A DNA stretch of 64,000 nucleotides from positions 1-64,000 of the forward strand of contig NZ_FUYN01000005.1 of the NCBI RefSeq assembly GCF_900168025.1, read 5' to 3'. Positions 1-64,000 of this stretch are shown here, in pieces. The notes beneath the pieces are model-generated. The model saw only the letters and a list, made by a program, of their open reading frames with translations, was not told the origin of the DNA and ran no database searches. Origin of the DNA: Acetoanaerobium noterae. Its GTDB lineage: Bacteria > Bacillota > Clostridia > Peptostreptococcales > Filifactoraceae. Each line of letters starts with the position of its first letter. The stretch's first letter is position 1. The translations under genes were made by a program, and so were the position numbers.

Positions 1-225
1 AAGTTCCTTGATTTTCTTATTTAAAGCTCGTATTTCTTCACTTGAAGCATTTTTTTCTTTATTATGTGGTTTAATATATTGGCATTCTTCACTGTATTTT
101 TTAATCCATCCTGCTATTGTAGATTTTGCTACTCCATAGGTCTGGTAAAGATTATTTAATGATTTACCATCTAAATATTCTTTAACTAATTCTTTCTTAA
201 AATCTATATCGTAATATGTTTTCAT
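1..225 (-). CDS. IS3-type transposase OrfA, partial at window edge
   Basis: Seventy-five codons read leftward from an ATG at 225 and continue past base 1, so the C-terminus is outside the window. The protein starts MKTYYDIDFKKELVKEYLDG and contains a helix-turn-helix ending in STIAGWIKKY, typical of the Tnp_1/OrfA DNA-binding subunit of IS3-family elements. A strong ribosome binding site (AGGAGG on the minus strand, about 233-238) fixes the start. OrfA normally acts with a frameshifted OrfB integrase, which should lie to the left. It looks intact as far as it can be seen. Confidence 0.85.
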   Translation of the reverse strand, partial: MKTYYDIDFKKELVKEYLDGKSLNNLYQTYGVAKSTIAGWIKKYSEECQYIKPHNKEKNASSEEIRALNKKIKEL

Positions 226-277
226 TTGCAATCCTCCTAGTCCGATTTTATTATATATTTTCGTACTAGATGTTACA
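1..277 (-). mobile_element. IS3-family insertion sequence, one end
   Basis: The stretch between the OrfA start and about 277 reads on the minus strand as TGTAACATCTAGTACG from 277 inward. That is a TG-beginning terminus at the usual distance upstream of an IS3 orfA. Immediately to the right, the sequence becomes the middle of a histidine kinase. The exact boundary (about 277) is inferred from the terminal TG/CA rule, because the partner inverted repeat is outside the window. Confidence 0.65.
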
Positions 278-1040
278 ACTTTATTATACCATTACACCCT
301 CTCGTCAGTCAAAAGTGAAAGAAATTAGAGTAATCCAACAGAGCTTGCAAACATTACAATCAAGGTTAAAGTTGAAACAGAAAAATAGGAAAGCTCTTAT
401 TGATCAGCTGGTACACCAGACTAGGACGCCTCTAACCATCTTAAGGACACATCTGGAAGGAATCGAGGATGGGGTAATTGATATGGTTCCTGAGGAAATC
501 AGGGTATGTGAAAATCAGATTGAGAACATTACAGCTATTATTACAAATATGAGCAGTATGATTGATGCAGAAAAATTGGAGACGACATTAAATATCGAAG
601 AATTTGAACTTAGCCAGCTCGTTAAGCAGATTGTTAATGGTTTAAAAGCACAATTTGAAAAAAAAGGAATAGATTTTAAAATCACAGATCACGAAAAAGT
701 ATCGATAAAAACGGATAAATATAGATTAAGCCAGGCTATATACAACATACTGACGAATGCGTATAAATTTACTGAACCAAATGGTAATGTATTTGTATCC
801 TACCATGTAAATTCTGATAGTATTATCTTAGCAATAGAAGATAACGGTCCGGGAATAAGTAAAGAAGATCAAGCTAAAATTTTTGGCGCCTATTATAAAA
901 AGGATATATCAATTGGATCGGCAGGAGACGGTATTGGCCTTTATGTAGCAAATGAAAATATGGCAATCATTCATGGTACAATTATTGTAGAATCTGATTT
1001 AACTAAAGGTAGTAAATTCATATTGACAATACCAAGATAA
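270..1040 (+). pseudogene. Sensor histidine kinase, 5' part removed by the IS
   Basis: Catalytic half of a membrane sensor kinase. A coiled segment leads into the H-box (LVHQTRTPLTILRTHLE), followed by the N-box (NILTNAYKFTEPNG), the G1 box (IEDNGPGIS) and the G2 box (GDGIGLYVANE). These are the HisKA and HATPase_c domains. The usual N-terminal membrane and sensing segments are absent. The ATG at 270 and the next two codons belong to the IS terminus, so the open frame is an accidental fusion of IS end and kinase remnant. No partner response regulator is visible. A soluble remnant could in principle still be made, but loss of the sensor makes it most likely non-functional. Confidence 0.75.
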
Positions 1041-1407
1041 TCAAAATTATATATACTAAAATATTGTATATACTATGAGTGTGCCAGACTTGTAATGAGC
1101 AGCACGCTCATAATGATGTTGTGATAATAAGGGACTCATAATAGTATTTTTAATTTCATAATACTGAAATTGCGTTAGGTAAATTACTTATATGCTCTAA
1201 GCAACTAACTGCCGAGCTGGAACAAGAAAGCTTTTAAGAAAAGAAATATCATTTTTACAACTAAGATTCAAACATGCGAGGTAAATGAATTCTTTTGAAA
1301 ATTCATAAAATATCAAAATCTCCATGAAAATTACATATATTTATGCTATATTATTAAAAGCGACAAAAAAGTATATGAATCTAACTATAATAGGGAGGAC
1401 AACAAAA
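1041..1407. other. Gene-free stretch with one inverted repeat
   Basis: No convincing gene is seen. An imperfect 10-bp inverted repeat, ATGAGTGTGC at 1075-1084 and GCACGCTCAT at 1102-1111, could form a hairpin after the kinase remnant, but no T-run follows, so it is not a standard terminator. Around 1171-1236 there is a short open stretch with gene-like codons (ALGKLLICSKQLTAELEQ) that ends at a stop. It may be the debris of a lost gene. No c-di-GMP riboswitch motif was recognised upstream of the chemoreceptor. Confidence 0.5.
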
Positions 1408-3126
1408 ATGGGATTTAGAAAAAAATTATTGATAGGATTTTCTGCTATTATGATTATCATGGTGTTTTTGGGAGTGTTTGGCCTTTATGAAATGAAATCA
1501 ATTAATAACAATGTAAAGGAAATTTATAATGTCACGTTAAAAGGAGTATACTATTTGAAAGATGCTCATTATAATATTATCAAAGCTCAGAGAGTAGAAA
1601 AGAATGTTCTTTTATCAAAAACAAAAGATGAAAAAATGGAACACACTATGCACTTGGATGAAACATATACAGATGGAATTATCAAAAATTTAAATTTATA
1701 TATGGCTTTGAGTGCAGGTGAAGGTAACGAGGCCGAGATTGAAGCATTGATTAGTAAAGTTAATGATGTAAAAAAAATCCAGAGTGAAGTAATTGATAAA
1801 AGTATGGCAGGTAGTGAGGATGAGGCACTAGCACTTTCTCAAAACAGTGCCAAGGCATTTGATAAAATAGACACATTGATTACAGAACTATCACAGCATG
1901 AATTGGCAGAAGCCGATGATACTTTTATAAACAGTAATAGTACATATAATAAATCATTTTTGATCTTTATTGGAATTATATTTTTTGCTTTAATTGCCGG
2001 TGCTTTCATAATGAGTAGAATGGCCGCGTCGGTAATCAAGCCTTTAAAAAGATCAGTACGATTCGCCGATGAATTATCAAAAGGGAACTTGAATAGCAGA
2101 ATTGATATTCGAATGGCTAATGATGAAATTGGCATGCTTGTGAATTCCCTTAATAATACAGGTGAGAAACTAAGTGAAATTGTATCTGAAATCAAGAAAT
2201 CTTCAATGGGTTTGGAAGAAAGTACAGAACAATTAAATATGGCAACAGAAGAATCGAATCAGGTTATGGATGAAATAGGAGTTTCGGTAGGTGCCATTAC
2301 AGATAATATTGAGCAAGTGGTTTCTTCGATAGAACATATCAGTAGTAATTTAAAAAATATAGTTATTAATGCTGATGAAGTATCAAAATTAACCCAGGAA
2401 GCTAATACAGAATCTAATACTCTTATTGAGTCAGCAAAAAAAGGTAGAAGTTCAGTCGATATATTAATACATAATACAAAAGATATCGAGAAATCGACAA
2501 ATGAGGTACATGTAACAATAGACGATCTACAAGTACTTTCAGGTAAAATTGATAATATAATAACTGTGATTAAGGATATTGCCGCACAGACCAATCTTTT
2601 AGCCCTTAATGCATCAATAGAAGCAGCTAGAGCAGGTGAACATGGTAGAGGTTTTATGGTTGTGGCTGAAGAAGTGAGAAAATTGGCGGATGGCAGTGCG
2701 GTTGCAGCAGCCGACATTGAGAATACAATAATCGAAGTACAAAATAAAACAAACATAGCAGTACAGAGCATAACAATTACAGAGAAAAAAGTAATTGAAG
2801 GAAATCAGGCTGCATTAGTGGCCGATACTAATTTAACTATTATTCTTGATAGTATTGCTCAATTGGCTGAAAAGATAAGGAAGATTTCAGTACAATCAGA
2901 AGAACAGGCAAATTCCGCTGAAAATATTTCAGAACATATGGATCAGGCCGTGATTAATTCAAAGGATGTAGCACAGTCCGCACATAATATAAATGGTAAA
3001 ATTGGCGAGCAAATAGCTGCAATTCAAGAGATAAGTGCTGTATCTAATCCTCTTCTGATGATGACAGAAAATCTTAATAAGATGATTCAGTACTTTCAAA
3101 CAACTGAGATTGAGGCAGAAAAATAG
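1408..3126 (+). CDS. Methyl-accepting chemotaxis protein
   Basis: A 572-aa membrane chemoreceptor that relays a signal to CheA/CheW. The start is the ATG at 1408, placed after AGGGAGGA (1393-1400); a more upstream in-frame ATG has no ribosome site. Visible in order: TM1 (about residues 6-28), a four-helix-bundle ligand domain, TM2 (about 180-200), a HAMP linker beginning at VIKPLKR, and a long methyl-accepting coiled coil. The conserved signalling tip reads [20 protein letters not shown], followed by [11 protein letters not shown]. The ligand is unknown. It is followed by two c-di-GMP enzymes, suggesting a sensory cluster for motility or attachment within the accessory region. Confidence 0.93.
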
Positions 3127-3165
3127 TATATATAAAATTATTAGTAAAATATTTTATGATACAAC

Positions 3166-3194
3166 AAGGTGGGCACTTAACAGTCGCCCACTTT
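3166..3194 (+). terminator. Hairpin after the chemoreceptor gene
   Basis: AAGGTGGGC (3166-3174) pairs with GCCCACTTT (3186-3194) around an 11-base loop. The T-run is weak. Its position in the gap supports starting the next gene downstream at 3224 rather than at an upstream in-frame ATG inside the chemoreceptor gene. Confidence 0.5.
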
Positions 3195-3223
3195 ACTATA
3201 TATTTAAGGGATTGAGGTATGTA

Positions 3224-4498
3224 ATGAAAAAGTATTCATTAGTAAAAACATTTATACTATACAGTCTTATTACTTTTATTTTAATTGGCGCCGTTTTATC
3301 GTTTGTCATATCGAATCATATTAAAAATGATTATCATCAAAATTTATATGATGCCGCTCAAATTGCCGTGGACAGTATAAATGAAAGTATTTTAGTAGAA
3401 TCTGATTTTGATAATAATATTGATAACGCTAAGCAAATGCTTCTGGAAGAAAATATCAATAGATCATTGAGCCTGTATATGCCCCAATCATATACCATGT
3501 TTAATAATAAGAAGAAAATAGTATTAACAAACAGACAGTCCTCAGAGACAATAACTGCAAATGATCTTAGTGGTGTTGATATGATACTGGAAAGTAAGGT
3601 AACATATTATATCTCCAAAGCTTATTCTATTAATGATGTAATTAATACAAGAGTATTCAACTTATATGTTCCGATAAAATATAAAGAGAACATTGCAGGA
3701 GTACTAATGCTTCAAATCCCGGAAGTGGTTATTAAATCACATGTGGATATGCTTTTAAAAGAAATAATTTTGACTATGTCTGGTGGATTGCTGGTACTCT
3801 TTTTGTTGTTAATAAGAATCTTGTATTCAGCATCAAAGACATTAAGGAATCAAAACAATGAACTAATAAATCAAAAAGCAGAGATCGAAACAGCTTATAA
3901 ACAGCTTTCAGACTCATATAGGAACACTATATCAGCATTATCAAATGCAGTCGACGCCAGAGACGCATATACCGCTGGGCATTCGGAAAGAGTAACAAAA
4001 ATATCTCTTCTTATAGGTGAAAATCTTGGCTTGTCAGCGGATGAGATGAAAAAACTGGAATACGCCGCTTTATTCCACGATATAGGTAAGATAGGAATTC
4101 CTGATCATATTCTGTTAAAGAACAGTAAACTTACGGACGAAGAGTTCGCTATAATTCAAAAGCATCCTGAAATGGGGGTAAATATACTTAAATCTATAGA
4201 GTTTCTAGATGATATTCTGCCCATAATCATGCATCACCACGAAAGATATATCGGCAACGGATATCCGGATAAGCTTAGTGGAGAAAGAATTCCGCTGTGT
4301 TCTAAGATAATATCAGTGGCAGATACATATGATGCGATGACATCTAATAGACCTTATCGAAAAAAACTCCAACATGAGGTAGCAGTCGATGAAATATTGC
4401 GTAATAAACAAGTACAGTTTGATGCTAGAATCGTTGACGCTTTTTTAGCAATAGAAAAATTATTGAATGATGATAACAAACGAGGAAAGCGAATATGA
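3224..4498 (+). CDS. Membrane HD-GYP cyclic-di-GMP phosphodiesterase
   Basis: A 424-aa protein predicted to hydrolyse cyclic di-GMP. The N-terminus is a transmembrane helix (from KKYSLVKTFILYSLITFILI), then an extracytoplasmic sensor region, a second transmembrane helix (about 185-205) and a short coiled linker. The HD-GYP domain follows with its signature residues: HSERV, the HDIGKIGIPD motif, HHHER and GNGYPDKLSG. All metal-ligand motifs are present, so the enzyme is probably active. The ATG at 3224 follows GAGG and lies beyond the terminator-like hairpin. Its stop overlaps the start of the diguanylate cyclase gene (ATGA), so the two opposing enzymes are translationally coupled. Confidence 0.92.
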   Translation: MKKYSLVKTFILYSLITFILIGAVLSFVISNHIKNDYHQNLYDAAQIAVDSINESILVESDFDNNIDNAKQMLLEENINRSLSLYMPQSYTMFNNKKKIVLTNRQSSETITANDLSGVDMILESKVTYYISKAYSINDVINTRVFNLYVPIKYKENIAGVLMLQIPEVVIKSHVDMLLKEIILTMSGGLLVLFLLLIRILYSASKTLRNQNNELINQKAEIETAYKQLSDSYRNTISALSNAVDARDAYTAGHSERVTKISLLIGENLGLSADEMKKLEYAALFHDIGKIGIPDHILLKNSKLTDEEFAIIQKHPEMGVNILKSIEFLDDILPIIMHHHERYIGNGYPDKLSGERIPLCSKIISVADTYDAMTSNRPYRKKLQHEVAVDEILRNKQVQFDARIVDAFLAIEKLLNDDNKRGKRI

Positions 4499-5217
4499 AT
4501 AAAAAATTCACTGCTATAGTTATTTTGTCCATGATATTATTGGGCGCTGTTTGCGGATATACATTTTATTTGATTTTTATGTCGACTAGCGAATGTTTAT
4601 TAATACACTGTGTTTCAACTGGAATTATTTATGGTTTAATCAATTCGTTATTTACATTGTTTTTTATACATAGGTACAGTATTCTAAAAGTAGATAAACA
4701 AAAACTTGAACAGGAAATAAGAATAGATAAATTAACTGAATTATATAATAGATATGCTTTTGAAGAAGATATAAAGAGTCTGAATAACAGCTCAACTTAC
4801 ACTGTGATTTATTTGGACATAGATGATTTTAGTAAATTTAATAACACCTATGGACATGAAGCAGGCGATAACGTATTAAAAAATGTGGCAAAAACAATTA
4901 AAGGTAGCATTCGGAACATTGATAAAGCATATCGATATGGCGGTGAAGAATTGATAGTTATTTTAGATGAGTGTTCAAAAGAATTAGCTTTGAAAATTGG
5001 TAATAGAATTGTAGAGAATATCAGGGATTGTGATAATACACCTTATTCAGGAATTACAGTTTCTGCTGGATTAGCTTCTGCTCCTGATGATGCTGAGTCT
5101 ATTGTTAATCTATTAAGAGCAAGTGATATAGCTTTATATAGAGCGAAAGAATTTGGAAAGGATAGATTAGTTTGTTATCAGAAAAAAAAGGAGCAAAATT
5201 TCACTGATAAATTGTGA
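4495..5217 (+). CDS. GGDEF diguanylate cyclase
   Basis: A 240-aa protein with two N-terminal membrane helices (about residues 5-27 and 35-57), a short coiled linker and a GGDEF domain that should make cyclic di-GMP from two GTP. The active-site loop is GGEEL, and the sequence RNID lies exactly five residues before it, which is a complete inhibitory I-site. The enzyme is therefore expected to be product-inhibited. The start overlaps the HD-GYP stop by four bases. The extracytoplasmic part is too small for a recognisable sensor, so the signal may come from its partner. Confidence 0.92.
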   Translation: MNKKFTAIVILSMILLGAVCGYTFYLIFMSTSECLLIHCVSTGIIYGLINSLFTLFFIHRYSILKVDKQKLEQEIRIDKLTELYNRYAFEEDIKSLNNSSTYTVIYLDIDDFSKFNNTYGHEAGDNVLKNVAKTIKGSIRNIDKAYRYGGEELIVILDECSKELALKIGNRIVENIRDCDNTPYSGITVSAGLASAPDDAESIVNLLRASDIALYRAKEFGKDRLVCYQKKKEQNFTDKL

Positions 5218-5274
5218 GTAGTTTAGTATTTGGTTAGAGTATTATTATATATTTTTTTTTGAATAGTATCCATA

Positions 5275-5320
5275 GCCTTCAAATTGATGAAAATTATATC
5301 AGTTTGAAGGCAATTTCTTT
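5275..5320 (+). terminator. Rho-independent terminator after the GGDEF gene
   Basis: GCCTTCAAATTGA (5275-5287) pairs with TCAGTTTGAAGGC (5299-5311) with one G-T wobble, followed by a T-rich tail. The T-run just before it (about 5251-5260) would serve the opposite direction, so it may be bidirectional. Confidence 0.75.
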
Positions 5321-5611
5321 TATACGCAGGGATTCAGCATTCCCAAAGCTGTAAAGGATTTTCTATCCCAAACTAACATAAAATCTGCCATACGTCTATA
5401 TATCCATAAATTCCAAAGTACTTTTATCTTTCTGTCGAGAAGGAATATATGAAGCTTACATTATCAGATTGATTTTCCAATTCTAAACATCTTTCATAGA
5501 ATATCACAACAATTAAATTTATTTACCATAAAACAAATTTGATTGATATATTCCGCGGAATTGAATCAGAACTGAATTAGTGAATTACCTAACTGCTTTT
5601 TTATTATTTTT
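5321..5611. other. Gene-free stretch, nothing recognised
   Basis: A run of about 40 codons without a stop on the plus strand (about 5322-5447) has no start codon with a ribosome site and resembles no family I know. I see no promoter, repeat or RNA that I can support. It may be decayed coding DNA in the accessory region. Confidence 0.4.
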
Positions 5612-5860
5612 TCACTTTTTAATCTCAGATTTCTTTCTCTGGTATTCCTCATCCGATATTTCGCCTTTTGCATAAATCTCATTCAATATATCAAGAGCTG
5701 TTTTAGACGCAGCCTGACTATCGTCTGGCCGAGCTGATTGTCGAAGATATCGGATCAAGGCAATAATACCTAGAACCACCAGAATACACATTCCTATCAT
5801 CATAAGCCATCCCCAGCCGTAACCCATCATTCCATATCCATAACTGCCGTAACCCATCAT
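5612..5860 (-). CDS. Small membrane protein with a SHOCT domain
   Basis: An 82-aa protein with a glycine/tyrosine/methionine-rich N-terminus, one transmembrane helix (about residues 17-38) and a C-terminal SHOCT motif, seen as ALDILNEIYAKGEISDEEYQ then KKSEIKK. SHOCT domains are short oligomerisation or membrane-association motifs of unknown biochemical role. Two ATGs are possible. The minus-strand GGAGG at 5869-5873 lies only 2 bases from the upstream ATG (5866) but 8 bases from the one at 5860, so 5860 is preferred. The gene stands alone on the minus strand. Confidence 0.8.
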   Translation of the reverse strand: MMGYGSYGYGMMGYGWGWLMMIGMCILVVLGIIALIRYLRQSARPDDSQAASKTALDILNEIYAKGEISDEEYQRKKSEIKK

Positions 5861-5866
5861 ATTCAT

Positions 5867-6300
5867 CGCCTCCCTTTGTGATACTTTATACTTATTAAAT
5901 CAACAATTACCTGTTCAACACCGTTTGAATCCAACCGAACTGCCAAGGTAGCTTTTTTATTCCATAACATATTTATCTGTATCGACTGTTTTATCATTGG
6001 ATTCGATTTTTCTCATTTTTTATCAATAAGTATGCTTTCATCGTAACCGCTCTATTATCTACCGGATATTAACTCTTAATAATAGCTTTACTGTATTGAG
6101 TTATATGACTCTTTAAAAGCTTCTCCAATACTACTTATGATTAGGTTGTTCCTCCTTTATGCATACCGAAAATATTTTACTATAAAGTTCTCTTTATAGC
6201 TTTTGTATTTCGCAAGTATGGGAAGTTATACAAGTCTAGTAAGTAATATAATTATCTAAAAAGCATATAATATAGTAATAAAATTTATTCAGGGTATGAT
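5867..6300. other. Gene-free stretch of about 430 bases
   Basis: This separates the divergent SHOCT and subtilase genes, so promoters for both must lie here. I cannot identify strong consensus boxes. TATAAT-like runs near 6250-6285 could serve the subtilase remnant. No tRNA, riboswitch or long inverted repeat was recognised. Confidence 0.4.
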
Positions 6301-7110
6301 ATGAATAATAATGAAAAATATAAAATTACAAGCAATGAATATGCTGACTTAATAATAGCGTATAACGGAAATATGGATATTTTGGAAAGTAACCCAAATT
6401 ATTCATACAACTTAATAAACGATAAATTGGCCATATTGCATATTCCGGTAAATGAAATAACAGAAAATGGTATTTATCGATTTAGCTATTCTTCAATGCC
6501 TAAATGCTATGGGATCATGACTTATATTCAAGCTGAAAATGTACCAGGTTTTACTCTACATCAATTACCAAGCGAAACTCTTACAGGGAAAGGCGTAATT
6601 ATTGGGATTGTAGATACAGGGATAGTTTATACCATGCCTGTCTTCCAGTATCCGGATAAAACTTCTAAAATTATTTCAATATGGGACCAGACAATTGAAA
6701 GCAACCATAATCCGAATGGTTTCTATTATGGTACCGAATATAATCGTGATCAGATTAATGCTGCGATAAATTCTGATAACCCTCATAATATTGTCCCAAG
6801 TACCGATGACATTGGGGAAGGTACCGCCATGGCCGGAATTGCTGCCGCATTTTATGATCAAAAAAAACAATTTGCCGGAGAAGCTATAAATTCCGAATTG
6901 GTTATCGTAAAATTAAAGCCCGCCAAGCCATATTTAAAAGATTTTTTTGGTATACCGGAAGATGCAATTTGTTATCAGGAAAATGATTTCATGATGGGCA
7001 TTAAATATTTATTGGCAATCGCAAACCGAGAAAACCGACCAATTGTAATATGTACAGGTATCGGATCTTCGCAAGGCTCTCATACGGGAAATGATATCAT
7101 AAGCAATTAA
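6301..7110 (+). pseudogene. Csp-like subtilase (S8) protease remnant
   Basis: A 269-aa N-terminal piece of a subtilisin-like protease of the clostridial Csp type (germination-associated family). The start of the catalytic domain is clear, with the Asp motif GIVDTGI (D105). The histidine motif, normally HGT, reads GEGTAMAGIA, with Glu at position 173 where the catalytic His belongs. The frame stops just after GSSQGSHTGNDI, so the whole region carrying the catalytic Ser is missing. At the same point the DNA turns into a toxin gene. It was therefore probably cut by insertion or recombination. The H-to-E change may be older, since catalytically dead Csp paralogues are known. No activity is expected. 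Confidence 0.75.
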
Positions 7111-7112
7111 AG

Positions 7113-7373
7113 GTGTGTACAAACTTTTCTTGTGCTAAAAAAGATTATGGCGAGAGGATGGCAACTCTAATTCATCAACGCATAGATGAAATTAAAGCTG
7201 CAACTTCCGTTGATATGCTTATTCAGTTTTCGATTGGAAGATGCCACCAATTACAAGGAAATAGAAAAGGTGAATATGCAATGGATTTAGTACATCCTTA
7301 TAGATTGGTTTTTGAGAACAATGACAAAGCAATCCAATTTGTAAAAATTATTAATATAGAGGATTACCACTAA
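7113..7373 (+). CDS. HigB/RelE-like toxin of a type II TA system
   Basis: Encodes an 86-aa basic protein that resembles HigB/RelE-type mRNA-cleaving toxins, with MATLIHQRIDEI, the GRCHQL motif and AMDLVHPYRLVFE near the C-terminus. The start is uncertain. GTG at 7113 is the first start codon in frame, but related proteins (from memory) extend about nine residues further. In-frame codons YHKQLK just upstream look like that missing N-terminus, with a stop before them. The toxin may thus have lost a few residues at the junction with the subtilase remnant. The antitoxin follows 26 bases later. The family acts on translating mRNA in the cytoplasm. Confidence 0.75.
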   Translation: MCTNFSCAKKDYGERMATLIHQRIDEIKAATSVDMLIQFSIGRCHQLQGNRKGEYAMDLVHPYRLVFENNDKAIQFVKIINIEDYH

Positions 7374-7399
7374 ATGAATGTGGCTAGGAGGAATGAGTT

Positions 7400-8452
7400 A
7401 TGAGGTATAGTAATTACACTATTGCTATTCCACCAGGTGCGACAATACGAGAGCAGATTGAAAATAGAGGGATGAAACAAAAAGAGTTTGCTCTAAGAAT
7501 GGGTTTATCAGAAAAGCATATAAGTAGATTAATTAATGGGCAAGTAGAGTTGACTCAAGATGTTTCATTAAGATTGGAATCTGTTTTAGGTGTTCCAGCA
7601 AGCTTTTGGAACAACATGGAGGTTATTTATCGTGAGAAGTTGGCTCGTATCGAATCAGAAGAGGACATGAATCGGGATATAGAGATTATAAAAGCTTTTC
7701 CTTACTCAAAAATTGCAGCACTTGGATGGGTTGACAAAACAAGAAAACCAGAAGAAAAAGTAAATCAGCTAAGACAGTTCTTTGAAGTAGCGAAATTATA
7801 TTTATTAGAAAATTTGAGAATTCCTGGCATAGCCTACAGAAAAACTGGGGAAAATAGCTTTAGTGACTATAGTCTTGCTGTTTGGGCTCAAAAAGCTAGA
7901 TTAGAAGCAAGAAAATATAATGTAGAGCCAATCAACATTAGTAAGTTGGAAAAAGTAATGCCAAATATTCGAGAAATGACAACAAAATCACCTGAAATAT
8001 TTTGTAAAGAGCTTATAGAACTATTAGGAGGCTGTGGCATTGCTTTGATTTTTCTTCCTCATATAGGAGGTTCTTTCTTACATGGGACAACTTTTTATGA
8101 TGGTAATAAAATTGTAATGGGATTAACTGTAAGAGGAAAGTATGCAGATAAATTTTGGTTTAGTCTTTTTCATGAACTTCATCACATTATATCTGGACAC
8201 ATTATCAATGCTGAAGAGACAACACTAGAAGAAGAAAACGAAGCGGATGGCTTTGCAAAAGATACATTGATTTCTCCCGATGATTATAATGATTTTATAG
8301 AAAATAAATGCTACTCTAAAGATTGCATTATATCATTTGCTAATAAAATAGGTATATCTCCAGGTATTGTTCTAGGACGCTTACAAAAAGAGAATCATAT
8401 TCCATATGATCACTATAACGAAATCAAACAAAAGTATGAAATTAATAATTGA
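7400..8452 (+). CDS. HigA-like antitoxin with HTH and ImmA/IrrE domains
   Basis: A 350-aa protein. Residues 10-65 form a HigA-type XRE helix-turn-helix (MKQKEFALRMGLSEKHISRL). The C-terminal half is an ImmA/IrrE-like metallopeptidase domain with the HExxH zinc motif HELHH at residues 258-262. Ribosome site TAGGAGG lies before ATG 7400. The HTH half presumably represses the operon and neutralises the toxin encoded directly upstream. The peptidase-like half is larger than in a classical 100-aa HigA and could control antitoxin stability. It converges with the ImmA gene at 8474. Confidence 0.85.
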   Translation: MRYSNYTIAIPPGATIREQIENRGMKQKEFALRMGLSEKHISRLINGQVELTQDVSLRLESVLGVPASFWNNMEVIYREKLARIESEEDMNRDIEIIKAFPYSKIAALGWVDKTRKPEEKVNQLRQFFEVAKLYLLENLRIPGIAYRKTGENSFSDYSLAVWAQKARLEARKYNVEPINISKLEKVMPNIREMTTKSPEIFCKELIELLGGCGIALIFLPHIGGSFLHGTTFYDGNKIVMGLTVRGKYADKFWFSLFHELHHIISGHIINAEETTLEEENEADGFAKDTLISPDDYNDFIENKCYSKDCIISFANKIGISPGIVLGRLQKENHIPYDHYNEIKQKYEINN

Positions 8453-8473
8453 TATAGGGGTTTAATATAATTT

Positions 8474-8935
8474 TTAGTAGTTTTTTATTTTCAATATATC
8501 TATTTTATTTTTAACAAGATGAATAGGGATACAAAGCTCAGAAGCTATATATGAATAAGTATGGCCTGCTAAAATCAATTCTAAAAATCTAGTTTCATCA
8601 ATCAAAAGTTCAGCAGCAAAAAGATTAGCTTCACGTTCTGGTTTTGAAGACATGTCAAATAAGCCAAATTCTCTTATTGCAAAGTTTTTGGCAAAATGAA
8701 GATGAAGCCTATCATGGCCAAGTTCATGGGCGCAAATCACTGGCTTTAAATCTTCTGAAATATTTTTATTTATAACTATATATTTCATTCTAGACTGATA
8801 GTAATAATATCCTTTTAAATTGCCAAGGTCATGGTATATGATATCTATATTAAGGCCCTTGGCAATTTCAAAAGGATCTCTAGTTTTATATTTTCTTGTA
8901 AGTTTATCTACTTCTTCAAGTATTCTACTTATCAT
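8474..8935 (-). CDS. ImmA/IrrE-family metallopeptidase
   Basis: A 153-aa zinc peptidase with HELGH at residues 70-74 and a downstream glutamate-rich segment (PEREANLFAAELL) supplying the third ligand. In ICEBs1-type elements ImmA cleaves the ImmR repressor to allow induction. Here the gene follows the XRE repressor gene by 14 bases on the same strand, the same arrangement, so it is inferred to be the anti-repressor protease of the integrated element. Confidence 0.88.
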   Translation of the reverse strand: MISRILEEVDKLTRKYKTRDPFEIAKGLNIDIIYHDLGNLKGYYYYQSRMKYIVINKNISEDLKPVICAHELGHDRLHLHFAKNFAIREFGLFDMSSKPEREANLFAAELLIDETRFLELILAGHTYSYIASELCIPIHLVKNKIDILKIKNY

Positions 8936-8949
8936 AATATAAACCCTTT

Positions 8950-9408
8950 CTATTTATTAGTTTCATCAATTTTCTTCTTCCCATATTTTTTCCTAGATTT
9001 AGATTTTGCATCAAAATAAAGTTCAGTTATTGATTGAAAGAAAGCATCTTTATCTTCATCAGAAAGACTTCCGCCAGAAAATATAGCTGCCGTTTTTTCT
9101 AGTAAATTTTCAGCCTCTTTTTTCCCCTTATAACCAAAATTTTCTTTAGCAGAAGATATAAACTCATCTTTATATTCAATATCAATATTGTTCTCATATT
9201 CATCTATATCAGTATCGTCTAATAGATAGTCTATAGACACATCAAAAATATCTGCAAATCCATTAATAATCTTTTGACCTTTTGGAAATCTAGTTCCATT
9301 TTCATAATTACAGATAGTTTTCTGAGTAACTCCTATCCTCTCAGCAAGTTCAGCTTGTGAAAGATTATTTTTCTTTCTCAATTCTTTTATTTTTTCTCCA
9401 AAGCTCAT
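8950..9408 (-). CDS. XRE-family repressor (ImmR/CI-like)
   Basis: A 152-aa protein with an N-terminal helix-turn-helix (LSQAELAERIGVTQKTICNY) over residues 6-60 and an acidic C-terminal portion that may be the oligomerisation or cleavage region. The minus-strand start at 9408 follows GGAGGAAT. It diverges from the rightward genes of the element across an operator-containing region with repeated AGAAC half-sites, and precedes the ImmA-like protease. Inferred role: keeps the integrated element silent. Confidence 0.88.
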   Translation of the reverse strand: MSFGEKIKELRKKNNLSQAELAERIGVTQKTICNYENGTRFPKGQKIINGFADIFDVSIDYLLDDTDIDEYENNIDIEYKDEFISSAKENFGYKGKKEAENLLEKTAAIFSGGSLSDEDKDAFFQSITELYFDAKSKSRKKYGKKKIDETNK

Positions 9409-9447
9409 TTTTAGATTCCTCCATTTATTTATATTTTAACACATCTT

Positions 9448-9461
9448 AGAACGTATGTTCT
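9448..9461. promoter_or_regulatory. Palindromic operator AGAAC-GTAT-GTTCT
   Basis: A perfect inverted repeat between the divergent repressor and rightward genes. Further AGAAC half-sites occur at about 9484, 9505 and 9537, one of them inside the rightward promoter. The most likely ligand is the adjacent XRE repressor. The sequence also resembles a Gram-positive LexA box (CGAAC-N4-GTTCG), so SOS control is an alternative. Confidence 0.65.
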
Positions 9462-9469
9462 GATTTTCA

Positions 9470-9498
9470 TTGACTTAATTATTAGAACACTATATACT
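9470..9498 (+). promoter_or_regulatory. Rightward sigma-A promoter of the element
   Basis: TTGACT (9470-9475), a 17-base spacer, and TATACT (9493-9498). An AGAAC half-site in the spacer would let a repressor block RNA polymerase. It leads into the regulator gene at 9585. Confidence 0.7.
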
Positions 9499-9584
9499 TT
9501 AAATAGAACGAAAGTACTTAAATATATTCTAATATTAGAACAGGGATTATGTCAATGCTATAAGCAGAAAGGAAGTGCATAATT

Positions 9585-10136
9585 ATGGACTTATTTTTAA
9601 ATGAAATTAATAGTAGTAAACAAAAGCAGTTACAGATAGGTAAAAGTAATCAAGTTGTGGCTAAGCATTATCACAATACTAAGCTTTTGCTAAAGTTATA
9701 TAACAAAGTTCTTTGGAGGATTAATAATAATTTTAAAGTTATAGAGGATGAGTGTATTTATTCTACAGGAAAAAAAGTTGATGAATTAGTAAATCATTTA
9801 TTAGATAAAGAAATGTTTGTATCTGAAGCAAGACTAGAAAGTAGACTTCAATCAATAAAAGATAGTAGAGAGATTATAAAATTAATAGATAAAGCTCTGA
9901 TTATGCTAAAATCATATCCCGATAATGAAGAAAGATATTACTGGATAATATTCAAATCATATATATCTACTGAAAAATATACTGAGAATGATATTATTGA
10001 TTTTCTATGCTGCTCAAGAGCAACTTATTTTAGAGAAAAGAAAAAAGCTATAGCTACGCTTAGCACTATCCTATGGGGATATCTAATTCCAGGACTATCA
10101 AATGAAATTAATAATATAGATTTGATACATTCATGA
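9585..10136 (+). CDS. ArpU/RinA-like phage-type transcription regulator (putative)
   Basis: A 183-aa, lysine-rich protein. Its C-terminal part (ENDIIDFLCCSRATYFREKK then KAIATLSTILWG) resembles the sigma-region-4-like helix-turn-helix of ArpU/RinA phage late-gene regulators. The N-terminus is helical with no recognised domain. It is the first rightward gene after the repressor operator, and a strong terminator lies about 80 bases downstream. The family assignment rests on motif impression, not a search, and the target is unknown. Confidence 0.55.
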   Translation: MDLFLNEINSSKQKQLQIGKSNQVVAKHYHNTKLLLKLYNKVLWRINNNFKVIEDECIYSTGKKVDELVNHLLDKEMFVSEARLESRLQSIKDSREIIKLIDKALIMLKSYPDNEERYYWIIFKSYISTEKYTENDIIDFLCCSRATYFREKKKAIATLSTILWGYLIPGLSNEINNIDLIHS

Positions 10137-10219
10137 TACTAAGTAGATACTCTCTTGGTACTGACATAACACTTTCATACTGATAACATTGATACAATAG
10201 GATTAATATGCATTAAATG

Positions 10220-10256
10220 AATCCCTGAAACTAACGAAGTTTCAGGGATTTTTTTA
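10220..10256 (+). terminator. Rho-independent terminator
   Basis: AATCCCTGAAAC (10220-10231) pairs perfectly with GTTTCAGGGATT (10239-10250), followed by a T-run to 10255. It ends the transcript of the ArpU-like gene. Confidence 0.9.
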
Positions 10257-10345
10257 TGCCTAAAATCCGATTAATAGCCATATTTTAAAGGTGGAGTCGC
10301 ACATTTTGTGTGGCTCCTTTTTTCGTTTAGAAAGGAGAGTTACAA

Positions 10346-10741
10346 ATGCCAAAAGAAAACAAAAACTTAGAAATGGTTTATCAATTTTTAAAAGAGGAGG
10401 AGGAAAAAGACAAGAACCAAGATAGGAGATATTACAGACATAATATTTCACTAGAATATTTGGATGAAAAAAGTGTTCCTTTAAAAGGAGACAATTATAA
10501 AGGTGATTCAGATGTAGAAAAAGAGGCGGAAGCATTATTAGCATTTATAGATGCTATTAGTAATGAACATCTAATAAAAGCCTTAAAAAAGCTAACTAAA
10601 TCAGATTTGGAAATAATAGAACTCAAATATAGGTTTGGACTATCTATTAACGAAATTGCAATAAAACTCAGTCTTAATAATGAATCGGCTAAAAAAAGAC
10701 ATCAAAGAGCAATTGCAAAATTAAGAAAAGATTTGAAATAA
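10346..10741 (+). CDS. Sigma-70 region-4-like protein of a mobile element
   Basis: A 131-aa protein. The N-terminal half is charged and unassigned, while the C-terminal 60 residues form a sigma-factor region-4 helix-turn-helix (LTKSDLEIIELKYRFGLSIN, then EIAIKLSLNNESAKKRHQRA). AAAGGAGAG precedes the ATG. Similar small sigma-like proteins sit just upstream of the excisionase and integrase in Tn916/Tn1549-type conjugative elements, where they help control excision or transfer. That role is inferred here from position. Confidence 0.75.
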   Translation: MPKENKNLEMVYQFLKEEEEKDKNQDRRYYRHNISLEYLDEKSVPLKGDNYKGDSDVEKEAEALLAFIDAISNEHLIKALKKLTKSDLEIIELKYRFGLSINEIAIKLSLNNESAKKRHQRAIAKLRKDLK

Positions 10742-10789
10742 AAAAACATTTTTTAAATTTTTGTCCCTTTTTATTCTTTCTCAAGGCTA

Positions 10790-11110
10790 TATAGTGAGGG
10801 CATTTTTGTAAGCCCTCCTATGTTCCTTGAAAAATAAATATAAAGTGCTTTAAGTACATTACTGTGCAAAGGGATAAACCCTAAAGCAACATGAAGGATG
10901 CGCCAAGAAACTCATATAAAATTAAATTCTATTTTTGAGTTGAGCGAATAATTTCTGTTCAAAAAGAATTTGATAAATTCTATTGCGATAACCTGTACAG
11001 GAAAATAATGATACTTCTGCTTAGTCCTAACTCATCGTATGGAGAGCAGCTCGCATAATGTGGGAGAGGCGAAGAGCCTATGATACTTACTAATCATAAG
11101 TAGCTTAAAG
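10790..11110 (+). ncRNA. Candidate structured RNA, unassigned
   Basis: About 470 bases between the sigma-like gene and the excisionase contain no usable reading frame but are less AT-rich than the flanks and full of short complementary pieces. Examples are GGG-ATAAA-CCC near 10870, AGGC-GAAGA-GCCT near 11068, and ATGAT/ATCAT arms near 11080-11097. A terminator follows at 11149. It matches no riboswitch or intron core I know: no T-box, GEMM, or group I or II signature was seen. Boundaries are approximate. It could instead be a regulatory leader, or a transfer-origin or recombination region of the element. Confidence 0.35.
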
Positions 11111-11148
11111 TAATTGAATTAGCTAAAATAAATTTTCATACTATATAT

Positions 11149-11193
11149 AAAGACCATATTAGAGCATCTTGCTTTTCTATGGTCTTTAATTTG
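11149..11193 (+). terminator. Hairpin before the excisionase gene
   Basis: AAAGACCAT (11149-11157) pairs with ATGGTCTTT (11179-11187) around a 21-base loop, followed by AATTTG. It would end the transcript crossing the candidate RNA, or attenuate excisionase and integrase expression. Confidence 0.55.
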
Positions 11194-11209
11194 ATAAGGA
11201 GTAATCGAT

Positions 11210-11386
11210 GTGTTTGAAAACTATCCAGATGTTGTTAATGTTAGCGAGTTGAGTGAAATGCTCGGAATATGCGAAAAGACAGCATATATACTACTGAAAA
11301 ATAATAAAATTAAGTACATTAGAATTGGAAGAGTATATAAAATACCAAAAGTATATGTAATAGAATTTTTATATAAAAAGAATTAA
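11210..11386 (+). CDS. Small excisionase-like HTH protein
   Basis: A 58-aa protein starting at GTG 11210 after AAGGAG. It begins VFENYPDVVNVSELSEMLGI and carries a MerR/HTH_17-type helix-turn-helix (SELSEMLGICEKTAYILLKN) followed by a wing (YIRIGRVYKIPK). This is the standard architecture of excisionases, which bend attachment-site DNA and direct the integrase toward excision. It lies 126 bases upstream of the integrase. Confidence 0.8.
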   Translation: MFENYPDVVNVSELSEMLGICEKTAYILLKNNKIKYIRIGRVYKIPKVYVIEFLYKKN

Positions 11387-11512
11387 TTAACCAAAAAACC
11401 AAGCAGTAATAGTAAATTTACTAAAGCTATTAATATTGACTTCAAATAATGTATACCCTAATATTAAAGTATCACAATTAGGTGTACATGCTAAATAAAA
11501 TAGGAGGATAAA

Positions 11513-12712
11513 ATGGTAGCAGGTCATCTACAAGAAAAGAAAGGTCGTTATTATGTAGTTCTAAGTTATAAAGATAGGCAAAATAAAAGAATAACTAAAT
11601 GGATATCTACAAAACTTCCAGTAAAGAATAATAAGAAAAAAGCAGAACAAATTTTAAATGAGTATAAGACTAAGTATCAGATGATGATAGAAGGAAACAT
11701 TAATGAGCAGAATGAACAAGTCGAAAATAGTAGGCTTGAAAATTTATTATTTACAGATTTTATCCAGGATTGGTTGGAACTTGTAAAACCTAATTTAGAA
11801 AAAACTAGCTATACATCTTATCATAATATTATTCATAAGAGAATAATACCTTACTTTGAAAAAAATCCAATAAGAGTTTCAGATATTAGAGCCTATCATA
11901 TTCAAAAATTCTATCAGTATGCCCAGATGAAATACAATCTATCTAACACAACACTAATAAGATACCATGCTAATATTAGGAAAGCTTTACAGTATGCTCT
12001 AAAATTGAAACTAGTAACTACAAATGAAGCAGATTTAGTTGAGAAACCTAAAAAACAGCAGGTAGTATATAACTATTATAATGACAGAGAGATAGTTAAT
12101 TTATTAGAAAAAGTAAAAGGTTTAAAAATAGAATTTGCTGTAATAATGGCAGTATATTACGGATTAAGAAGAAGTGAAATACTTGGACTTAAATGGGAAG
12201 CTATAGATTTTGAAGATAAAACAATTACTATAAAACACACAATAACAGAGATTAAAGAAAATGGAAAAGTTAAAGAAGTTGAAAAAAACAGAACTAAGAA
12301 TAAAGGGAGTTACAGAATATTACCTTTATTACCAGAAATTGAAGAGTATTTACTAAAAATGCATAAATCCCAAGAAGAGAACAAAAAAATAGCAAAGTCA
12401 TCCTGGTCCGATGAATTTGCTCAATATATTTATCTTGACGAACTTGGGGTTCGTACTAAACCCAATTATATTACTCAACATTTCAATATGTTCTTAAAAA
12501 AGAACAAAATGAAGATGATCAGATTTCATGATTTAAGACATAGCTGTGCAAGTTTGCTTATTGCTAATGGAATAAGCTTAAAAGAAATCCAATTATGGCT
12601 AGGTCATAGTGACTATTCTACTACTGCAAATATATATGTCCATTTGGATTCTGCTTCAAAAAATAACACCGCCTCTGCTATCTCGAATGCAATTTCTAAA
12701 GCTAACTTTTAA
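11513..12712 (+). CDS. Tyrosine recombinase / integrase of the element
   Basis: A 399-aa Tn916/phage-type integrase. An N-terminal arm-binding domain (about residues 1-60) and a SAM-like core-binding domain (about 75-170) precede the catalytic domain. Catalytic residues are visible: Arg219 in YGLRRSE, His339 and Arg342 in HDLRHSCASL, the LGHS box, and the nucleophile Tyr375 in ANIYVHLD. AGGAGG precedes ATG 11513. The gene ends 50 bases from the 3' end of a tRNA-Leu gene, the classic arrangement for integration into a tRNA. It appears intact. Confidence 0.95.
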   Translation: MVAGHLQEKKGRYYVVLSYKDRQNKRITKWISTKLPVKNNKKKAEQILNEYKTKYQMMIEGNINEQNEQVENSRLENLLFTDFIQDWLELVKPNLEKTSYTSYHNIIHKRIIPYFEKNPIRVSDIRAYHIQKFYQYAQMKYNLSNTTLIRYHANIRKALQYALKLKLVTTNEADLVEKPKKQQVVYNYYNDREIVNLLEKVKGLKIEFAVIMAVYYGLRRSEILGLKWEAIDFEDKTITIKHTITEIKENGKVKEVEKNRTKNKGSYRILPLLPEIEEYLLKMHKSQEENKKIAKSSWSDEFAQYIYLDELGVRTKPNYITQHFNMFLKKNKMKMIRFHDLRHSCASLLIANGISLKEIQLWLGHSDYSTTANIYVHLDSASKNNTASAISNAISKANF

Positions 12713-12762
12713 TAGCTCAAAAATATTTGGAGAGAACTTTGAAGAGAACTTTTTGAAGAAAG

Positions 12763-12848
12763 TGGTGCGGGTGAAGGGATTTGAACCCCCACATAGTCAC
12801 CTATGGCGGATTTTGAGTCCGCTGCGTCTGCCGTTCCGCCACACCCGC
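12763..12848 (-). tRNA. tRNA-Leu (anticodon CAA)
   Basis: Minus-strand cloverleaf of 86 bases including an encoded CCA (TGG on the plus strand at 12763-12765). The acceptor arms GCGGGTG/CACCCGC, a seven-base anticodon loop CTCAAAA, a long variable arm and the T-loop GTTCAAATC are visible. The anticodon CAA reads UUG leucine codons. Its 3' end faces the integrase gene and is the likely attachment site of the element to its left; the gene itself remains complete. Confidence 0.95.
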
Positions 12849-12863
12849 ATATAACACTTAATT

Positions 12864-12892
12864 ATATTAGCATATGTTTATATAAAAATCAA
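12864..12892 (-). promoter_or_regulatory. Promoter of tRNA-Leu(CAA)
   Basis: On the minus strand TTGATT (12892-12887), a 17-base spacer and TAATAT (12869-12864) lie about 16 bases before the tRNA 5' end. Confidence 0.55.
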
Positions 12893-13049
12893 TAATGACT
12901 TGATTGGATATTTGACATTCTTTCTGATATAATTTCTTTAGGAAAATTACTTGAAAAAAACTTATTGTCAATATGACAAGATTTCCAAGAATTGTTAGCA
13001 ATCATTGATTGCAATAATGGATGGAGCTCTTGTATCAATGGAGGATATA

Positions 13050-15683
13050 ATGGACAAATTATTAATTTTGATAGATGGAAACAGTTTAATGAATAGAGCT
13101 TACTATGCTCTGCCTGAACTGATGAATAAAAAAGGACAGCATACCAATGCTATTTATGGATTTGCAAATATATTATTCAAAATAATGGATACCTATAAAC
13201 CAAGCCATATATCAGTGGCATTTGACTTAAAAGCACCGACCTTTAGGCATAAGCAGTACGATGCGTATAAAGGTAACAGAAAAAAGATGCCGGATGAACT
13301 AAGAAAGCAGGTAGAGCCTCTTAAGAAAATGATAGATGCTTTCGGGATAAATAGAATTGAACTTGAAGGCTATGAAGCAGACGACTTAATAGGTACAGTT
13401 GCTAAAAATTTTGAGCAAGATGGTTTTGAAGTTTATATAATTACTGGTGATAAGGATGCTCTTCAATTAGTAAGTGATAAAATAAAGGTTTTATTTACTA
13501 AAAAAGGAATTTCAGAGCTAGATGAATATGATCCAGATAAAATGACTGAAAAATATGAGCTTACGCCTCAGCAATTTATCGATTTAAAGGGATTAATGGG
13601 AGATCAGTCAGATAATATTCCTGGAGTAGCAGGAATAGGCGAAAAAACAGGAATTAAGCTTTTGAAAGAGTATGGAAGTATAGAAAATATTTATATGAAT
13701 ATAGATGAGATTTCTAAAAGCGTAAAAGCAAAGCTTGAGGCTGGATATGATATGGCTTTTCTAAGTAAAAGCCTTGCAACTATTATGGTAGATATCCCTT
13801 TAGAGCTTAAAGTTGATGAGTTTGAAAAGAAGGATATAGACAAAAATACTTTAATCAGTTTGTTTTCAGAATTTGAATTTAATAGCTTGATAGGTAAGGT
13901 TGGAAATGATGAATCTGGTTTGATTGATAAAGTGCAAAAGGAGTATTTAATTTCAAATGATATTGAGTTATTAATAGATAAAGCAACTAGTTTGAAATCT
14001 TTAAATTTATTTTCTATTGCAAAATCTGGATTAGTCAGTGATAAAAGATTGATAAATTTATTTGTGAAGATAGATGAAGATTTTTTTAATATTGAAGAAA
14101 AAGATGTATTAAAGCTTAAGGATGTATTTGAGAATCCAGAAATAAAGAAGTATGGATATAATCTAAAAAATGACTGTTTAATTTTAAAGCCATATGAAAT
14201 AAATTTGACAGGGCTTTATTTTGATATAGCCATAGCTGAATATCTAATTGATTCAACTAGCTCAAACTACGAAATCAAAGATATAGCGCTTAAATACAAT
14301 CTTGGGGATGTGCTATCTTTAGAAGAGCTTTTGGGCAAAGGTAAAAGTAAAAAAGACTTTAAAGATTTATCAGATGCTCAGATATCAGGCTACGCATGTT
14401 CAGTTTTAGATATTGTTGATAATGGAAAAGAAGCTTTAATCACTACAATTGAAAATTATACGATGCACAATTTATTTTATGAAGTTGAAATGCCACTAGT
14501 TGAGATTTTAGCGGATATGGAATATATAGGCATAAGCGCAGATAAAGAAGTACTTAATGAACTAAAACAAAAATTCGATATTGAAATTAAAACTTTAGAA
14601 GTAAGCATTTATGAATATGCTGGAGAAAACTTCAATATTAACTCTCCAAAACAGCTTGGACATATTTTATTTGATAAGCTTGGGCTTCCAGCAATCAAAA
14701 AAACTAAAACGGGGTATTCTACAAATGCTGAAGTTTTAGAAGCTTTATCAGATAAACATCCTATAATAGATAAAATTACCTTATATAGACAATATACAAA
14801 GCTTCAGTCCACATACGTAGATGGGCTTTTAAATATAATTAATCCCAAAACGGGTAGAATTCACTCATCGTTTAATCAAACTATTACAACTACTGGGCGA
14901 ATATCTTCAACTGAGCCTAATATGCAAAATATACCAGTGCGCCTAGAAATCGGGCGCGAACTAAGAAAAGTATTTGTAGCTCCAGAGGACATGTATTTAG
15001 TGGATGCTGACTATTCTCAGATTGAGCTTCGAATCCTGGCACACATTGCTAATGACGAAGGACTTATTGATGCCTTTTCAAAAGGTGATGATATTCATAC
15101 AATTACAGCATCAGAAGTATTTAATGTGCCCCTAGATGAGGTCACTAAAGAACTTAGAAGCGCTGCAAAGGCAGTTAATTTTGGAATAGTTTATGGGATA
15201 AGTGATTTTGGCTTATCAAATAATCTTGGAATATCAAAGCAAGTTGCTAAAGAATATATCGATAATTACTTTGCAAGATATCCATATGTAAAAAAATACA
15301 TGGAAGATATAGTAGAAAAGGCTAAAAATGATGGTTATGTAGAAACCTATATTGGAAGAAGAAGGTACATTCCTGAACTGGGTTCAAATAATTTTATAAT
15401 GAAAAATTTAGGAAAAAGATTAGCTATGAACACTCCGATTCAAGGAAGCGCTGCAGATGTTATAAAAATTGCAATGGTAAAAGTATATGCTAGACTTAAA
15501 TCTGAAGGGTTAAAATCTAAACTGATACTACAAGTTCATGATGAACTTATAATTGAGTCACCTGATAGTGAAAAATCATATGTAGCAGATTTATTAAAAG
15601 AAGAAATGGAATCCGCTGTAGACTTAAATGTTAAACTTACAGTTGATGCTAAATGGGGAAAATCTTGGTATGAAACAAAATAA
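13050..15683 (+). CDS. polA: DNA polymerase I
   Basis: An 877-aa repair and Okazaki-fragment polymerase. Three regions are seen. The N-terminal 5' nuclease (residues 1-295) has LILIDGNSLMNRAYYA and GDKDALQL. A degenerate 3'-5' exonuclease-like domain follows and lacks clear DEDD metal ligands, as usual in Gram-positives. The C-terminal polymerase has DADYSQIELRILAHI (motif A), KAVNFGIVYGIS (motif B) and QVHDEL (motif C). ATG 13050 with GGAGG at 13040-13044 is chosen over an upstream in-frame ATG with no ribosome site. It overlaps coaE. Confidence 0.97.
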   Translation: MDKLLILIDGNSLMNRAYYALPELMNKKGQHTNAIYGFANILFKIMDTYKPSHISVAFDLKAPTFRHKQYDAYKGNRKKMPDELRKQVEPLKKMIDAFGINRIELEGYEADDLIGTVAKNFEQDGFEVYIITGDKDALQLVSDKIKVLFTKKGISELDEYDPDKMTEKYELTPQQFIDLKGLMGDQSDNIPGVAGIGEKTGIKLLKEYGSIENIYMNIDEISKSVKAKLEAGYDMAFLSKSLATIMVDIPLELKVDEFEKKDIDKNTLISLFSEFEFNSLIGKVGNDESGLIDKVQKEYLISNDIELLIDKATSLKSLNLFSIAKSGLVSDKRLINLFVKIDEDFFNIEEKDVLKLKDVFENPEIKKYGYNLKNDCLILKPYEINLTGLYFDIAIAEYLIDSTSSNYEIKDIALKYNLGDVLSLEELLGKGKSKKDFKDLSDAQISGYACSVLDIVDNGKEALITTIENYTMHNLFYEVEMPLVEILADMEYIGISADKEVLNELKQKFDIEIKTLEVSIYEYAGENFNINSPKQLGHILFDKLGLPAIKKTKTGYSTNAEVLEALSDKHPIIDKITLYRQYTKLQSTYVDGLLNIINPKTGRIHSSFNQTITTTGRISSTEPNMQNIPVRLEIGRELRKVFVAPEDMYLVDADYSQIELRILAHIANDEGLIDAFSKGDDIHTITASEVFNVPLDEVTKELRSAAKAVNFGIVYGISDFGLSNNLGISKQVAKEYIDNYFARYPYVKKYMEDIVEKAKNDGYVETYIGRRRYIPELGSNNFIMKNLGKRLAMNTPIQGSAADVIKIAMVKVYARLKSEGLKSKLILQVHDELIIESPDSEKSYVADLLKEEMESAVDLNVKLTVDAKWGKSWYETK

Positions 15684-16287
15684 AATGATTATTGGAATAA
15701 CAGGTTCAATTGGAACAGGAAAGTCAACGGTAAGTAACTATTTAATATCAAAAGGCTATAGTGTTGTAGATGCAGACAAAATATCCAAAGGAGCCTATAA
15801 TATTGGCTCAAATGGATATAAAGCTATTTTAGAAGTGTTTGGAGAAGAAATTTTAAATAGTAACGGAGAAGTAGATAGAAAAAAAATTAAAAAAATAGTA
15901 TTTGATAATTCAAATATGCTACAAAGACTAAATATGGCTATTCATCCTATTATTATAAATGAAATTGAAAAAGAGATAGAAATACTGTTAGAGTCTCAAA
16001 ACGTAGTTTTTCTTGATGCTCCTTTACTTATAGAAACTGAGCTTCATAAGAAGGTAAACAAGATAATTGTTGTTATCTGCGATAAAAATGAGCAAATTAA
16101 TAGGATAATAAAAAGAGATAAGATTACGGCTGATATGGCTATTAGTATAATTAATAGTCAAATGAGTATTGACGAGAAGCTTAAGTTTGCAGATTATATA
16201 GTTTACAATAATAGCACTATTGAAAATTTATATAGTCAAGTTGACGAAATTATTTTGGAAATAAAAAAGGAAATATCTGATGTTTAA
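15670..16287 (+). CDS. coaE: Dephospho-CoA kinase
   Basis: A 205-aa P-loop kinase catalysing the last step of coenzyme A synthesis. The Walker A motif is GSIGTGKST near the N-terminus, followed by VVDADKI and the lid segment containing FLDAPLL. The start is the ATG at 15670, inside the end of polA; another ATG at 15685 would drop five residues. polA-coaE-transglycosylase are packed with overlaps and form one transcript. Confidence 0.95.
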   Translation: MKQNKMIIGITGSIGTGKSTVSNYLISKGYSVVDADKISKGAYNIGSNGYKAILEVFGEEILNSNGEVDRKKIKKIVFDNSNMLQRLNMAIHPIIINEIEKEIEILLESQNVVFLDAPLLIETELHKKVNKIIVVICDKNEQINRIIKRDKITADMAISIINSQMSIDEKLKFADYIVYNNSTIENLYSQVDEIILEIKKEISDV

Positions 16288-16825
16288 TATGAAAAGAATT
16301 ATGATAATTTTATTTATTGGATTGATTTTATTTTTAGGATATAAATCTGAGCCTAAATTATTGTTGTTTATAAAATATCCACAGCAATATAAAGAGTATG
16401 TTTTCAAATACTCAGATTTATATCAAATAGAAGATGAACTTATTTTTTCAATAATCAAAGCAGAGAGCAATTTTTATCCTTATGCTAAATCAAAAAAAGA
16501 TGCTAAAGGGTTGATGCAGATTATTGACAAAACTTGGAGCTGGGGATGCAGTGAACTTGAGTCACCATCTATGGATTATTACAATATTGAGGATAATATT
16601 AAAGTAGGGACTTGGTATTTGAGAAGACTTATTAATGAATTCGGATCCGAGGAGTTAGCTGTATTGGCATATAACGCTGGATCAGGTAATGTAAATGCAT
16701 GGATATCTAAAGGATATTTGTCAGATACTGACTATACAAAATGGGAAATCCCTTTTGAAGAATCTAAAGCATATATAAATAAAGTAATGAGTTATAGAAA
16801 CAAATATGCTTTAATATACGAATAG
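16280..16825 (+). CDS. Membrane-anchored lytic transglycosylase (SLT domain)
   Basis: A 181-aa cell-wall lytic enzyme that cleaves the MurNAc-GlcNAc bond. It has an N-terminal signal anchor (IMIILFIGLILFLGY) and a Slt70-like domain with catalytic Glu62 in IKAESNFYPYA, then KGLMQI and LAVLAYNAGSGNV. It overlaps the coaE stop by eight bases. The same polA-coaE-slt order is common in Clostridia. Confidence 0.93.
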   Translation: MFNMKRIMIILFIGLILFLGYKSEPKLLLFIKYPQQYKEYVFKYSDLYQIEDELIFSIIKAESNFYPYAKSKKDAKGLMQIIDKTWSWGCSELESPSMDYYNIEDNIKVGTWYLRRLINEFGSEELAVLAYNAGSGNVNAWISKGYLSDTDYTKWEIPFEESKAYINKVMSYRNKYALIYE

Positions 16826-16829
16826 AATA

Positions 16830-16859
16830 TTGACATACTGAGTGTTTAGATGCTAAAAT
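16830..16859 (+). promoter_or_regulatory. Promoter of tRNA-Leu(GAG)
   Basis: TTGACA (16830-16835), an 18-base spacer and TAAAAT (16854-16859), 19 bases before the mature tRNA 5' end. Confidence 0.75.
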
Positions 16860-16878
16860 CAATTGCGTGAAGATTGAT

Positions 16879-16964
16879 GCGAGAGTGCTGGAATTGGCAG
16901 ACAGGCACGTTTGAGGGGCGTGTATCTTAGTGATGTGTGGGTTCAAGTCCCATCTCTCGCACCA
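16879..16964 (+). tRNA. tRNA-Leu (anticodon GAG)
   Basis: An 86-base cloverleaf with encoded CCA. The acceptor is GCGAGAG/CTCTCGC, the anticodon stem CACGT/GCGTG encloses TTGAGGG, giving anticodon GAG, and the T-loop is GTTCAAGTC. It has the long variable arm of class II tRNA-Leu and reads CUC/CUU leucine codons. Confidence 0.95.
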
Positions 16965-17101
16965 TAGCATAATTTGTATAAATATTGCTACGTAAATTTA
17001 TGAAATTCATTATTTATTGCTAATAAAACAATTAAAACGATATTCGCTGAATCAATCAAAGTCTGATAATTGATGAACCGAGCCTTGATTTATTCAAAAT
17101 A

Positions 17102-17135
17102 AGAGCTGTCTAAGTATAGATGGCTCTATTTTTTA
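17102..17135 (+). terminator. Rho-independent terminator
   Basis: AGAGCTGTCT (17102-17111) pairs with AGATGGCTCT (17118-17127) with two wobble pairs, followed by ATTTTTTA. It ends the tRNA transcript. Confidence 0.8.
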
Positions 17136-17195
17136 TATGATAAATCAAATTTATTGGGTAATATAATAATGTGAAAGGGTGATTATGATGGTGGG

Positions 17196-18050
17196 ATGAG
17201 AAATATTAAGACTGCTATTTCTGTTGTGATTTGTATTGTTATATCAAATTTACTGAATTTGAATAATCCAATTTTTGTAATTATAGGTGCAATTGTAAGT
17301 ATGCAAGGAAGTATAAATGAATCCTACAAAAGTGGAATTAATAGAATTCTAGGAACAGTTTTTGGTGCAATGGTAGGTATGCTATTTTATCAAATTAGCC
17401 CTAATAATACTTTATTAATTGGTCTTGGAACTATACTCATAATTCATATAAATAATAAATTAAAGTGGAATAAATCTATTGTTATTACACTTATTGTTTT
17501 TTGCTCAATTATGTTAAATACTGAAGAAAATGTGTTTATGTATTCAGCTTTTAGAGTAATTGACACAACTATAGGAATTATAGTTGCTTTTAGTGTTAAT
17601 TTATTAGTGTTCAGACCAAAACATAAAGAAAAAATATCAACAATATTAGAACATTTGATTAGCTATCTAGATAAAGAGCTCTATGAGTATTTTGTGCTTA
17701 ATATCCCATTTGAGTTAAAAGAATATAGTGATAAGCTAAATGAAATAAATCAATCCTACGAAATTTACAAGTCTGAATTTTTAAGTGGAGAAAAAAATTA
17801 TAAGGAAGAGGAATTAATTATTAAATCACTTATGTTGCTTGATGAAATTTATCACAATATTAATATTATTCAAAACTTTGACAAACAAATATCAAAAAGT
17901 ACAGCAAATATCATAAAAAAGCACCTTGAAATAGATATTTACAATACAATATCGTCTGAAGATGATTTATTCATGGTTTATAATTATCACATTAAAAACA
18001 TAATCTTCGATTTGGTGAAATTAAAAGAATTACAAGGATACAACTTATAG
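17196..18050 (+). CDS. FUSC / aromatic-acid-exporter family membrane protein
   Basis: A 284-aa protein. The first 145 residues form about six short hydrophobic helices (AISVVICIVISNLL, FVIIGAIVSMQGS, GTVFGAMVGMLFYQI and so on) ending with NLLVFRPKHKEK. This matches the ArAE_1/DUF939 membrane domain. The C-terminal 140 residues are a soluble helical domain. Such proteins are thought to export small organic or aromatic acids, but no substrate can be assigned. The ATG at 17196 has only a weak ribosome site (GGTGGG). It is a single-gene unit. Confidence 0.8.
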   Translation: MRNIKTAISVVICIVISNLLNLNNPIFVIIGAIVSMQGSINESYKSGINRILGTVFGAMVGMLFYQISPNNTLLIGLGTILIIHINNKLKWNKSIVITLIVFCSIMLNTEENVFMYSAFRVIDTTIGIIVAFSVNLLVFRPKHKEKISTILEHLISYLDKELYEYFVLNIPFELKEYSDKLNEINQSYEIYKSEFLSGEKNYKEEELIIKSLMLLDEIYHNINIIQNFDKQISKSTANIIKKHLEIDIYNTISSEDDLFMVYNYHIKNIIFDLVKLKELQGYNL

Positions 18051-18062
18051 AAAAAAGTGAAG

Positions 18063-18091
18063 TTGCAATTTAATTTGATTTATAGTATAAT
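18063..18091 (+). promoter_or_regulatory. Promoter for the NlpC/P60 gene
   Basis: TTGCAA (18063-18068), a 17-base spacer and TATAAT (18086-18091). It leaves an approximately 155-base untranslated leader before ATG 18254, in which I recognise no riboswitch. Confidence 0.65.
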
Positions 18092-18253
18092 TTAAAAATG
18101 TTAACCTTCACAATGATTATTTAGGTATTAATAATTAGTTTAAACACGACAAAACAACTAAAACAGATAAAACTTACAATACAGTAATTTCAACAATAAT
18201 ATCACAATTTAAAACGCTTGAGGGTAAATCAAATTTAAATTAGGAGGTATCCG

Positions 18254-19132
18254 ATGAAAAAAGGATGGTTACTATCGTGCTTGTTTACTACAAGTATAAT
18301 ACTTACATTTCCGGCAATAGCGGATGCAAATCAATACGAAAAGGCAGTAGTGGAATCACCTATAATAGATATTAGACTTGATTCAAACTCAAATTCAACT
18401 GTAATATCTAAAATTTCTAAAGGGCAAGAAATTTTAATTGTAGGTGAAGAGAATGGATGGACTAAGATTAAACTTGGAACAGGCATAGAAGGATTTATTG
18501 AGTCCTCAGATAGTCAAATTAAAAAGATTGAAGACGGCTTTATCACTAATAAGGGTGTAAACCTAAGAAGAAATGCTACCACAGAAAGTGAAGCAATTCA
18601 TATCTTAAATACTGGAGATAAAGTTGAAATAATTGAAAAAAGTGGTCAGTGGACGAAGGTAAGATTAAATTCACTGATAGGTTATGTACATAGCGATTAT
18701 ATTTCATCTGACTTAAATAAATCTGCTACTGTGTCAAGAGGAGCTTCAAGAGATATCGATTCATTAATTGAAGTTGCAAAATCTAAATTAGGAACTCCAT
18801 ATAACTATGGAAGTTCAGGACCAAATAGCTTTGATTGTTCGGGCTTTGTTTCTTATTCATACAAGACATCTTTAGGAATTGACCTACCTAGAACATCTAC
18901 TTCTCAGAGTAAGCAAGGAACTCAAGTATCTAAAGATGAGCTACAAACTGGAGATATTGTGTATTTTGATACAGGCGGTGGTCTAGACAGAGTTAATCAC
19001 GTAGGTATTTATTTGTCAGACGGAGAATTCATTCATGCATCATCAGGGAGGAATATGAAAGTGATGATTTCATCTCTAGATGAAAAGCATTATCGAAACT
19101 CTTATATGGGTGCTACAAGGATTATTGAATAA
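18254..19132 (+). CDS. Secreted NlpC/P60 endopeptidase with two SH3b domains
   Basis: A 292-aa cell-wall hydrolase that should cut peptide bonds in peptidoglycan stems. It has a signal peptide (LSCLFTTSIILTFPAIADA), two bacterial SH3 domains (about residues 30-85 and 90-155; the second starts GVNLRRNATTESEAI), then an NlpC/P60 domain. Catalytic Cys195 lies in FDCSGFVSYS and His249 in VNHVGIYLS. AGGAGG precedes the start. Single-gene unit with its own promoter and terminator. Confidence 0.95.
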   Translation: MKKGWLLSCLFTTSIILTFPAIADANQYEKAVVESPIIDIRLDSNSNSTVISKISKGQEILIVGEENGWTKIKLGTGIEGFIESSDSQIKKIEDGFITNKGVNLRRNATTESEAIHILNTGDKVEIIEKSGQWTKVRLNSLIGYVHSDYISSDLNKSATVSRGASRDIDSLIEVAKSKLGTPYNYGSSGPNSFDCSGFVSYSYKTSLGIDLPRTSTSQSKQGTQVSKDELQTGDIVYFDTGGGLDRVNHVGIYLSDGEFIHASSGRNMKVMISSLDEKHYRNSYMGATRIIE

Positions 19133-19160
19133 CCGCTTAATTAAGCGGTTATTTTTTTTA
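19131..19160 (+). terminator. Rho-independent terminator
   Basis: AACCGCTTAA (19131-19140) and TTAAGCGGTT (19141-19150) form a perfect palindrome followed by ATTTTTTTT. It begins inside the stop codon of the preceding gene. Confidence 0.9.
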
Positions 19161-19317
19161 AAAAAAATATTGTTAATAAAATATTTAAAATTAAATTTTT
19201 AAAAAAATGTAGTATACTTTATAAGGACAAGTGTAAATGAATAAAGTATACATTTTATTGCTCATTTATTCATTTATTTTAAATAAATATACGAAAAAGA
19301 TTAAGGAGGGAACATTT

Positions 19318-20646
19318 ATGAAGCTATTAAGCTTTAAAGGAGGAATTCATCCTCCACATAATAAGGAACTGACAGAACATCTTCCGGTTGAAAAGGCTAT
19401 TAATCCTAAAATAGTGTACATACCATTGGCCCAGCATATCGGAGCTCCATGTAGCCCAATTGTAAATGTTGGAGATATTGTGAAGGTTGGTCAAGCTATT
19501 GGAGAACCACAGGGTTTTGTTTCTTCTCCAGTTCATTCTTCAGTGTCTGGTAAAGTTATAGCTATAAAGCCTATGACTACGCCAGGTGGACAAATGACAA
19601 CTTGTATTGTTATTGAAAACGATTTTAATGATGAAATCCATGAAAGTATTATGCCGTACGGTGAGGTTAAAGACCTTTCGTCTGAAAAACTTTTAGAGAT
19701 AGTTAAAAATGCTGGTATAGTAGGTATGGGTGGAGCAACTTTCCCAACTCATGTAAAACTTAGCCCGCCTAAAGAAAAAAATATTGATGTTGTAATATTA
19801 AATGGAGCAGAATGCGAACCTTATTTAACAGCGGATCATAGATTGATGCTAGAAACACCCGAGGATGTTGTAAATGGATTATTAGGAATAATGAAGATTT
19901 TAGGTGTAGAAAAAGGATACATTGGAATAGAAGACAATAAACCAGATTGTATTGCCAGTGTATCAAAGGTTGCTCAAGGGATTAATAGCATTGAGGTAGT
20001 TGGACTTAGGACTAAATATCCTCAAGGAGCGGAAAAACAACTTATCTATGCATGCACTAATAGAGAGGTTCCAAGCGGGGGTCTTCCTATGGATGCCGGA
20101 GTCGTGGTTAATAACGTTGCTACTGCTGCTCAGCTTGCAAAGACTATAAGAACAGGTATGCCACTTATCGATAGAATATGTACAGTTACGGGCGGGGCAA
20201 TTTCAAATCCTAAAAATATTCAAATAAAAATTGGAACTTTATACAGTGAAATAATTGACCAAGCTGGTGGCTTTAAAACTCAACCAAGTAAAGTAATCAG
20301 TGGGGGTCCGATGATGGGCATAGCACAATTTACTTTAGAAGTACCGGCAACTAAAGGTTCATCTGGAATATTATGTTTTACATATGAGGAAGCAAAGGCT
20401 AAAGAAGTTCAAAACTGTATGAGATGTGCAAAGTGCGTAAATATTTGCCCAGCTAATTTACAGCCATTATTCATAAGTGCGTATTCTTTAAAGAATGATT
20501 ATAAAAAAGCAATGGAATTTAGAGCGCTTGATTGCATTGAATGCGGATCATGTTCATTTGTTTGTCCTTCAGCAAGGCCATTACTACAATCAATTCGTGT
20601 TGCTAAACGTGAAATTTTAGCTCAGAAAAGAAAAGAATCTAAATAA
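19318..20646 (+). CDS. rnfC: Rnf electron transport complex subunit C
   Basis: A 442-aa peripheral subunit that binds NADH/NAD and passes electrons within the Rnf complex (ferredoxin:NAD oxidoreductase coupled to Na+ or H+ transport). Features are GGIHPPHNKELT at the N-terminus, the flavin/NAD segment GIVGMGGATFPTHVKLSPP, NGAECEPYLTADHR, and two [4Fe-4S] motifs near the C-terminus (CMRCAKCVNICP and CIECGSCSFVCP). ATG 19318 follows AAGGAGGG; an upstream in-frame ATG is rejected. First gene of rnfCDGEAB, with TATACT at 19213-19218 a possible -10 box. Confidence 0.97.
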   Translation: MKLLSFKGGIHPPHNKELTEHLPVEKAINPKIVYIPLAQHIGAPCSPIVNVGDIVKVGQAIGEPQGFVSSPVHSSVSGKVIAIKPMTTPGGQMTTCIVIENDFNDEIHESIMPYGEVKDLSSEKLLEIVKNAGIVGMGGATFPTHVKLSPPKEKNIDVVILNGAECEPYLTADHRLMLETPEDVVNGLLGIMKILGVEKGYIGIEDNKPDCIASVSKVAQGINSIEVVGLRTKYPQGAEKQLIYACTNREVPSGGLPMDAGVVVNNVATAAQLAKTIRTGMPLIDRICTVTGGAISNPKNIQIKIGTLYSEIIDQAGGFKTQPSKVISGGPMMGIAQFTLEVPATKGSSGILCFTYEEAKAKEVQNCMRCAKCVNICPANLQPLFISAYSLKNDYKKAMEFRALDCIECGSCSFVCPSARPLLQSIRVAKREILAQKRKESK

Positions 20647-20664
20647 ATTAGGAGGGTGATATAA

Positions 20665-21609
20665 ATGGAAATGCCAAAACTAACCTTGTCATCATCTCCT
20701 CATATACAGACTAATGAAAATGTTACTACTGTTATGAGAGATGTTATTATTGCACTTTTGCCAGCTACGATTGCAGCGATATATTATTTTAGATTTGGAG
20801 CAATTGTTAATATACTAGTTGCTGTTTTAGGAGCTGTAGCTGCAGAGTATTTAATTCAAAAATTAATGAAAAAGCCAATTACAATCAAAGATTATAGTGC
20901 GGCTGTGACTGGACTTTTATTAGCATTCAATGTTCCGTCAACTTTACCTTGGTGGATGACTCTAATAGGATCAGTTTTTGCTATTGCTGTTGTAAAACAG
21001 TTGTTTGGAGGACTAGGACATAACTTTATGAATCCAGCGCTTGCAGCTAGAGCAGTGCTATTAGCTTCTTGGCCAGTAGAAATGACATCTTGGGTTACTA
21101 CAGGAGCTGACGCAGTTGCTACAGCTACACCTTTAGCAGTAATTAAGGGAGCTGAAGCAGGAGCAACCTCAGCATCTATGTTTGATTTATTAATTGGAAA
21201 TGTTGGAGGATGTATTGGTGAAACCTCTGCAATACTACTTATAATCGGCGGAATATATCTGATTTATAGAGGCGTAATAACATATGTAATACCAACATAC
21301 TACATAGGAACTGTTGCTGTTTTAACGTTTATTTTCTCTGGGTTTGATATTTCGATGCTAAGCTACAACATTTTAGCTGGAGGATTGATTTTAGGAGCAT
21401 TTTTTATGGCGACTGATTATACAACATCTCCTGTATCAAAAAAAGGTCAAATTATTTATGCTATTGGATGCGGTCTACTAACTGCAGTTATAAGATACTA
21501 CGGAGGATATCCTGAGGGAGTTTCTTACTCTATATTATTAATGAACGTAGCAACTCCGCTTATAGATAAATATATTTCACCAAGAGTATTTGGGGAGGTG
21601 GCAAAATAA
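20665..21609 (+). CDS. rnfD: Rnf complex subunit D
   Basis: A 314-aa integral membrane subunit with about nine hydrophobic helices. The covalent FMN-attachment site is seen in ATDYTTSPVSKKG, where a Thr carries FMN through a phosphodiester bond. Also typical are HNFMNPALAARAVLLASWP and the C-terminal GGYPEGVSYSILLMN. AGGAGGG precedes the start. The stop overlaps the start of rnfG by one base. Confidence 0.97.
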   Translation: MEMPKLTLSSSPHIQTNENVTTVMRDVIIALLPATIAAIYYFRFGAIVNILVAVLGAVAAEYLIQKLMKKPITIKDYSAAVTGLLLAFNVPSTLPWWMTLIGSVFAIAVVKQLFGGLGHNFMNPALAARAVLLASWPVEMTSWVTTGADAVATATPLAVIKGAEAGATSASMFDLLIGNVGGCIGETSAILLIIGGIYLIYRGVITYVIPTYYIGTVAVLTFIFSGFDISMLSYNILAGGLILGAFFMATDYTTSPVSKKGQIIYAIGCGLLTAVIRYYGGYPEGVSYSILLMNVATPLIDKYISPRVFGEVAK

Positions 21610-22166
21610 TGAAAAATGAAATTGTTAAGTTGGGAATTATTTTGTTAATTATTACAGCCATTGCTGCAGCATTACTAGGATTTGTAAACCAAATTACATC
21701 GCCTGTAATTGAAGCTCAGATAATAGAAGCGAATAATATGGCTAGAAAATCTATACTTTCTGACGCTGATAGTTTTGAATTAATCCAAGAAGACTTTGGC
21801 GGAGAGGTATTAGAAGTATACAAGGGCTTAAAAGGCTCCGACATAGTAGGATATACTATAAAAACTGCACCAAAAGGATATGCAGGAGCTATTGAGGTAA
21901 CAACAGGAATTACTGTTGATGGCACTATTTCTGGAGTATCTATTGGTACTATGAATGAAACACCAGGTCTTGGAGCAAAAGCAAAGGACGAAGCATTTAT
22001 AAGCCAATATAATTCAAAAATGACAGATGAAAATTTAGCTGTTATAAAAAATGGTACACCAGCTGAGAATGAAATAGTGGCAATATCTGGAGCTACCATA
22101 ACATCTTCAGCAGTTACAAAAGGTGTAAATACAGCAATTGAACTATTTAAAAATAGCTTACAATAG
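21609..22166 (+). CDS. rnfG: Rnf complex subunit G
   Basis: A 185-aa subunit with a single N-terminal membrane anchor (GIILLIITAIAAALLGF) and an extracytoplasmic FMN-binding domain. The flavinylation motif is SGATITSSAV, where the Thr carries covalent FMN, and MNETPGLGAKA is the typical preceding loop. It overlaps rnfD by one base. Confidence 0.96.
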   Translation: MKNEIVKLGIILLIITAIAAALLGFVNQITSPVIEAQIIEANNMARKSILSDADSFELIQEDFGGEVLEVYKGLKGSDIVGYTIKTAPKGYAGAIEVTTGITVDGTISGVSIGTMNETPGLGAKAKDEAFISQYNSKMTDENLAVIKNGTPAENEIVAISGATITSSAVTKGVNTAIELFKNSLQ

Positions 22167-22177
22167 GAGGTGTCTAT

Positions 22178-22801
22178 ATGAACTTATTTAAAATACTAAA
22201 AAATGGAATAGTTGATGAGAATCCGACGTTTGTTCAGGTTTTGGGAATGTGTCCTACTCTGGCTGTAACTACATCAGCAGTTAATGGTTTAGGAATGGGC
22301 CTTGCAACTACAGCAGTTTTAGCTATGTCGAATTTTGCAATTTCGATTCTTAGAAAAGTAATACCTTCAAAAATAAGAATTCCAGCATATGTTGTTGTAA
22401 TTGCAACGTTTGTAACGATAGTGGGAATGCTTTTAAAAGCATATGTACCAGCCCTGGATAAATCGTTAGGCCTATTTATACCACTAATAGTTGTAAACTG
22501 TATAATACTAGCAAGAGCAGAGAGCTTTGCTTCTAAAAATAACGGGATAGCCTCTACTTTTGACGGTATAGGAATGGGCCTAGGCTTTACTTTATCTCTT
22601 ACGCTTTTAGGCACTGTAAGAGAGATTTTAGGAGCAGGCTCAATATTTGGAAATATGCTATTTGGAGAAGCTTTTAAACCTGCTATTATCATGATTCTTC
22701 CTCCAGGTGCTTTTTTAGCTTTGGGTATGATGCTTGCAGTATTTAAAAAAATGACAACTGGCAAAAAAAATAAAAAATCTGAAATTCAATCTGCTAGTTA
22801 G
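22178..22801 (+). CDS. rnfE: Rnf complex subunit E
   Basis: A 207-aa membrane protein of the RnfA/RnfE/NqrD/NqrE family with six helices. It starts with the conserved segment GIVDENPTFVQVLGMCPTLA, which carries one of the Cys residues that bind a membrane-embedded iron-sulfur centre between RnfA and RnfE. The second conserved Cys is in PLIVVNCIILARAE. AGGAGG precedes the start. Confidence 0.96.
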   Translation: MNLFKILKNGIVDENPTFVQVLGMCPTLAVTTSAVNGLGMGLATTAVLAMSNFAISILRKVIPSKIRIPAYVVVIATFVTIVGMLLKAYVPALDKSLGLFIPLIVVNCIILARAESFASKNNGIASTFDGIGMGLGFTLSLTLLGTVREILGAGSIFGNMLFGEAFKPAIIMILPPGAFLALGMMLAVFKKMTTGKKNKKSEIQSAS

Positions 22802-22813
22802 GAGGTTTAAACT

Positions 22814-23395
22814 ATGATAAAATCGATTTTGATTATAATGCTTAGCTCAATACTTGTTAATAACTTTGTATTATCAAGATTTTTAGGAATATGTCCATTC
22901 TTAGGAGTTTCTAAGAAAGTTGAAACTGCGCTTGGTATGGGAATGGCTGTAACCTTTGTTATGGTCCTAGCTTCAATTTTTACATATTTAATTCAAAAAT
23001 TAATTCTAGTAAACCTTGGGATTGAATATATGCAGACAATAGCATTTATTCTTGTAATTGCGTCACTTGTTCAATTCGTAGAAATGGTAATTCAAAAGAC
23101 TAGTCCTACTTTATACCAAGCTCTTGGTGTATATTTGCCTCTTATAACAACTAACTGTGCAGTTTTGGGGGTAGCGATTTTAAATATTCAAAGTGAGTAC
23201 AATTTGATTGAAACTATATTTAATGGATTTGCCGCAGCAGTAGGATTTACACTTGCAATTGTTTTGTTCGCTGGAATCAGAGAGAGATTAGAAATATCAG
23301 ATATTCCTGAAATTTTTCAAGGATTCCCAATTGCTCTTATTAGCGCAGGTCTTATGTCAATCGCATTCCTAGGCTTCAGTGGCTTAGTAAAATAG
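22814..23395 (+). CDS. rnfA: Rnf complex subunit A
   Basis: A 193-aa six-helix membrane protein paralogous to RnfE. Conserved segments are [20 protein letters not shown] and [17 protein letters not shown], whose cysteines are the counterparts of those in RnfE. It pairs with RnfE as an inverted-topology couple that carries the ion path and the intramembrane iron-sulfur centre. AGGAGG precedes the start. Confidence 0.97.
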
Positions 23396-23406
23396 GAGGT
23401 CAAACT

Positions 23407-24384
23407 ATGAGTTCTATCTTAAATTCAGTATTAAGTCTTTCAGCTATGGGATTGGTTTTCGGAGCAGGTTTAGCTTATGCATCTCAGAAGTTTGCTGTAG
23501 AAGTTGACCCTAAAGAAGAAGCAATACTAAACGCTCTACCAGGAGCTAACTGTGGTGGATGTGGATTTCCAGGATGTGGTGGATTAGCGACTGCTATTGC
23601 TAAGGGAGAGGCTGCTACTAATGCTTGTCCTGTAGGAGGAGCAGAGGTTGCAGAAAAAATCTCAGAAATTATGGGTGTAAATGCTTCAGCTGGAACTAAA
23701 ATGATTGCAAATGTAATATGTAATGGAACTAATTCAAATGCAAAAAATAAATCTCTTTACAGCGGGATATTAGATTGTAAGGCTGCTTCATTGGTTGCAA
23801 ATGGTCCAAAGTCATGCTCTTATGGATGTCTTGGATTTGGCACATGTGAAAATGTATGCCCGTTTGATGCTATTCACGTTTATGATGATGGAATAGCTCA
23901 TGTGGATGAGGAGAAATGTGTAGGTTGTGGGAAATGTATAGAAGCATGTCCGAAAGCTGTAATTCATTGGATTCCATATGGACAAGAGGTATCTATTGAT
24001 TGTAATAGCAAAGAAAAAGGGAAGGATGTAAAGGAAAAATGTAGCGTTGGTTGTATTGGATGTCAAATTTGTGTTAAGAGTTGTCCTTTCCAAGCAATAA
24101 CTTTTGAAAATAACTTAGCAAAAATAGATTATTCAAAATGTACTCAGTGCATGGTTTGTGTTGAAAAATGTCCGACAAAAGCAATTAGTGGAGATTTATC
24201 AAAAAGAAAAACTGCTAGAGTAATCGATGATTTGTGCATAGGATGTACAATCTGTGCCAAAAATTGTCCGACAAATGCAATCGAGGGTGAACTAAAGGCG
24301 ATACATAAAGTTGATCCAGATAAGTGTATAGGCTGTAAAGTTTGCTATCAAAAATGTCCTAAAAAAGCTATAGAAATGATATAA
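23407..24384 (+). CDS. rnfB: Rnf complex subunit B, polyferredoxin
   Basis: A 325-aa entry subunit that takes electrons from ferredoxin. It has an N-terminal membrane anchor, then a [4Fe-4S] domain (ANCGGCGFPGCGG plus a later Cys). I count six further CxxCxxCxxxCP-type motifs: CLGFGTCENVCP, CVGCGKCIEACP, CIGCQICVKSCP, CTQCMVCVEKCP, CIGCTICAKNCP and CIGCKVCYQKCP. Proteobacterial RnfB usually has two of these, so this is the extended clostridial form. Last gene of the operon, before a terminator. Confidence 0.97.
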   Translation: MSSILNSVLSLSAMGLVFGAGLAYASQKFAVEVDPKEEAILNALPGANCGGCGFPGCGGLATAIAKGEAATNACPVGGAEVAEKISEIMGVNASAGTKMIANVICNGTNSNAKNKSLYSGILDCKAASLVANGPKSCSYGCLGFGTCENVCPFDAIHVYDDGIAHVDEEKCVGCGKCIEACPKAVIHWIPYGQEVSIDCNSKEKGKDVKEKCSVGCIGCQICVKSCPFQAITFENNLAKIDYSKCTQCMVCVEKCPTKAISGDLSKRKTARVIDDLCIGCTICAKNCPTNAIEGELKAIHKVDPDKCIGCKVCYQKCPKKAIEMI

Positions 24385-24396
24385 GATTTAAATTTA

Positions 24397-24432
24397 AACA
24401 ATAAGACCTTTGGTTTTATTGTTTTTTTTTTA
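24397..24432 (+). terminator. Terminator of the rnf operon
   Basis: AACAATAA (24397-24404) pairs with TTATTGTT (24416-24423), and a run of Ts follows to about 24432. It is AT-rich but has an unusually long T-tract. Confidence 0.75.
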
Positions 24433-24494
24433 ATTGAATGATACACTAAAAAGAGTGCAATACTATGAAGTAAACAAATTAGGAGGATGAAATT

Positions 24495-25070
24495 TTGGAC
24501 ATAATACTTGCTTCTGCATCTCCAAGAAGAAAAGATATTTTAGACATATTTAACAAAGATTATATTATTAAAATTCCGTATGCAGATGAGACAATAAATA
24601 GTGAATTTTCTCCAGCAATAAATGCTATGCACATTGCTTATCTAAAGACTAAAAATATATTACAAAATAATCCAAAAGCGACTATAATTTCTGCAGATAC
24701 AGTAGTAGCTATAGGTGATAAGATTTTTGGAAAGCCAAGAAGTGCAGAAGATGCTTTTGATATGCTTATTCAATTAAGTGGAAAGAAGCATTCTGTTATA
24801 ACTGGATTTTGTATAGCCAATTCTGAAAAGAATATTATCTACACTGACTATGTAAAGACTGATGTTACTTTTAGAAACATATCAAAAAAATCTGTTGAAA
24901 CCTACTTAAGTTCCAATGAGTATGAAGATAAAGCAGGTGCATATGCCATTCAAGGAAAAGCCAGTGTTTTTATAGATAAAATAGAAGGAGATTATTTTAA
25001 TATTGTTGGGTTACCTATTTCAGAGATAAATAAAGTACTTACTGAGTTGTTTTCTTTAAGCTTGATTTAG
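24495..25070 (+). CDS. maf: Maf nucleoside triphosphate pyrophosphatase
   Basis: A 191-aa Maf/Ham1-fold enzyme that hydrolyses non-canonical or modified pyrimidine nucleotides (dTTP/UTP type) and is linked to septum formation. Motifs are LASASPRRKDIL near the N-terminus, ISADTVVAIGDKIFGKP, and YAIQGKASVFIDKIEGDYFN. The start is a TTG at 24495, eight bases after AGGAGG (24481-24486). It heads the maf-radC-mre cluster. Confidence 0.95.
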   Translation: MDIILASASPRRKDILDIFNKDYIIKIPYADETINSEFSPAINAMHIAYLKTKNILQNNPKATIISADTVVAIGDKIFGKPRSAEDAFDMLIQLSGKKHSVITGFCIANSEKNIIYTDYVKTDVTFRNISKKSVETYLSSNEYEDKAGAYAIQGKASVFIDKIEGDYFNIVGLPISEINKVLTELFSLSLI

Positions 25071-25086
25071 AGATTAGGAGGCTAAT

Positions 25087-25773
25087 ATGATAGGTGGGAA
25101 TCTCATAAAGGATATTATAAAAGATGAAAGACCCAGAGAAACTTTACTTAAAAAGGGAGAAACCTATTTATCTGATTCTGAACTATTAGCTATTTTGATT
25201 AACAATGGCACGAGAGACAAATCTGCGATTACTCTTGCTCGTGAAATCATAGAAACAAGTGATGGAATAAGAAATTTGTCAAATATCACAGTCGAAGAAT
25301 TATCAAAAATAAAAGGCATTGGTCTAGCCAAGGCTTGTAGAATAATATCAGCACTAGAACTAGGCAGAAGAGTGTCTGTAGCTTCTGAGATGCAAAAATT
25401 CAAAATTTCTTCACCACAAGATATAGGTAATGTATATATGGAAGAGCTTAGATACAAGAAAAAAGAAATTTTCAGAGTTGTACTCTTAAATACAAAAAAT
25501 GTAATAATTGGATCTAAGGATATTTCAGAGGGTAGTTTAAATGCATCTATTGTTCACCCGAGAGAAGTTTTTTTAGAAGCAATCAAAAAAAGTGCAAATA
25601 AAATGATTCTGATGCATAATCATCCATCAGGAGATCCGACACCAAGTAGTGAGGACATAAATATTACAAAACGTCTTATTAGCGCAGGTCAAATTGTAGG
25701 GATAGAAATTCTTGACCATGTAATAATTGGAGATGGAAGTTTTTACAGTTTTAAAGAGAATGGACAAATATAG
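25087..25773 (+). CDS. radC: RadC/JAB-domain protein
   Basis: A 228-aa protein with a helix-hairpin-helix N-terminus (ELSKIKGIGLAKACRI) and a C-terminal MPN/JAB metalloprotease-like domain with the zinc motif MLMHNHPSGDPTPSSED. The family's function is unsettled despite the historical DNA-repair name. TAGGAGG precedes the ATG. Its usual neighbours maf and mreBCD are present except that mreB is absent. Confidence 0.94.
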   Translation: MIGGNLIKDIIKDERPRETLLKKGETYLSDSELLAILINNGTRDKSAITLAREIIETSDGIRNLSNITVEELSKIKGIGLAKACRIISALELGRRVSVASEMQKFKISSPQDIGNVYMEELRYKKKEIFRVVLLNTKNVIIGSKDISEGSLNASIVHPREVFLEAIKKSANKMILMHNHPSGDPTPSSEDINITKRLISAGQIVGIEILDHVIIGDGSFYSFKENGQI

Positions 25774-25789
25774 TTTAGGAGATTATTTT

Positions 25790-26650
25790 ATGCCTAATAA
25801 AAAGAAATATAGTAAAAAATTATATATATATCTTGCGTTAATCTTTACACTAGTAACAAGTCTTAGCCTATCTGTTAAGAAAGGCAACGATAATTTACTA
25901 AGTAGAATTGGGTTAGAATTGCTAGCACCCCCGAATAAAATGATTTCGAGTATAAAAAACTCTTCTGTAAATTTTATGGGAAGTGTAATACCAAAAAACG
26001 ATAAAGATAAGAAAATAGAAGAGTTAGAAGCAGAAGTAGAAAAATTAAGAACACAACTAATAAAAAATACAGTAACGGAAAGTGAGCTTAAGCAGTTAAG
26101 TGATTTAAAACAAAGTTTAAAGTTTATTGAAGAGGATTATGAAAAAAATTATGTTACAGCATCTATAGTGGGCAAAAATGATGGGAATTATTATACATCA
26201 TTTACTATATCTGCTGGTAAAAACCAAAATGTTCAAAAGGATGGTATTGTTTTAACAGGAAAAGGTCTTGTTGGAAGAATTTATGAAGTTTCTGATAATT
26301 ATTCAAAGGCCATATCTATTTTAGATAGTAAATCTTCTGTGAGTTTTCAGGTTTTAAGAGAAGAAAGATATACTGGAATAGCTAGTCAAAACGTAACTAT
26401 GGATTATGAATATAAAGATTTTGAAGGGTATATTAAAGGTTATCTATTTGATATAAACTATAAAGTTTTGCCAGGCGATATTATTATAACTTCTGGATTA
26501 GGCCTATATCCAAAAGGAATTCCGATTGGAAGCATTGATAAAATAATAGAAGATAAAAATAATCTTTTGAAATATGTTAAAATAAAACCGTATGTTAACT
26601 TGAAAAAAATTGATAAAGTTATGATCTTAAATCCTAGAGATTTTAATTAA
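25790..26650 (+). CDS. mreC: Rod-shape-determining protein MreC
   Basis: A 286-aa bitopic protein of the elongasome. It has a cytoplasmic N-terminus, one transmembrane helix (LYIYLALIFTLVTSLSLSV), a coiled coil (IEELEAEVEKLRTQLIK) and two extracytoplasmic beta-barrel segments (including VLTGKGLVGRIYEV and GDIIITSGLGLYPKGIPIG). The ATG at 25790 after TAGGAG is chosen; the longer in-frame start lies inside radC with no ribosome site. It scaffolds PBP2 and RodA, both encoded downstream. Confidence 0.95.
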   Translation: MPNKKKYSKKLYIYLALIFTLVTSLSLSVKKGNDNLLSRIGLELLAPPNKMISSIKNSSVNFMGSVIPKNDKDKKIEELEAEVEKLRTQLIKNTVTESELKQLSDLKQSLKFIEEDYEKNYVTASIVGKNDGNYYTSFTISAGKNQNVQKDGIVLTGKGLVGRIYEVSDNYSKAISILDSKSSVSFQVLREERYTGIASQNVTMDYEYKDFEGYIKGYLFDINYKVLPGDIIITSGLGLYPKGIPIGSIDKIIEDKNNLLKYVKIKPYVNLKKIDKVMILNPRDFN

Positions 26651-26663
26651 AAGAGGTATAATT

Positions 26664-27152
26664 GTGAAGAATATTTTATACTTTGTAATTGGTTTATTAT
26701 TAATAGTTTTTTCGAATACTATTTTAAATGATATAGATTTAATGTTTTTTTCTTTTAGACCAAATCTTATATTAATCTACTTGGTGTTTATTTCTATATA
26801 CATAGGATCAGAAAAGGCATCAATAATTGGATTAGCCTTAGGCTTGATTATTGATATAAGCGTTGGTAAGTACTTTGGTTACTATGGGCTACTATTCATT
26901 GCTGTAGGCTATTTGTATGGAAGTTTAAAAGAAAAAGTCTTTAAAGAGAATATTTTTACAGTTATACTTCTAGTAATAATTGCAACAATTATAGATAATT
27001 TGTTGATTTCAACAATTATTGGATTTAGAGGTATAGAGTTAGGAATATTTTTATTAAGAATAGTAGAAGCTGTATTTATAAATGGGATAATCTCAGCTTT
27101 TTTATTTTATCCATTAAATATTGTACTCAATAAGGTTGAAGAACAGTGGTGA
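26664..27152 (+). CDS. mreD: Rod-shape-determining protein MreD
   Basis: A 162-aa integral membrane protein with about five hydrophobic helices (for example NILYFVIGLLLIVFSNTI and PNLILIYLVFISIYIG), matching MreD in size and position. It starts at GTG 26664 after AGAGG. Works with MreC and RodA in cell elongation. Its end overlaps the upstream edge of the PBP2 gene region. Confidence 0.9.
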   Translation: MKNILYFVIGLLLIVFSNTILNDIDLMFFSFRPNLILIYLVFISIYIGSEKASIIGLALGLIIDISVGKYFGYYGLLFIAVGYLYGSLKEKVFKENIFTVILLVIIATIIDNLLISTIIGFRGIELGIFLLRIVEAVFINGIISAFLFYPLNIVLNKVEEQW

Positions 27153-27157
27153 ACAAG

Positions 27158-29944
27158 ATGAAGTTAGATACTAATAATAGATTTCAGATAATGTATGCAT
27201 TTATATGCATAGTTTTTGTTGGATTATTTGTAAGAATGTCCTATATGACAATAATTCAAGGTGACGATTTTTATTCTGTTGCTGAAAACAAAGTTTATAA
27301 AAAAATCGAATCTCAAGCGCCTAGAGGTGAAATCAAAGATAGAAATGGCAAGCTTTTAGCTGGAAATAGACCGAGCTTTACAGTTTTGATTTCTCAGAAT
27401 GAATTAGTAAAAGAAAAGATAAATGATACAGCTTTGAAATTAATGGAAATTCTTAGAAATAATAACGAAGCAGTTAGTGATGAGTTCCCTATAAAAAATA
27501 ATGGAGCAGAATTATTTTTTGCTTTTGATGAAAAAATAAGCCAGTGGAAAGAAAAGAACAACATTGAGCTTAGCAAGGATGCAAAAGACAGTTTTTATAC
27601 TGTCGTTCAAAATGCAAAAGATCAAGGCTTAATTGAAGCCACAGAGGAAGAGCCTGCAGTTGATTTGCAAAAAAAACTAAATAACGCAGGATTTTATCCA
27701 CCAATTTCAGTTAGTAGATGGGAGTTTACAGAGGAGATTAGAAAGCAGGAGTGGTTAGCAAAATATAAAATTAAGGATAAAAATATAGATGCAAGTGCAG
27801 CTTATAAATTAATTAAAGAATATTATGAGATACCAGACAATCTAAATGATACAAAAGTGAGGGATATCTTAGTAATAAGAGATATGCTCAAATCAAAAGG
27901 ATATTTCCAATATGAACCAGTGCAAATAGCTGTCGATGTATCTGAAAAAACGGTATCTACAATTGAAGAGCTTTCTATTGATATACCTGGGGTAACTGTT
28001 CAAATCAATCCTATAAGATATTATCCAAATGGAAGTCTTGCTTCGCACATACTAGGTCAAATTGGAAGGATTTCAACTCAAGAAGAAATAGCTAAATACG
28101 TAAATGAAAAAAAATACAATAGCTCAGATATAATAGGGAAAACAGGAATAGAAAAAAAATATGAGGAAATTCTAAAGGGAAAAAATGGTTATAGAAGAGT
28201 TCAAGTAGATGCTTTTGGGAGACTTATTAACAGCATAGATTATGAAACTCCTTTATCTGGAGATACAGTTTATTTAACCATAGATTCAGATTTGCAAAAA
28301 GTTGCAGAGGAATCACTTAAAAAAACTCTGGAATTAATTCAAACTGGAGGAACTTATGAAAGTGAATGGGGAAATGTAAGGTTAAGAAAGAATAATAAAA
28401 TTTATAATAAAGCTGCATCTGGAGCGGTTGTGGCTTTAGATGTAAAATCTGGAGAAGTTCTAGCTATGGCTAGCTATCCAGATTATGATCCAAATATTTT
28501 TACTACTGGAGTTTCAGCAAGCGACATGGATAATTTAATGCCAGAAAATTTGAATGATCCTTTGTCACCAAAGCCATTATATAACATTGCTACAATGACT
28601 TCAGTCCAACCTGGCTCAACTTTTAAAATGATAACTGGACTAGCAGCGCTTGAAAGTGGACTTGATCCAAACTACAAAATTAAAGATGAAGGCTTTATAG
28701 AGATGGGTGGAAGAAGATTCGGTTGCTGGTTTTGGAATGATTATGGTGGGAAACATGGTGAAGAAGATTTAGTCGCTGCACTAAGAGACTCATGTAATTA
28801 TTATTTCTATAGCATAAGTGTAGGTTACGATTATGCAAAAGAAAAACCTCTGCCTGTTGAGATGAATTCTGGAAAAATTCTTGATATGGCTAAACTATTT
28901 GGGCTTGATGATTTTACTGGTATTCAAATTGAAGAGGTTTCTGGTAAGGTTCCAGATCCTAAGCAAAAGCTAGAGGAAACGAGAAAGGCTTTATACTATT
29001 CTATTAATGCAAAGATGAGAAATTACTTTACAGATATTACCAGCTCTAGTCCATTATATGAAGAAAGAATAAACAAAATTGTTTCATGGATGGATGAAAA
29101 CCCATCTAGAACAGAACTTATAAATAGAATGAAAGAGCTAAAGGTAAAGGAAGATTTAGCAGTTGAAATTGCTGAATACGTTAAATACAGCTATTACAAT
29201 CAAGGGACCTGGAAAACTGGAGATACTTTTAACCTATCTATTGGACAGGGAGCCCATGCTTATACACCTCTTCAAATTGCGAATTATATTTCAGCCATTG
29301 CAAACAATGGATACTTAAATAGAGTAACTGTAGTTGATAGAATAGAGAAATATGATAAATCAGATATTGCTAAAATTGCGAGAAAATCTGAAGAAATACC
29401 TGTAAACAAAGATAATCTAGAGTATTTAAGAAGAGGGATGATCGATGTTACAGATGAAGGAACTGCAAAGGAAATCTTTCAGAACTTCCCAATAAAAGTT
29501 GCAGCAAAAACAGGTACAGCACAAAAAAGTGGTAAAATCCCAGCTATTGACGAAGAAGAGTATTTACTATCACATATGAGAGACTATAGAGTAGATAAGA
29601 CTCAAGCAGTTAATTTAGCAAACAAACTCAAATCGGAATCAACAGAAAATCTTGCATCACATAGATATCTTAGAAGAGCGATATTGGAATTAAATCCCAG
29701 TCTATCAGATGAAGATATAAATAGGTTTAAAGACAACTATGACAATTTTGCGTGGTTTGTATCGTATGCTCCGCATGACAATCCTGAAATAGCTGTAGTT
29801 TCCCTGATATTTCAAGGAGGCAGTGGTGGCTATGCAGGTCCGGTAGCAAGAGAAATAATTGCTCAGTATTTTGGAATAAATAATCAAAATGAGGACATTA
29901 CGACTTCAGAGCAAGAGCAAGTTGATGAGAATAGTACAAATTAA
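27158..29944 (+). CDS. mrdA: Penicillin-binding protein 2, class B transpeptidase
   Basis: A 928-aa peptidoglycan transpeptidase of the elongation machinery. It has one N-terminal membrane helix (IMYAFICIVFVGLFVRM), a PBP dimerisation domain (APRGEIKDRNGKLLAGN), and a catalytic domain with Ser487 in PGSTFKM, the SCN motif and Lys784 in KTGTAQ. It is longer than the usual 600-700 aa. Extra helical segments lie before KTG and about 75 residues sit between KTGTAQ and FAWFVSYAP (residue 864). Possible starts are GTG 27146, GTG 27149 and ATG 27158; the last has a partial ribosome site (GGTGA). Partner of RodA. Confidence 0.93.
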   Translation: MKLDTNNRFQIMYAFICIVFVGLFVRMSYMTIIQGDDFYSVAENKVYKKIESQAPRGEIKDRNGKLLAGNRPSFTVLISQNELVKEKINDTALKLMEILRNNNEAVSDEFPIKNNGAELFFAFDEKISQWKEKNNIELSKDAKDSFYTVVQNAKDQGLIEATEEEPAVDLQKKLNNAGFYPPISVSRWEFTEEIRKQEWLAKYKIKDKNIDASAAYKLIKEYYEIPDNLNDTKVRDILVIRDMLKSKGYFQYEPVQIAVDVSEKTVSTIEELSIDIPGVTVQINPIRYYPNGSLASHILGQIGRISTQEEIAKYVNEKKYNSSDIIGKTGIEKKYEEILKGKNGYRRVQVDAFGRLINSIDYETPLSGDTVYLTIDSDLQKVAEESLKKTLELIQTGGTYESEWGNVRLRKNNKIYNKAASGAVVALDVKSGEVLAMASYPDYDPNIFTTGVSASDMDNLMPENLNDPLSPKPLYNIATMTSVQPGSTFKMITGLAALESGLDPNYKIKDEGFIEMGGRRFGCWFWNDYGGKHGEEDLVAALRDSCNYYFYSISVGYDYAKEKPLPVEMNSGKILDMAKLFGLDDFTGIQIEEVSGKVPDPKQKLEETRKALYYSINAKMRNYFTDITSSSPLYEERINKIVSWMDENPSRTELINRMKELKVKEDLAVEIAEYVKYSYYNQGTWKTGDTFNLSIGQGAHAYTPLQIANYISAIANNGYLNRVTVVDRIEKYDKSDIAKIARKSEEIPVNKDNLEYLRRGMIDVTDEGTAKEIFQNFPIKVAAKTGTAQKSGKIPAIDEEEYLLSHMRDYRVDKTQAVNLANKLKSESTENLASHRYLRRAILELNPSLSDEDINRFKDNYDNFAWFVSYAPHDNPEIAVVSLIFQGGSGGYAGPVAREIIAQYFGINNQNEDITTSEQEQVDENSTN

Positions 29945-30013
29945 CTAAACAATTGATAAAGTTTATAAAGAATAATTTTATAATATAGTATATAATATTT
30001 GGAGGACTAGTTG

Positions 30014-30655
30014 ATGAAATCTTTAAAAGATACAATAGAATTTAAAGGTACTAAGGATGGATTCATTATAGTTATAAATAATGAAGCTGACTATGAAGAA
30101 GCTAGAAAAAATTTAATTGATAAAATTAATTCTAATTTATTTTTTTTCAAAGGCTCACAATTTTGTGATATTTATGCTACAAATTTAAACGAAAAAGAAA
30201 AGCTAGACTTAATCAATTTTTTAAAGGAAAAATATAATATTAATTTTTCAAAAAAAGAAAAACCCATCATCAACAAGCTCTCTTCAGACACTATGTATTA
30301 TAATACAAATGGAGAAAAGCCTACAAAATTTATAAAAAATACCATTAGATCTGGAGCTTTTGTAGAATATGAAGGGAATATAGTGGTTTTAGGGGATGTA
30401 AACCCAGGAGCGCAATTAATCGCAGATGGGAATATAGTTGTAATGGGAGTACTTAGAGGGATAGCTCATGCTGGAAGTAAAGGCGATGAATCAGCTTTTG
30501 TTTCTGCTATAAAACTTAATCCTATACAACTTAGAATATCTTCAGTAATTGCAATATCTCCAGATGACGATACATATTCTTCAAATAGCTTGCCTCAGAT
30601 TGCATTTGTACATGATGGACATATAGTTATCGAAAATTACCCTACAAAAATATAA
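30014..30655 (+). CDS. minC: Septum site-determining protein MinC
   Basis: A 213-aa inhibitor of FtsZ ring assembly. It has an N-terminal domain of about 95 residues, then the C-terminal beta-helix with SGAFVEYEGNIVVLGDVNPG, AQLIADGNIVVMGVLRGIAH and AGSKG. ATG 30014 lies eight bases after GGAGG (30001-30005); a TTG directly before it (30011) is less likely. First gene of minCDE. Confidence 0.95.
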   Translation: MKSLKDTIEFKGTKDGFIIVINNEADYEEARKNLIDKINSNLFFFKGSQFCDIYATNLNEKEKLDLINFLKEKYNINFSKKEKPIINKLSSDTMYYNTNGEKPTKFIKNTIRSGAFVEYEGNIVVLGDVNPGAQLIADGNIVVMGVLRGIAHAGSKGDESAFVSAIKLNPIQLRISSVIAISPDDDTYSSNSLPQIAFVHDGHIVIENYPTKI

Positions 30656-30683
30656 AGATGATTTATTAGAGGAGGCACAAAGT

Positions 30684-31478
30684 ATGTCTAAAGTTATTGT
30701 AATAACTTCAGGAAAAGGAGGAGTTGGAAAGACAACTTCTACAGCAAATTTAGGTACAGCTTTAAGTCTAGAAGGCAAAAGAACGATAGTGATTGATGCA
30801 GATATTGGACTTAGAAATTTAGATGTAGTTATGGGACTTGAAAATAGAATAGTTTATGATTTAGTTGATATTGTCGAAGAAAGATGCAAATATAAACAAG
30901 CAATGATAAAAGATAAAAGGTTTGAAAATTTATATTTAATTCCTGCAGCTCAAACAAGAGACAAGGACTCTGTAAGTCCTGAGCAGATGAAAAAACTATG
31001 TGATACTTTAAGAGAAGAATTTGATTTCATACTGATTGATTGCCCAGCAGGTATAGAAAATGGATTTAAAAATGCTATTGCAGGTGCTGATGAGGCTATA
31101 GTAGTTACAACTCCTGAAGTCTCAGCTGTTAGAGATGCGGATAGAATAATTGGGCTTTTAGAAGCAAGTGAAATACATAATCCTAAACTTATAATTAATA
31201 GATTAAAAATTGATATGGTTCAAAGAGGAGATATGATGAATATCGATGATATTCTAGATATTTTGGCCATAGATTTGATTGGCGTAGTTCCTGATGATGA
31301 AAATATAGTTATTTCTACAAACAGAGGGGAACCTGCTGTTACAAATCAAAAATCATTAGCGGGGCAAGCATATAGAAATATTTCAAAAAGAATCCAAGGT
31401 GAAGAAATACCTTTTATTGACTTAAATTTAAACGAAGGCTTTATGTCAAAATTAAAAAAACTTATTGGACTAAAATAG
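30684..31478 (+). CDS. minD: Septum site-determining ATPase MinD
   Basis: A 264-aa deviant Walker ATPase that recruits MinC to the membrane. It begins with SGKGGVGKTTSTANLG and contains VIDADIGLRNLDVVMGLE and FILIDCPAGIE. The C-terminus has the amphipathic membrane-targeting helix (FMSKLKKLIGLK). GAGGAGG precedes the ATG. It acts between MinC and MinE. Confidence 0.97.
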   Translation: MSKVIVITSGKGGVGKTTSTANLGTALSLEGKRTIVIDADIGLRNLDVVMGLENRIVYDLVDIVEERCKYKQAMIKDKRFENLYLIPAAQTRDKDSVSPEQMKKLCDTLREEFDFILIDCPAGIENGFKNAIAGADEAIVVTTPEVSAVRDADRIIGLLEASEIHNPKLIINRLKIDMVQRGDMMNIDDILDILAIDLIGVVPDDENIVISTNRGEPAVTNQKSLAGQAYRNISKRIQGEEIPFIDLNLNEGFMSKLKKLIGLK

Positions 31479-31493
31479 TGAGGAGGTGCTATC

Positions 31494-31766
31494 ATGCTTG
31501 ATATCTTTAAGATTTTTTCAAACGACAAAAATTCTAGCAAAAATGTTGCTAAAGAAAGATTAAAGCTTGTCCTGATTCATGATAAGGGAAATTATTCTCC
31601 AACTGTTTTAGAAGCATTAAAAGGAGATATTTTACTTGCAATTGAAAAATATATGGAAGTGGATGAGGAGCATATCGAAGTTAAGATGATAAAAACTAAG
31701 AGCCAAGATAACTCTGAAATGGTTCCGGCCCTTGTTGCAAACATACCTATCAAAAGAATGAAGTAG
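31494..31766 (+). CDS. minE: Cell division topological specificity factor MinE
   Basis: A 90-aa protein. The N-terminal amphipathic segment (MLDIFKIFSN) precedes the MinD-binding helix (VAKERLKLVLIHDKGNYSP) and a dimerising C-terminus ending VALVANIPIKRMK-like. It stimulates MinD ATPase and so moves the inhibitor away from mid-cell. Strong site GAGGAGG. Its presence alongside MinCD points to a MinE-driven system, which not all Firmicutes have. Confidence 0.95.
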   Translation: MLDIFKIFSNDKNSSKNVAKERLKLVLIHDKGNYSPTVLEALKGDILLAIEKYMEVDEEHIEVKMIKTKSQDNSEMVPALVANIPIKRMK

Positions 31767-31791
31767 TTAAGCTATTGAATGGAGCATTAAT

Positions 31792-32898
31792 ATGGATTTA
31801 AAAAAATATAAAGATTTTGACTTTATATTGTTTATAATTGTTTTTTTTCTTTTTAGCATTGGTTTAATTTTAATTTCCAGTGCAACTGGTGTTAATGAAG
31901 GTGGAAGCTACAAGAGATTAATAATTCAAAGCGCATCATATATTTTGGGCATATTCTTTATAATATTTTTTATGTTTTTCGATTATAATGATTTTAAAAA
32001 TTATGAAAAGCAATTGTATATTTTAGGAATAGGACTACTTCTTCTTGTATATGTTCCAGGATTAGGAAAAGCACAATTTGGAGCTAGATCTTGGATTGAT
32101 TTAAAAATAATAGATTTTCAGCCTATTGAACTTGTAAAACTAACTTTTATTTTAGGCTATGCAAAATATCTAGAAGAAAGAAAAGATATGCTACATGATT
32201 TAAAAGAAATATTTTTAGCTGTTTTGTATCCTTTTCCTATTATTATTCTCGTTATGATGCAACCAGACCTTGGAGGGGCAATTGTTTTTTCTTTTATAAT
32301 ATTTGGAATGCTATATATATCAGGATTGAATTTGAAAGTAGTTTTATATGCAATATTGGGCGCACTTGTATGTTCTCCAATTATATATAATTACATTCTT
32401 AGACCTCATCAAAGGACAAGAATTGATGCTTTTTTAAATCCAGGAGACCCATCCTTTGAAGGGAATTTTCAGGTTATTCAATCGATGATCGCAATCGGTT
32501 CAGGAAAAATATTTGGAAAAGGACTATTTAATGGAACTCAAAATCAATATGGATTTTTACCTGTAACAGACAGTGATTTTATTTTTGCTGTTTTAGGTGA
32601 AGAATTTGGTTTGATAGGGATGTCAGTTGTTCTAATATTATATTTTGTTTTTTTTAAAAGGCTTTATGCCCTTGCAACTTCTGCTAAAGATTTTTATGGT
32701 ACTCTTATCATAGTCGGTATTACTTCTATGTTTTTATATCAATTTGTTCAAAATGTAGGAATGACTATGGGAGTAATGCCAGTAACAGGAGTAACTCTAC
32801 CGTTTGTAAGCTATGGAGGAAGCTCTATGCTTACAAGCATGATGGCTCTTGCTCTTGTATTTAATGTATCTGTCAAACGAAGGAAAATTAATTTCTAA
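31792..32898 (+). CDS. rodA: RodA/FtsW-family SEDS glycosyltransferase
   Basis: A 368-aa membrane protein with about ten helices, expected to polymerise lipid II. SEDS landmarks are [45 protein letters not shown] and the C-terminal [12 protein letters not shown]. Its place after mreCD-PBP2-min indicates the elongation paralogue RodA rather than FtsW or SpoVE. The start ATG 31792 has only a weak ribosome site (ATGGAGC). Confidence 0.92.
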
Positions 32899-32914
32899 AT
32901 TAGGAGTGTATATT

Positions 32915-33307
32915 ATGAACGTAGCATTAATTGCACATGACCATAAAAAAGATATTTTAATTAATTTTGTTCTTGCGTATTCAGAAATATTTAAAAAACA
33001 TAATTTATTTGCGACAGGAACAACAGGACGATTAATAGAAAAAATGACAGGGTTAAGTGTTCATAAGTTTCTATCAGGTCCTCTAGGTGGAGATCAGCAA
33101 ATAGGTGCTAAAATTGCTGAGAACAATATGGATTTGATTATTTTTTTAAGAGACCCTCTTACAGCACAGCCACATGAACCTGATGTACAAGCTCTACTTA
33201 GATTATGTGATGTTCACGCAATACCACTTGCTACAAACCTTGCTTCTGCTGAATTATTCATAAATGGTTTAAAAAGAGGAGACTTAAATTACAGAGAAAT
33301 TGATTAA
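32915..33307 (+). CDS. mgsA: Methylglyoxal synthase
   Basis: A 130-aa enzyme converting dihydroxyacetone phosphate to methylglyoxal and phosphate. Motifs are [55 protein letters not shown] (with catalytic Asp) and [16 protein letters not shown] 32915 after TTAGGAG is chosen; a longer in-frame start lies inside rodA. Last gene before the lysine operon. Confidence 0.95.
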
Positions 33308-33334
33308 TATTTAAATTTTTTAAATTTTCCTTTA

Positions 33335-33363
33335 TTGACAATTATATAACTAAGGATTATAAT
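33335..33363 (+). promoter_or_regulatory. Consensus promoter of the lysine fermentation operon
   Basis: TTGACA (33335-33340), exactly 17 bases, then TATAAT (33358-33363): a perfect sigma-A promoter. Transcription should start near 33370, about 16 bases before the riboswitch P1 helix. With such a strong promoter, control must come mainly from the leader. Confidence 0.9.
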
Positions 33364-33385
33364 CAAAATGAAAATTATAAAAATT

Positions 33386-33556
33386 CGTAAATAGAGGTGC
33401 AACAAGAAGGTAATACAATTATGCTAAGAGTAAGAACACTCGATGAATTGTACTAATGTCTTTGTTGCCGAAGAGACTTATTCGTTCTTGGATATTTCTT
33501 TGGTGGTAATGTTCAGCACTTACCATTGCCATGTTAATCATGGAGCGCTATTTACG
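33386..33556 (+). promoter_or_regulatory. Lysine riboswitch (L box), predicted ON type
   Basis: A lysine aptamer upstream of the lysine-degrading genes. P1 is formed by CGTAAATAG (33386-33394) and CTATTTACG (33548-33556), nine perfect pairs. The conserved AGAGGTGC follows P1. P2 pairs GCAACAA (33399-33405) with TTGTTGC (33462-33468), next to the conserved GCCGAAG (33467-33473). P4 is TGGTAA/TTACCA, P5 is CCATG/CATGG (33529-33543), and the closing GGAGCGCTAT is the family's 3' signature. The 3' strand of P1 is also part of the terminator's 5' arm, so ligand-stabilised P1 prevents termination. Confidence 0.93.
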
Positions 33557-33589
33557 TCATGCATGTCATGACGTAAATAGCGCTTTTTT
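33544..33589 (+). terminator. Riboswitch-controlled terminator
   Basis: An 18-bp perfect stem: 33544-33561 pairs with 33567-33584 around a 5-base loop (CATGT), followed directly by a T-run to 33589. Bases 33548-33556 are shared with riboswitch helix P1, making the two structures mutually exclusive. It lies 32 bases before the first gene, kal. Confidence 0.93.
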
Positions 33590-33620
33590 AGTTTTATTTA
33601 TTTTTAAGGAGGCAATCAAA

Positions 33621-34001
33621 ATGAAATCTGTACTTAAAATTAGAATGAGTGCTCATGACGCTCATTATGGCGGTGGTCTTGTAGATGGGGCTAGAATGCT
33701 TCAACTATTCGGAGACGTGGCAACGGAACTACTTATAATGAATGATGGAGACGAAGGACTTTTTAAAGCTTATGACATGGTTGAGTTTATGGCTCCAGTT
33801 TTTGCTGGCGACTACATAGAAGTTGAAGGAAGCATCACAGAGCAAGGTAATACATCAAGAAAAATGGTTTTTGAAGCAAGAAAAGTGATTGTTCCAAGAA
33901 CAGATATAAATGATTCGGCATGCGATGTACTTGAAACCCCGATTGTAGTATGTCGTGCTAGTGGTACTTGTGTAGTTCCTAAGGATAAACAAAGAAAGTA
34001 G
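33621..34001 (+). CDS. kal: 3-aminobutyryl-CoA ammonia-lyase
   Basis: A 126-aa hot-dog-fold enzyme that removes ammonia from L-3-aminobutyryl-CoA to give crotonyl-CoA in lysine fermentation. The segment [21 protein letters not shown] is typical (given here from residue 10 on), as is [18 protein letters not shown] 33621 follows AAGGAGG (33606-33612). A longer in-frame start at 33531 lies inside the riboswitch and is rejected. First gene of the operon. Confidence 0.93.
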
Positions 34002-34009
34002 GGATAAGA

Positions 34010-34831
34010 ATGGAAAAGTTAATTATAACAGCTGCAATTTGTGGAGCAGAGGTTACAAAAGAACACAACCCAAATGTTCCTTATACAGTGGAGGAAATAG
34101 TAAGAGAAGCAAAATCAGCTTATGATGCTGGGGCAAGCGTTATCCACCTTCATGTAAGAGAGGACGATGGTACTCCAACTCAATCAAAAGAAAGATTTAA
34201 AATGTGTATTGATGCGATAAAAGAAGCCTGTCCAGATGCAATAATTCAACCTTCAACTGGTGGAGCTGTAGGAATGACAGATGAAGAAAGACTTCAACCA
34301 GTATTTCTTAAACCAGAGATGGCATCATTAGACTGCGGAACATGTAACTTTGGCGGAGATGAAATCTTTGTAAACACAGAGAATATGATTATAAATTTCT
34401 CGAAATATATGATTGAAAATGGTGTAAAACCAGAATGTGAAGTTTTCGATAAGAGCATGATTGATATGGCAATTAGGTTAGCTAAAAAAGGTCATATCCA
34501 AACTCCAATGCACTTTAATTTCGTTATGGGTGTAAATGGAGGAATAAGTGCAACACCAAGAGATTTAGTATTTTTAATTGGAAGCATTCCAAGTGAATCA
34601 TCATTTACGGTATCAGCAATGGGAAGAAATCAATTCCCAATGGCAGCGATGGCCATTATTACAGGAGGCCATGTAAGAGTTGGATTTGAAGACAACGTTT
34701 ACATAGAAAAAGGTGTTCCAGCTAAAAGCAACGGTGAGTTAGTTGAAAAAGTCGTAAGATTAGCTAAAGAATTTGGAAGACCAGTAGCTACTCCAGCAGA
34801 GGCAAGAGAAATACTAGGTATTTCTAAATAA
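34010..34831 (+). CDS. kce: 3-keto-5-aminohexanoate cleavage enzyme
   Basis: A 273-aa BKACE-family (DUF849) TIM-barrel enzyme. It converts 5-amino-3-oxohexanoate plus acetyl-CoA to 3-aminobutyryl-CoA and acetoacetate. Seen: ICGAEVTKEHNPNVPYT, VIHLHVREDDGTPTQ with the two zinc-binding histidines, the later histidines in HFNFVMG and GGHVRVGFEDN. It sits eight bases after kal. Confidence 0.95.
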   Translation: MEKLIITAAICGAEVTKEHNPNVPYTVEEIVREAKSAYDAGASVIHLHVREDDGTPTQSKERFKMCIDAIKEACPDAIIQPSTGGAVGMTDEERLQPVFLKPEMASLDCGTCNFGGDEIFVNTENMIINFSKYMIENGVKPECEVFDKSMIDMAIRLAKKGHIQTPMHFNFVMGVNGGISATPRDLVFLIGSIPSESSFTVSAMGRNQFPMAAMAIITGGHVRVGFEDNVYIEKGVPAKSNGELVEKVVRLAKEFGRPVATPAEAREILGISK

Positions 34832-34911
34832 TTTTAAATATAAGTAAAAAAGCATTTAAATAACATAGTTAATAATAAAATTAATTTATATAAAAATTGG
34901 AGGGATTTGTA

Positions 34912-35946
34912 ATGAAAGGCTGTAAATATGGAACTCATCGTGTAATTGAACCAAAAGGATCACTACCACAACCTGCACTTAAAATTTCTAATGATATGAA
35001 CATCTTCAGTAATGAGATACTAATAGATGTACAAGCATTGAATGTTGACTCAGCAAGCTTTACTCAAATTGAAGAAGAAGCTGGTCATGATACAAAGAAA
35101 ATTGCTGCAAAAATCTTAGAAATTGTTGGAGAAAGAGGTAAAATGCAAAATCCTGTTACTGGTTCAGGAGGAATGCTGATTGGAACTATTGAAAAAATCG
35201 GTGAAGATCTAGAAGGCAAAATTGATTTAAAAGTAGGAGATAAAATAGCTACATTAGTATCACTTTCACTAACTCCACTTCAAATAGACGAAATAATCGA
35301 TATTAAGCCAGACATAGATAGAGTAGAAATTAAAGGTAAAGCTATATTATTTGAAAGCGGTATATATGCAAAGCTACCAACTGACATGAGCGAAACTTTA
35401 GCTCTTGCAGCACTAGATGTAGCTGGAGCACCTGCTCAAACAGCAAAGCTTGTTAAACCTGGAGATTCAGTTCTAATTCTTGGGGCAGCTGGTAAATCTG
35501 GAATGATGTGCTGCTATGAAGCTAAGAAAAGAGTAGGCCCAACAGGAAGAGTAGTTGGTCTTGTAAGAAATGAAAAAAGTAAAGCAAAACTATTGGAAAT
35601 GGGTATAGTTGATGATGTAATAATAGCAAGTGCTCAGCTTCCAGTTGAAGTTTTAGAAACAAGCTTAGCAGCAAATAACGGGAACGAATATGATATATCA
35701 ATCAACTGCGTAAACGTAGAAAATACAGAAATGTCTTCAATACTTCCAATCAGAAATGGCGGAACAGTATACTTCTTCTCAATGGCAACAAGCTTTACAA
35801 AAGCAGCTTTAGGTGCTGAGGGAGTTGGAAAAGACGTTGATATGATAATTGGAAATGGATACACAAAAGGACATGCTGAGATAACTCTTCAAATACTTAG
35901 AGAATCAGAAATAGTTAGAACTACATTTGAAAAGATGTATCTATAA
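34912..35946 (+). CDS. kdd: L-erythro-3,5-diaminohexanoate dehydrogenase
   Basis: A 344-aa NAD-dependent oxidoreductase giving 5-amino-3-oxohexanoate and ammonia. It starts MKGCKYGTHRVIEPKGSLPQ and has an alcohol-dehydrogenase-like Rossmann core (VLILGAAGKSGMMCCYEAKK). The canonical zinc ligands of ADHs are not evident, as expected for this family. ATG 34912 follows GGAGGG. Middle step of the pathway, between the aminomutases and Kce. Confidence 0.94.
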   Translation: MKGCKYGTHRVIEPKGSLPQPALKISNDMNIFSNEILIDVQALNVDSASFTQIEEEAGHDTKKIAAKILEIVGERGKMQNPVTGSGGMLIGTIEKIGEDLEGKIDLKVGDKIATLVSLSLTPLQIDEIIDIKPDIDRVEIKGKAILFESGIYAKLPTDMSETLALAALDVAGAPAQTAKLVKPGDSVLILGAAGKSGMMCCYEAKKRVGPTGRVVGLVRNEKSKAKLLEMGIVDDVIIASAQLPVEVLETSLAANNGNEYDISINCVNVENTEMSSILPIRNGGTVYFFSMATSFTKAALGAEGVGKDVDMIIGNGYTKGHAEITLQILRESEIVRTTFEKMYL

Positions 35947-36006
35947 TTTACCGAGGTATTAATTTATTATTTATTATTTATTGTTTATTAATAAGGAGGT
36001 CTTGCT

Positions 36007-37251
36007 ATGAGTTTAAAGGATAAGTTTTTTTCACACGTTAGCCAAGAAGATTGGAACGATTGGAAATGGCAAGTAAGAAATCGTATTGAAACTGTTGAAG
36101 AACTTAAAAAATATATTCCACTTACTCCAGAAGAAGAGGAAGGGGTAAAAAGATGTCTTGATACATTAAGAATGGCTATTACTCCATACTATCTATCTCT
36201 AATTGATGTAGAAAATCCAAATGACCCTGTAAGAAAGCAAGCTGTACCTCTTTCTTTAGAGCTACATAGAGCAGCTTCTGATCAAGAAGACCCACTTCAT
36301 GAAGATGGAGATTCTCCAGTTCCAGGACTTACACATAGATATCCTGACAGAGTTCTTCTTTTAATGACTGATCAATGTTCAATGTACTGCAGACACTGTA
36401 CTAGAAGAAGATTCGCTGGTCAAACAGATTCTGCTGTTGATACTAAGCAAATAGATGCTGCGATTGAATATATCAAAAATACTCCACAAGTAAGAGATGT
36501 TCTACTTTCAGGAGGAGATGCTCTATTAATCTCAGATGAAAAGCTTGAGTACACAATCAAAAGACTTCGCGAAATACCACACGTTGAGGTTATTCGTATA
36601 GGCTCAAGAGTACCAGTTGTAATGCCACAAAGAATTACACCAGAACTAGTGTCTATGCTTAAAAAGTATCATCCAGTATGGTTAAATACACACTTCAACC
36701 ATCCTAATGAAATTACTGAAGAGTCTAAAAGAGCATGTGAGTTACTTGCTGATGCAGGTATTCCTCTTGGGAATCAAAGTGTGCTTCTTGCAGGTGTAAA
36801 TGATTGCATGCACGTTATGAAAAAACTAGTAAATGATTTAGTTAAAATAAGAGTAAGACCTTACTATATTTATCAATGTGACCTTTCAGTTGGAATTGAG
36901 CACTTTAGAACTCCAGTTGCAAAGGGAATAGAAATAATTGAAGGCTTAAGAGGACATACTTCAGGATACTGCGTTCCTACATTTGTTGTGGATGCACCTG
37001 GTGGAGGAGGAAAAACTCCAGTTATGCCAAACTATGTTATTTCACAAAATCACAATAAAGTTATTTTACGTAACTTTGAAGGTGTAATTACAACTTACGA
37101 TGAGCCTGATCATTATACTTTCCACTGTGACTGCGATGTATGTACAGGAAAAACAAATGTTCATAAGGTTGGAGTAGCTGGACTTCTTAATGGAGAGACA
37201 GCAACACTTGAACCAGAGGGTTTGGAAAGAAAACAAAGAGGACATCACTAA
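36007..37251 (+). CDS. kamA: L-lysine 2,3-aminomutase
   Basis: A 414-aa radical SAM, PLP-dependent enzyme that turns L-lysine into L-beta-lysine, the first step of the pathway. The [4Fe-4S]-SAM motif is Cys124-x3-Cys128-x2-Cys131 (CSMYCRHC). The PLP lysine is Lys336 in APGGGGKTPVMPNY. The C-terminal cysteines (HCDCDVCTG) match the zinc site of the clostridial enzyme. AAGGAGG precedes the start. Only three bases separate it from kamB. Confidence 0.97.
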   Translation: MSLKDKFFSHVSQEDWNDWKWQVRNRIETVEELKKYIPLTPEEEEGVKRCLDTLRMAITPYYLSLIDVENPNDPVRKQAVPLSLELHRAASDQEDPLHEDGDSPVPGLTHRYPDRVLLLMTDQCSMYCRHCTRRRFAGQTDSAVDTKQIDAAIEYIKNTPQVRDVLLSGGDALLISDEKLEYTIKRLREIPHVEVIRIGSRVPVVMPQRITPELVSMLKKYHPVWLNTHFNHPNEITEESKRACELLADAGIPLGNQSVLLAGVNDCMHVMKKLVNDLVKIRVRPYYIYQCDLSVGIEHFRTPVAKGIEIIEGLRGHTSGYCVPTFVVDAPGGGGKTPVMPNYVISQNHNKVILRNFEGVITTYDEPDHYTFHCDCDVCTGKTNVHKVGVAGLLNGETATLEPEGLERKQRGHH

Positions 37252-37254
37252 AAA

Positions 37255-38277
37255 ATGTCAAAAGTAATAAGTAACTCTCGCTCAACAGCAATAATTGGAA
37301 TGGATAAAAACGTGGGCAAGACTACTGTATTAAATTATATTCTTAGTAAGACTAAGGGCAGTGATGTCCTTGGTCTTACTTCTATTGGAAGAGATGGAGA
37401 ATCTGTAGATAGAGTTACTCACACGCCTAAGCCTAAGATATATGTAAAAAAGGACACTATACTTGCGACAGCTAAGATATGTATGTTTCAGTCTGATATT
37501 ACTAAAGAAATTCTTGAATCTACAGGTATAAATACTCCAATGGGAAATATTGTTTTTATTCGTTCTAAAAGTGATGGATATATAGATTTAGCAGGACCAT
37601 CTACTACTTCACAAATGAAAGAAATCGTAAGTAAGCTAAAAGAATACAAAGCAGATCAAATTTATGTCGATGGAGCTATTTCTAGAATGACTCAATGTTC
37701 ACCTGCAATAGTTGATTCTGCTGTACTTTGTACTGGAGCTGTACTTGGAAATAATATTAAAACTGTAGTGGAAAAAACTGCTCATGTTGTAAAAATGCTC
37801 AGCTTACCAAGACATGAATTAAGTGATGATTTAGGAAAATTAGAATTATTACCAAGTCACAGGGCAGTAATTATAGCTAATGACCAGTCCAAAGTATTCC
37901 TTGAAGCGCAGACATCTACTGAGGTTGCTGAAAAAATAGATAGCTTTCTTGATGATAAAGTTGAAACAATATATATTAAAGGAGTACTATCTGAAGATCT
38001 TTCTAAAAAGCTACTTTCAAAAAAACATAAAAATAAGGCCATAGACGTTGTTGTAGAGGATGGTACTAAAATTTTTATAGGAGTAGATGTTTATAATCAG
38101 ATGAAGAGGCACTCAATCAATATATATGTTCAGTACCATATAAATTTAAAAGAATTATATTATAATCCCACATCTCCTACTGGAGCTAGTTTGGATGATG
38201 AAGATTTAAGAAAAGCATTGCAAGAAAGTACGGGACTTAATGCAATTAATGTATTTGGGAGAGATAGTTATGTATAA
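37255..38277 (+). CDS. kamB: KamB, P-loop protein of the lysine fermentation operon
   Basis: A 340-aa soluble protein with a Walker A motif at the N-terminus (GMDKNVGKTTVLNYIL). No catalytic family is recognised beyond a P-loop NTPase-like start. It is conserved between kamA and kamC in lysine fermenters. Because the 5,6-aminomutase is a B12 enzyme prone to inactivation, KamB with the MutS-like KamC may be an ATP-driven reactivation or assembly factor; that is inference from position. It overlaps kamC by eight bases. Confidence 0.8.
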   Translation: MSKVISNSRSTAIIGMDKNVGKTTVLNYILSKTKGSDVLGLTSIGRDGESVDRVTHTPKPKIYVKKDTILATAKICMFQSDITKEILESTGINTPMGNIVFIRSKSDGYIDLAGPSTTSQMKEIVSKLKEYKADQIYVDGAISRMTQCSPAIVDSAVLCTGAVLGNNIKTVVEKTAHVVKMLSLPRHELSDDLGKLELLPSHRAVIIANDQSKVFLEAQTSTEVAEKIDSFLDDKVETIYIKGVLSEDLSKKLLSKKHKNKAIDVVVEDGTKIFIGVDVYNQMKRHSINIYVQYHINLKELYYNPTSPTGASLDDEDLRKALQESTGLNAINVFGRDSYV

Positions 38278-39730
38278 GCTGAAAAAAGAAGAAATAAGAG
38301 ATATAGGCTTGAATTTTGTCTTTTCTCAAATGAAAATACTAACTCCTATGGGTAGAAATAGAATTAAAAATCTTGAAATATTTGGAAAAGATAACAAGGA
38401 AAAACTATTAGTTGAATTTAGTAATATATCGTATTGTTTAGATAATATAATAAATCGTAAAGAAGTTTACACACAGTTTGCTTCAATTTTAAGCAAAATT
38501 AAAGATATTTCTGGAACTATAACCAATTTAAAAAAACAACGAACTTTAGACATTGTTGAACTTTATGAAGTTAAATTATTTTCTTACTATGTAAATTCTT
38601 TAATTAAAGCCGTCCATACCAATAATATTTCAATTCAAAATTTTGAACTTGAAAGCCTTAATGATGTATATGCTCTTTTAGATCCTGAAGGTATGAAATT
38701 GCCAACATTTATGATTTATGACGATTATTGTGAAAATTTAAGTAAAATTAGAAAAGATAAAAAAAGACTTGAGCAGGAAATCAGAAATGAAACAAATAGT
38801 GACTTAATTGAAAAAACCTTATCTAAACGACGAGATTTAGTTTATCAAGAAGAGATACGAGAGCAAGAAATAAGAAAAGAGCTTACAAAGAAGCTAGGAC
38901 ACTTTGCTTATATTATAGAAAAAAATATTAATTTAGTTACCTATTTAGATTTGCTTATCGCAAAAGCAAAGCTTGCTAAGGATTATAAGTGTAACTGTCC
39001 TAAAATAACGGATACATATGAAATTCATTTGGATAATATGAATAATCCGTATTTTAATAGTATTTTAAAGGAAAAAGGAAGTAGCTATGTTCCTGTTGGT
39101 TTAAAGCTTCAAGAAGGAGCGACTGTGATAACTGGAGCAAACATGGGAGGTAAGTCTTTAACACTTAAAACCTTGCTTCTAAATGTTACTTTAGCTCAAC
39201 TAGGTTTTTTTGTTTTTGCGGATTATGTAAGTCTTCCGGTACTTGACTATATTTATATGATAATGGATGATTTGCAGTCTGTTAATAGAGGCTTAAGTAG
39301 TTTTGGTGCTGAAATTAAAGCTTTAGATGAAGCTATAGATTTGTCCCTTAGCGGGAGAGGTCTTATTGTCATGGATGAGCTTGCAAGAGGAACAAATCCA
39401 CAAGAAGGAAAAGCTATTGTCAATGCAGTAGTGAGATTTTTAAATGATAAAGATACATTTTCCGTGATTAGTACTCACTATGACAGTATTGATTTAAAAG
39501 ATGTGGTTCAGTATAGAGTACGAGGATTAAAAAATATAGATTTTGATAAGTTATCAGTTAGTAGCATTAGTGAATCATCAAGTAATCATGAGCTACTTCA
39601 GCAACTTATGGATTATACTCTAGAAAAATGTGAAGATGAAGCAGTTCCCAAAGATGCTTTAAACATCTGTAAATTTTTGGGTCTTAATCAGGAACTTTAT
39701 TCTATTATAAAAAAGTATTATGAGGAGTGA
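38270..39730 (+). CDS. kamC: KamC, MutS-like ATPase
   Basis: A 486-aa protein related to the MutS core and ATPase domains without the mismatch-recognition domain. The ABC-type ATPase is clear: GANMGGKSLTLKTLL (Walker A), then RGLIVMDELARGTNPQEGKA (Walker B and Q/signature region) and STHYDSIDL. ATG 38270 inside the end of kamB follows GGGAGAG. The context argues for a role with the lysine 5,6-aminomutase encoded just downstream rather than in DNA repair. MutS-like genes also accompany ornithine 4,5-aminomutase in related bacteria. Confidence 0.85.
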   Translation: MYKLKKEEIRDIGLNFVFSQMKILTPMGRNRIKNLEIFGKDNKEKLLVEFSNISYCLDNIINRKEVYTQFASILSKIKDISGTITNLKKQRTLDIVELYEVKLFSYYVNSLIKAVHTNNISIQNFELESLNDVYALLDPEGMKLPTFMIYDDYCENLSKIRKDKKRLEQEIRNETNSDLIEKTLSKRRDLVYQEEIREQEIRKELTKKLGHFAYIIEKNINLVTYLDLLIAKAKLAKDYKCNCPKITDTYEIHLDNMNNPYFNSILKEKGSSYVPVGLKLQEGATVITGANMGGKSLTLKTLLLNVTLAQLGFFVFADYVSLPVLDYIYMIMDDLQSVNRGLSSFGAEIKALDEAIDLSLSGRGLIVMDELARGTNPQEGKAIVNAVVRFLNDKDTFSVISTHYDSIDLKDVVQYRVRGLKNIDFDKLSVSSISESSSNHELLQQLMDYTLEKCEDEAVPKDALNICKFLGLNQELYSIIKKYYEE

Positions 39731-39735
39731 TATCT

Positions 39736-41286
39736 GTGGAAAGTAAATTAAATTTGGATTTTAATCTTGTAGAAAAAGCAAGAGCAAAGGCAAAAGCAAT
39801 TGCAATTGATACACAGGAGTTTATTGAAAAACATACTACAGTTACAGTTGAACGAGCAGTTTGCCGTTTGCTTGGAATAGATGGAGTGGATACTGATGAG
39901 GTACCACTTCCTAATATAGTAGTAGATCATATAAAAGAAAACAATGGATTAAATCTTGGGGCAGCAATGTATATAGCAAATGCTGTACTAAATACTGGAA
40001 AGACACCTCAAGAAATAGCACAAGCAATATCAGCTGGAGAACTTGATTTAACAAAACTTCCAATGAAGGATTTATTTGAAGTTAAAACTAAAGCTCTTTC
40101 TATGGCAAAAGAAACTGTTGAGAAAATAAAAAATAACAGAAGTATAAGAGAATCACGTTTTGAAGAATATGGAGATAAATCAGGACCATTATTATATGTA
40201 ATTGTTGCAACTGGTAATATATATGAAGATATAACTCAAGCTGTTGCTGCTGCAAAGCAAGGAGCTGATGTTATAGCAGTTATAAGAACTACTGGACAAT
40301 CTCTGCTTGATTATGTTCCTTATGGAGCAACAACAGAAGGCTTTGGCGGGACTTATGCAACTCAAGAAAACTTTAGACTAATGAGAGAGGCTCTTGATAA
40401 GGTTGGAGCTGAGGTTGGAAAATACATTAGACTTTGTAATTACTGTTCTGGTTTATGTATGCCTGAAATTGCTGCTATGGGAGCAATTGAAAGACTAGAC
40501 GTAATGCTTAATGATGCATTATATGGCATATTATTTAGAGATATTAATATGCAAAGAACTATGATAGACCAAAATTTCTCAAGAATTATAAACGGATTTG
40601 CAGGAGTAATAATCAATACGGGAGAAGATAACTACTTAACAACAGCAGATGCTTTTGAAGAAGCTCATACAGTACTAGCTTCTCAGTTTATTAATGAGCA
40701 ATTTGCTTTACTAGCTGGGCTTCCAGAAGAACAAATGGGACTTGGGCATGCTTTTGAAATGGATCCTGAACTAAAAAATGGATTCCTTTACGAATTATCT
40801 CAAGCTCAAATGGCAAGAGAAATTTTCCCAAAAGCTCCTTTAAAATATATGCCTCCTACAAAATTTATGACAGGAAATATATTTAAAGGACATATTCAAG
40901 ATGCCTTATTTAATATGGTAACAATAATGACTAACCAGAGAATTCATCTTCTTGGAATGCTTACAGAGGCTCTTCATACACCATTTATGTCAGATAGAGC
41001 TCTTTCAATTGAAAATGCTCAATATATATTCAATAATATGGAATCTATATCTGAAGAAATTCAGTTTAAAGAAGATGGATTAATACAAAAAAGAGCTGGA
41101 TTTGTTTTAGAAAAAGCAAATGAACTGCTAGAGGAAATAGAGCAACTTGGCTTGTTTGATACATTAGAAAAAGGTATTTTTGGTGGAGTTAAGAGACCTA
41201 AAGACGGTGGAAAAGGTTTAAATGGGGTAGTTAGCAAGGATGAGAATTATTACAACCCATTTGTAGAATTGATGCTTAATAAGTAA
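39736..41286 (+). CDS. kamD: Lysine 5,6-aminomutase alpha subunit
   Basis: A 516-aa subunit carrying the PLP-binding TIM barrel of the adenosylcobalamin-dependent enzyme that moves the terminal amino group of beta-lysine (or D-lysine). Sequence landmarks are ESKLNLDFNLVEKARAKAKA at the start, GATTEGFGGTYATQENFRLM and RLCNYCSGLCMPEIAAMGA. GTG 39736 is preferred because GAGGAG lies eight bases upstream; another GTG at 39727 overlaps that site. Length and sequence match, from memory, the crystallised A. sticklandii protein. Confidence 0.96.
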   Translation: MESKLNLDFNLVEKARAKAKAIAIDTQEFIEKHTTVTVERAVCRLLGIDGVDTDEVPLPNIVVDHIKENNGLNLGAAMYIANAVLNTGKTPQEIAQAISAGELDLTKLPMKDLFEVKTKALSMAKETVEKIKNNRSIRESRFEEYGDKSGPLLYVIVATGNIYEDITQAVAAAKQGADVIAVIRTTGQSLLDYVPYGATTEGFGGTYATQENFRLMREALDKVGAEVGKYIRLCNYCSGLCMPEIAAMGAIERLDVMLNDALYGILFRDINMQRTMIDQNFSRIINGFAGVIINTGEDNYLTTADAFEEAHTVLASQFINEQFALLAGLPEEQMGLGHAFEMDPELKNGFLYELSQAQMAREIFPKAPLKYMPPTKFMTGNIFKGHIQDALFNMVTIMTNQRIHLLGMLTEALHTPFMSDRALSIENAQYIFNNMESISEEIQFKEDGLIQKRAGFVLEKANELLEEIEQLGLFDTLEKGIFGGVKRPKDGGKGLNGVVSKDENYYNPFVELMLNK

Positions 41287-41310
41287 TTCATTGTATGGGA
41301 GGAAATTGAA

Positions 41311-42099
41311 ATGAGCTCAGGTTTATATTCTATGGAAAAAAAGGAATTCGATAAGGTTTTGGATTTAGAAAGAGTTAAGCCTTATGGAGATACTATGAAT
41401 GATGGAAAGGTGCAGATTAGCTTTACTTTACCATTAAAAAATAATGAACGTTCGGCAGAAGCGGCAAAGCAAGTTGCATTAAAGATGGGACTTGAGGAGC
41501 CAAGCGTAGTAATGCAACAGTCTTTAGATGAGGAGTTCACTTTCTTTGTGGTTTATGGAAATTTTGTTCAGTCTGTAAATTACAATGAAATCCATGTTGA
41601 AGCTGTAAACTCTGAAATACTATCTATGGAAGAAACAGATGAATATATAAAAGAAAACATAGGAAGAAAAATTGTTGTTGTAGGTGCAAGTACAGGAACA
41701 GATGCGCATACAGTAGGAATAGATGCGATAATGAATATGAAGGGCTACGCAGGACATTACGGGCTTGAAAGATATGAAATGATAGATGCATATAATCTAG
41801 GAAGCCAAGTTGCCAATGAAGACTTCATAAAGAAAGCAGTTGAACTTGAAGCCGATGTACTTTTGGTTTCACAAACAGTAACTCAAAAGAATGTACATAT
41901 TCAAAATATGACACATTTAATTGAACTATTAGAAGCAGAAGGACTTAGAGACAGATTTGTACTTCTTTGCGGAGGGCCTAGAATAAATAATGAAATAGCA
42001 AAGGAATTGGGTTATGATGCAGGTTTTGGACCTGGAAGATTTGCTGATGATGTAGCTACTTTTGCAGTAAAGACCTTAAATGATAGAATTAATAGCTAA
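41311..42099 (+). CDS. kamE: Lysine 5,6-aminomutase beta subunit
   Basis: A 262-aa cobalamin-binding subunit. The base-off/His-on B12 motif DxHxxG is DAHTVG with His133, and Lys144 in NMKGYAGHYG is the residue known to form the PLP aldimine from the B12 subunit in this enzyme. A Rossmann-like B12 domain follows (ADVLLVSQTVTQKN, LLCGGPRINNEIA). GGGAGG precedes the start. Last gene of the operon, before a terminator. Confidence 0.97.
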   Translation: MSSGLYSMEKKEFDKVLDLERVKPYGDTMNDGKVQISFTLPLKNNERSAEAAKQVALKMGLEEPSVVMQQSLDEEFTFFVVYGNFVQSVNYNEIHVEAVNSEILSMEETDEYIKENIGRKIVVVGASTGTDAHTVGIDAIMNMKGYAGHYGLERYEMIDAYNLGSQVANEDFIKKAVELEADVLLVSQTVTQKNVHIQNMTHLIELLEAEGLRDRFVLLCGGPRINNEIAKELGYDAGFGPGRFADDVATFAVKTLNDRINS

Positions 42100-42112
42100 C
42101 TCTTTAATATTA

Positions 42113-42143
42113 AGCCGATATATCTTTGGGTATATCGGTTTTT
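42113..42143 (+). terminator. Terminator of the lysine operon
   Basis: CCGATATA (42115-42122) pairs with TATATCGG (42131-42138), followed by TTTTT. It separates the kam operon from the next transcript. Confidence 0.85.
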
Positions 42144-42168
42144 ACTATCTTACTAGATATTTAGTCTA

Positions 42169-42198
42169 TAGACAGTTTTTATAAAGTTAAGGTATAAT
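42169..42198 (+). promoter_or_regulatory. Promoter upstream of the radical SAM gene
   Basis: TAGACA (42169-42174), an 18-base spacer and TATAAT (42193-42198), about 45 bases before the start codon at 42244. Confidence 0.65.
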
Positions 42199-42243
42199 GA
42201 AAAGCTGTAGTTAAATTATATTTCTTGAATTTAGGAGGGAAAA

Positions 42244-44085
42244 ATGTCTATAAATTATAGAAGATTATTTGATAAGGTTGAAAAACCAGGAAGATATATA
42301 GGAAAAGAACTAAATAGTGTAATGAAAAACACTGATGATATAGATGTAAGGTATGTTTTTGCATTTCCGGATTTATATGAAATAGGGATGAGCCATTTAG
42401 GAATGCATATTCTTTATGGTGTATTAAATAACATAGATGGAGTTTGGTGTGAACGTGTATTTTCAGTAGCTACTGATATGGAAGAAAGGCTTAGAGCTAA
42501 TAATTTACCTTTGTTTTCTTTAGAGTCAAGAACTCCACTTCATGAATTTGATTTCATAGGATTTACTCTTCAGTATGAGCTTTCGTATACAAATATACTA
42601 AATATTATGCAGCTAGGCAAAATTCCTCTTCGCTCTTCTGACAGAGACGAAAACCATCCAATCGTTATGATGGGGGGGCCATGCGCATATAATCCAGAAC
42701 CTCTTGCTGATTTTGCTGACATGATTCTTCTTGGTGAAGGCGAAGAAATAATGCAAGAAATTATGGAGCTTTATAAAAAACATAAGAAGGCAAATTACTC
42801 TAAAAAAGAATTTCTTTTGGAAGCAGCTAAAAGTATAGAAGGGGTATATGTACCAGCATTTTATACTGTTTCATATAATGATGATAATACTATTAAAACT
42901 GTAAGCCCTTTACATGATGACATTCCGTCAAAAATAAAAAAGCGTATCATTAAGGATATGGACAGTGCATTTTATCCTGAAAATTTATTAGTACCAAATA
43001 TTGAGATTGTACATGGAAGAATAATGCTTGAAATATTCAGAGGGTGTACAAGGGGATGTAGATTCTGTCAAGCAGGTATGATTTATAGACCTATTAGAGA
43101 GAAAAGTATAGAAAAGCTACTTGAACTTGCTGACAAAATATTTAAAGCTACAGGATATGAAGAAATGTCTTTATCATCACTTAGCAGTAGTGATTATTCT
43201 AAGTTAGGAGAACTTCTAGATGAATTGAATGAGAAGCATTCTTCAAATATGACTAGTATTTCATTGCCTTCACTAAGACTAGATAATTTTTCTGTGGAGA
43301 TGGCTGAAAAGGTCCAAAAAGTAAAGAAATCTGGACTAACATTTGCACCTGAAGCTGGAACACAAAGGCTTAGGGATGTAATTAATAAAGGTGTAACCAA
43401 TGAAGATTTGATGGAAACAGCTCATAAAGCATTTTCGAACGGGTGGAATAGGATAAAACTGTATTATATGATTGGACTTCCTACTGAAACCTATGAAGAT
43501 TTAGATGGAATAATTAAAATGGGCTACGATACGCTTAATGTGCATAAAACTATAAATAATGGGAAAATTCATCCTAGAACTGCCATTACTATGAGCTCGG
43601 CTTGTTTTGTACCTAAACCTTTTACACCGTTTCAATGGATGGCTCAAGATGATATAGAAACGTTAAGAGATAAGCAAAGATATCTTAAAGATAAGTTTAG
43701 AACTTCAAAAAACATAAGCTTTAACTATCACGCACCATTAACTAGTAGCCTAGAAGGGGTGTTTGCAAGAGGAGATAGAAGACTTGGAGCTGTAATTGAA
43801 GCGGCATTTAATAAGGGCTGTAAATTTGACGGATGGGATGAATTTTTCAGCTATAATAAATGGACAGAAGCATTTGATGAATGTAATATAGACATGAATT
43901 TCTACTCTACAAGAAAAAGAGAATACGACGAAATATTGCCTTGGGATCACATCGATTGTGGTGTTTCAAAAGAGTTTCTAATAAGAGAAAATGAAAAGGC
44001 TTTAAAAGCTGAAACTAGCCATGACTGCAGAAATGGTTGTTTAGCATGTAATATTAATGTTGATATTGCAAGGGGGTTATGCTAA
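42244..44085 (+). CDS. TIGR03960-type radical SAM protein
   Basis: A 613-aa enzyme of unknown reaction. The N-terminal third resembles a B12-binding-like fold (YVFAFPDLYEIGMSHLGMHI, VMMGGPCAYNPEPLADF, LGEGEEIM). The radical SAM core has CTRGCRFC as the cluster motif and FAPEAGTQRLRDVINKG. The C-terminus ends with a cysteine-rich segment (CRNGCLACNIN). It is regularly paired with the DUF2344 protein and RNase E/G before the rplU operon, as here, which suggests an RNA or ribosome modification role (inference). It overlaps the next gene by one base. Confidence 0.9.
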   Translation: MSINYRRLFDKVEKPGRYIGKELNSVMKNTDDIDVRYVFAFPDLYEIGMSHLGMHILYGVLNNIDGVWCERVFSVATDMEERLRANNLPLFSLESRTPLHEFDFIGFTLQYELSYTNILNIMQLGKIPLRSSDRDENHPIVMMGGPCAYNPEPLADFADMILLGEGEEIMQEIMELYKKHKKANYSKKEFLLEAAKSIEGVYVPAFYTVSYNDDNTIKTVSPLHDDIPSKIKKRIIKDMDSAFYPENLLVPNIEIVHGRIMLEIFRGCTRGCRFCQAGMIYRPIREKSIEKLLELADKIFKATGYEEMSLSSLSSSDYSKLGELLDELNEKHSSNMTSISLPSLRLDNFSVEMAEKVQKVKKSGLTFAPEAGTQRLRDVINKGVTNEDLMETAHKAFSNGWNRIKLYYMIGLPTETYEDLDGIIKMGYDTLNVHKTINNGKIHPRTAITMSSACFVPKPFTPFQWMAQDDIETLRDKQRYLKDKFRTSKNISFNYHAPLTSSLEGVFARGDRRLGAVIEAAFNKGCKFDGWDEFFSYNKWTEAFDECNIDMNFYSTRKREYDEILPWDHIDCGVSKEFLIRENEKALKAETSHDCRNGCLACNINVDIARGLC

Positions 44086-44774
44086 TGCTAGTAAGAATAA
44101 AATACAGTAAGCTAGGAGATATTAGCTACATATCTCACCTAGATATAATAAAGCTGATGGAAAGAATCGTAAGAAGGACTGGCCTTAAATTATCATATAG
44201 TGAAGGTTTTAATCCTCATCCTAAAACTGCATTTTCTCCAGCGCTGCAGCTAGGAGTTCAAAGTCATTGTGAATATTTAGACATGGAATTTGACGAGGCT
44301 GTAGAAGAAGATTTACTTATTCAAAAATTAAACGAAAAAACAGTTGAAGGAATAAATTTTATTGAAGCTAAAATTTTAACTGATAAAGTAGATTCTTTAG
44401 TGGCATTTATAACTCATAGCAGGTATGAGATCGCAGTAGATGAGGAAGATGAAAACAAAATATTAAAAATTATATCTGCTATAAATAAAATAAACAATAC
44501 AAATGAGATGCTTCTAACTAAAAAGACAAAAAAAGGAAACATAAAAGAATACAATGTAAAAGAATATATTGGAACTATTGATTTTGAAAGAAAATCTGAT
44601 GGTCTTAGTATCTTTGTTGATATTTGCAGTGGCTCAGTTAAAAGCATTAATCCTAAAAAAATTATCGAGCTAGTTGAATCTTTAGAAGATTTAAGTGGAA
44701 TTGAATATGATTTAATTAAGCTTGAAACATACCATATAGATGAAGACACTGGAAAAAAATCTAATATTATGTAG
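44085..44774 (+). CDS. DUF2344 / TIGR03936 protein
   Basis: A 229-aa protein beginning MLVRIKYSKLGDISYISHLD and containing GFNPHPKTAFSPALQLG, the hallmark of the DUF2344 family found fused or adjacent to the preceding radical SAM enzyme. Function unknown. Two starts compete, ATG 44079 and ATG 44085. AAGGGGG (44070-44076) is spaced correctly only for 44085. Confidence 0.88.
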   Translation: MLVRIKYSKLGDISYISHLDIIKLMERIVRRTGLKLSYSEGFNPHPKTAFSPALQLGVQSHCEYLDMEFDEAVEEDLLIQKLNEKTVEGINFIEAKILTDKVDSLVAFITHSRYEIAVDEEDENKILKIISAINKINNTNEMLLTKKTKKGNIKEYNVKEYIGTIDFERKSDGLSIFVDICSGSVKSINPKKIIELVESLEDLSGIEYDLIKLETYHIDEDTGKKSNIM

Positions 44775-44785
44775 AGGATATTTTA

Positions 44786-46159
44786 ATGGATTTTATTATA
44801 GAAAAAGGAAAAGCATTTGATAAGTTAGCATGCATATCAGATGAAAAGCTTATAAGAGTAGATTTTGTATCTTCATCAGACTCCATTACAGAGGGAAATA
44901 TATACAGATCAACTGTAAAAAAAATAAACCAGAATTTAAATTCAGCTATTGTTGATTTAGGTATATGTGAAGGATACTTGCAGGACAATTATTCTCTAGT
45001 GGGTTTGAAAAAAGGAGACGAGCTACTGCTTCAAGTAAAACGACCTGGAATAAAAAATAAAATGCCTAAATTAACGAGAGAGCTAAGCTTGATGGGAAGA
45101 TATTGCGTCATGTTTCCTTATGGAAAGGATATCAATTTTTCAAATAGGATAGAGGATGATAGCTGGAAGCTCGAGCTTAAAGCTTATCTCAAGCAGAGCA
45201 TAGGAACTTCTGTAGGCATAGTGATAAGAACCTTAGCCTATAATGTAAGCGAAAATGAAATCAAAAGTGATATTGATAAGTTATTCGATATTTGGAATGG
45301 AATTGAGAAACAATCCAAGCTAGGATTAAATAATAAACTTATATACACTCAGTATGATCCTATAGAGCAATTCATTTTTAAGTCAAACCCTGAAAGTATT
45401 GATAAATTAATATGTAACGATAAACAGCTTTTAAAGCATATTGAAAATTCGCTAAAATCCAAAATTCAGATAATTACTCCAACTTTTATCGATACGGAGT
45501 TTTTATTTGATTACTTGAAGCTCACCTCTCAGATTAGAAACTTGTTTCAAAAGAAAGTTGAAGTTAATAATAATATATCTCTATTTGTAGAGAGTACGGA
45601 AGCATGCCATATAATAGATGTAAATAGTGGTAATGCTAACTATAAGCTCGGATTTGAGAAAAATGCCCTCGAAATAAATTTGATTGCTGCTGACGAGGCA
45701 GTAAGACAAATACTACTAAGAGATTTATCGGGAATTATTTTAATTGATTTCATGGATATGAAAGAGAACCAAAACAAAATTAAACTAATTAATAAGGTAA
45801 CAGAGCTTTTAAAAAAAGATGGGAAAAAATCATCAGTAACTTCAATAACAGAGCTTGGGATTATGCAGATTATTAGAAAAAGAGATAAAGAAAATATCTA
45901 TGAGAGATATACTAAATCTTGTCCATTATGTGATGGACTCGGAAAGGTTTTAACCGATGAACTATATTTTAACCAGTTGTTTATAGAGCTTAGCAACGCT
46001 ACTAAGCACACAAATCAAAAGCAATTTAAGATTAAGATACCATATATATTAAATGAAACGACAAAACAATATTTAAATGATATAGAAAACGAGCTTAACA
46101 TAACTATTGAGGCTGAATTTATAGACGTAAAAAAATTGACTTTAAAGGCTCACTTTTAG
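44786..46159 (+). CDS. rng: Ribonuclease E/G family protein
   Basis: A 457-aa endoribonuclease for rRNA and mRNA processing. It has an N-terminal S1-like RNA-binding domain (VDLGICEGYLQDN), then the catalytic domain with metal-binding acidic residues in IIDVNSGN and ILIDFMDMKEN. The zinc-link motif is CPLCDGLGKV. It is shorter than E. coli RNase G but has all core motifs. It follows the DUF2344 gene by 11 bases. Confidence 0.93.
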   Translation: MDFIIEKGKAFDKLACISDEKLIRVDFVSSSDSITEGNIYRSTVKKINQNLNSAIVDLGICEGYLQDNYSLVGLKKGDELLLQVKRPGIKNKMPKLTRELSLMGRYCVMFPYGKDINFSNRIEDDSWKLELKAYLKQSIGTSVGIVIRTLAYNVSENEIKSDIDKLFDIWNGIEKQSKLGLNNKLIYTQYDPIEQFIFKSNPESIDKLICNDKQLLKHIENSLKSKIQIITPTFIDTEFLFDYLKLTSQIRNLFQKKVEVNNNISLFVESTEACHIIDVNSGNANYKLGFEKNALEINLIAADEAVRQILLRDLSGIILIDFMDMKENQNKIKLINKVTELLKKDGKKSSVTSITELGIMQIIRKRDKENIYERYTKSCPLCDGLGKVLTDELYFNQLFIELSNATKHTNQKQFKIKIPYILNETTKQYLNDIENELNITIEAEFIDVKKLTLKAHF

Positions 46160-46170
46160 GTTAATTTTCG

Positions 46171-46199
46171 TTGACAGCTCTATGGTCTTATGATATCAT
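46171..46199 (+). promoter_or_regulatory. Promoter of the rplU-prp-rpmA operon
   Basis: TTGACA (46171-46176), 17 bases, TATCAT (46194-46199). A strong sigma-A promoter. Confidence 0.85.
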
Positions 46200-46204
46200 A
46201 AATA

Positions 46205-46287
46205 TTTGTAAGAAGCCGCTCATTTGAGGTATTAATTTTCAATTATGAAAAACCTTACGTGGCGAGACTGGAAATAGGAGGTGCTGT
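46205..46287 (+). ncRNA. Probable L21 ribosomal-protein leader
   Basis: The roughly 80-base leader between the promoter and rplU contains AGAAGCCGCTCATTTGAGG and, just before the ribosome site, GTGGCGAGACTGGAAATAGG. Firmicute rplU genes usually carry an L21-responsive leader here, and the segment order resembles that family from memory. Boundaries are approximate, and control by L21 protein is inferred. Confidence 0.55.
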
Positions 46288-46596
46288 ATGTACGCAATCG
46301 TTGAGACTGGTGGAAAACAATATATGGTTAAAGAGGGAGATACTCTTTTCGTAGAGAAGCTAAACGCTGCTGAAGGAGATGTTGTAACTCTAGACAAAAT
46401 TGTTGCTGTTTCTAAAGATGGTCAAATGATGACTGGCTCTGATGCTGCTGCTTATAAAGTGAATGCTAAGGTTTTAGCTCAAGGTAAAGCTAAGAAAATA
46501 ATTGTATTCAAATATAAAGCTAAAAAAGACTACAGACGTAAGCAAGGTCATAGACAACCATATACTAAAATTACTATTGAATCTATAAACGCTTAA
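46288..46596 (+). CDS. rplU: Ribosomal protein bL21
   Basis: A 102-aa 50S subunit protein: [20 protein letters not shown] at the start and [16 protein letters not shown] at the end, both diagnostic. AGGAGG precedes ATG 46288. First gene of the conserved rplU-prp-rpmA operon, one base before prp. Confidence 0.98.
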
Positions 46597-46597
46597 T

Positions 46598-46927
46598 ATG
46601 GTGAAAGTAGTATTAAAGTTTAAAAAAAATGATATTAATAGTGTTGAAATTAGCGGACATGCTAACTCTTCAGAATATGGACAAGATATAGTTTGCGCAT
46701 CAATATCTGGAATAACTCAAACGATTCTACTTGGGTTAATAGATATACTTGATGGAAACATTGAGTATAAAATTGAAAGCGGATACTTATATTTTAAACT
46801 TCCAGATGATTTAGAGCCTAGTATGATTGAGAAAGTTCAAGTTTTAACTAATACGCTAAGATTAGGGCTAGATAATATTAAGGAAAACTATTCGGATTAT
46901 ATATATATAAGAAAAGAGGAGGTGTAA
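46598..46927 (+). CDS. prp: Ribosomal-processing cysteine protease Prp
   Basis: A 109-aa protein of the YsxB family. Catalytic residues are visible as GHANSSEYGQDIVCASISGI (His and Cys). In Firmicutes Prp removes the N-terminal extension of L27, and this window's L27 carries such an extension. It lies between rplU and rpmA, as in all known cases. Confidence 0.93.
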   Translation: MVKVVLKFKKNDINSVEISGHANSSEYGQDIVCASISGITQTILLGLIDILDGNIEYKIESGYLYFKLPDDLEPSMIEKVQVLTNTLRLGLDNIKENYSDYIYIRKEEV

Positions 46928-46930
46928 TTC

Positions 46931-47218
46931 ATGTTTAAAATGGATCTCCAGTTATTTGCAAGTAAAAAAGGGGTAGGTTCTTCTAAAAACGGTCGTGATT
47001 CTGTATCTAAAAGACTTGGTGTTAAAAGATATGACGGTCAAGAAGTATCTGCTGGTTCTATACTTGTAAGACAAAGAGGAACTAAAGTACATCCTGGAAA
47101 CAATGTTGGAAAGGGTGGAGATGATACACTTTTCGCTCTAGTTGACGGAGTTGTAAAGTTTGAAAGAAAAGATAAGAAGAGAAAGCAAGTCAGCATATAT
47201 CCTGCTGTAGCAGAATAA
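46931..47218 (+). CDS. rpmA: Ribosomal protein bL27 with Prp-cleavable N-terminus
   Basis: A 95-aa 50S protein at the peptidyl-transferase centre. The N-terminus [20 protein letters not shown] contains the Prp recognition motif LQLFA, with cleavage expected before SKKG. The rest ([38 protein letters not shown]) is typical L27. GAGGAGGTG precedes the ATG. Confidence 0.98.
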
Positions 47219-47294
47219 GAAACCAACTAATTTAAGTGATTTTAAATTGCTTACTTGGTTAGGGAACCTTGTTGTATACACATAAGATACTTAT

Positions 47295-47322
47295 AGGAGT
47301 GCTTTTAAGCACTCCTAATTTT
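47295..47322 (+). terminator. Hairpin between rpmA and obg
   Basis: AGGAGTGCTT (47295-47304) pairs with AAGCACTCCT (47307-47316), followed by AATTTTG. Upstream, a second imperfect hairpin (AACCAA near 47221 with TTGGTT near 47257) lies in the same gap. Confidence 0.65.
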
Positions 47323-47348
47323 GTATATAGAAGAAAAAAGGTGAGAAA

Positions 47349-48629
47349 ATGTTTGTAGATAAAGCAAAGTTATATATAAAAGCTGGAAATGGTGGAAACG
47401 GCGCTGTTGCTTTTAGAAGAGAAATCTATGTACCAGCAGGTGGACCAGCAGGTGGAGATGGCGGTAAAGGTGGAAATGTAATAATTATTGCAGATTCAAA
47501 TTTACGTACTCTAATGGATTACAGATATAAAAGTAAATATGTCGCTGAACCAGGAGAAGACGGAAAAGGCTCTAATATGTTTGGAAAACATGGAGAAGAT
47601 TTATATCTAAGAGTTCCAGTTGGAACAATTATTAAAGATGAAGAAACTGGTCTTATTATGGCGGATTTGAAAAATGATGGAGATGAGTTTGTTGCGGCAA
47701 AAGGTGGATATGGCGGAAAAGGCAACACTCACTTTAAAACGTCAGTAAGACAGGCTCCAGGATTTGCAAAAGCAGGCAAGGATGGAGAGGAAAAGAACAT
47801 TATATTAGAGCTTAGACTTATAGCTGATGTAGGGTTAATTGGTTTTCCTAATGTTGGTAAATCAACATTCCTTTCAATAATATCTAAAGCTAAACCTAAA
47901 ATAGCCAACTATCATTTTACAACTCTTACACCAAATTTAGGAGTGACAAAATTAAAAAATGGCGATAGTTTTGTGGTTGCAGATATACCTGGAATCATAG
48001 AAGGTGCAAACGAAGGGATAGGCTTAGGACATGACTTTTTAAGACATATTGAAAGAACTAAAGTTCTAGTTCATATTGTTGATATATCAGGAATTGAAGG
48101 AAGAGATCCTTTAGATGATTTTGAAAAAATCAATACAGAATTAAAAAAATATAATGAAAAATTATCATCTAGACCTCAAATAGTTGTCGCTAATAAGATG
48201 GATATTTTAGATGATATTGACATATATAATAATTTTAAGTCAGAATTAGAAAATAGAGGTTACAAGGTTTACAGCATGTCTGCTGCTACTCTAAGCGGAG
48301 TAGATGAAATTTTAAATACTATTTCTCAGATGCTAAAAGATGCAGAGGAAGTAGACTTATTTGATGAAGAAGATATTTACGATGAAACAAAGGTTATCTC
48401 TCAGAATATTGATGAAATTAAAGTCTATAAAGAAAATGACATTTTTATAGTAGAAGGTAATAGACTTGAAAAACTATTATATTCAGTAGATTTTGAAGAC
48501 ATGGAGTCTATAAGATATTTCCAAAGTATCATGGAAAAAACTGGAGTATTTGATAAGCTTCGTTCTATCGGAGTTCAGGATGGAGATACGGTAAGAATTT
48601 ATGATTTAGAGTTTGAATATTATGAGTAG
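47349..48629 (+). CDS. obg: GTPase Obg/CgtA
   Basis: A 426-aa ribosome-assembly GTPase. It has an N-terminal glycine-rich Obg fold (KAGNGGNGAVAFRREIYVPA), a G domain (GFPNVGKSTFLS, DIPGIIEGA, NKMD) and a C-terminal OCT domain found in Gram-positive Obg. AAGGTGAG precedes the ATG. Confidence 0.97.
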   Translation: MFVDKAKLYIKAGNGGNGAVAFRREIYVPAGGPAGGDGGKGGNVIIIADSNLRTLMDYRYKSKYVAEPGEDGKGSNMFGKHGEDLYLRVPVGTIIKDEETGLIMADLKNDGDEFVAAKGGYGGKGNTHFKTSVRQAPGFAKAGKDGEEKNIILELRLIADVGLIGFPNVGKSTFLSIISKAKPKIANYHFTTLTPNLGVTKLKNGDSFVVADIPGIIEGANEGIGLGHDFLRHIERTKVLVHIVDISGIEGRDPLDDFEKINTELKKYNEKLSSRPQIVVANKMDILDDIDIYNNFKSELENRGYKVYSMSAATLSGVDEILNTISQMLKDAEEVDLFDEEDIYDETKVISQNIDEIKVYKENDIFIVEGNRLEKLLYSVDFEDMESIRYFQSIMEKTGVFDKLRSIGVQDGDTVRIYDLEFEYYE

Positions 48630-48637
48630 GTGATGAA

Positions 48638-48931
48638 ATGCTAAAAGGAAAACAAAGAGCGTATTTAAAATCTTTGGCAAATAACTTAGAAGTAATGTCT
48701 CATATTGGAAAAGAAGGCATTACAGATTCTGTCAAGGCTTCTATAGAGGAAGCGCTTGAAAAAAGAGAAATACTAAAAATAAGAATATTAGAAAATTCTG
48801 GACTGGATACAAAAGATACAGCCAATACATTAGCACAAGAAATTAATGCTGAGTTTGTACAAGCTATAGGTTTTACATTTACACTCTATAAGAAGTCAAA
48901 AAACAATCCTAAAATCAAGTTGCCTAAATAA
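48638..48931 (+). CDS. yhbY: YhbY/CRS1-type RNA-binding protein
   Basis: A 97-aa KH-like ribosome-associated RNA-binding protein: KGKQRAYLKSLANNLEVM, IGKEGIT as the GxxG-like loop, and GFTFTLYKKSK at the end. It lies eight bases after obg and before a terminator. Confidence 0.94.
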   Translation: MLKGKQRAYLKSLANNLEVMSHIGKEGITDSVKASIEEALEKREILKIRILENSGLDTKDTANTLAQEINAEFVQAIGFTFTLYKKSKNNPKIKLPK

Positions 48932-48974
48932 ACTGTAAAGTTTTCGTTAAGAAAAATATATTTGACTTCATTTA

Positions 48975-49000
48975 AACTACCCGTAAGGGTAGTTTTTATT
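48975..49000 (+). terminator. Rho-independent terminator after yhbY
   Basis: AACTACCC (48975-48982), loop GTAA, GGGTAGTT (48987-48994), then TTTATT. Confidence 0.9.
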
Positions 49001-49038
49001 CTAGCTTGCATTAGAATTCCTTATTCTAGGAGTAAAGG

Positions 49039-49067
49039 TTGGTAAAATAAGATAATTAATGTATAAT
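49039..49067 (+). promoter_or_regulatory. Promoter of the nadD operon
   Basis: TTGGTA (49039-49044), 17-base spacer, TATAAT (49062-49067), 44 bases before the nadD start. Confidence 0.7.
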
Positions 49068-49111
49068 ATATAAGTTAGTATAGATTATATTGATGAAACA
49101 GGAGCAATCAG

Positions 49112-49714
49112 ATGAAAAATAAAAAAATAGGTATTATGGGTGGAACCTTTGATCCTATTCATAATGGACATTTATTTATAGCTGAACAAGTTAGAATTAA
49201 GTACAATTTGGATAAAGTATTATTCATCCCTTCTGGACAACCACCACACAAAGATGGGCTAAATGTCTCAGAAGCAATTCATAGATATAATATGGTTAAT
49301 CTAGCTATAGCGAGCAATGATTATTTTTTTTCATCATTAATAGAAATAGATAGAAAAGGCAATACTTATACCATAGATACATTAAAACAACTTAAAACTG
49401 TTTACTTAGATAGCGAGATATATTTTATAGTAGGTTATGATACTATTGAAACCATCCATACGTGGAAAGATTATGAACTGCTCCCTGAATATACAAGATT
49501 TGTAGTTGTATCAAGAACTACACAAAGTGCTGGAAATTTAATCAATTTGACTGAAGATTTTCTCGATAAAGTAGATTTTTTTGAAACTCCTGTTATTGAT
49601 ATCTCATCTACTGAAATAAGACAAAATATATACAATAATAAAAGTATAACTTACATGGTGGACAATCAAGTAGAGAGATATATTTATAAGCATAATCTTT
49701 ATAGAGCTAGGTGA
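49112..49714 (+). CDS. nadD: Nicotinate-nucleotide adenylyltransferase
   Basis: A 200-aa nucleotidyltransferase making deamido-NAD from nicotinate mononucleotide and ATP. GGTFDPIHNGHLFIAEQVR carries the HxGH-type active site, and the C-terminal ISSTEIR motif is present. First of nadD-yqeK-LCP-rsfS. Confidence 0.96.
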   Translation: MKNKKIGIMGGTFDPIHNGHLFIAEQVRIKYNLDKVLFIPSGQPPHKDGLNVSEAIHRYNMVNLAIASNDYFFSSLIEIDRKGNTYTIDTLKQLKTVYLDSEIYFIVGYDTIETIHTWKDYELLPEYTRFVVVSRTTQSAGNLINLTEDFLDKVDFFETPVIDISSTEIRQNIYNNKSITYMVDNQVERYIYKHNLYRAR

Positions 49715-49717
49715 TAT

Positions 49718-50296
49718 ATGGAAGATATAATGATAGAGCTAAAAAAGAATGTAAGCGAAAAAAGGTACATACATATATTAGGAGTAATCGATTCTGCAGA
49801 TGAGTTAGCTGAAAAATTTTCAGTTTCAAAAGAAAGAGCAAGGCTAGCAGCAATATTTCACGATTATGCTAAAGGGATGAGCAAGAAGAATATGCTTGAA
49901 TTTTCTAAAGCTAATAAATTAGACTTTGATGATATTGAGTATGGCAATAAAGAGCTAATGCATGGTAAAATTGCAAGACATATAGCTCAAAACAATTACA
50001 ATGTTAATGATAATGATGTGTTAAATGCAATTGAGTTCCATACTACAGGAAGAAAAAAAATGAGCGAGCTTGAAAAATTAATTTGTTTGGCAGACTATAT
50101 CGAAAAAAATAGAGACTATCCTGGTGTAGATAAAATAAGAAACTTAGTAGATATAGATTATAATTTAGCTTTATATACTGCCTTTAATGGAACAATTATA
50201 CATCTAATTGAAGAAAATAAAATTGTTCATACTAGGACAGTTGAAGCAAGAAATTATCTTTTAAGTATTCTAAATGAGAAAGGAGTCTGTGTGTGA
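49718..50296 (+). CDS. yqeK: YqeK-family HD-domain Ap4A hydrolase
   Basis: A 192-aa HD-domain phosphohydrolase, symmetrical diadenosine tetraphosphate hydrolase by family. Metal ligands are seen in RYIHILGVIDSADELA, AIFHDYAKGM, LMHGKIARHIA and AIEFHTTGRKKMS. It starts three bases after nadD and its stop overlaps the LCP start by four bases. Confidence 0.92.
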   Translation: MEDIMIELKKNVSEKRYIHILGVIDSADELAEKFSVSKERARLAAIFHDYAKGMSKKNMLEFSKANKLDFDDIEYGNKELMHGKIARHIAQNNYNVNDNDVLNAIEFHTTGRKKMSELEKLICLADYIEKNRDYPGVDKIRNLVDIDYNLALYTAFNGTIIHLIEENKIVHTRTVEARNYLLSILNEKGVCV

Positions 50297-51573
50297 AACA
50301 TTTTCTAAAGATTTTTATAAGCTTTTTTATGATATTTACCTTAGTATTTGGAGCTGGATTTTACTTCTATTTCGAAAAAGATGAAGTTGATAAAACTATA
50401 GAAGCTGCAGTTAAAACTGAAGAATTGGATACAAAAGTAAAAAAGGAAAGAGTAAATATTCTTATGCTGGGAATTGATGCTCTTAACGGTAAGTATGAAG
50501 CGAATACTTCAAGAACAGATACTATGATGCTACTAAGTATTGACCCGAAGACTAGCACAGCGTTTATTTTATCGATTCCGCGAGACAGCAGGGTTAAGAT
50601 TAGAGGAAGACAGGGTATGGATAAAATAAATCACGCTCATGCTTATGGAGGCGTGGATTTAGCTTTAAAAACAACAAAGGATTTGCTTCAGATTCCGATT
50701 CATCACTATGTTAGAGTGGACTACCAAGCCTTATTTAAAACGATAGATGATATAGGGGGAGTTGAGATTGATGTTCCTATGAATATGAAATATTCTGACC
50801 CTTATGCCACACCACCACTTAAAATAGATTTAAAAAAGGGAAGACAAATATTAGATGGACAAAAATCTATGGAGTATTTACGTTTTAGAAAAGGATATGC
50901 GAACCAAGATTTAGGAAGAATTAATGCTCAGCAAGAGTTCATACAAGCCGTACTAGAAAAAGTTATGTCACCTGCATCGATAATTAGAGTCCCTCAGTAC
51001 ATAGAAACTTTGTTTATGTATGTAGATACTGATATGAGTAAAAAAGATATGCTTGATTTAGCGAAAGAAGGTTTGAAAATAAAACCTGCTGAGATTCAAA
51101 AATCTGTTGTGCCAGGTGATGCGGCTACAATTAATGGAATTTCTTACTATAAAATAGATGAAGAAACTTTAAAAAGTGATTTGGAATTTCTAATGTCAGG
51201 AAATTATCCAGAAATTCTAGATGAAAATAGTACTGAAGAAAACAATTCTGATTCAAGTACGAATTCAAATCAAGCACCAGAAACACCTGTTGTTAATGAA
51301 AAAGATGCTCAGATTATTATTTTAAACGGATCTGGTAAAAATGGAGTTGCTACACGTGCATCTGATCTTTTAAAGATTGAAGATTTTACTATAACAAAAA
51401 CTGGAAACGCTGATAAATTTTCATATGATGAAACTATAATTTATTATAAGGACAATAAAAAATTAGCTAATTCAGTCAAAAATATTTTAGGCAAAGGGAA
51501 AATAGTACAGCAAGCTGAAAAATATCAAAATATAGAGCCAGATGTATTGATTGTAATTGGAAAAGATTTTTAG
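50293..51573 (+). CDS. LytR-CpsA-Psr family protein
   Basis: A 426-aa membrane-anchored enzyme expected to attach anionic glycopolymers to peptidoglycan. It has an N-terminal membrane helix (IFISFFMIFTLVFGAGFYFYF), an LCP domain with NILMLGIDAL, TSRTDTMMLLSIDP, LSIPRDSRVKI and RFRKGYANQDLGRINAQQEF, a linker rich in Asn/Ser, then a LytR_C domain (IIILNGSGKNGVATRASDLL). The start is GTG 50293, overlapping yqeK. Confidence 0.94.
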   Translation: MKHFLKIFISFFMIFTLVFGAGFYFYFEKDEVDKTIEAAVKTEELDTKVKKERVNILMLGIDALNGKYEANTSRTDTMMLLSIDPKTSTAFILSIPRDSRVKIRGRQGMDKINHAHAYGGVDLALKTTKDLLQIPIHHYVRVDYQALFKTIDDIGGVEIDVPMNMKYSDPYATPPLKIDLKKGRQILDGQKSMEYLRFRKGYANQDLGRINAQQEFIQAVLEKVMSPASIIRVPQYIETLFMYVDTDMSKKDMLDLAKEGLKIKPAEIQKSVVPGDAATINGISYYKIDEETLKSDLEFLMSGNYPEILDENSTEENNSDSSTNSNQAPETPVVNEKDAQIIILNGSGKNGVATRASDLLKIEDFTITKTGNADKFSYDETIIYYKDNKKLANSVKNILGKGKIVQQAEKYQNIEPDVLIVIGKDF

Positions 51574-51585
51574 AGGAGGAATTAA

Positions 51586-51933
51586 ATGAATATTGAGGAA
51601 AGCATAAAATTAGTTTACAAGGCAATTGATGATAAGCAAGGTGAAGATATAAAAATATTAAAAATTGGTAATATTTCATCGCTTGCAGATTATTTCATTA
51701 TTACAAGTGCATCAAATGAAAGACAAGTTAAATCAATAACAGATAATATTGAGAAGGAACTTGAAGAGCATGGGATTTTCGTAAGAGCTAAAGAAGGAAC
51801 TTCTAGCTCGAACTGGATACTTTTAGATTATGGAGATTACATTATACACGTATTTAAAACAGAAGATAGACAGTTTTATAATTTGGAAAGACTATGGAAA
51901 GATGCACAAGAAATTACAGTAGAAGCTATATAG
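51586..51933 (+). CDS. rsfS: Ribosomal silencing factor RsfS
   Basis: A 115-aa factor that binds L14 and blocks 30S/50S joining under starvation. Landmarks are ADYFIITSASNERQVKSI, SSNWILLDYGDYIIHVF and FYNLERLW. GAGGAGG precedes the start. Its order after nadD and yqeK is the standard Firmicute arrangement. Confidence 0.96.
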   Translation: MNIEESIKLVYKAIDDKQGEDIKILKIGNISSLADYFIITSASNERQVKSITDNIEKELEEHGIFVRAKEGTSSSNWILLDYGDYIIHVFKTEDRQFYNLERLWKDAQEITVEAI

Positions 51934-51970
51934 TCGAATAATTAATTAAAATATATTTCAGAGGTGTTTT

Positions 51971-52636
51971 ATGAAAAAAATAAGTGTATTTGATATTATT
52001 GGACCTATTATGATAGGACCATCTAGCTCCCATACAGCTGGAGCATTGAGAATTTCTCTAATTGCCTATAAGATATTTAAAGGAACAATTAAAGAAGTGA
52101 AGTTTACTCTTTATGGTTCATTTGCAAAGACTTATAAAGGTCATGGTACTGATAGAGCCTTACTAGGTGGAATAATGGGTTTTGATACTGACGATGACAG
52201 AATTAGAAATTCATTTGAGATAGCGGATAATAATAATTTGAAATATTCCTTCGTTGAAGGAGAAACTACACCTGAGATGCATCCAAATACAGTTAGAATT
52301 GATATTCTAGGTGAGGATTCTTCTATGAGTTTGGTTGGAGAATCAATTGGAGGAGGTAGTGTATTAGTAAGACAGATAAATGGTATAGATGTTAAGTTTA
52401 CTGGAGAATATACTACTATAATGGTTCAACAAATTGATAAGCCAGGAGTAGTTGCTCATATAACAAAAGTTTTAAGTGAAAATAATATTAACATTGCTTT
52501 TATGAGCTTGTTCAGAGAATCTTTGGGAGAAAAAGCTTTTACTATGCTCGAACTAGATGAAAAGGTGTCTGAAGATATATTGCTTAAATTGAAGGAACAT
52601 GAGTATATAATTGATACTTTTTTAATTTCTATATAA
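51971..52636 (+). CDS. sdaAB: L-serine dehydratase, iron-sulfur type, beta subunit
   Basis: A 221-aa subunit of the [4Fe-4S] enzyme that deaminates L-serine to pyruvate. IIGPIMIGPSSSHTAGALRI is the serine-dehydratase beta motif. The C-terminus is an ACT domain (QQIDKPGVVAHITKVLSENN). AGAGGTG precedes the ATG. Partner of the alpha subunit 30 bases downstream; together they feed amino acid fermentation. Confidence 0.95.
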   Translation: MKKISVFDIIGPIMIGPSSSHTAGALRISLIAYKIFKGTIKEVKFTLYGSFAKTYKGHGTDRALLGGIMGFDTDDDRIRNSFEIADNNNLKYSFVEGETTPEMHPNTVRIDILGEDSSMSLVGESIGGGSVLVRQINGIDVKFTGEYTTIMVQQIDKPGVVAHITKVLSENNINIAFMSLFRESLGEKAFTMLELDEKVSEDILLKLKEHEYIIDTFLISI

Positions 52637-52666
52637 TTAAGGATTTTTTTACAGAGGAGAGATTGT

Positions 52667-53539
52667 ATGAAATTTAATAATGGAAAAGAATTATTGGATT
52701 TATGTAGCAAAAAAAATCTGATGATTTCTGATATTATGATTAAGCTTGAAATGAATAACTATAATAAAACAGAAGATGAAGTCTTTGCTCAAATGCATAA
52801 GTCATTTATTATTATGAAGAATGCAGTTCACAAATCTTTAACAGAAGATATAAAATCTATGGGTGGATTAATAGGTGGAGAAGCAAAAAAACTTATTAAG
52901 CAAATTGAAAACAATAAAAATATTAGCGGACTAACAACGTCAAAAGCTATGGCATACGCAATGGGAGTTTTAGAAGTAAATGCTTCGATGGGGCTTATAG
53001 TAGCAGCTCCAACAGCTGGTTCATGTGGTATTATACCTGGAGTTTTAACTGCAATTCAAGAAGCTCATGGTTTTACTGATGAGCAGATGACAAAAGCTCT
53101 ATTTACAGCTGCTGGAATAGGGATGGTTGTAACGATGAATGCAACTGTTGCTGGGGCCGAAGGAGGTTGCCAAGCTGAAACAGGAAGTGCTGCAGCGATG
53201 GCATCTGCCGCAGTTTGTGAACTTATGGGTGGTACACCAAAGCAGTGTCTAGATGCTGCAGCAATATGTATCAAGAATATTATGGGATTAATATGCGACC
53301 CAATTGCAGGCTTAGTTGAAGCACCTTGCCAGAAAAGAAATGCTATTGGAGCTACAAATTCTCTTATTAGTGCGGAGATGACTTTAGCAGGTATCGATAG
53401 TATAATTCCTTTTGATGAGGTTGTAGAATCTATGTATAAAGTAGGAAGAAGCATGCCTGTAGAACTTAGAGAAACTGCTCTTGGAGGAGTTGCTGCAACA
53501 GCTACGGGTTGTACCTTATGTTCAAAAATATTTAATTAA
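52667..53539 (+). CDS. sdaAA: L-serine dehydratase, iron-sulfur type, alpha subunit
   Basis: A 290-aa catalytic subunit. Conserved segments are AAPTAGSCGIIPGVLTA, AGAEGGCQAETGSAAAMASA and GLICDPIAGLVEAPCQKRNA. Their cysteines hold the [4Fe-4S] cluster. GAGGAGAG precedes the ATG. It ends at a bidirectional terminator shared with the minus-strand ATPase gene. Confidence 0.96.
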   Translation: MKFNNGKELLDLCSKKNLMISDIMIKLEMNNYNKTEDEVFAQMHKSFIIMKNAVHKSLTEDIKSMGGLIGGEAKKLIKQIENNKNISGLTTSKAMAYAMGVLEVNASMGLIVAAPTAGSCGIIPGVLTAIQEAHGFTDEQMTKALFTAAGIGMVVTMNATVAGAEGGCQAETGSAAAMASAAVCELMGGTPKQCLDAAAICIKNIMGLICDPIAGLVEAPCQKRNAIGATNSLISAEMTLAGIDSIIPFDEVVESMYKVGRSMPVELRETALGGVAATATGCTLCSKIFN

Positions 53540-53577
53540 AAAATTTATTCACCTTTATAATTAATAGGGAAAAAAAT

Positions 53578-53605
53578 AAAAACACTTCGAATTTGAAGTG
53601 TTTTT
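53578..53605. terminator. Bidirectional terminator between convergent genes
   Basis: AAAAACACTTC (53578-53588) pairs perfectly with GAAGTGTTTTT (53595-53605), giving a T-run on each strand. Confidence 0.9.
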
Positions 53606-53615
53606 ATTTTTAAAA

Positions 53616-54047
53616 TTATAAACTTACTTTTTCATAGTTATGAGAATATTTTTGAACTTTTTCTAAAACATCTTGGTCATAAATGCTAGCTGAAATGATA
53701 ATTTCAAACTCATGCTTATCTGATAATTTATCAATACCGTCAATAAACGATATTAAATCAGCAGACAAAGGATTAATTATCTTATCAAGGCCATCGATAA
53801 AGATTTTTTCAATATCGTAATTTTCGCTGACCAAACCGCAAATAAAGCCATAAATTGAAGAAAAAGTATCAAGATTAAAATCTTGAGTGGAGATAAATCG
53901 AATATCTCGATGAAGTTGATGCATATGTTTACTGCTTGATTCAATATAAACTAATTCGCCTTTTACTAACTCAACCGATTCATTTGCCATTTGAATCATT
54001 GCTTTTGTTTTACCACTACCAGCCTCACCGATTAATAATTTTACCAT
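53616..54047 (-). CDS. Small P-loop ATPase, function unknown
   Basis: A 143-aa soluble protein that starts MVKLLIGEAGSGKTKAMIQM, a clear Walker A motif, and has a hydrophobic strand ending in Asp (KIFIDGLDKI) as a Walker B candidate, then a further strand (FEIIISASIYD). It is little more than a minimal P-loop core with no effector domain. The start at 54047 follows GGAGGT on the minus strand. It is downstream of, and on the same strand as, a D-Ala-D-Ala carboxypeptidase, 87 bases away. Function cannot be assigned. Confidence 0.8.
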   Translation of the reverse strand: MVKLLIGEAGSGKTKAMIQMANESVELVKGELVYIESSSKHMHQLHRDIRFISTQDFNLDTFSSIYGFICGLVSENYDIEKIFIDGLDKIINPLSADLISFIDGIDKLSDKHEFEIIISASIYDQDVLEKVQKYSHNYEKVSL

Positions 54048-54134
54048 TGGAATTACCTCCTTGTAAAATTGGTTAAATTTTTTAAATATTGTGCTTATAT
54101 ATATTAAACCAAAAAAACGCAGAAATTAAAAGCC

Positions 54135-55436
54135 TTAATATAGTTTACGATAAGATTTTCTTTTTAATCTTTTTTTTCTCTTGCAATAAACATAATATCT
54201 AAATCCAATAAATAGAACAAATAAGCTGGATAATGAATAACCTAAATATTTTAGTATACTTGAAGAATTATATGTAAATATCTGTTTAATAAAGTTGAGA
54301 TTAAATATAGACTCGACATTGTTAAGGGCAAAAAGAGTAAGTTCATTTGTAGATTTATCATTGCTAATAACTAGTTTTCCAACAATATCCCCCTTGGAAA
54401 TAGGTAGTTTTAAATCATTTAACATAATTTTAGTGTTATATACTGGTAAACTAGATTTAAGATAAGGAACCACAAAATCTTCTTTAGTACCATATTCCAA
54501 GCTTCCTTGAGATGAGTAGTTTATAGGCTGACTCCCAAGCACAGTATCCTTTTTTATAAGAGTTTTTTTCTCAAAATTATCAAAGCCATAATCAAGTAAA
54601 AGTCTTGAATCCCTGTAAACATCATATCCAGAAGCTTTAAACACTACAGAAATTACTCTTATATTATTTTTCTTCCCACTTGAAACTAAACAATTGCCTG
54701 CTTCTCCTGTATAGCCGGTTTTAATACCGTCAACAACCTCGTATTTTATTGGTATGTATTCGTTATTATAAATAATTTTACTCGTAGACCATAAAAACCT
54801 GTTTGTATTTCTAAAATATCTTTTTTCTGGGGTTTGAGGCGTTTCATCAAGAGTTACATTTACTTGTGACACAAGCTCTCTAAAAGTAGCATTTTTCATA
54901 GCTTCTCTAGCTATTAAAGCCATATCATGTGCGCTTATTGTATGGCTTGGGTCATGAAGACCATTAGGATTTGCAAAGCTTGTATTAGTACAGCCTATAT
55001 CTTTTGCCCTTTGGTTCATTAAAGTTGCAAAGCTTTGAATATCACCTGATATAGTTCTAGCTAAAAGTACTGCAGCATCATTTGCTGATTTAACTAATAA
55101 ACCATCTAAGAGTTCCCTAACAGTGAATACTTCACCAGGGAGCAGATACATAGCACTTCCATCTGCTGGACCCATATCTTCAGGGACTGTAATTTTATCT
55201 TCTAAATTTAAATGCTCAAGAGCTAAGAGTGCTGTCATTATTTTTGTAGTTGATGCTGGATACATTGGAGCATTAGCATTTTTTTCGTAGAGAATTTCTC
55301 CACTATCTATCTCAATTAATATTGCTGCTTCAGCTGATATATCAGGCTCAATGGGAGATGCGAAGCTAGAGCTAATAAATAAATTGAAAAATAATATAGT
55401 AATAATTCCATAAACAAAGCATAATTTAGTTTTCAT
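54135..55436 (-). CDS. D-alanyl-D-alanine carboxypeptidase (DacF-like)
   Basis: A 433-aa exported peptidoglycan carboxypeptidase of peptidase family S11. It has a signal peptide (VYGIITILFFNLFISSSFAS), the catalytic SxxK in PASTTKIMTALLALE, SAND as SxN, and KTGYTGEAGNCL. A C-terminal beta domain and a final membrane anchor (YLGYSLSSLFVLFIGFRYYV) with a basic tail follow. The anchor is a true hydrophobic helix rather than the usual amphipathic one. The gene diverges from the ComEA-like gene. Confidence 0.94.
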   Translation of the reverse strand: MKTKLCFVYGIITILFFNLFISSSFASPIEPDISAEAAILIEIDSGEILYEKNANAPMYPASTTKIMTALLALEHLNLEDKITVPEDMGPADGSAMYLLPGEVFTVRELLDGLLVKSANDAAVLLARTISGDIQSFATLMNQRAKDIGCTNTSFANPNGLHDPSHTISAHDMALIAREAMKNATFRELVSQVNVTLDETPQTPEKRYFRNTNRFLWSTSKIIYNNEYIPIKYEVVDGIKTGYTGEAGNCLVSSGKKNNIRVISVVFKASGYDVYRDSRLLLDYGFDNFEKKTLIKKDTVLGSQPINYSSQGSLEYGTKEDFVVPYLKSSLPVYNTKIMLNDLKLPISKGDIVGKLVISNDKSTNELTLFALNNVESIFNLNFIKQIFTYNSSSILKYLGYSLSSLFVLFIGFRYYVYCKRKKRLKRKSYRKLY

Positions 55437-55583
55437 TAAATACCTCCAATAACAATTACTAGAATTTAGTATAACATACTATGATAATTTGATTCTAGAA
55501 CTAGAGAAAAAAATTAAAAAATAAAGGAGTTTTTGATTTTATGAAGAAATGTTTAACTTAAGAATATTAAAAGGGAGATTATT

Positions 55584-56201
55584 ATGAAGAATAAAAATAA
55601 ATATCTTTTAATAACTATTATTTTAGTATTTACTTTACTTACAGTTATGGTTATAAACCTTAATGCAAATAGCAAGGAATACATCATTGGAGATACTGAT
55701 AGCTCTACAATTCAAGATGAATCTATAGCTGATGATGCTGAAAAAGAAAATTATGAGCAAGAGGAAAACAGCAAGGTAACTGTTTTTGTAAGTGGAGAAG
55801 TTTTAAATCAAAGAGTTGTTGAACTAGAAAAAGGTAAAAGATTAATTGATGCAGTAGAAATATGTGGAGGCCTTACGGAAAAAGCTGACTTAAATGCTGT
55901 AAACCTAGCTCTAGTATTAGAAGAAGAAGGACACTATATAATTCCTGCAATAGGAGATACGAATGTAGTTAATGCCACAAATTTAAACCAGATGAATTCA
56001 TCGTCTAACCTTGTAAATATAAATTCTGCAGATATTGAGCTATTAAAAACACTTCCCGGTGTTGGAGACGTCCTGGGACAGAGAATATTGGATAAAAGAG
56101 AAGAGCTAGGCAAATTTACTTCAATTGATCAGCTTAATGATGTATCTGGAATCGGAGATAAAAAATTTTCTGATATTAAAGATAAGGTAACAATAGATTA
56201 G
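55584..56201 (+). CDS. ComEA-like helix-hairpin-helix protein
   Basis: A 205-aa protein with an N-terminal membrane anchor (YLLITIILVFTLLTVMVINL), an acidic linker, a SLBB domain (VTVFVSGEVLNQRVVELEKG) and a C-terminal double helix-hairpin-helix (VNINSADIELLKTLPGVGDV, then LNDVSGIGDKKFSDI). This is the architecture of ComEA, the surface DNA receptor for natural transformation. No other competence gene is adjacent, so its role in DNA uptake is inferred. Confidence 0.87.
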   Translation: MKNKNKYLLITIILVFTLLTVMVINLNANSKEYIIGDTDSSTIQDESIADDAEKENYEQEENSKVTVFVSGEVLNQRVVELEKGKRLIDAVEICGGLTEKADLNAVNLALVLEEEGHYIIPAIGDTNVVNATNLNQMNSSSNLVNINSADIELLKTLPGVGDVLGQRILDKREELGKFTSIDQLNDVSGIGDKKFSDIKDKVTID

Positions 56202-56369
56202 TAGCTTTTTTAATCTTAAATATAAACTAGAACTTCAATTCTTATTATAAATTTTTACTTTAGTTAATCTATGTAACTTTTATAAGTTTAATATTAATTA
56301 TTTGGGTATATAAGATTTAGTGTGATAATTTAAGTATTTAATCATATAAACAAAGAAGGGAAGATTATA

Positions 56370-56882
56370 ATGAATAAAAGACAAAATATAGTAACAATGA
56401 AAGGCAATCCTATTACTTTACTGGGAAACGAAATAAAAGTGGGAGATAATGCTCCAGATTTTACAGTAGTAGACAATGATTTAAATCCATTTGTTTTTAG
56501 TAGTGAGCCAGCTAGTGTAAAAATAATTAGTGTAGTACCATCTCTAGATACTTCAGTATGCGAATTTCAAACTACTCATTTTAATGAAACAGCTTCAGCA
56601 TTAGGAGATGTAAAAATAATAACTATAAGTGTCGATTTACCATTTGCTCAGAAAAGATTCTGCGTAGGAAAAGGCATAGATAAAGTCAAAGTGTATTCAG
56701 ATTATAAGGATTTATCATTTGGTTTAAATTACGGGTTTGTTATTGAAGAGCTGAGACTATTAGCAAGAGGGATAGTAGTTATAGATAAAAATAATAAAGT
56801 AACATATGTGGAATATGTAAAAGAAGCAACTGACCATCCAAATTATGATAAAGCAATTGAAGAAGCTAGAAAATTAATATAA
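56370..56882 (+). CDS. tpx: Thiol peroxidase (2-Cys peroxiredoxin)
   Basis: A 170-aa peroxidase that reduces hydroperoxides with thioredoxin. The peroxidatic Cys64 is in PSLDTSVCEFQT and the resolving Cys98 in KRFCVGKG, the 34-residue spacing typical of Tpx. GDNAPDFTVVDNDL and the C-terminal YVKEATDHPNYDKA also fit. The gene uses cysteine, not selenocysteine, although the selenium genes follow directly. AGAAGGGA precedes the ATG. Confidence 0.96.
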   Translation: MNKRQNIVTMKGNPITLLGNEIKVGDNAPDFTVVDNDLNPFVFSSEPASVKIISVVPSLDTSVCEFQTTHFNETASALGDVKIITISVDLPFAQKRFCVGKGIDKVKVYSDYKDLSFGLNYGFVIEELRLLARGIVVIDKNNKVTYVEYVKEATDHPNYDKAIEEARKLI

Positions 56883-56889
56883 AATCCAG

Positions 56890-56916
56890 ACACCCCATTT
56901 ATGGGGTGTTATTTTA
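56890..56916 (+). terminator. Rho-independent terminator after tpx
   Basis: ACACCCCA (56890-56897), loop TTTA, TGGGGTGT (56902-56909), then TATTTTA. Confidence 0.85.
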
Positions 56917-56979
56917 TATGGAGTTTATGATATATTATAAACGTATAAGTTTGAATATTGTTAAGAAAGTGAGAGAACA

Positions 56980-58023
56980 ATGAAAAGTGTAAAATTAACT
57001 CAATTAACAAAATCAGCTGGCTGAGCAGCTAAAATAGGGCCAAAGGATTTGGCAAAAGCATTAGAAAAAATTCCACAAAAATACCATGAAAATTTAATCG
57101 TAGGCTATGAGCATTCTGATGATGCAGCTGTTTATAAAATAGATAATGACAAGGCATTAATACAAACTCTGGACTTCTTTACACCTGTAGTTGATGATCC
57201 ATATCTTTTTGGGAGTATAGCTGCAGCAAATTCATTATCAGATATTTATGCTATGGGAGGCAAACCAATCTTAGCTATGAACATTGTTTGCTTCCCAAAC
57301 TGCTTAGATATGGAGATTCTAGGTGAAATCTTAAGAGGTGGATATGAGAAGGTAGCGGAATCTGGAGCTATTTTAGTGGGAGGTCATTCTGTTGAAGATG
57401 ATGAACCGAAATATGGTCTTTCTGTTACAGGAATGACAAATCCTAAAAATGTACTTACGAATGCTGGAGCAAAAGAGGGAGACCTACTAGTTTTAACTAA
57501 ACCTTTAGGAAGTGGTATACTAAATACGGCTATTAAAGGAGATATTATAGAAAAATCTCATTATGAAGAAGTAGTTAAAATAATGAGTCACTTAAATATG
57601 TATGCAGCTATACCTTTTGAGAAGCTAAAAGTGCATGCTGTAACAGATATAACAGGATTTGGGCTTATAGGACATATTGTGGAAATGGCTAAAGGTTCAA
57701 ACACCACTATTGTTATTGAAACAAAAACTATTCCAGTCATTGATGGTGCCTTTGATTATGCGAAAATGGGAATTATTCCAGCTGGAATGTACAACAATAG
57801 AGAATACTTTGAGCATGAGGTTATATATCAAAATGATAAATTCAAGTCATCTATTCTATGTGACATTTTATATGATCCTCAGACATCAGGAGGACTTTTG
57901 GTAAGCTTGCCGGAGAGTGAAGCTATAGAGTATATGAAAATTTTAAATTCAACTCAAGCAATAAAATGCGAACTAATAGGTAGAGTAACAAGTAAGAAAG
58001 ATAAATATATAGTACTGGAGTAG
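56980..58023 (+). CDS. selD: Selenide, water dikinase, selenoprotein with UGA codon 15
   Basis: A 347-aa enzyme making monoselenophosphate from selenide and ATP, the selenium donor for tRNA-Sec. The true start is ATG 56980 after GTGAGAG. An in-frame TGA at 57022-57024 is codon 15, in the active-site context KSAGUAAKIGP, where other SelDs have Cys or Sec followed by the essential Lys. Translation from the next start without the first 23 residues would lose the catalytic site. Later motifs are VGGHSVEDDEPKYG and VTDITGFGLIGH. First gene of selDAB, four bases before selA. Confidence 0.96.
57022..57053 (+). promoter_or_regulatory. Predicted bacterial SECIS element in selD
   Basis: After the UGA at 57022-57024, GCCAAA (57039-57044) and TTTGGC (57048-57053) form a six-pair stem with the three-base loop GGA. 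The loop starts with G and lies 20 bases past the UGA, within the known bacterial SECIS rules (small apical loop with an early G, 16-37 bases from UGA). It should bind SelB. Secondary structure was judged by eye. Confidence 0.7.
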
Positions 58024-58027
58024 AACA

Positions 58028-59446
58028 ATGAATAAAAGCATAGATAAAAATATTCTTATGAGAAATTTACCCTCCATTGATAAATTGCTTCAAAGCTCAA
58101 TTGCTGTAGATAGCATAAATATAAATGGACACAATCAAACAGCTATATTGATAAGGAACACTTTATCCGCACTAAGAGATGACGTACTTAATGATAGAAT
58201 AAAAACGGTGGAAGAGCTTGAACTTGAAAAAATATTATTAAGATTTGAACAACAGTTAAAGCAATATGAAAATAAAAAATTACAAAAAACAATTAATGCA
58301 ACTGGTGTAATACTGCATACGAACTTAGGAAGAGCTCCTTTGTCAAGATACGTTACTAGAGCAGCTCTAGAGACTATTGAAAACTATTCCAATCTAGAAT
58401 TTGATATTGAGACAGGTAAAAGGGGATCTAGACATGACTATCTAAGAGATATATTATGTAGGCTTACAGGAGCAGAAGATGCAGTTGTTGTTAATAATAA
58501 TGCTGCTGCTGTTTTGCTTATACTATCAACCTTTGCTAAAAATAAAGAAGTGATTGTTTCAAGAGGAGAGCTTGTTGAAATTGGAGGGTCATTTAGAGTT
58601 CCTTCTGTTATGGAGCAAAGTGGAAGTAAACTAGTTGAAGTAGGAACAACCAATAAAACTCATGCTTATGATTATGAAAATGCGATAACTGATGACACTG
58701 CACTACTTATGAAGATACATACAAGCAATTTTAAAATAATGGGCTTCACCCAAAGTTTAGAAATCAAACAGATTAAAGAAATAGGTGAGAAATATAATAT
58801 ACCTGTTGTGGAGGATATTGGCAGCGGAGTTTTGATTGATTTAAGAAAATTGAATATGCCTTATGAGCCAACAGTTCAAGATTCTATTAATCAGGGAGCA
58901 GATATAGTTTCATTTAGTGGAGATAAGCTACTTGGAGGTCCTCAAGCTGGAATTATTGTAGGGAAGAGAGAATATATTCAAAAGATTAAGAAAAACCAAC
59001 TTTTAAGAGCGCTTAGAATTGATAAAGTTATGATATCTCTTCTTTACCATACCTTATTAGAATATGATAAGTTTGAACTGCCATACAATTCTATCCCTAT
59101 ACTTGATATGATGTCTAAACCGATAGATGAATTAAAACTAAAAGCCCAAGGACTGTATAATGTTTTATTAGAAGATATTAATTTTAATGGTATAGCAGAA
59201 GTAACGATTAATGAAACCAAGGCTCAGGTAGGAGGAGGCTCACTTCCAAATGAATATATAGATAGCTATGCTGTATGCTTGAAGCCATTAAAAATAAGTG
59301 TAGCAAAGCTAGAAGAGGATTTGAGAAAAGGGAAATATCATATCATATCTAGAATCCAAAATGATATGCTGATATTAGATGTAAGAACATTATTTGAAGA
59401 TGATTTTGAAAAAATATCAGCTGCCCTAAAGCAAATATTGTTATAA
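58028..59446 (+). CDS. selA: L-seryl-tRNA(Sec) selenium transferase
   Basis: A 472-aa PLP enzyme that converts Ser-tRNA-Sec to Sec-tRNA-Sec with selenophosphate. Seen: INATGVILHTNLGRAPLS, NLEFDIETGKRGSRHDYLRD, AVVVNNNAAAVLLIL, and the PLP lysine in SFSGDKLLGGPQAGIIVG. Starts four bases after selD, ends 11 before selB. Confidence 0.97.
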   Translation: MNKSIDKNILMRNLPSIDKLLQSSIAVDSININGHNQTAILIRNTLSALRDDVLNDRIKTVEELELEKILLRFEQQLKQYENKKLQKTINATGVILHTNLGRAPLSRYVTRAALETIENYSNLEFDIETGKRGSRHDYLRDILCRLTGAEDAVVVNNNAAAVLLILSTFAKNKEVIVSRGELVEIGGSFRVPSVMEQSGSKLVEVGTTNKTHAYDYENAITDDTALLMKIHTSNFKIMGFTQSLEIKQIKEIGEKYNIPVVEDIGSGVLIDLRKLNMPYEPTVQDSINQGADIVSFSGDKLLGGPQAGIIVGKREYIQKIKKNQLLRALRIDKVMISLLYHTLLEYDKFELPYNSIPILDMMSKPIDELKLKAQGLYNVLLEDINFNGIAEVTINETKAQVGGGSLPNEYIDSYAVCLKPLKISVAKLEEDLRKGKYHIISRIQNDMLILDVRTLFEDDFEKISAALKQILL

Positions 59447-59457
59447 GAGGTATAAAA

Positions 59458-61341
59458 ATGAATAATATAATAATTGGAACAGCGGGACATATAGACCATG
59501 GAAAAACAACTTTAATAAAAGCTTTGACTGGAGTAGATACCGATAGACTCAAAGAAGAAAAAAAGCGAGGGATTTCTATAGACCTAGGTTTTACAAGCTT
59601 TAAAATTAATCCTAATAAAACTGCTGGAATAATTGATGTACCAGGTCATGAAAAATTTTTAAAAAATATGTTAGCTGGGGTTGCAGGCATGGATATCATC
59701 CTGCTTGTAGTATCTGCTGAAGAAGGTGTTATGCCTCAAACTAAGGAACACCTAGATATATTAAATTTGATTGGAATAAAAAAAGGAATAATAGTATTAA
59801 CTAAAGCTGACAAAGTAGATGATGAATTTTTAGAAATGGTAAAAGAGGATTTAAGGGCTCATGTAAAATCATCATTTTTAGAAGATGCGGAAATAATTCC
59901 AGTTGATTCTATATCGAAAAGAGGAATTGATTTATTAATTAGCAAAATAGATAAGCTAACTGAAGAATTTGAGCCTAAAAATTTGAATGTTGCACCTAGA
60001 TTGTTTGTAGATAGAATTTTTTCTATTAAAGGTTTTGGAAGTGTAGTAACAGGGACTTTAATTGAAGGTATTTTAAGAGTTGATGATTTGGTATATCTTT
60101 ATCCTAAAAAAATTGAAAGTAGAGTAAGAGGTTTGCAAGTGCATTCTCAAAAAACAGATATTGCTTATGCTGGACAAAGAGTAGCAGTGAATCTAAGTAA
60201 TATTTCTTTAGACGATGTACAAAGAGGAGATATTTTATCTTCTAATCCAAATCTTTCTGTTTCAATGATGCTAGATGCAAAACTTACTATGCTAAATGAT
60301 ATATCAAAGGATTTAGAACATTGGGACAGAGTCAGAGTTTATCATGGAGCTAGAGAAATTCTAGCTAGAGTTGTTCCTTTAGAATCTGATATACTTGCAA
60401 AAGGAAAATCGGGGTATGTTCAATTAAGGTTAGAAGAGGAAGTCTCTTGTAAGGAAAAGGACCATATAATATTAAGATTCTATTCTCCTCTTGAAACTAT
60501 TGGAGGAGGCATAATTTTAGATTCTGATCCTGAGAAGCACACTATTAATACTTTGAATATAGTTGAAAAACTCAGCTTGAAGGAAAAAGGGACACTTTCA
60601 GATAGAATATTACAATTAATTCAAAGTAAAACAGTATTAGTTAATAAGGAAATATTAATTAAAGAGTTAGGAGACGAAGCATCCAAGATAGCAAATGAAA
60701 TTGATTTGATGCTTGAAAATGAAGAGCTCATAGAAGTTGCTGGTCTTCTTATAGATACAAAAGGCTTAGATAATATAGTTGGCCAAATTCAAAAACAACT
60801 TAAGTATTATCACAGCAAATTCCCATTTAGAGCTGGAGCTAGTAAAGAAGAGTTAAGAACTAAAATAACATTTAAATTAAAGCCTAAAGAATTCGATGCT
60901 CTAATGAACTTTCTGGAGAGCAAAAGTATAGTTAGTATGAATGATCAATATGTTTCAAGTTACGGCTTTGAAGTTTGCTTTGATGATAAAGCGCTTGCAT
61001 TAAAAAATGAAATTGAGAGCTACTATATTAATAATAAAACACCTTTGCAAACAGATAAGATTATTGGCAATAGTTTAGAAAGTCTTGAAATGATTCATTA
61101 CCTTATTGGTAGATCACTAGTTAAACTAAGTGATGATTTGTTTTATGACAAGCTACTTATTGAAGAATATCAGAGTATAGTTAAAAAATATTTAGATAAA
61201 AATGGAGAAGTAAGTATAAAGAATTTAAAAGATGAGACAGAATTAAGCAGGAAATATTTAATAGCGATAATGGAATATTTTGATAGAATAAAATTCACAA
61301 AGCGAAGCGGTGAAGTTAGAATATCATATGATAGAAACTAA
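59458..61341 (+). CDS. selB: Selenocysteine-specific elongation factor SelB
   Basis: A 627-aa GTPase that delivers Sec-tRNA to UGA codons by binding SECIS hairpins. The EF-Tu-like G domain has GHIDHGKTTLIKAL, DVPGHEKF and LTKADK. Domains II and III follow, and the C-terminal 230 residues form winged-helix repeats that bind the hairpin (for example FPFRAGASKEELRTK). AAGAGG precedes the ATG. With selD, selA and the nearby tRNA-Sec it completes the selenocysteine machinery. Confidence 0.97.
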   Translation: MNNIIIGTAGHIDHGKTTLIKALTGVDTDRLKEEKKRGISIDLGFTSFKINPNKTAGIIDVPGHEKFLKNMLAGVAGMDIILLVVSAEEGVMPQTKEHLDILNLIGIKKGIIVLTKADKVDDEFLEMVKEDLRAHVKSSFLEDAEIIPVDSISKRGIDLLISKIDKLTEEFEPKNLNVAPRLFVDRIFSIKGFGSVVTGTLIEGILRVDDLVYLYPKKIESRVRGLQVHSQKTDIAYAGQRVAVNLSNISLDDVQRGDILSSNPNLSVSMMLDAKLTMLNDISKDLEHWDRVRVYHGAREILARVVPLESDILAKGKSGYVQLRLEEEVSCKEKDHIILRFYSPLETIGGGIILDSDPEKHTINTLNIVEKLSLKEKGTLSDRILQLIQSKTVLVNKEILIKELGDEASKIANEIDLMLENEELIEVAGLLIDTKGLDNIVGQIQKQLKYYHSKFPFRAGASKEELRTKITFKLKPKEFDALMNFLESKSIVSMNDQYVSSYGFEVCFDDKALALKNEIESYYINNKTPLQTDKIIGNSLESLEMIHYLIGRSLVKLSDDLFYDKLLIEEYQSIVKKYLDKNGEVSIKNLKDETELSRKYLIAIMEYFDRIKFTKRSGEVRISYDRN

Positions 61342-61352
61342 GAGGTGAGTTC

Positions 61353-62039
61353 ATGGCAAATATCCTTGTCGTTGACGATGAGCCTTTGATAGTAAAAGGG
61401 CTGAAGTTTTCACTTGAACAAGAAGGTCATATAATTGATACATCATTTGATGGAAATGATGCGCTTGAAAATATTAAATCAAAGGATTACGACATTATAC
61501 TTTTGGATTTGATGCTACCAATTATAGATGGATTTGAAGTATGCAAAAAAGTCAGAGAAACCTCTGATGTTCCAATCATAATTTTAAGCGCTAAAGGAGA
61601 AGACATTAGCAAAATCAAAGGTCTAGAAATAGGTGCAGACGACTATATAACAAAACCATTTAACATAATGGAGTTAAAGGCTAGAGTTAATGCAATACTG
61701 AGGAGAATGGAAAAATCGAAAAAAATAGTTGCTCAAAAACATTTAGGGGATATTACTATAAACTATTTAGACAGAAAAGTAACTAGAAACTCTGAGGAAA
61801 TAAATTTGACCTCGAAGGAATTTGATTTGTTGTTTTTATTAATGGATAATCCTAATAAGGTTTTTTCGAGAGAGGCATTGCTCGAGAAGGTATGGAAGTA
61901 TGAACATTTTGGGGATTTGAGAACAGTTGATGTGCATATTAGAAAATTAAGAGAAAAAATAGAAGATAACTCCTCGAATCCCGTTCATATTATGACAAAA
62001 TGGGGTGAAGGATATTATTTCCAATTTAAAAAAGAATAG
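61353..62039 (+). CDS. OmpR-family response regulator
   Basis: A 228-aa regulator. The receiver domain is N-terminal (VVDDEPLIVKGLKFSLE, phospho-acceptor Asp in DIILLDLMLPIIDG, Lys in ITKPFNIMEL). The C-terminal part is a winged-helix DNA-binding domain (RTVDVHIRKLREKIED, KWGEGYYFQ). It begins 12 bases after selB and may be on the same transcript. It pairs with the overlapping kinase gene; the target genes are not known. Confidence 0.94.
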   Translation: MANILVVDDEPLIVKGLKFSLEQEGHIIDTSFDGNDALENIKSKDYDIILLDLMLPIIDGFEVCKKVRETSDVPIIILSAKGEDISKIKGLEIGADDYITKPFNIMELKARVNAILRRMEKSKKIVAQKHLGDITINYLDRKVTRNSEEINLTSKEFDLLFLLMDNPNKVFSREALLEKVWKYEHFGDLRTVDVHIRKLREKIEDNSSNPVHIMTKWGEGYYFQFKKE

Positions 62040-63036
62040 CATAATCATCAATATAGTACTATCTTATATATTAACTTTGTATTTATTGTATACATTTACT
62101 AGCCAAAAGCAGTTGATGTATTCAGCGATAATTTTTATAGTTATACTGTTTCTTTCGCTCACTTCATACAATTATTTTATTAATAGGATATATTTAAATG
62201 ATTTGCTAAGTGTAATGTCAAATATTGCAAATGGAAGATATGAAAAAAAATCTTTGGATGAAAACAAGCATACAGAAATGGATACTCAGCTTAACATGAT
62301 ATCAGCAAGAGTTGAAACCTTGGAAAAGCAGAAAGATTCCTTTATTTATGATATATCTCACGAACTTAGAACGCCACTTAGCACTATAAAGATATTATCT
62401 CAGAGCATACAATACTCTCAAAATGATGAAGTGGATATTTATAAGGAATTTTTTTCGGATATCGTAAACGAAATTGATAGGATGGATAATATAATAACTG
62501 ATATGATGCAGTCTGTTGATTTAGATCCTAACAGCTATATAGTTAAACTAAGGCTCTCATATCTCAATTATTTATGTGAAAGCATAGTTAAACGATTACA
62601 GCCTATAGCATTTAAAAAAAATATAACGATAGAGTTTGTAGCTCTTTCTAATTTGCAGATTTATATTGACCCAACGAAAATAGATAGAGCAGTTTCCAAT
62701 ATAATTGAGAATGCTATTAAGTATAGTGAGAACGATTCCAAGATAGAAGTAACCTTATATCAAGAAAGAAACAGAGCATGTATAAGCGTTAGAGATGAAG
62801 GAATTGGAATATCTCAAAGTGAAATAAATAGGATTTTTGAGAGATTTTATAGAGTAAAAAAAGATAGAAGTAGAACTACTGGAGGAAGTGGTCTAGGCTT
62901 ATATATTACTAAAAAAATTATTGATATGCATCAGGGTGAAATCGACATAAAAAGTATAGAAAATATAGGCAGTATATTTACTATAAAGCTTCCAATGAAT
63001 CTATATTCTCAAACTATTTTTAATAAAAATAGCTAA
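62005..63036 (+). CDS. Sensor histidine kinase
   Basis: A 343-aa kinase with two N-terminal membrane helices (about residues 12-28 and 36-55) separated by only a few residues, so it has almost no external sensor. A short HAMP-like linker, the H-box (DISHELRTPLSTIKIL), N-box (NIIENAIKYSEND), G1 (RDEGIGIS) and G2 (TGGSGLGLYITKK) follow. The best available start is GTG 62005, 35 bases inside the response regulator and without a clear ribosome site; translational coupling is likely and the start is uncertain. The lack of a sensor loop suggests intramembrane sensing. Confidence 0.88.
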   Translation: MKDIISNLKKNSIIINIVLSYILTLYLLYTFTSQKQLMYSAIIFIVILFLSLTSYNYFINRIYLNDLLSVMSNIANGRYEKKSLDENKHTEMDTQLNMISARVETLEKQKDSFIYDISHELRTPLSTIKILSQSIQYSQNDEVDIYKEFFSDIVNEIDRMDNIITDMMQSVDLDPNSYIVKLRLSYLNYLCESIVKRLQPIAFKKNITIEFVALSNLQIYIDPTKIDRAVSNIIENAIKYSENDSKIEVTLYQERNRACISVRDEGIGISQSEINRIFERFYRVKKDRSRTTGGSGLGLYITKKIIDMHQGEIDIKSIENIGSIFTIKLPMNLYSQTIFNKNS

Positions 63037-63095
63037 AATTAAAATTTTCTATTTAAATTTGATAAAAATATGATATAATTCAATAGTGTTTGAAT

Positions 63096-63192
63096 GGGAG
63101 TAGATGGGTGCTGGTGTGTCCTCTGGTCTTCAAAACCAGTTTGAGGGGTTAGGAGCCTCTTAGGTAGGTTCGATTCCTACATACTCCCGCCA
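63096..63192 (+). tRNA. selC: tRNA-Sec (anticodon UCA)
   Basis: A 97-base tRNA with encoded GCCA end. The acceptor is GGGAGTA/TACTCCC, the anticodon arm CTGGT/ACCAG encloses CTTCAAA giving anticodon TCA, the extra arm is very long (from TTGAGG to CCTCTTA), and the T-arm is GTAGG/CCTAC with TTCGATT. The extended D stem and long variable arm are those of selenocysteine tRNA. TATAAT at 63074-63079 is the likely -10 box. It is separated from selDAB only by the two-component genes. Confidence 0.97.
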
Positions 63193-63199
63193 AAAAATA

Positions 63200-63227
63200 T
63201 TGATGAATAATTATGTTATAATATAAT
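63200..63227 (+). promoter_or_regulatory. Promoter of ackA
   Basis: TTGATG (63200-63205), a 16-base spacer and TATAAT (63222-63227); an overlapping TATAAT lies five bases earlier. It leads to the acetate kinase start at 63250. Confidence 0.6.
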
Positions 63228-63249
63228 AAAAAAAATAGGGGGAAGAAGC

Positions 63250-64000
63250 ATGAATGTACTTGTTATTAACTGCGGTAGTTCTTCATTAAAGTATCAATTT
63301 ATTGATATGACATCTGAAGAAGTATTAGCAAAAGGGCTAGTTGAAAGAATTGGTATTGAAGGATCTATATTAAAGCACCAAACTACAGGAAAAGACAAAG
63401 TATCAATTGAACAACCTATGCATGACCATAAGATTGCCTTACAATTAGTTTTAGAAGCACTTATGAATTCAGAACACGGCGCAATCAAAGATTTAAAAGA
63501 AATATCAGCAGTTGGACACAGAGTTGTTCACGGCGGAGAAGCTTTCTCACATTCAGCTCTAATTGATGAGCATGTTAAAAAAGCAATTGAAGATTGTATT
63601 GAATTAGCACCACTACATAACCCACCGAATTTAATCGGTATAAATGCTTGTCAAGAAATTCTTCCTAATGTACCTATGGTTGCAGTTTTTGATACAGCTT
63701 TCCACCAAACTATGCCAAAGTCTTCATATCTATATGGATTACCATATGAGTATTATGAAAAATATAAAGTTAGAAGATACGGTTTCCACGGAACATCTCA
63801 TAAATATGTAGCTCAAAAGACTGCAGAAATCTTAAATAAGAAACTTGAAGATATCAATATAATTACTTGCCACCTAGGAAATGGAGCAAGTGTTACAGCA
63901 GTTGAAAAAGGCCACTCAGTAGATACTTCTATGGGCTTTACACCGCTTGAAGGACTTATCATGGGTACTAGATGTGGAGATATTGACCCGGCGATGGTTA
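63250..64000 (+). CDS. ackA: Acetate kinase, partial at window edge
   Basis: The first 250 residues of an ASKHA-fold kinase that makes ATP and acetate from acetyl phosphate, the main energy-yielding step of amino acid fermentation. Seen: [65 protein letters not shown] and [28 protein letters not shown] precedes the ATG. The C-terminal part continues past base 64000. Confidence 0.97.

Follow-up and report, generated by a model that had tools for sequence, protein, structure and literature searches.

The leader of the lysine-fermentation operon in the analyzed window, a stretch of 64,000 nucleotides of Acetoanaerobium noterae DNA, most probably acts as a transcriptional lysine ON riboswitch (at a probability of roughly 0.9), in which the P1 helix of the aptamer and an intrinsic terminator compete directly for one strand of the transcript. 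Lysine would accordingly be the inducer of kal-kce-kdd-kamABCDE, and hence of its own fermentation.

The elements of this leader all lie on the forward strand. The promoter (33335..33363), with TTGACA at 33335 and TATAAT at 33358 separated by a spacer of 17, matches the consensus at 12 of 12 positions, as the preliminary description had claimed, and is the sole 12/12 site among 31 promoter-like hits between 32900 and 42400, a region for which shuffled sequences average 40.1 hits. The 5' strand of P1, CGTAAATAG (33386..33394), forms a perfect 9-bp helix with CTATTTACG (33548..33556), and the latter strand is at the same time a portion of the terminator 5' arm (33544..33561). This arm forms 18 perfect pairs with the 3' arm (33567..33584) around a loop at 33562-33566, with an energy of -27.8 kcal/mol, and is followed by a run of T's from 33584 to 33589. 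Within the 3' arm, CGTAAATAG occurs a second time, at 33572-33580. Both the double use of 33548-33556 and the perfect 18-bp terminator with its T-run had been described beforehand, and the pairings proved exact to the base. Among 2000 mononucleotide shuffles of 33335-33620, none produced a 9-mer followed at similar spacing by its reverse complement and then by the same 9-mer again.

Partition-function folding of growing transcripts, for which a start at 33370 was assumed, indicates that P1 forms early and is then displaced by the terminator as the transcript lengthens. At a transcript end of 33557, the probability of P1 is 1.00. At 33572 it is still 1.00, with the terminator at 0.99, and the terminator pairs present in the model at this length are taken for those of the tip, 33557-33561 with 33567-33571. 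P1 is down to 0.16 at 33578 and gone (0.00) at 33581, in agreement with the earlier claim that P1 and the full terminator exclude one another through their common strand. At a transcript end of 33584 with no ligand, the terminator state (-68.5) is favored over the P1 state (-54.1) by 14.4 kcal/mol. Lysine therefore could not be expected to win at equilibrium, and the switch would have to be kinetic.

A kinetic gate is suggested both by this far greater stability of the ligand-free terminator and by analogy with the pbuE adenine ON switch of Bacillus subtilis, in which a toehold hairpin starts strand exchange through P1 into the terminator and the ligand serves as the gate (PMC7707468). The strand-exchange mechanism proposed for the window is alike, whereas the aptamer and ligand of pbuE are unrelated and belong to a different family. 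In the window, the apical terminator segment outside P1 (33557..33561), which pairs with 33567-33571, is proposed by the same analogy as the toehold. As polymerase transcribes the aptamer, P1 would close, as in the computed folding; about 15 nt further on, the terminator tip would arise beside P1 and begin to peel off the shared strand. With no lysine, the exchange would run to completion, the 18-bp terminator would form at the T-run, and transcription would halt. With lysine bound, the aptamer core would keep P1 until polymerase had cleared the T-run, and kal-kce-kdd-kamABCDE would be transcribed. The lysine gate would thus consist of a delay of strand exchange during the passage of polymerase over the T-run.

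All eight genes that the preliminary description had placed downstream were recovered above curated NCBIfam equivalog cut-offs. They are kal, 3-aminobutyryl-CoA ammonia lyase (33621..34001; NF052388, 194.2 bits, cut-off 160); kce, 3-keto-5-aminohexanoate cleavage enzyme (34010..34831; NF052387, 455.5 bits, cut-off 382); kdd, L-erythro-3,5-diaminohexanoate dehydrogenase (34897..35946; NF052381, 278.4 bits, cut-off 200); kamA, lysine 2,3-aminomutase (36007..37251; TIGR03820, 645.2 bits, cut-off 525.4); kamB and kamC, the reactivase subunit (37255..38277; NF052386, 360.8 bits, cut-off 210) and the MutS-like reactivase ATPase (38240..39730; NF052383, 540.2 bits, cut-off 300) of lysine 5,6-aminomutase; and kamD and kamE, the alpha subunit (39727..41286; NF052384, 939.7 bits, cut-off 600) and beta subunit (41311..42099; above the curated cut-off of its equivalog) of the same enzyme, all on the forward strand. 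A promoter-like site matching at 11 of 12 positions follows kamE at 42169-42198 and suggests a new transcription unit there; kamE is the probable end of the operon. Upstream of the leader, a gene with an MGS domain, probably mgsA, ends at 33307. Upstream of the kal start, its reading frame stays open across the terminator as far as another ATG at 33531 (33531-34001), and kal may be 30 codons too long in automatic annotation.

Comparison with other lysine riboswitches suggests that this wiring follows gene function. A Kce scan of the genome collection gave 349 candidates, of which 335 were relatives, and the best 80 were taken as loci; RF00168 was found in 49 of these best 80, with 52 matches. 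Matches to RF00168 were also present in 10 of the 11 genomes of the window's family and in 101 of the 148 genomes sampled from its class. As a check on aptamer extraction, AGAGGNGC was found in 118 of the 138 aptamers from the whole-genome searches, and the remaining 20 carry close variants of it at the expected place. The site set, drawn from the Kce loci and from these genomes, comprised 190 sites including the window, locus L002 (the window itself) having been dropped. Lysine-fermentation genes lie downstream of 60 sites, at most 59 of which are distinct since L004 and L093 are the same in sequence, and the 130 'other' sites are those with no downstream tblastn match to the kal, kce, kdd, or kam queries within a locus reach of at most about 1500 bases, such that an operon lying farther away is missed. 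The genome G001, from the same genus as that of the window, is identical to A. pronyense L004 over 678 nt.

The best terminator of each site was computed twice, once with the P1 3' strand available and once with it masked. In this masking test, the terminators were solely P1-dependent at 28 of the 60 fermentation sites as against 3 of the 130 others (Fisher p 9.5e-14, a value that ignores the relatedness of sites). P1-dependent and independent terminators occurred together at 16/60 and 15/130 sites, respectively, bringing the sites with any P1-dependent terminator to 44/60 and 18/130. Conversely, independent terminators alone were found at 13/60 fermentation sites versus 106/130 others; no terminator was found at 2/60 and 5/130, and only a weak one at 1/60 and 1/130. 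The platform is not universal, as a P1-dependent terminator is missing from 16 of the 60 fermentation sites. Among the 15 'other' sites with both a P1-dependent hairpin and an independent terminator, the hairpin starts 26-51 nt before the aptamer end in 11, and these 11 are therefore taken for the aptamer's own helices; in L116, L136, L146, and L176, it starts 8-15 nt before the aptamer end and is not explained in this way. A first count, based on overlap, was dropped in favor of the masking test because long loose hairpins overlapped even in leaders with an ordinary separate terminator. P1-dependent terminators thus appear mostly with catabolism and separate terminators with the rest, and the ON logic first put forward for the window is supported by the apparent tie of the same wiring to lysine-fermentation genes across the 189 other sites.

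For the 44 loci that combine the direct arrangement with downstream fermentation genes, the P1 5' base, the shared base, and the terminator 3' base were tabulated. Among loci keeping both pairings, positions 1-4 of the shared strand are invariant, position 5 is T in 36 and C in 2, and position 6 is T in 23, G in 7, and A in 4. The later positions vary as well, with A 25 and G 2 at position 7; T 31, C 4, G 3, and A 1 at position 8; and G 22 and T 4 at position 9. Pairing counts are partly set by selection, the 44 loci having been chosen for such a terminator and P1 positions 1-6 lying within the Rfam model; P1 pairing at positions 7-9 is free of selection and is found at position 8 in 41 of the 44 loci, at position 7 in 27, and at position 9 in 26.

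The aptamer itself had been called complete, and a covariance-model scan agrees: RF00168 matches 33384..33558 over its full length (model 1-182 of 182) with 64.4 bits and an E-value of 1.6e-14, against a cut-off of 30 bits. This score is nonetheless low, with just 6 of the 52 Kce-locus matches scoring lower, and the aptamer deviates from the consensus, among other places, in the internal loop of P2, for which the consensus is a sarcin-ricin / kink-turn. For these reasons, its affinity for lysine is uncertain, and one might suppose that the aptamer is non-functional or has changed its ligand, leaving the terminator as a fixed attenuator for which lysine is not the signal. This is very unlikely, however, given that the core segments UAGAGGUGC, GCCGAA, and UGGAGCGCUA are retained in the RF00168 alignment, that the platform is present in 44 loci, and that genes for lysine degradation lie downstream. 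The loops of P2 and P3 kiss in lysine aptamers, and in the window the candidate segments, AAGAAC in the P2 loop (33432..33437) and GTTCTT in the P3 loop (33484..33489), are perfectly complementary in this single sequence, which likewise argues against a degenerate aptamer. As for the P2 internal loop, the kink-turn is described as absent from some variants (Barrick and Breaker 2007, PMC2258182). Elsewhere in the window, Rfam models match a selenocysteine tRNA (RF01852, 63096-63188, 72 bits) and a pemK RNA motif (RF02913, 11005-11083, 49.4 bits).

The usual arrangement for lysine riboswitches is an OFF switch through removal of an antiterminator. Were the window of this lysC type, lysine-bound P1 would remove the antiterminator and free the terminator, and lysine would repress the operon. 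Such a logic has a sequence correlate among the 'other' sites: of the 106 whose terminator is separate, 36 show pairing of the P1 strand with the terminator arm at z <= -2. In the window, however, P1 and the terminator use one strand and are hence mutually exclusive. In addition, a search of 33370-33620 for an antiterminator found for the terminator 5' arm no better partner than one at -5.9 kcal/mol besides the P1 5' strand (-12.1), and for the 3' arm no better other partner than one at -6.9 kcal/mol. These alternatives pair too poorly for any leader segment to resemble an antiterminator, so that the absence of a separate one, claimed at the outset, holds for this region. Repression by lysine of a pathway that consumes lysine would also make little sense, and OFF logic was rejected on the grounds of the common strand and the missing antiterminator partner; it is barely credible for this leader.

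A second lysine riboswitch match, the only other one in the genome, offers a direct comparison. It lies on the minus strand (G000:C1:376679-376837, 78.8 bits) ahead of dapA (TIGR00674, 361.7 bits, cut-off 206.15) and shares the aptamer family of the window riboswitch. Its terminator, at +43, does not need P1, unlike that of the window, which shares the P1 strand, and it is presumably an OFF switch.

Finally, a main action on translation or mRNA stability instead of termination, for which one could cite the five Fusobacteria-type kal leaders and the possible existence of other platforms, has a negligible likelihood here, as the window carries a strong intrinsic terminator and the AAGGAGG ahead of the kal ATG at 33621 lies outside both the P1 and terminator helices, 3' of the T-run. 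In those five leaders (L021, L036, L057, L079, and L081), the aptamer is present and no P1-dependent terminator passes the masking test; three of them have weak hairpins overlapping P1.

With direct competition between P1 and the terminator as the preferred reading of the window, its relatives display several elaborations. The 3 'other' sites with a solely P1-dependent terminator, L091, L094, and L095, belong to three genomes of a single genus within the window's family. They carry the direct arrangement ahead of a 391-aa thiolase (TIGR01930; 493.8, 489.7, and 490.1 bits, respectively, cut-off 240.55), after which L094 shows the start (67 residues) of an acyl-CoA-dehydrogenase-like protein. 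Each of the same three genomes has a separate riboswitch preceding kal (L096, L090, and L092). Judging from this gene order, lysine control may reach butyrate-forming genes by way of the thiolase switch.

Double lysine riboswitches that carry terminator stems have been described (PMC9481103). In L010 (Eubacterium ramulus; 2910-3916), L017 (2903-3914), and L019 (2959-3905), one aptamer lies ahead of kal and a second in the interval from kal to kce. Both aptamers of each locus have a P1-dependent terminator, and no promoter-like site in the gap before the second aptamer matches at more than 8 of 12 positions. Such tandem ON switches are proposed to act as two lysine checks in series in the three operons.

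Many Clostridium and Thermoanaerobacter leaders, and some from Lachnospiraceae, possess a second terminator. In L007, L030, L045, L060, L006, and others, it lies about 40-130 nt after the aptamer, and its 5' arm and the P1-invading strand are complementary. These complementarities raise the possibility of a relay, in which lysine would free the P1-invading strand to act as antiterminator of the second terminator; the evidence for it is mixed. From 29 fermentation and 120 other sites with a separate terminator, 3 and 14, respectively, were excluded for having spacers shorter than 12 nt, so that 26 and 106 remained; L192, one of the three excluded fermentation sites, had a strong P1:terminator-arm pairing (z -3.8), due to the arm having been taken too long. 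In favor of the relay, the spacer pairs with the terminator arm at z <= -2 in 12 of the 26 fermentation sites as against 3 of the 106 others, and P1 does so in none of the 26 as against 36 of the 106. In a matrix of ten hand-chosen loci, many of them related, cognate pairs average -11.3 kcal/mol and cross-lineage pairs -6.6 kcal/mol. Against it, when P1 was held in minimum-energy folds of 8 hand-chosen and often related leaders, the second terminator still formed in 7, and only L030 folded the antiterminator in its place. That the window represents the simplest form of a diversified lysine ON system, to which the two-step relay, the tandem switches, and the thiolase switch of its relatives would belong, is a tentative idea that we consider somewhat doubtful.

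The wiring of the window belongs to a known kind, since both terminator-burying lysine ON riboswitches and their placement ahead of kal and kce have been published. Some riboswitches for glycine, adenine, and lysine that have ON logic are described as burying parts of terminator stems (Barrick and Breaker 2007, PMC2258182, with Rodionov 2003 as the source on lysine). As summarized there, the lysine examples share with the window the aptamer family, the burial of part of the terminator stem by ligand, and the ON logic, and no difference in principle was found. Positive regulation has been reported for lysine riboswitches ahead of kal-kce in Clostridium sticklandii, kal in Fusobacterium nucleatum, and pspF3-kal-kce in two Thermoanaerobacter species (Mukherjee 2017, PMC5584792). 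The genes and the predicted positive regulation are the same as in the window; the word 'terminator' is absent from the main text of that paper, and the sharing of a strand by P1 and the terminator is shown and counted here. Among the loci of the present survey, Thermoanaerobacter wiegelii (L049) and Caldanaerobacter subterraneus (L037) have the direct arrangement. C. sticklandii is now placed in Acetoanaerobium, the genus of the window. The categories given in the accessible text of Sun 2013 name lysine biosynthesis and transport and include none for lysine degradation. Full-text literature searches brought up neither experiments on a lysine riboswitch of kal nor a description of the relay, and Rodionov 2003 or Serganov and Patel 2009 may hold an earlier account. 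The window is therefore a further clear example of wiring already described in the 2007 and 2017 papers, with no new mechanism, and the modest new leads are the variants in relatives rather than the window itself.

As an example, it combines a clean and minimal lysine ON switch with the complete kal-kam gene set, and is amenable to direct test. The leader provides a natural lysine-induced part for engineering and, if lysine induction holds true, would account for the way in which amino-acid-fermenting anaerobes can switch on lysine fermentation with no protein regulator dedicated to it.
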